A DNA stretch of 10,618 bases. It comes from Flavobacteriales bacterium (GTDB lineage: Bacteria > Bacteroidota > Bacteroidia > Flavobacteriales > Flavobacteriaceae). The DNA is taken from NCBI GenBank assembly GCA_003229235.1, contig QIIH01000148.1, positions 1-10,618 of the forward strand. Reading direction: 5' to 3'. The position numbers and the translations under genes were made by a program. The notes beneath the pieces are model-generated. The model was given only the letters and a program-made list of their open reading frames with translations, was not told the DNA's origin and searched no databases. Below, piece by piece: positions 1 through 10,618 of the stretch (position 1 is its first letter; each line of letters opens with the position of its first letter).

Positions 1-151
1 CCTTTTCTTTTGTTTCTGTACTTGGTCTTTTCACAAATCGATTCACGGCTGCGTCTGATCGCAAGTATGATATCATTTCCCAATCAGACTGTGCCAATCT
101 TCTTAATAATAATCGTTCTGTTTTTATTTCAGAGAAATGATTTTGATCCAA
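1..151 (-). CDS. GNAT-family N-acetyltransferase, N-terminal part (runs off left edge)
   Basis: About 50 codons are visible; the rest lies left of the window. The translation contains KTERLLLRRL, then SDWE and YLRSDAAVNRFVKRP. This matches the opening beta-strand and first helix of RimJ/RimL-type GNAT acetyltransferases (pattern: TERL-L-LR, a D-x-E/A helix, then LRSD-x-x-V-x-R-F). Family members transfer acetyl from acetyl-CoA to an amino group; the acetyl-CoA-binding motif A would lie outside the window, so no substrate can be named. The frame has no ATG before the conserved core. The frame is bounded upstream by a TAA at 164-166, and the best candidate start is TTG at 149-151 (product beginning MDQNHFSEIKTERL). 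An ATG at 157-159 is in another frame and stops early. The gene is divergent from the metzincin-like gene. The family call is fairly firm; the exact start is uncertain. Confidence 0.75.
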   Translation of the reverse strand, partial: MDQNHFSEIKTERLLLRRLAQSDWEMISYLRSDAAVNRFVKRPSTETKEK

Positions 152-234
152 GTAATCATGCTTTTAAGTGTTGTCAATTATTGATATTCAAAAAATACGG
201 ATGACTTTGTCGAAGATAAAATATTAATATGGAT

Positions 235-261
235 TGTTAGGTTCTCTCTACTAACCTGATA
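235..261. repeat. Inverted repeat, possible hairpin
   Basis: TGTTAGGTT (235-243) can pair with AACCTGATA (253-261) around a nine-base CT-rich loop, giving a nine-pair stem that includes two G-T wobbles if transcribed. It abuts the palindrome at 261-278. It could be an RNA hairpin in a leader or a protein-binding site; there is no direct evidence for either. Confidence 0.45.
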
Positions 262-278
262 TTCTTAATTTTAAGAAT
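261..278. repeat. Perfect 18-bp AT-rich palindrome, candidate operator
   Basis: ATTCTTAA (261-268) and TTAAGAAT (271-278) are exact reverse complements around a TT centre. The symmetry and its place between two divergent promoters suit a dimeric repressor site, although no regulator gene is visible nearby. A hairpin followed by TTTT is also possible, as a weak terminator reading rightward. Confidence 0.45.
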
Positions 279-388
279 TTTCCCTGTTGGTTTTGCAGGT
301 AATAATAAGAAAAAATCAGTATATTAGACTAATTTGCTAAGATTCATAACGTTAGACTTTTAGCCTGTTTTGAGAAGGCCTTGACTGC

Positions 389-407
389 AAAGAGTTGAGA
401 CCTCTTT
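389..407. repeat. Short inverted repeat upstream of the metzincin-like gene
   Basis: AAAGAG (389-394) and CTCTTT (402-407) are exact complements around a seven-base loop. The right arm is followed by T then CCCC rather than a U tract. It lies about 57 bp upstream of the start codon at 465, so it may belong to the 5' leader or promoter of that gene. The stem is short and could be chance. Confidence 0.3.
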
Positions 408-464
408 TCCCCACCTAACATTAATAACTTTTGTAATAGTAGTATTGCATAAAATCAATCAATT

Positions 465-1601
465 ATGCCAAGATGTATAGAGTGGGGCGAAGAACGTCAC
501 CAGGAATGTGAAAGAACCGAAGACCAGGGTTATAATGAATGCGCACGTGAAGAAGACCGCGGATATGCCGATTGCTGCACCTGGTGGCCCTGTAATTGGC
601 TTTGCGACGCATGGGTATGGATAAGCAATGTGGTTTGCGTAAGTTGGACATGGATGTCTAATGTGGTCTGTGTTAGTTGGACTTGGATAAGTACTGCAGC
701 ATGCGTAGCTTGGGATTTTGTGGTCACTATTGTCTCTGCGATTTTAACCACCATAGAATCTATTTTGGGCTGGATTTTATCTGGCGTCGCCGCTATTATT
801 GAACTCATTTTATCTATTCCTGGACTTGGAACCGTATTGAGATGGCTTCTAAATTTGGTCACGTTTTTGGTAGTTTCAATGGTAGCTGTAGGAGATTTAA
901 TACTGGGAGCTGTGGGTATCCGACCCGAAAAAACCCTACGGATTTGCCCAGTGATTTTGCGCGATGAAAATGGCGAACAAACGGCAGAAGTAGAAGGTGT
1001 TGTGGCTGTATTGCAATTGGCGGCCGATGTTTTTAAACGCGATGCCAATATCCGTTTAATTCCCAGCCGCCCATTTAATTACAGCACGGGTTTTGAAGGG
1101 GCTCCGCAAGTAGATGAAAGTTGGATTCATATTGACTCTAGGTCGAGTCCTACGGAGGTTTTAGATGCCGGGGATTCTGTTGCGAATGAATTTGGGATAG
1201 TAGGCAGTATATTACAAATGAAAATGACCAGTTTATGCTTTTATGGTGCCTGGCGTCGTATAACGGGGTTTGGTGCACCAATAACTGTCTTTTTTATACG
1301 AAATACGCTACCTAATAGTTCGGGGCGTTCCCTTTGGATAACGGATTATGTCTTTGTAAATGGAAACACAACAGAGATATTTACGAGTGGTCTTCAAAGA
1401 AACGCCAGAACAGCTGCTCATGAAATTGCTCATTCTTGTTCACTTTGGCACGAATGCATAGACAACGATCCTACTAATTTAATGGGAGTTAGTGGCTCTT
1501 GCGATCCCGTTGGCACCTTAGCAGCAGATACCGACAATCCAATACTATATGATTGGCAAGCTTTACTTATGCGCGGCAGCAAACACGTCTCTTACTTTTA
1601 A
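465..1601 (+). CDS. Metzincin-like metalloprotease with N-terminal Cys/Trp hendecad repeats and hydrophobic middle
   Basis: The product is 378 residues and I do not recognise a named family for the whole protein. Three parts are visible. Residues 4-90 are eight repeats of about 11 residues, each opening with Cys (4, 15, 26, 37, 47, 58, 69, 80); the first three are rich in E, R and D, the last four in paired Trp (50/52, 61/63, 72/74). Residues 84-150 are long hydrophobic or amphipathic stretches that could be several membrane helices. The C-terminal part holds HEIAHSCSLWH (319-329), fitting the metzincin zinc site HExxHxxGxxH except for Ser in place of Gly, followed by NLMG (Met340) at the distance of a Met-turn. 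There is no N-terminal signal peptide: the start is highly charged. ATG at 465 is the first in frame and has an A-rich leader. A gene for a two-span protein follows after 9 bp. Peptidase activity is inferred from the motif only. Confidence 0.8.
   Translation: MPRCIEWGEERHQECERTEDQGYNECAREEDRGYADCCTWWPCNWLCDAWVWISNVVCVSWTWMSNVVCVSWTWISTAACVAWDFVVTIVSAILTTIESILGWILSGVAAIIELILSIPGLGTVLRWLLNLVTFLVVSMVAVGDLILGAVGIRPEKTLRICPVILRDENGEQTAEVEGVVAVLQLAADVFKRDANIRLIPSRPFNYSTGFEGAPQVDESWIHIDSRSSPTEVLDAGDSVANEFGIVGSILQMKMTSLCFYGAWRRITGFGAPITVFFIRNTLPNSSGRSLWITDYVFVNGNTTEIFTSGLQRNARTAAHEIAHSCSLWHECIDNDPTNLMGVSGSCDPVGTLAADTDNPILYDWQALLMRGSKHVSYF
474..734 (+). repeat. Eight tandem hendecad-encoding units (33-bp period)
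   Basis: Codons for Cys recur every 33 bp at residues 4, 15, 26, 37 and again at 47, 58, 69, 80; the fourth unit is one residue short. Units 5-8 begin CDAW, CVSW, CVSW and CVAW, and units 5-7 share WxW spacing. The DNA of units 5-7 (about 603-701) is still visibly similar, with versions of AATGTGGT and AGTTGGAC recurring, which points to expansion by duplication. An 11-residue period equals three helical turns, so a long straight helix or right-handed coiled coil with a Cys/Trp stripe is the natural structural reading. Confidence 0.85.
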
Positions 1602-1610
1602 AATAATACT

Positions 1611-2042
1611 ATGACAAAATTCGAAACTACCATAAACCATCCGGCGCAATTAAATACAATGACCAGCTTTAGCATGGCCCGTAAACGGGGGCTTGGTTTG
1701 CTAAAACTCTCTTCGGAATTTGTCCATAATAAACGTGGAGTTTTAGAGGAGCAGTTAAACAAATACTATTATGCATGCGGTTGTAGCCAAAGCGCAAAAA
1801 TGCTCTTATTCGGCCTCCTTCTTGGAGGGTTGGCGTTATTTTTAAATAACTATTACCCAAGTTTTGCCATTCCTGCCTGGCATTGGACGGTTCCTAGTTT
1901 AGGTATTGCAGGAGCAGTTTTAGGTAAAGTATATGGCCTTAGCCGAGCCAACCACAAATTGCGACAGACTATTAGTGAAATTCAAAGCCTATGGACGGTT
2001 TCTACAAATTCTCATGAAGACGTAGTAGGATATTGTGGTTAG
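1611..2042 (+). CDS. Unknown protein with two predicted transmembrane segments, partner of the metzincin-like gene
   Basis: The product is 143 residues with no recognised family. The N-terminal 60 residues are mostly polar and basic (ARKRG near 23, HNKRG near 39) and end in a YYYACGCSQ patch with two Cys. Two hydrophobic segments follow, about 62-82 (LLFGLLLGGLALFL) and 92-110, joined by a short loop rich in aromatic residues and Pro (YYPSFAIPAWHW). The polar C-terminal tail of about 33 residues could be helical. There is no cleavable signal peptide. With both termini on the same side, the basic N-terminal region suggests they face the cytoplasm. The gene starts 9 bp after the metzincin-like gene and is surely co-transcribed with it. 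Roles as an anchor, chaperone or immunity protein are all possible and none is shown by sequence. Confidence 0.75.
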   Translation: MTKFETTINHPAQLNTMTSFSMARKRGLGLLKLSSEFVHNKRGVLEEQLNKYYYACGCSQSAKMLLFGLLLGGLALFLNNYYPSFAIPAWHWTVPSLGIAGAVLGKVYGLSRANHKLRQTISEIQSLWTVSTNSHEDVVGYCG

Positions 2043-2103
2043 TTAATATGTATAAAATGTTTGATGTTGCCTTTGCAAAATATTGTTTCGATAATGAAAA
2101 AAT

Positions 2104-2220
2104 TTAATCATCCAGTTCGTCCTTTTCTTTCTGCATAGCAATGTATCTAGTCACCAATCGCACCCCAAGTCTTGCGAATAGAATAATAGCAATAACCATA
2201 ACAATGTTAAATCCGTCCAT
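2104..2220 (-). CDS. Small single-span membrane peptide, 38 residues
   Basis: ATG at 2218-2220 opens a 38-codon frame ending in TAA. The product begins MDGFNIVMVIAIILFARLG, one hydrophobic helix of about 16-18 residues, continues with a basic stretch (RLVTRY) and ends with a charged tail (QKEKDELDD). This is the layout of a small membrane protein with its charged C-terminus probably in the cytoplasm (positive-inside rule). It starts two codons after the amber stop of the 32-codon frame upstream and stays in the same frame, so it could be a translationally coupled gene or the second half of one interrupted gene. The ordered composition on this strand argues against chance, but the short length keeps confidence moderate. 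Confidence 0.5.
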   Translation of the reverse strand: MDGFNIVMVIAIILFARLGVRLVTRYIAMQKEKDELDD

Positions 2221-2223
2221 ATA

Positions 2224-2322
2224 CTATTTTTCTGTTGTGGTATTAGCTGCTTCCGGCATTCCCCCTATCTTGTCTAAAATTCCTTCCATTAGTAAATGCG
2301 TAACTATAGATTTGTCGGTCAT
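2224..2322 (-). CDS. Small ORF, 32 residues, directly upstream of the membrane peptide
   Basis: ATG at 2320-2322 opens a frame ending in TAG at 2224-2226. The product begins MTDKSIVTHLLMEGILDKIG, an amphipathic helix candidate, and ends in a polar tail (EAANTTTEK). The leader reads AGTAAGA just before ATG, a weak purine-rich site. It has no recognised family. Position after the VOC gene (75-bp gap) and in frame with the 38-codon ORF suggests the two are expressed together. It may be a real small protein or the N-terminal half of a gene broken by the TAG. Confidence 0.4.
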   Translation of the reverse strand: MTDKSIVTHLLMEGILDKIGGMPEAANTTTEK

Positions 2323-2397
2323 TCTTACTAAAGTTACATTCTAAATATGTACAGAGTTTAAGTTAATCAATTAAAATAAAACACTTGTATCAGTCTG

Positions 2398-2823
2398 TTA
2401 TGCAATTTTTTCTTGATAGATAATAATTTGCATCCCGTCCGGATCGCGTAAATAAAGATACTCTGAGCCCCAAGGGCGAGCTATTGGGCCTCTGACCTCC
2501 CATGTATCTTTTAATTTATCTACCCAAAAGGCTACGTTATCGGTTCTTAATTGAATACTCGCTTTGTTGTTCTCAAAGTCTTGATCAAATGCTTTTTGAT
2601 AAAAGCTATGGTCTGCTAATATCTCAGAGATTTCTAAAAATGCATTACTTCCGTCTGGTCCAAATCTTACAATTACTCCTTTAGAACCATTCCCGTCGTC
2701 ATATTCTTCTATAATTGTTAAATCTAAAACCTGGATATAAAATATTCTCGAAGCCTCAAAGTTTTTGGTTCTAATAACAGTCTTTAGACTTAATAAACTA
2801 TTATGTGAATGGCTATCGTTCAT
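2398..2823 (-). CDS. VOC superfamily (glyoxalase/bleomycin-resistance fold) protein
   Basis: The product is 141 residues, the size of a two-module VOC protein. The first module shows strand-helix TVIRTKNFEASRIFYIQVLDL, matching the usual xVxDxxxSxxFYxxVLGL; the second ends with YLYLRDPDGMQIIIY, matching the family's DPDGNxIELxE. Family members include metal-dependent lyases, isomerases and dioxygenases as well as metal-free binding proteins. Here the position of the usual first metal His is Lys14 and the usual last Glu is Ile134, so a metal-free binding or resistance role is more likely than catalysis. It starts 56 bp after BatD on the same strand and could be read from the operon or from its own promoter. 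No substrate can be assigned. Confidence 0.8.
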   Translation of the reverse strand: MNDSHSHNSLLSLKTVIRTKNFEASRIFYIQVLDLTIIEEYDDGNGSKGVIVRFGPDGSNAFLEISEILADHSFYQKAFDQDFENNKASIQLRTDNVAFWVDKLKDTWEVRGPIARPWGSEYLYLRDPDGMQIIIYQEKIA

Positions 2824-2879
2824 GGAGTTTGATATGGTAATGCTTTGTTCGTTCTATTTCAATCTCAGCTAAAATTATA

Positions 2880-4235
2880 CTAATCACTAGCAGTTGGGTT
2901 CAGCCATTTAGTGTTCTTTATGGTCGATTTATGATTTGTGTGCTGTTGTTTAAAATGGTTTTTTCTCATTAGTTTTAATTCTTTTAGCAGCAGTTTAAAA
3001 CTTTTGGCTTCGGATTTCTTCTCTAAACTAAAAGTGACTTTATCTATATCTTTAAGGACGTCTTCTAGTTGTTTCGAACCACTTATACGAACCATTTCTT
3101 GTAACGATTTATTATTGTCAGGTATTCGGTTTAGCCAAGACGGTATTAACTCCAGAAATAAAAAGTAATCGTTTTTTACAATTGCCTTTTTCACCTTTGC
3201 AAATGCATAGGTCTCCGATGCTAAATAGCTATTATATTTTGTAATAATATAAGGAATAACTCTTTTTAAAATTTTGAACAAAAGGAAAAGAATTACTAAA
3301 CCACTAATTAAATATTGAAAAAACAGTTTGGGCTCTATTCCGAAGATTAAAAAAGGGGTTTCTTCTGCCTGGATTGCTTCGACAACTTCCTTTTGAAGTG
3401 ACTTTTTTATACTTGCCAACATGGCTAAATCTGCATTGGGTTTTACCGAAACAACCAAGGAATCAATTTCTTTTTTATAGAACTTTTTAGTGTTGTAGTT
3501 CCAATAGACATACTCAATTGGAGGTATAACAATGTCGCCTTCTTTTTCGAATAAGTAATTAACGGTTTCCGAGCGAGTAGCAGAAACTGCTGCTTTCGAT
3601 TTTCGAGTATTTAGTTGCGGTCGCTTGGGGTAAATACTCACACCTGTGATGCTATCCCATTTTGTGACAGGCAAAAATTCTGATAAAGTACCTTGGGCCG
3701 AACGATATATCGTTCGCTGAACAACATCACCAACTTTAATATCTGATAAAGAAGCAGACCACTTTTCTGATATATTTAAACTAGACGATACCAGCCAATT
3801 ATTAGGGTCGTATCCTGCCGGAATACCTTTAACAGTTAACACTTTTGGCCTGGTAGTAATGGTTCTCTTAATGCCCTTAAAACCTCCGGGCTTAGGAGAT
3901 TCTATATTAATTGATAAACTCGGAATTGTAATTACTCCTTCTTGGGTAGGAAAAACGTTGTAGTAAAAGTCTACGCCCGCATGCGTTTTCCCGCTAAAGT
4001 CTCTGGAGTTACTCAAGGAGCGAAAATAGACTGTCAAAGCGCCGTCTACTTGTATGTTGCCAACATCAATGCCCGATGTAAACCATGTAGAGCTATAAAC
4101 AGACACCGTTAATCTCACTGGCTGCCCAATATAGGCCTCGTCGGTATTCAGCGTAACATAACTAATTAGGTTTTGACCAAACAACGAGAATGTCAGCAGC
4201 CAAAAACACATAAATATCCCAAGCTTTTTTACCAT
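2880..4235 (-). CDS. batD: BatD-like membrane protein
   Basis: The product is 451 residues. Residues 1-20 form a signal peptide (MVKKLGIFMCFWLLTFSLFG) followed by a beta-rich region (about 22-270) that would be periplasmic. Motifs typical of BatD are seen, such as AYIGQPVRLTVSV near 34 and FPTQEGVITIPSLSI near 95, and again FEKEGDIVIPPIEY near 229. A transmembrane helix lies at about 304-325, followed by a basic cytoplasmic tail of about 125 residues. BatD belongs to the Bacteroides aerotolerance (Bat) family; its biochemical role is not settled. The start ATG overlaps the stop of the BatB-BatC gene (shared ATGGTAA), so translation is probably coupled. From memory, many BatD proteins of this phylum are longer, near 550-600 residues, so this is a short version. 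Identification rests on domain layout and operon position. Confidence 0.82.
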   Translation of the reverse strand: MVKKLGIFMCFWLLTFSLFGQNLISYVTLNTDEAYIGQPVRLTVSVYSSTWFTSGIDVGNIQVDGALTVYFRSLSNSRDFSGKTHAGVDFYYNVFPTQEGVITIPSLSINIESPKPGGFKGIKRTITTRPKVLTVKGIPAGYDPNNWLVSSSLNISEKWSASLSDIKVGDVVQRTIYRSAQGTLSEFLPVTKWDSITGVSIYPKRPQLNTRKSKAAVSATRSETVNYLFEKEGDIVIPPIEYVYWNYNTKKFYKKEIDSLVVSVKPNADLAMLASIKKSLQKEVVEAIQAEETPFLIFGIEPKLFFQYLISGLVILFLLFKILKRVIPYIITKYNSYLASETYAFAKVKKAIVKNDYFLFLELIPSWLNRIPDNNKSLQEMVRISGSKQLEDVLKDIDKVTFSLEKKSEAKSFKLLLKELKLMRKNHFKQQHTNHKSTIKNTKWLNPTASD

Positions 4236-5935
4236 TTTTTTGTTGGCTTTTTAACTTCTACTAATTTCTTTCTTATTTGATATCGGAACTTCTTTGTTAA
4301 AAATAGAGCGGGATCGTCGTCTACTTTTCGCATTAAAATGTTCTTTGGTATTTCTCCAGTCCCGGGTTTAAAATCGTCGGGCAATTCGTCTAGTTCTTTT
4401 CCTTTACGGGTATCGGTGTCTACGGTTTCTTCCTTGCGTTTTTTCTCCATGTCCTTTTTAGTCGCTTCTTGCCCGCCGCCACTCAAATCCTCAGGAGATT
4501 TATTTTGCTCGTTCTCTGCTTTCTTTTTTTCTTCGTTTAGCGCGACTTCTTCTGGCGATTGAGAATCTAATCGTTCGATGGCCATGGTGATTTGTTCTAA
4601 ATTGGAATTGGCATTTTGATTAGAGGGGTCTTTTTGTAATACTTCTTTAAAGATTGCCTGCGATTCTGCTAACCGCCCAAGTTTAGCATAAGTTAGCCCT
4701 AAATTATACAAGCCACTAACGGTCGAATCTTGCTCAAAAGCTTTTTGTGCACTCAAAAAGTCGCCTGCCTTATAATAAGCAATGCCTTTGCGCATCGGGT
4801 CGCTGAACTTAGTCGCAGCCTCAAGATAGTTTTTCGCTTCAAATTGTTTTTGAGCCTGATACTCTTGTGTATACCATAAATCGGAAAATGTAAAATCGGG
4901 AATTGTGGTATTGTCATCTTCTGAACAAGAGTTAAATGCAAAAGCGACAATAATAAGATTTAACGCCCACCCTTTTCTAAAACTAAATAAAAACAGAAAC
5001 GACAACGGAAACAGCAACCAATACCCTTCGTCTTTCCAGCTTTCTTCTTCGGCCTCTGGGAGGTCTTCAAAGATTAATTCGTCACTAATTACTTTGGCGA
5101 GATCTTTTACGTCGCTATCGTCTAGCGTCATTTCTACAACCGCTACGTTTTGTATGGCCGCTAGTCTATTTAACTTTTCAAGATCAAGGGCCGAGTTTTC
5201 TCTATAAGACGGAATTGTGGCGCCGCTTTGCGTGGCAAAAGGATAAACGTAAAGCCGCGCATTGTTTTGTTGCATAAAAATACTCACAGCTTCAATGGAA
5301 ACATCGGCCAAATCGTCGGTAATTAATAAGATCTTACCCTCGGCCTTATTGTCGGTAAACAACGTATCGATTCTATTAAATAAAACACCAAACTCTGTTC
5401 CTTTTACGGGCATCATTTGTGGTTTTAAACCATCTAATTGATCCAGAATTATTTTGTAATCGGTTGTAAAAGGAATAGCAATATGAGTAGATCCGGCAAA
5501 GACCATTAAATTAGTTTCTGCTCTGGGGTTTGCGCTTAGTAAATCGTGAATTTTGAATTTTGCACGCTCCAATCTCGTTGGGGTTATGTCTTTTGCTAGC
5601 ATGCTTTGCGACATATCTAAAGCAATAACAAACTGCGATTCAATTTTTTTAACCGGGGTTTTAATTTGATCCCAAGAAGGCCCAAAAAACCCAAAAAACC
5701 CGATCCCCAACATAAGGAGTACCGAAAGCTGAATAAGCCGTGTTTTCCATGCGGTCCCTTTCATGATTACATAAGGGCGTAGATGTTTGGCAACATGTTT
5801 TTTCCAAGAATTTGAATCACGATACAATATAAAGCCTATTAAAATAACAACCAAAACAGGAATTACTACCCACATGTATTCTGTGCGCAGAAAATGGAAC
5901 TCGTCCCAATTGATATTTTTAATTTTTTCTAGCAT
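4229..5935 (-). CDS. BatB-BatC fusion: VWA-domain membrane protein with C-terminal TPR region
   Basis: The product is 568 residues. Two N-terminal membrane helices (about 22-38 and 66-85) precede a von Willebrand A domain with a full MIDAS metal site: DMSQS (107-111), Thr180 in KGTEFG, and Asp207 in LLITDD. A hydrophobic pair at about 305-336 follows, ending FAFNSCSEDD, which resembles a lipoprotein signal peptide with Cys337. Residues about 355-455 form TPR-type helices (AKNYLEAATKF, IAYYKAGDFLSAQKAF, YNLGLTYAKLGRLAESQAIF). The tail from 460 is rich in E, K and D, then basic. In many genomes BatB and BatC are separate genes; here they are one frame. The start is 2 bp after the BatA stop. By family knowledge this is a partner of MoxR-type ATPases in protein-complex handling or stress tolerance. 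Confidence 0.88.
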   Translation of the reverse strand: MLEKIKNINWDEFHFLRTEYMWVVIPVLVVILIGFILYRDSNSWKKHVAKHLRPYVIMKGTAWKTRLIQLSVLLMLGIGFFGFFGPSWDQIKTPVKKIESQFVIALDMSQSMLAKDITPTRLERAKFKIHDLLSANPRAETNLMVFAGSTHIAIPFTTDYKIILDQLDGLKPQMMPVKGTEFGVLFNRIDTLFTDNKAEGKILLITDDLADVSIEAVSIFMQQNNARLYVYPFATQSGATIPSYRENSALDLEKLNRLAAIQNVAVVEMTLDDSDVKDLAKVISDELIFEDLPEAEEESWKDEGYWLLFPLSFLFLFSFRKGWALNLIIVAFAFNSCSEDDNTTIPDFTFSDLWYTQEYQAQKQFEAKNYLEAATKFSDPMRKGIAYYKAGDFLSAQKAFEQDSTVSGLYNLGLTYAKLGRLAESQAIFKEVLQKDPSNQNANSNLEQITMAIERLDSQSPEEVALNEEKKKAENEQNKSPEDLSGGGQEATKKDMEKKRKEETVDTDTRKGKELDELPDDFKPGTGEIPKNILMRKVDDDPALFLTKKFRYQIRKKLVEVKKPTKKW

Positions 5936-5937
5936 TA

Positions 5938-6927
5938 TTAATGAATCAGCCGTTTAAAAATTAATACGAGGTTATTTATCAAAACCAAGAATAGCCCTAA
6001 ACCCAAAGCCGCTCCCAAAGGATAGTAGTATAGCAGTGTTATTGGAGTATACGATTCCTCTTCGTATTCTATGGGTTCGAGTGTGTCCAGTTCGGCGTAG
6101 ATTTTTTCAAGTTCTTGAGCATCGATTGCTCTAAAATATTTTCCGCCAGTTAGCTCGGCAATTTCGATTAATGTTCTTTCGTCTAAATCTGAGGAACTGC
6201 TACCAGGATTGCCAATACCGATAGTGTAAATTATAGTAGAATCTTTTTTTGCCATGTTTGCGGCGTCAAGCGGTAAAATTTCTGTCCCACTATCGACTCC
6301 GTCTGTCAGAAGCAGCATCACTTTGCTCTGAATGGTATCTCTTTCGAAGAGGTCCATCCCTTTTACGATGGCCTTACCTATGTTAGTCATTTGCCCTGCC
6401 ATTCCTACATCGGCTTCGTCAAGCATTGTTTTAACCGTTTTAAGGTCTGTAGTAAATGGTGCTTGTACATAGGCATTACTAGCGAAAAACACTAAGCCCA
6501 TTTTGTCGCTTTCTCTCCTGATAATAAAATCTCCCATTATATTTTTAACTCCCTCCCAACGCGTTACTCGCTTACCATCAGTAACCCAATCATTTTTTGC
6601 CATACTAAACGACAAATCGGCTAGAATTAAAAAGTTGCGCGATGTTTTTATCTTTTTTTCAGGTTTACCAATAAGCTCTGGAGAAGCCATTGCCAGGATT
6701 AGTAACAGCCAAATGAGATACATAAAAACCGATATATACCAGCTTCTTTTTTTGATATACGAGGCTTTTTTTGGTTTTTGCTTAGATACAGTAGCGGCTG
6801 CATTGAAGTAAGGATATATTAAGGCTGCGCTGCGGTTTTTAATAGCAGGCAACAACCAATAGACAAGAAATGGTAGTGCTGCCAAAAAAGCAACATAAGG
6901 ATATGCAAATTGAAAGTTTTCAGGCAT
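5938..6927 (-). CDS. batA: BatA: VWA-domain membrane protein
   Basis: The product is 329 residues, the usual BatA length. It opens with MPENFQFAYPYVAFLAALPF and membrane helices at about 9-28 and 63-83, the second ending in the characteristic ASPELIGK. A von Willebrand A domain follows with a complete MIDAS: DLSFS (104-108), Thr181 in QMTNIG and Asp209 in LLLTDGVDSG. Later parts are also typical (YTIGIGNPG, TGGKYFRA). The C-terminal helix at about 297-324 returns the chain to the membrane, so the VWA domain is held between two anchors. The start ATG lies inside the end of the DUF4381 gene (8-bp overlap) and the stop is 2 bp before BatB-BatC, consistent with coupled translation. The identification is secure; the cellular substrate is unknown. 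Confidence 0.93.
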   Translation of the reverse strand: MPENFQFAYPYVAFLAALPFLVYWLLPAIKNRSAALIYPYFNAAATVSKQKPKKASYIKKRSWYISVFMYLIWLLLILAMASPELIGKPEKKIKTSRNFLILADLSFSMAKNDWVTDGKRVTRWEGVKNIMGDFIIRRESDKMGLVFFASNAYVQAPFTTDLKTVKTMLDEADVGMAGQMTNIGKAIVKGMDLFERDTIQSKVMLLLTDGVDSGTEILPLDAANMAKKDSTIIYTIGIGNPGSSSSDLDERTLIEIAELTGGKYFRAIDAQELEKIYAELDTLEPIEYEEESYTPITLLYYYPLGAALGLGLFLVLINNLVLIFKRLIH

Positions 6928-7393
6928 GCTTTTTTATCCAATTTATGCTCATGGCTGCAAATTCGTTTATAGTAAAACTGTCGTTCTCGTTAAACTCATT
7001 TTTGTAAACAGCACTAGCAATTACATCGTGATGCCTACTAAAAGAAGGTTGCTTAATTTTATTATCCAAAAAAAGAAGCCAGCCTTTTCCTTCTAAAGAA
7101 GCCACCGTTTTTCTGTCATAAGATTGTAAGGCAGTTTGCTTTAACTGGAACATAATTTGAGAGATTAAAAAGCTCATCGAACTTTTATTGTCCTGCGCTA
7201 GGTCTTCAATTATCGAAACAGCTTCTCTTCTGTAGGCCTTCTTTTTATAACCCAAGTAATATTTATAGACCATATAGCCCAATAAGAAAAACAACATAAT
7301 AAAGAGTATTTTCCAGCCTATCGTGTCTGTGGTAAATTGTACCGGAACAGCGTCGATAATTGGGTTTAACTGTATGTCTTGGTCTTGTTGCAC
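6920..7393 (-). CDS. DUF4381-type single-span membrane protein of the Bat operon
   Basis: The frame is open further upstream, with a possible TTG start at 7430-7432 that would overlap DUF58 by 29 bp. I prefer GTG at 7391-7393, which sits 10 bp after the DUF58 stop, is preceded by a weak TAGGGC purine stretch, and gives 157 residues opening QQDQDIQLNPIIDAVP. That matches the family's beginning (D-I-x-L-P-x-P-I ahead of a Trp-containing membrane segment). There is no ATG until deep in the membrane helix. One transmembrane helix lies at about 26-47, then a basic stretch (YKKKAYRREA) and a helical cytoplasmic domain with GKGWLLFLDN. Proteins of this type sit between DUF58 and BatA in MoxR/VWA operons; their role is not defined. 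The end overlaps the BatA start by 8 bp. Confidence 0.8.
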   Translation of the reverse strand: MQQDQDIQLNPIIDAVPVQFTTDTIGWKILFIMLFFLLGYMVYKYYLGYKKKAYRREAVSIIEDLAQDNKSSMSFLISQIMFQLKQTALQSYDRKTVASLEGKGWLLFLDNKIKQPSFSRHHDVIASAVYKNEFNENDSFTINEFAAMSINWIKKHA

Positions 7394-7403
7394 TTGCCCT
7401 AGA

Positions 7404-8342
7404 TTATTGTTTATAATTACTAAATACCTCAATCAATTGCTCTTGGATGGGATCTATTGTATTTACTTTAAAAATGTTGATTTTATATTTTTCTAACTCC
7501 GATTTAAACCTCTTGTAATTATCCTCATAGGAGGCCTTGAGCTTCTCTTTGAGCTGTCTGTTTTTGACATTCAAGTTAATTTGATATGTCTTATTGGATA
7601 CAACTAATTTCTCTGACGGGAGGCGCTCTTCTAAGGGGTCATACACCTTAATTAAGACTACATCATTATGGAGAGCCAACTGGCTTAAGTATTGTAACAC
7701 AGCCTTATTGTATCTGTGAAAATCGCTAATAATAAAAACTACAAAATCGTGCGTAACAACATTGTTTATTTTGGCAATTACTTCGGGTAGAGATTTTTCG
7801 AAATCGAAGGTTTTGGGGTTGTAAATAGACCGATTCGCATCTACAATTTTCTGTAAAAAATAAATAATGTTTCTCGAGTCGCGCTTAGGAGTTACTAAAT
7901 CGTAATTATCGCCCGTAAAAACCATCCCACCGATTCGGTCGCCTTTCTTTTTAATCTTATGCGCAATAATAGAAGCCAATTCGCCAGCTATAACAGCCTT
8001 TGTTTTATTCTGTGACCCAAAGCCCATAGTAGGAGATTGGTCTACAAAAATAAACGCTGGTTTCTCCTTTTCCTCAGTAAAGACCTTGGTGTGAGTTTTA
8101 CCCGTTTTTGCGGTAACGTTCCAGTCTATATTTCTAATGTCGTCGCCAATAACATAGGGTCTAGCTTCTTCGAAATCTAATCCTCTACCACGTAGTCTAG
8201 AAGCGTATCTCCCAGACAAAACACTATTAGATTTTTTTTTGCCTGTTCCTAAATTGACAACCGAACTAAACCACTCAAATTTTAGTAAATTTTCGAGGGT
8301 AAGAAATATTTTGGAATCCTTATTAGATTTTTTCGATTTCAT
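7404..8342 (-). CDS. DUF58 domain protein (VWA-like) of the MoxR-Bat operon
   Basis: The product is 312 residues, cytoplasmic, with no membrane segment. Residues 51-81 hold the DUF58 signature RGRGLDFEEARPYVIGDD followed by IRNIDWNVTAKTG, and TKVFTEEKE comes soon after. The second half has a VWA-like fold in which the first MIDAS loop reads DQSPT (101-105), and SDFHR near 206 occupies the later acidic loop. DUF58 proteins almost always sit next to a MoxR ATPase and are thought to be its partner or adaptor. The start ATG lies 11 bp after the MoxR stop and the stop is 10 bp before the preferred GTG of the next gene. Assignment is secure by motif and context; function is inferred. Confidence 0.93.
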   Translation of the reverse strand: MKSKKSNKDSKIFLTLENLLKFEWFSSVVNLGTGKKKSNSVLSGRYASRLRGRGLDFEEARPYVIGDDIRNIDWNVTAKTGKTHTKVFTEEKEKPAFIFVDQSPTMGFGSQNKTKAVIAGELASIIAHKIKKKGDRIGGMVFTGDNYDLVTPKRDSRNIIYFLQKIVDANRSIYNPKTFDFEKSLPEVIAKINNVVTHDFVVFIISDFHRYNKAVLQYLSQLALHNDVVLIKVYDPLEERLPSEKLVVSNKTYQINLNVKNRQLKEKLKASYEDNYKRFKSELEKYKINIFKVNTIDPIQEQLIEVFSNYKQ

Positions 8343-8353
8343 TCATGGGCGAA

Positions 8354-9322
8354 TTAGGCTACCACGGCTACTACTTCAATTATTTTGTCAATTATTTGAT
8401 CTGTTGTAACACCTTCGGCTCTGCCTTTATAACTCAAGGCAATTCTATGGCGCAATACATCTTTGCAAATAAGGTGAATGTCTTCTGGAGCTACATAATC
8501 TCTCCCTTGCATCCAGGCGTTTGTTCTGCTACAACGATCTAATGCGATAGTGCCTCTAGGGCTTGCACCAAAGTCGATTAACTTGGCTAACTCGGTGTCA
8601 AATTTCTCGGGATACCGCGTGGCCGAAATCAAACTAACCATGTATTTTTCGATGTCTTCTGTTACTTTGATATTCGCAATTTCTTTTCGAGCATCAAAAA
8701 TTGCCTGTTGTGAAATGGTCTTTAATGAGGGTTTGTTTTTTGTTTTTGACGCTTCATTTTTATTAAGACGCATAATTTCCAGTTCGGCATTGTCGTCTGG
8801 ATAATCAATAATGGTATGAATCAAAAAGCGATCCATTTGAGCTTCAGGCAGCGGATAAGTTCCCTCTTGTTCGATCGGGTTTTGCGTTGCCATAACCATA
8901 AACAAATCGTCCATCTTATAGGTTTTACCCGAAACGGTAACCTGCCGCTCTTCCATAGCCTCGAGTAACGCAGACTGTACTTTTGCTGGAGCCCTGTTAA
9001 TTTCGTCTGCGAGAATTAGATTGCTAAAAATAGGACCTTTTTGAAACACAAATTTCTCTTTTTCGTTTGGCACATAAATTTCTGTACCTGTAATATCCGA
9101 CGGCAGCAGATCTGGTGTAAATTGTATTCTACTCAAGCCGCAATCCAAATTTTTTGCCAAGGCTTTTATTGCTCTTGTTTTTGCCAAACCAGGCAAACCC
9201 TCCAACAACATATTACCATCTGCTAGCAATGCCAAAATGATGCTGTCAATGAGCTGCGCTTGTCCAATAATGGACATAGACATTTGTTCTTTTAAAGCTG
9301 TAATCGATTCAAATGGAGACAT
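8354..9322 (-). CDS. moxR: MoxR-family AAA+ ATPase
   Basis: The product is 322 residues, the usual MoxR size. In order: Walker A GLPGLAKT (42-49), the pre-Walker B insert FTPDLLPSDITG, Walker B LILADEINRAP with Asp106 and Glu107, sensor 1 ATQNP (Asn148), arginine finger AQMDRF (Arg165), and sensor 2 GASPRG (Arg256) in the lid. MoxR proteins are ATP-driven chaperone-like machines that act with VWA-domain partners, here DUF58 and the BatA and BatB proteins downstream. It is the first gene of the operon, with a 133-bp gap to the previous gene, so the operon promoter should lie just upstream. The start ATG has no clear Shine-Dalgarno, as usual in this phylum. Confidence 0.96.
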   Translation of the reverse strand: MSPFESITALKEQMSMSIIGQAQLIDSIILALLADGNMLLEGLPGLAKTRAIKALAKNLDCGLSRIQFTPDLLPSDITGTEIYVPNEKEKFVFQKGPIFSNLILADEINRAPAKVQSALLEAMEERQVTVSGKTYKMDDLFMVMATQNPIEQEGTYPLPEAQMDRFLIHTIIDYPDDNAELEIMRLNKNEASKTKNKPSLKTISQQAIFDARKEIANIKVTEDIEKYMVSLISATRYPEKFDTELAKLIDFGASPRGTIALDRCSRTNAWMQGRDYVAPEDIHLICKDVLRHRIALSYKGRAEGVTTDQIIDKIIEVVAVVA

Positions 9323-9455
9323 AATTATTAGTTCAAGTTAGTTTAGGCTTTAATTAGTATTCATTTTCAGTAGGTGCTATTACCTAACTAAAGATTGAGT
9401 GGGAGGACGAACGAGCTATAGATTTATAGCAAGATATAGATATTTTGAGCCATTA
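9323..9455 (-). other. Intergenic region expected to carry the moxR-bat promoter
   Basis: This region follows the PaiB-type gene and precedes moxR. The nearest -7-like string is TAACTTGA, about 15 bp upstream of the moxR ATG on the minus strand, which fits TAnnTTTG poorly and has no paired -33 element. A perfect six-pair stem, GCTATA (9415-9420) and TATAGC (9425-9430) around GATT, has no U tract on the minus strand, so it is not called a terminator. No small ORF was seen. Confidence 0.4.
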
Positions 9456-10094
9456 TTAAATATTTGGGAACAGATCCTTTGCTCTTTTTTTCATCTCAGC
9501 AGCAATCTCGCGACCATCTTCGTCTTGACCTTTAAGCTTCTCAATAATATTTTGATAGCTCTCTTCGTCTTTTTCTTGACTTAATTTAAAAACAGTGTCA
9601 ATTTTTATTACCTCAATTTCGAAAGCCACGATCATGTGCATTACTCTCTTTTTAAAGTCTGCAGGCAGGTTGTCATATACTGTTGAAGACTCTTGGTTGT
9701 ACCCTTCAAAATGTAGTGATGTCATTTTAAGTATATCTTCTAGCGCAGCATCGTCTAAAAACTTGATGATTCCTTTTGCGTGTACACTCATGTAGTTCCA
9801 GGTAGACGGGCTATTCGGGTTGCTGTACCAGGTACCGCTTACATAGGTATGCCTGCCTGTAAAAACAGCAAGCACATTTTGGTTATGTAAAAAAGCTTTA
9901 TGGTGGTCAGAATTTTTCATAATATGCCCTCGCAACACTTTTTTACCATCCTTATCTTCAATAAAAACGGGCAATTGAGTTACCACAGGGCAGTTATCAG
10001 AATCACATCCCGTTAAAAAAGCAAAGGGGTACTTTTCGACGAATTCTTTAACGGTCTGTTCGTCTTTTTCTTTGTGATATGGGAAATTGTACAT
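9456..10094 (-). CDS. PaiB-family FMN-binding split-barrel protein
   Basis: From ATG at 10092-10094 the product is 212 residues. This start is chosen because the family opens with a short M-Y-x-P-x-H/Y stretch (here MYNFPYHKEKDEQTVKEF); a longer frame to 10169 adds 25 residues with no family character. Family marks in order are YPFAFLTG (22-29), LRGHIMKNSDHHKAF (54-68, usually G-H-x-A-R-x-N), TGRHTYVSGTWY (79-90, usually GPHAYVSPSWY), STWNYMSVHAKG (97-108) and FKLSQEKDEESY (169-180). PaiB was described in Bacillus as a negative transcriptional regulator; related proteins bind FMN or heme and may be oxidoreductases. The gene lies 120 bp after the hydrolase gene, probably with its own promoter. 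The family call is secure; the biological role is open. Confidence 0.9.
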   Translation of the reverse strand: MYNFPYHKEKDEQTVKEFVEKYPFAFLTGCDSDNCPVVTQLPVFIEDKDGKKVLRGHIMKNSDHHKAFLHNQNVLAVFTGRHTYVSGTWYSNPNSPSTWNYMSVHAKGIIKFLDDAALEDILKMTSLHFEGYNQESSTVYDNLPADFKKRVMHMIVAFEIEVIKIDTVFKLSQEKDEESYQNIIEKLKGQDEDGREIAAEMKKRAKDLFPNI

Positions 10095-10214
10095 TCGTTT
10101 AGATATTGTATTAGCGCAGTATTGCGCAGCGTTACCAAATGTCCTGCTTACATTAGTCAACCAACCCAAAGGGCAGCACTAATTAGCGTTTTTAAAACTA
10201 GAAAAACAAGCCCA

Positions 10215-10618
10215 TCAGTTAGCACAGTTTGCAGGAACAGTTTCGCTAGTAATAAAGCTTGTACAGGTGTCACACATTAAGCTCTTAAAAAAACAGGCGA
10301 CTCTTCCTACCACAAATGCAACACCTTCTTTTTTTCTATAAACTACGTGCCCTGCCGTTGGTACTATCGTAAAATCATTGCAAACATCTTGCTCACTTAG
10401 CATGTTGTGAAGCGCCCTCGAACCAAACCCTGTAATCGCGCTTTTATCTATAGGGACTACCTTATCGAGCTCGCCATGAAATGAGATCATAGGCAATAGT
10501 TCTTCATCAGGACTAAGAACAGCTGGAGAAACCGCACCATAATTGTTAAATATTGCCTTAATTGTAAATGTTTGTTTAAGCGTATTCCCAGACGAATCTA
10601 ATGATCCGAACGTCGTTT
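10215..10618 (-). CDS. Alpha/beta hydrolase (esterase/depolymerase-like), C-terminal part, runs off right edge
   Basis: About 134 codons are visible, open to the right edge; the start and the nucleophile-serine region are outside. The end of the fold is present: MISFHGELDKVVPID near 10490-10446 carries the usual catalytic Asp loop (HGxxDxxVP), and the later PTAGHVVY near 10360-10337 carries the likely catalytic His. This layout is that of secreted feruloyl-esterase or polyhydroxybutyrate-depolymerase-like hydrolases, but a substrate cannot be named. The last 27 residues carry four Cys (ACFF, MCDTC, NCAN), suggesting disulfides and thus export. There is no type IX secretion sorting domain after them; TGA ends the frame. 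ATG and TTG codons inside the fragment should not be taken as its start. Confidence 0.8.
   Translation of the reverse strand, partial: TTFGSLDSSGNTLKQTFTIKAIFNNYGAVSPAVLSPDEELLPMISFHGELDKVVPIDKSAITGFGSRALHNMLSEQDVCNDFTIVPTAGHVVYRKKEGVAFVVGRVACFFKSLMCDTCTSFITSETVPANCAN

Follow-up and report, generated by a model that had tools for sequence, protein, structure and literature searches.

Inter-helix cysteine pairs are known in helical hairpins, among them the CHCH proteins and the alpha-hairpinins. The substrates of CHCHD4/Mia40 fold as antiparallel helical hairpins and have no N-terminal signal that is cleaved, and the alpha-hairpinins of plants are short, free defence peptides in which two helices are linked by inter-helix disulfides, two in number. 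In excerpts of two papers, twin CX9C/CHCH is described as a helix-coil motif held by two disulfides, with a CPC-motif oxidoreductase that oxidizes its substrates (PMC12114033, PMC4951193); an excerpt of a third names the alpha-hairpinin family (PMC7191063).

Here, we analyze a stretch of 10,618 nucleotides from a Flavobacteriales bacterium (contig QIIH01000148.1), which we refer to as the window. It contains a gene whose product is predicted to join a cysteine-rich helical hairpin to a metalloprotease domain (Table 1). The predicted helices and the mirrored, coupled arms of this protein agree with a CHCH-like antiparallel hairpin whose cysteines would face each other across the arms. Unlike the two CX9C motifs of CHCH proteins, the hairpin has CX10C spacing, three times per arm in the window protein; its 3 to 8 rungs vary in number on both arms, the arms are strongly asymmetric, and the module is bacterial and fused to enzymes. 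The alpha-hairpinins have no hendecad ladder and no enzyme, and the likeness to them lies in the putative inter-helix disulfides. In a Foldseek search with the isolated hairpin module, the matches listed were generic long helices only, with helical hairpins of the ESCRT-III/Vipp1/PspA and BAR kinds among the top-ranked rows.

We searched Pfam, NCBIfam, PDB, and PHROGs (PHROGs with the window protein and its partner only). Pfam, NCBIfam, and PDB yielded no relative of the hairpin, with no sequence match among PDB chains at E ≤ 1, and an NCBIfam scan of ten hairpin proteins with other enzymes found no hairpin family. A search of open-licence literature found no earlier description of the hairpin domain at the level of abstracts. 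No described domain that we found combines a ladder of variable length with asymmetric arms and occurrence on many enzymes; we therefore regard the module as categorically new at the domain level, with a putative function.

Table 1. Features of the hairpin metalloprotease gene and the adjoining partner gene, in window coordinates
Feature	Position	Strand	Basis
Hairpin metalloprotease gene, 378 aa	465..1601	+	Open frame; 252 homologs at E ≤ 1e-3
Charged N-arm helix, residues 3-35; Cys 4, 15, 26 (37 just past its end)	471..569	+	AF2 helix; unit consensus
Turn, residues 37-47, CC-x4-C-x3-C; putative rung C37-C47 and putative inner pair C38-C43	573..605	+	C38/C43 co-presence
Trp/Val W-arm, residues 47-80; Cys 47, 58, 69, 80	603..704	+	Unit consensus; mirrored arms
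Hydrophobic helices, residues 81-149, extending the W-arm helix; conserved E98, P119	705..911	+	AF2
Metzincin-type metalloprotease domain, residues 152-378	918..1598	+	Predicted fold
Zinc-binding motif H319-E-x2-H323-x5-H329	1419..1451	+	H319, E320, H323, H329 invariant, 36 rows
Met-turn N338-L-M340	1476..1484	+	M340 invariant, N338 at least 90%, 36 rows
Partner gene, 143 aa; hydrophobic part after ACGC; C-terminal Cys-Gly	1611..2042	+	Directly downstream in 9/9 metzincin loci
Partner ACGC motif, residues 55-58	1773..1784	+	A55, C56, C58 invariant in 9; ACGC in distant tenth
Partner C-terminal Cys-Gly	2034..2039	+	Invariant 9/9; absent from distant tenth

Cysteine pattern and predicted topology of the hairpin

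Among the 120 matches listed of 252, homologs cover 83 to 100% of the window protein at 45 to 100% identity, and their labels are absent or read "hypothetical protein". Residues 1 to 85 hold cysteines at positions 4, 15, 26, 37, 38, 43, 47, 58, 69, and 80, in steps of 11, 11, 11, then 1, 5, 4, then 11, 11, 11; the sole 10-residue step runs from C37 to C47. Six cysteine pairs are at distance 11, a number equalled in 8 of 200,000 composition-preserving shuffles of these residues. The positions mirror each other about the turn (4 + 80 = 15 + 69 = 26 + 58 = 37 + 47 = 84), with the inner pair C38/C43 off the mirror axis (38 + 43 = 81). A preliminary description made from the window alone had reported eight cysteines at exact 11-residue steps, a first run rich in E, D, and R, and WxW pairs in register with the second run (50/52, 61/63, and 72/74), and each of these observations is confirmed. 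Its eight cysteine positions were right, but it overlooked C38 and C43. Its proposal that Cys/Trp hendecads, helical by prediction, run into a hydrophobic middle and then a protease is also supported, and its impression that such 11-mers occur in unannotated bacterial proteins is borne out by many relatives, with 252 matches to the full protein and 154 to an N-terminal query.

In the AF2 model of the full protein (mean pLDDT 89, pTM 0.83), a helix at residues 3 to 35 is followed by a turn, a helix at 43 to 116, and downstream helices at 121 to 140 and 142 to 149. The hairpin module modeled alone is of lower confidence (pLDDT 76, pTM 0.41), with the downstream part as one helix at 121 to 149. 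E98 and P119 are invariant (36 rows). One long helix had been expected from the preliminary description, and this holds only for the W-arm, where helix 43-116 is continuous and increasingly hydrophobic; no predicted helix spans all eight units, which are broken at residues 36 to 42, and the two arms are coupled. We reject a single continuous amphipathic helix through the eight units on the basis of the AF2 turn and the mirrored indels.

The coupling of the arms is evident from the step lists, which are the same left and right of the turn in 125 of 128 rows (the 120 listed matches plus 8 loci, three of which, L004, L005, and L010, each repeat a match). These rows follow five step patterns, with three, four, or five units per side or with 7-step units beside the turn on both sides; the patterns number seven when two kinds of turn are counted. 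The exceptions are P0010 (4 versus 5 units), P0093, which starts inside the N-arm, and P0120, which starts inside the W-arm; the last two are probably truncated or mis-called. On a FastTree tree of the protease domain only (123 rows, omitting P0093, P0120, and the three repeats), we counted 18 pattern changes for the N-arm, 19 for the W-arm, and 19 for the joint label, where the unlinked maximum is 37. Pattern 11-11-11 gave 8 independent pairs on supported branches; 200 random pairings were drawn, and in 199 of them all pairs changed in the same direction on both arms (median p 0.008). The remaining four patterns gave 5, 3, 3, and 2 pairs, which were concordant in all or nearly all pairings and are too few for significance. 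Given that units are gained or lost jointly on both arms, the arms appear to run antiparallel. We consider it highly probable, from sequence and model together, that the eight Cys-led units are the mirror arms of an antiparallel hairpin with paired cysteine rungs.

A second search, directed at longer proteins and queried with an N-terminal segment (156 residues) from one member of the family, returned 154 proteins at E ≤ 1e-3; of the 120 listed, P0058 and P0101 were already known members, leaving 118 new proteins. Under the final counting rule, which was chosen with earlier outcomes known, the two arms have equal rung counts in 112 of the 118 (in 41 by strict counting and in another 71 once an end rung with an 8- or 9-residue step is included), unequal counts in 5 (P0147, P0150, P0199, P0241, and P0252), and one protein (P0151) is unparsed. 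P0147, P0199, and P0241 hold 8- or 10-residue steps that this rule skips. Under an earlier rule, 90 of 118 proteins had equal counts and 22 differed by one, and the strictest rule (11- and 7-steps only, overlapping turns counted) gave 39 of 133; the gap between rules is mostly the end rung. Over both protein sets, the rung number ranges from 3 to 8.

Pairing of the cysteines

We counted the joint presence of cysteines in 123 rows, irrespective of the relatedness of the rows. C38 and C43 are both present in 120 rows and both absent in 3, with neither ever found alone. For C26 and C58, both are present in 117 rows and neither in 5, with C58 alone in one and C26 alone in none; the absences are gaps, mostly from loss of a whole unit. 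Two pairs in the protease domain behave similarly: C237 and C288 (both in 106 rows, neither in 17, one only in none; the window protein lacks both) and C331 and C346 (both in 114, neither in 8, C331 alone in one, C346 alone in none). C161 and C258 are invariant, and weaker associations link 187 with 194 and 275 with both 237 and 288. Because the variable cysteines 275 (85 of 123 rows) and 325 (88 of 123) have no clear partner, part of the cysteine set is left unexplained. Co-loss of this kind is the trace expected of disulfides, from which we infer the bonds, and it points to a ladder of 3 to 8 inter-helix disulfides joining the charged arm to the Trp/Val arm.

If the protein is cytosolic, the ladder might instead be thiols or bind metal. 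A rod in which the cysteine pairs hold a thiophilic metal such as Cu(I) rather than forming disulfides would resemble the cysteine-lined helical copper-storage proteins. The helix interface of the hairpin is lined by cysteines, and the turn, CC-x4-C-x3-C, could form a four-Cys site; however, the 3 of 123 rows that lose C38 and C43 together keep C37, which shows that a set of four cysteines is not obligatory at the turn. The rung spacing of 11 residues (about 16 Å) and the two protease-domain pairs, co-lost as disulfides would be, also argue against a metal rod, which we regard as very unlikely.

The metzincin-type protease domain

The C-terminal domain looks like a metzincin metalloprotease, given a model with the metzincin fold and the motif HExxHxxxxxH, which is present in 120 of the 120 matches listed. 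Adamalysin, pappalysin, and fragilysin (Pfam PF13688/PF13583/PF05572) have in common with it the C-terminal fold, this motif, and the Met-turn. It differs from metzincins in being joined to the hairpin module and in the rarity of the motif's glycine: position 8 of HExxHxxGxxH is Ser in the window protein, and among the 120 matches listed it is N in 57, M in 31, L in 14, S in 6, G in 6, T in 4, I in 1, and Q in 1. The window protein had no match in NCBIfam. It had weak Pfam matches (DisA, E 0.6; Reprolysin_5, E 1.6; TrbL_3, E 4.7) and weak PHROGs matches (three tail families plus one membrane protein, with E 0.0099 at best). These mostly cover the hydrophobic part and were set aside; the exception is Reprolysin_5, which agrees with the fold.

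Mobility and distribution of the module

Among the matches listed in the second search, precomputed Pfam domains fused to the hairpin are PF04185 (phospholipase C type), PF03009 (GDPD), PF00264 (tyrosinase), PF07250/PF09118/PF07646/PF01344 (galactose or glyoxal oxidase and kelch), PF00082 (subtilase), PF00232 (GH1), PF04909 (amidohydrolase), PF09471 (M64), and PF14751; P0147 also bears PF13688. A Pfam rescan of ten proteins reproduced PF14751, PF04909, PF00082, PF00232, and PF09471, and the remaining five proteins gave no family. In NCBIfam, hairpin proteins match the phospholipase C, GDPD, and tyrosinase models at scores below the cut-offs. The four-Cys turn is found in 232 of 238 proteins; 179 have it inside the first 130 residues and 53 further along. 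The hairpin is located at the N terminus, in the middle, or at the C terminus of unrelated enzymes. Judged by sequence, one hairpin domain is joined to eight Pfam enzyme groups besides the metzincin and is a mobile module; the joining of one conserved domain to a range of unrelated enzymes is a trait of polymorphic delivery modules. Separately, we observed five proteins of about 450 residues (P0153, P0158, P0161, P0168, and P0189) that start with MGA[GW]C, contain a motif resembling HExxH, and carry the hairpin at the C terminus; the member scanned, P0153, matched neither Pfam nor NCBIfam.

A pattern scan in which the family alignment was run against 84,980 species genomes, a method that can miss relatives, gave 8 loci confirmed by tblastn, in records labeled Bacteroidetes, Pseudolabrys, Desulfobulbaceae, Armatimonadota, Rhizobium, Nitrospirae, Microvirga, and Calditrichota; the same scan with a single protein gave no loci. 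This thin scatter of the protease form over several phyla suggests horizontal transfer. In each of 9 genomes we found a single hairpin gene, and a second, weak match in the window's genome had E 0.31. Among 395 Bacteroidota genomes, we count the hairpin in one, that of the window, and scans of 43, 345, and 40 genomes found it only in the centre genome of each draw. Weak hairpin matches in genomes G152 and G192 were rejected after three-frame translation of the matching strand, which gave stops and no repeat. Phage or plasmid cargo was likewise rejected: neither the 50,697 phage records nor the 72,556 plasmid records gave a match (at E 0.01 and at E 0.001); in viral contigs, 35 and 75 pattern matches were obtained and 0 were confirmed.

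We scored 232 proteins for an obvious signal peptide, defined as an 11-residue window of mean KD >2.0 in the first 35 residues, and none had one; this check is a crude hydrophobicity threshold rather than a signal-peptide predictor, and some starts are gene calls as given. The absence of an obvious signal in all 232 would suit a secretion or loading tag, in which the hairpin directs the enzyme to export machinery, whether contractile injection, type VI, type IX, or another route, and the partner is an adaptor or immunity protein, as would the many different enzymes that carry one module. The preliminary description had suggested examining the neighborhoods for contractile injection systems. 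In the window's own genome, contig C103 holds a phage-type sheath gene (PF17482/PF04984) beside a T4 gp19-like tube gene (PF06841) (locus L011, 1933-4020, minus strand), and their presence together indicates that this genome carries some contractile tail-like system. However, the sheath family PF04984 is present in only 2 of 9 genomes, including the window's, ORFs around the 8 loci, read by eye, show no injection genes, and a single hairpin gene per genome is few for a tag. The link to contractile injection is thus weak, and we rate the secretion tag as improbable.

The remaining surroundings are recorded for completeness. The minus strand of the window at 2880-9322 encodes a MoxR AAA ATPase, DUF58, two VWA proteins (one with TPR), and BatD, which looks like an ordinary Bat-type operon; ORF 6920-7432 sits among these Bat-type genes. 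At 9456-10169 (minus strand) is an FMN-binding domain protein (PF04299) that we take to be PaiB-like. In Microvirga rosea (locus L009, 2220-5380), the cassette is followed by a 290-residue ORF and then a protein with an Exo_endo_phos domain.

Chemistry of the arms and putative membrane docking

The arms differ in their consensus units, which derive from related and thus not independent proteins. The N-arm consensus is C-T-Q/E-T-R/E-D-E/Q-G-Y-N-E (683 units), with a net charge of -1.5 per unit, and the W-arm consensus is C-V-A-W-T-W-V-S-N-I-V (762 units), which is near neutral. With faces assigned by the angle of an 11/3 helix, the positions opposite the cysteine are V, W, I, A, V/I, and V in the W-arm and mostly polar in the N-arm. 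Because the outer face of the W-arm is hydrophobic and that of the N-arm mostly polar, the paired hairpin would be a two-faced board.

We propose that the N-arm is stapled to the W-arm by C4-C80, C15-C69, C26-C58, and C37-C47, plus C38-C43 at the turn. The stapled hairpin would be a rigid board, extendable by units, with one face hydrophilic and the other very hydrophobic, and the hydrophobic W-face would dock a leaderless enzyme on, or partly in, the membrane. Trp is a typical interface residue. Docking is favored by the lipid-acting enzymes among the cargo, and a board lying in the plane of the membrane tolerates any length; a fixed-length transmembrane pore is disfavored by the variation in rung number from 3 to 8. 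We put forward membrane docking tentatively, as a function that falls a little short of probable.

The same variation suits a spacer better than a membrane-spanning segment, and the frequent glycine (78%) and tyrosine (74%) in N-arm units hint at closely packed helices. Both features would fit a stalk or oligomer core in which the W-faces pack in a multimer, the charged N-arms form its jacket, the ladder acts as a rigid, length-adjustable spacer, and only residues 81 to 149 meet the membrane. This arrangement is unlikely in our judgment: no oligomer is known, and the hairpin occupies varied positions in unrelated enzymes, some of which, read by eye, are without the metzincin-type hydrophobic stretch.

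The partner gene

Under the docking reading, a small membrane-type partner encoded by the adjoining gene would help to export, oxidize, or seat the hairpin protein. The partner is 140 to 152 residues long, contains ACxC, and begins 9 to 18 bases after the protease gene in 9 of 9 loci (start codons as taken), with one copy per genome in 9 of 9 genomes. A tenth genome, G621, was found via the phylum of the Microvirga genome, in which the hairpin profile and the partner profile pick out an identical pair among 398 genomes, a pair that includes the centre genome of the draw. G621 has a different hairpin protease, with seven cysteines per arm, a turn of 11, and a reprolysin match below the Pfam cut-off; it is followed by a 148-residue gene and then a distant partner (E 2e-10). 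This intervening 148-residue gene (locus L025, 8117-8563, minus strand) is unannotated and has no Pfam match at E ≤ 0.01.

A simple window found two hydrophobic segments in 8 of 10 partners and one in 2 of 10, including the window's. The 8 two-segment partners have 3 to 5 K/R per flank and 0 to 1 in the loop, with D/E offsetting the K/R on the N-terminal side. By the positive-inside rule, both ends of these partners are probably cytoplasmic, which does not favor a role as a periplasmic oxidase. The cysteines of the CxC motif, C56 and C58, are invariant in nine partners, and the tenth has ACGC. Pfam searches gave no sign of a known oxidoreductase fold or cofactor site: the window's partner has no match at E ≤ 1, and among the nine partners, 13 Pfam families are matched by one partner each (best E 0.0077), and none is named as an oxidoreductase. 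The partner may oxidize, export, seat, or neutralize the hairpin protein. Because the neighborhoods read cover two metalloprotease architectures only, it may also serve the protease (e.g., as immunity or inhibitor) rather than the hairpin.

A bolder reading, which we consider a long shot, is that the hairpin and the ACxC membrane partner constitute a bacterial oxidation-driven pathway for both export and anchoring of leaderless enzymes. Reduced, flexible arms would enter or cross the membrane, the CxC of the partner would oxidize them rung by rung, and closure of the ladder would lock the enzyme on the far side, akin to the mitochondrial Mia40 relay. If this is true, the rung number would set the strength of the lock. 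Overall, the reading that we prefer, and whose prospects we see as evenly poised, is an extendable, disulfide-laddered hairpin that is mobile on unrelated, extracellular-type enzymes with no obvious signal peptide and docks them to the membrane with the assistance of the partner.

Significance of the module

A button-row domain with coupled arms is a rare case in which the sequence by itself reveals both topology and pairing, and a stapled board of adjustable length would be a useful part for protein design. At least nine enzyme classes carry the hairpin, yet it is absent from the family libraries searched. It may represent a shared means of placing leaderless enzymes that has been overlooked so far.
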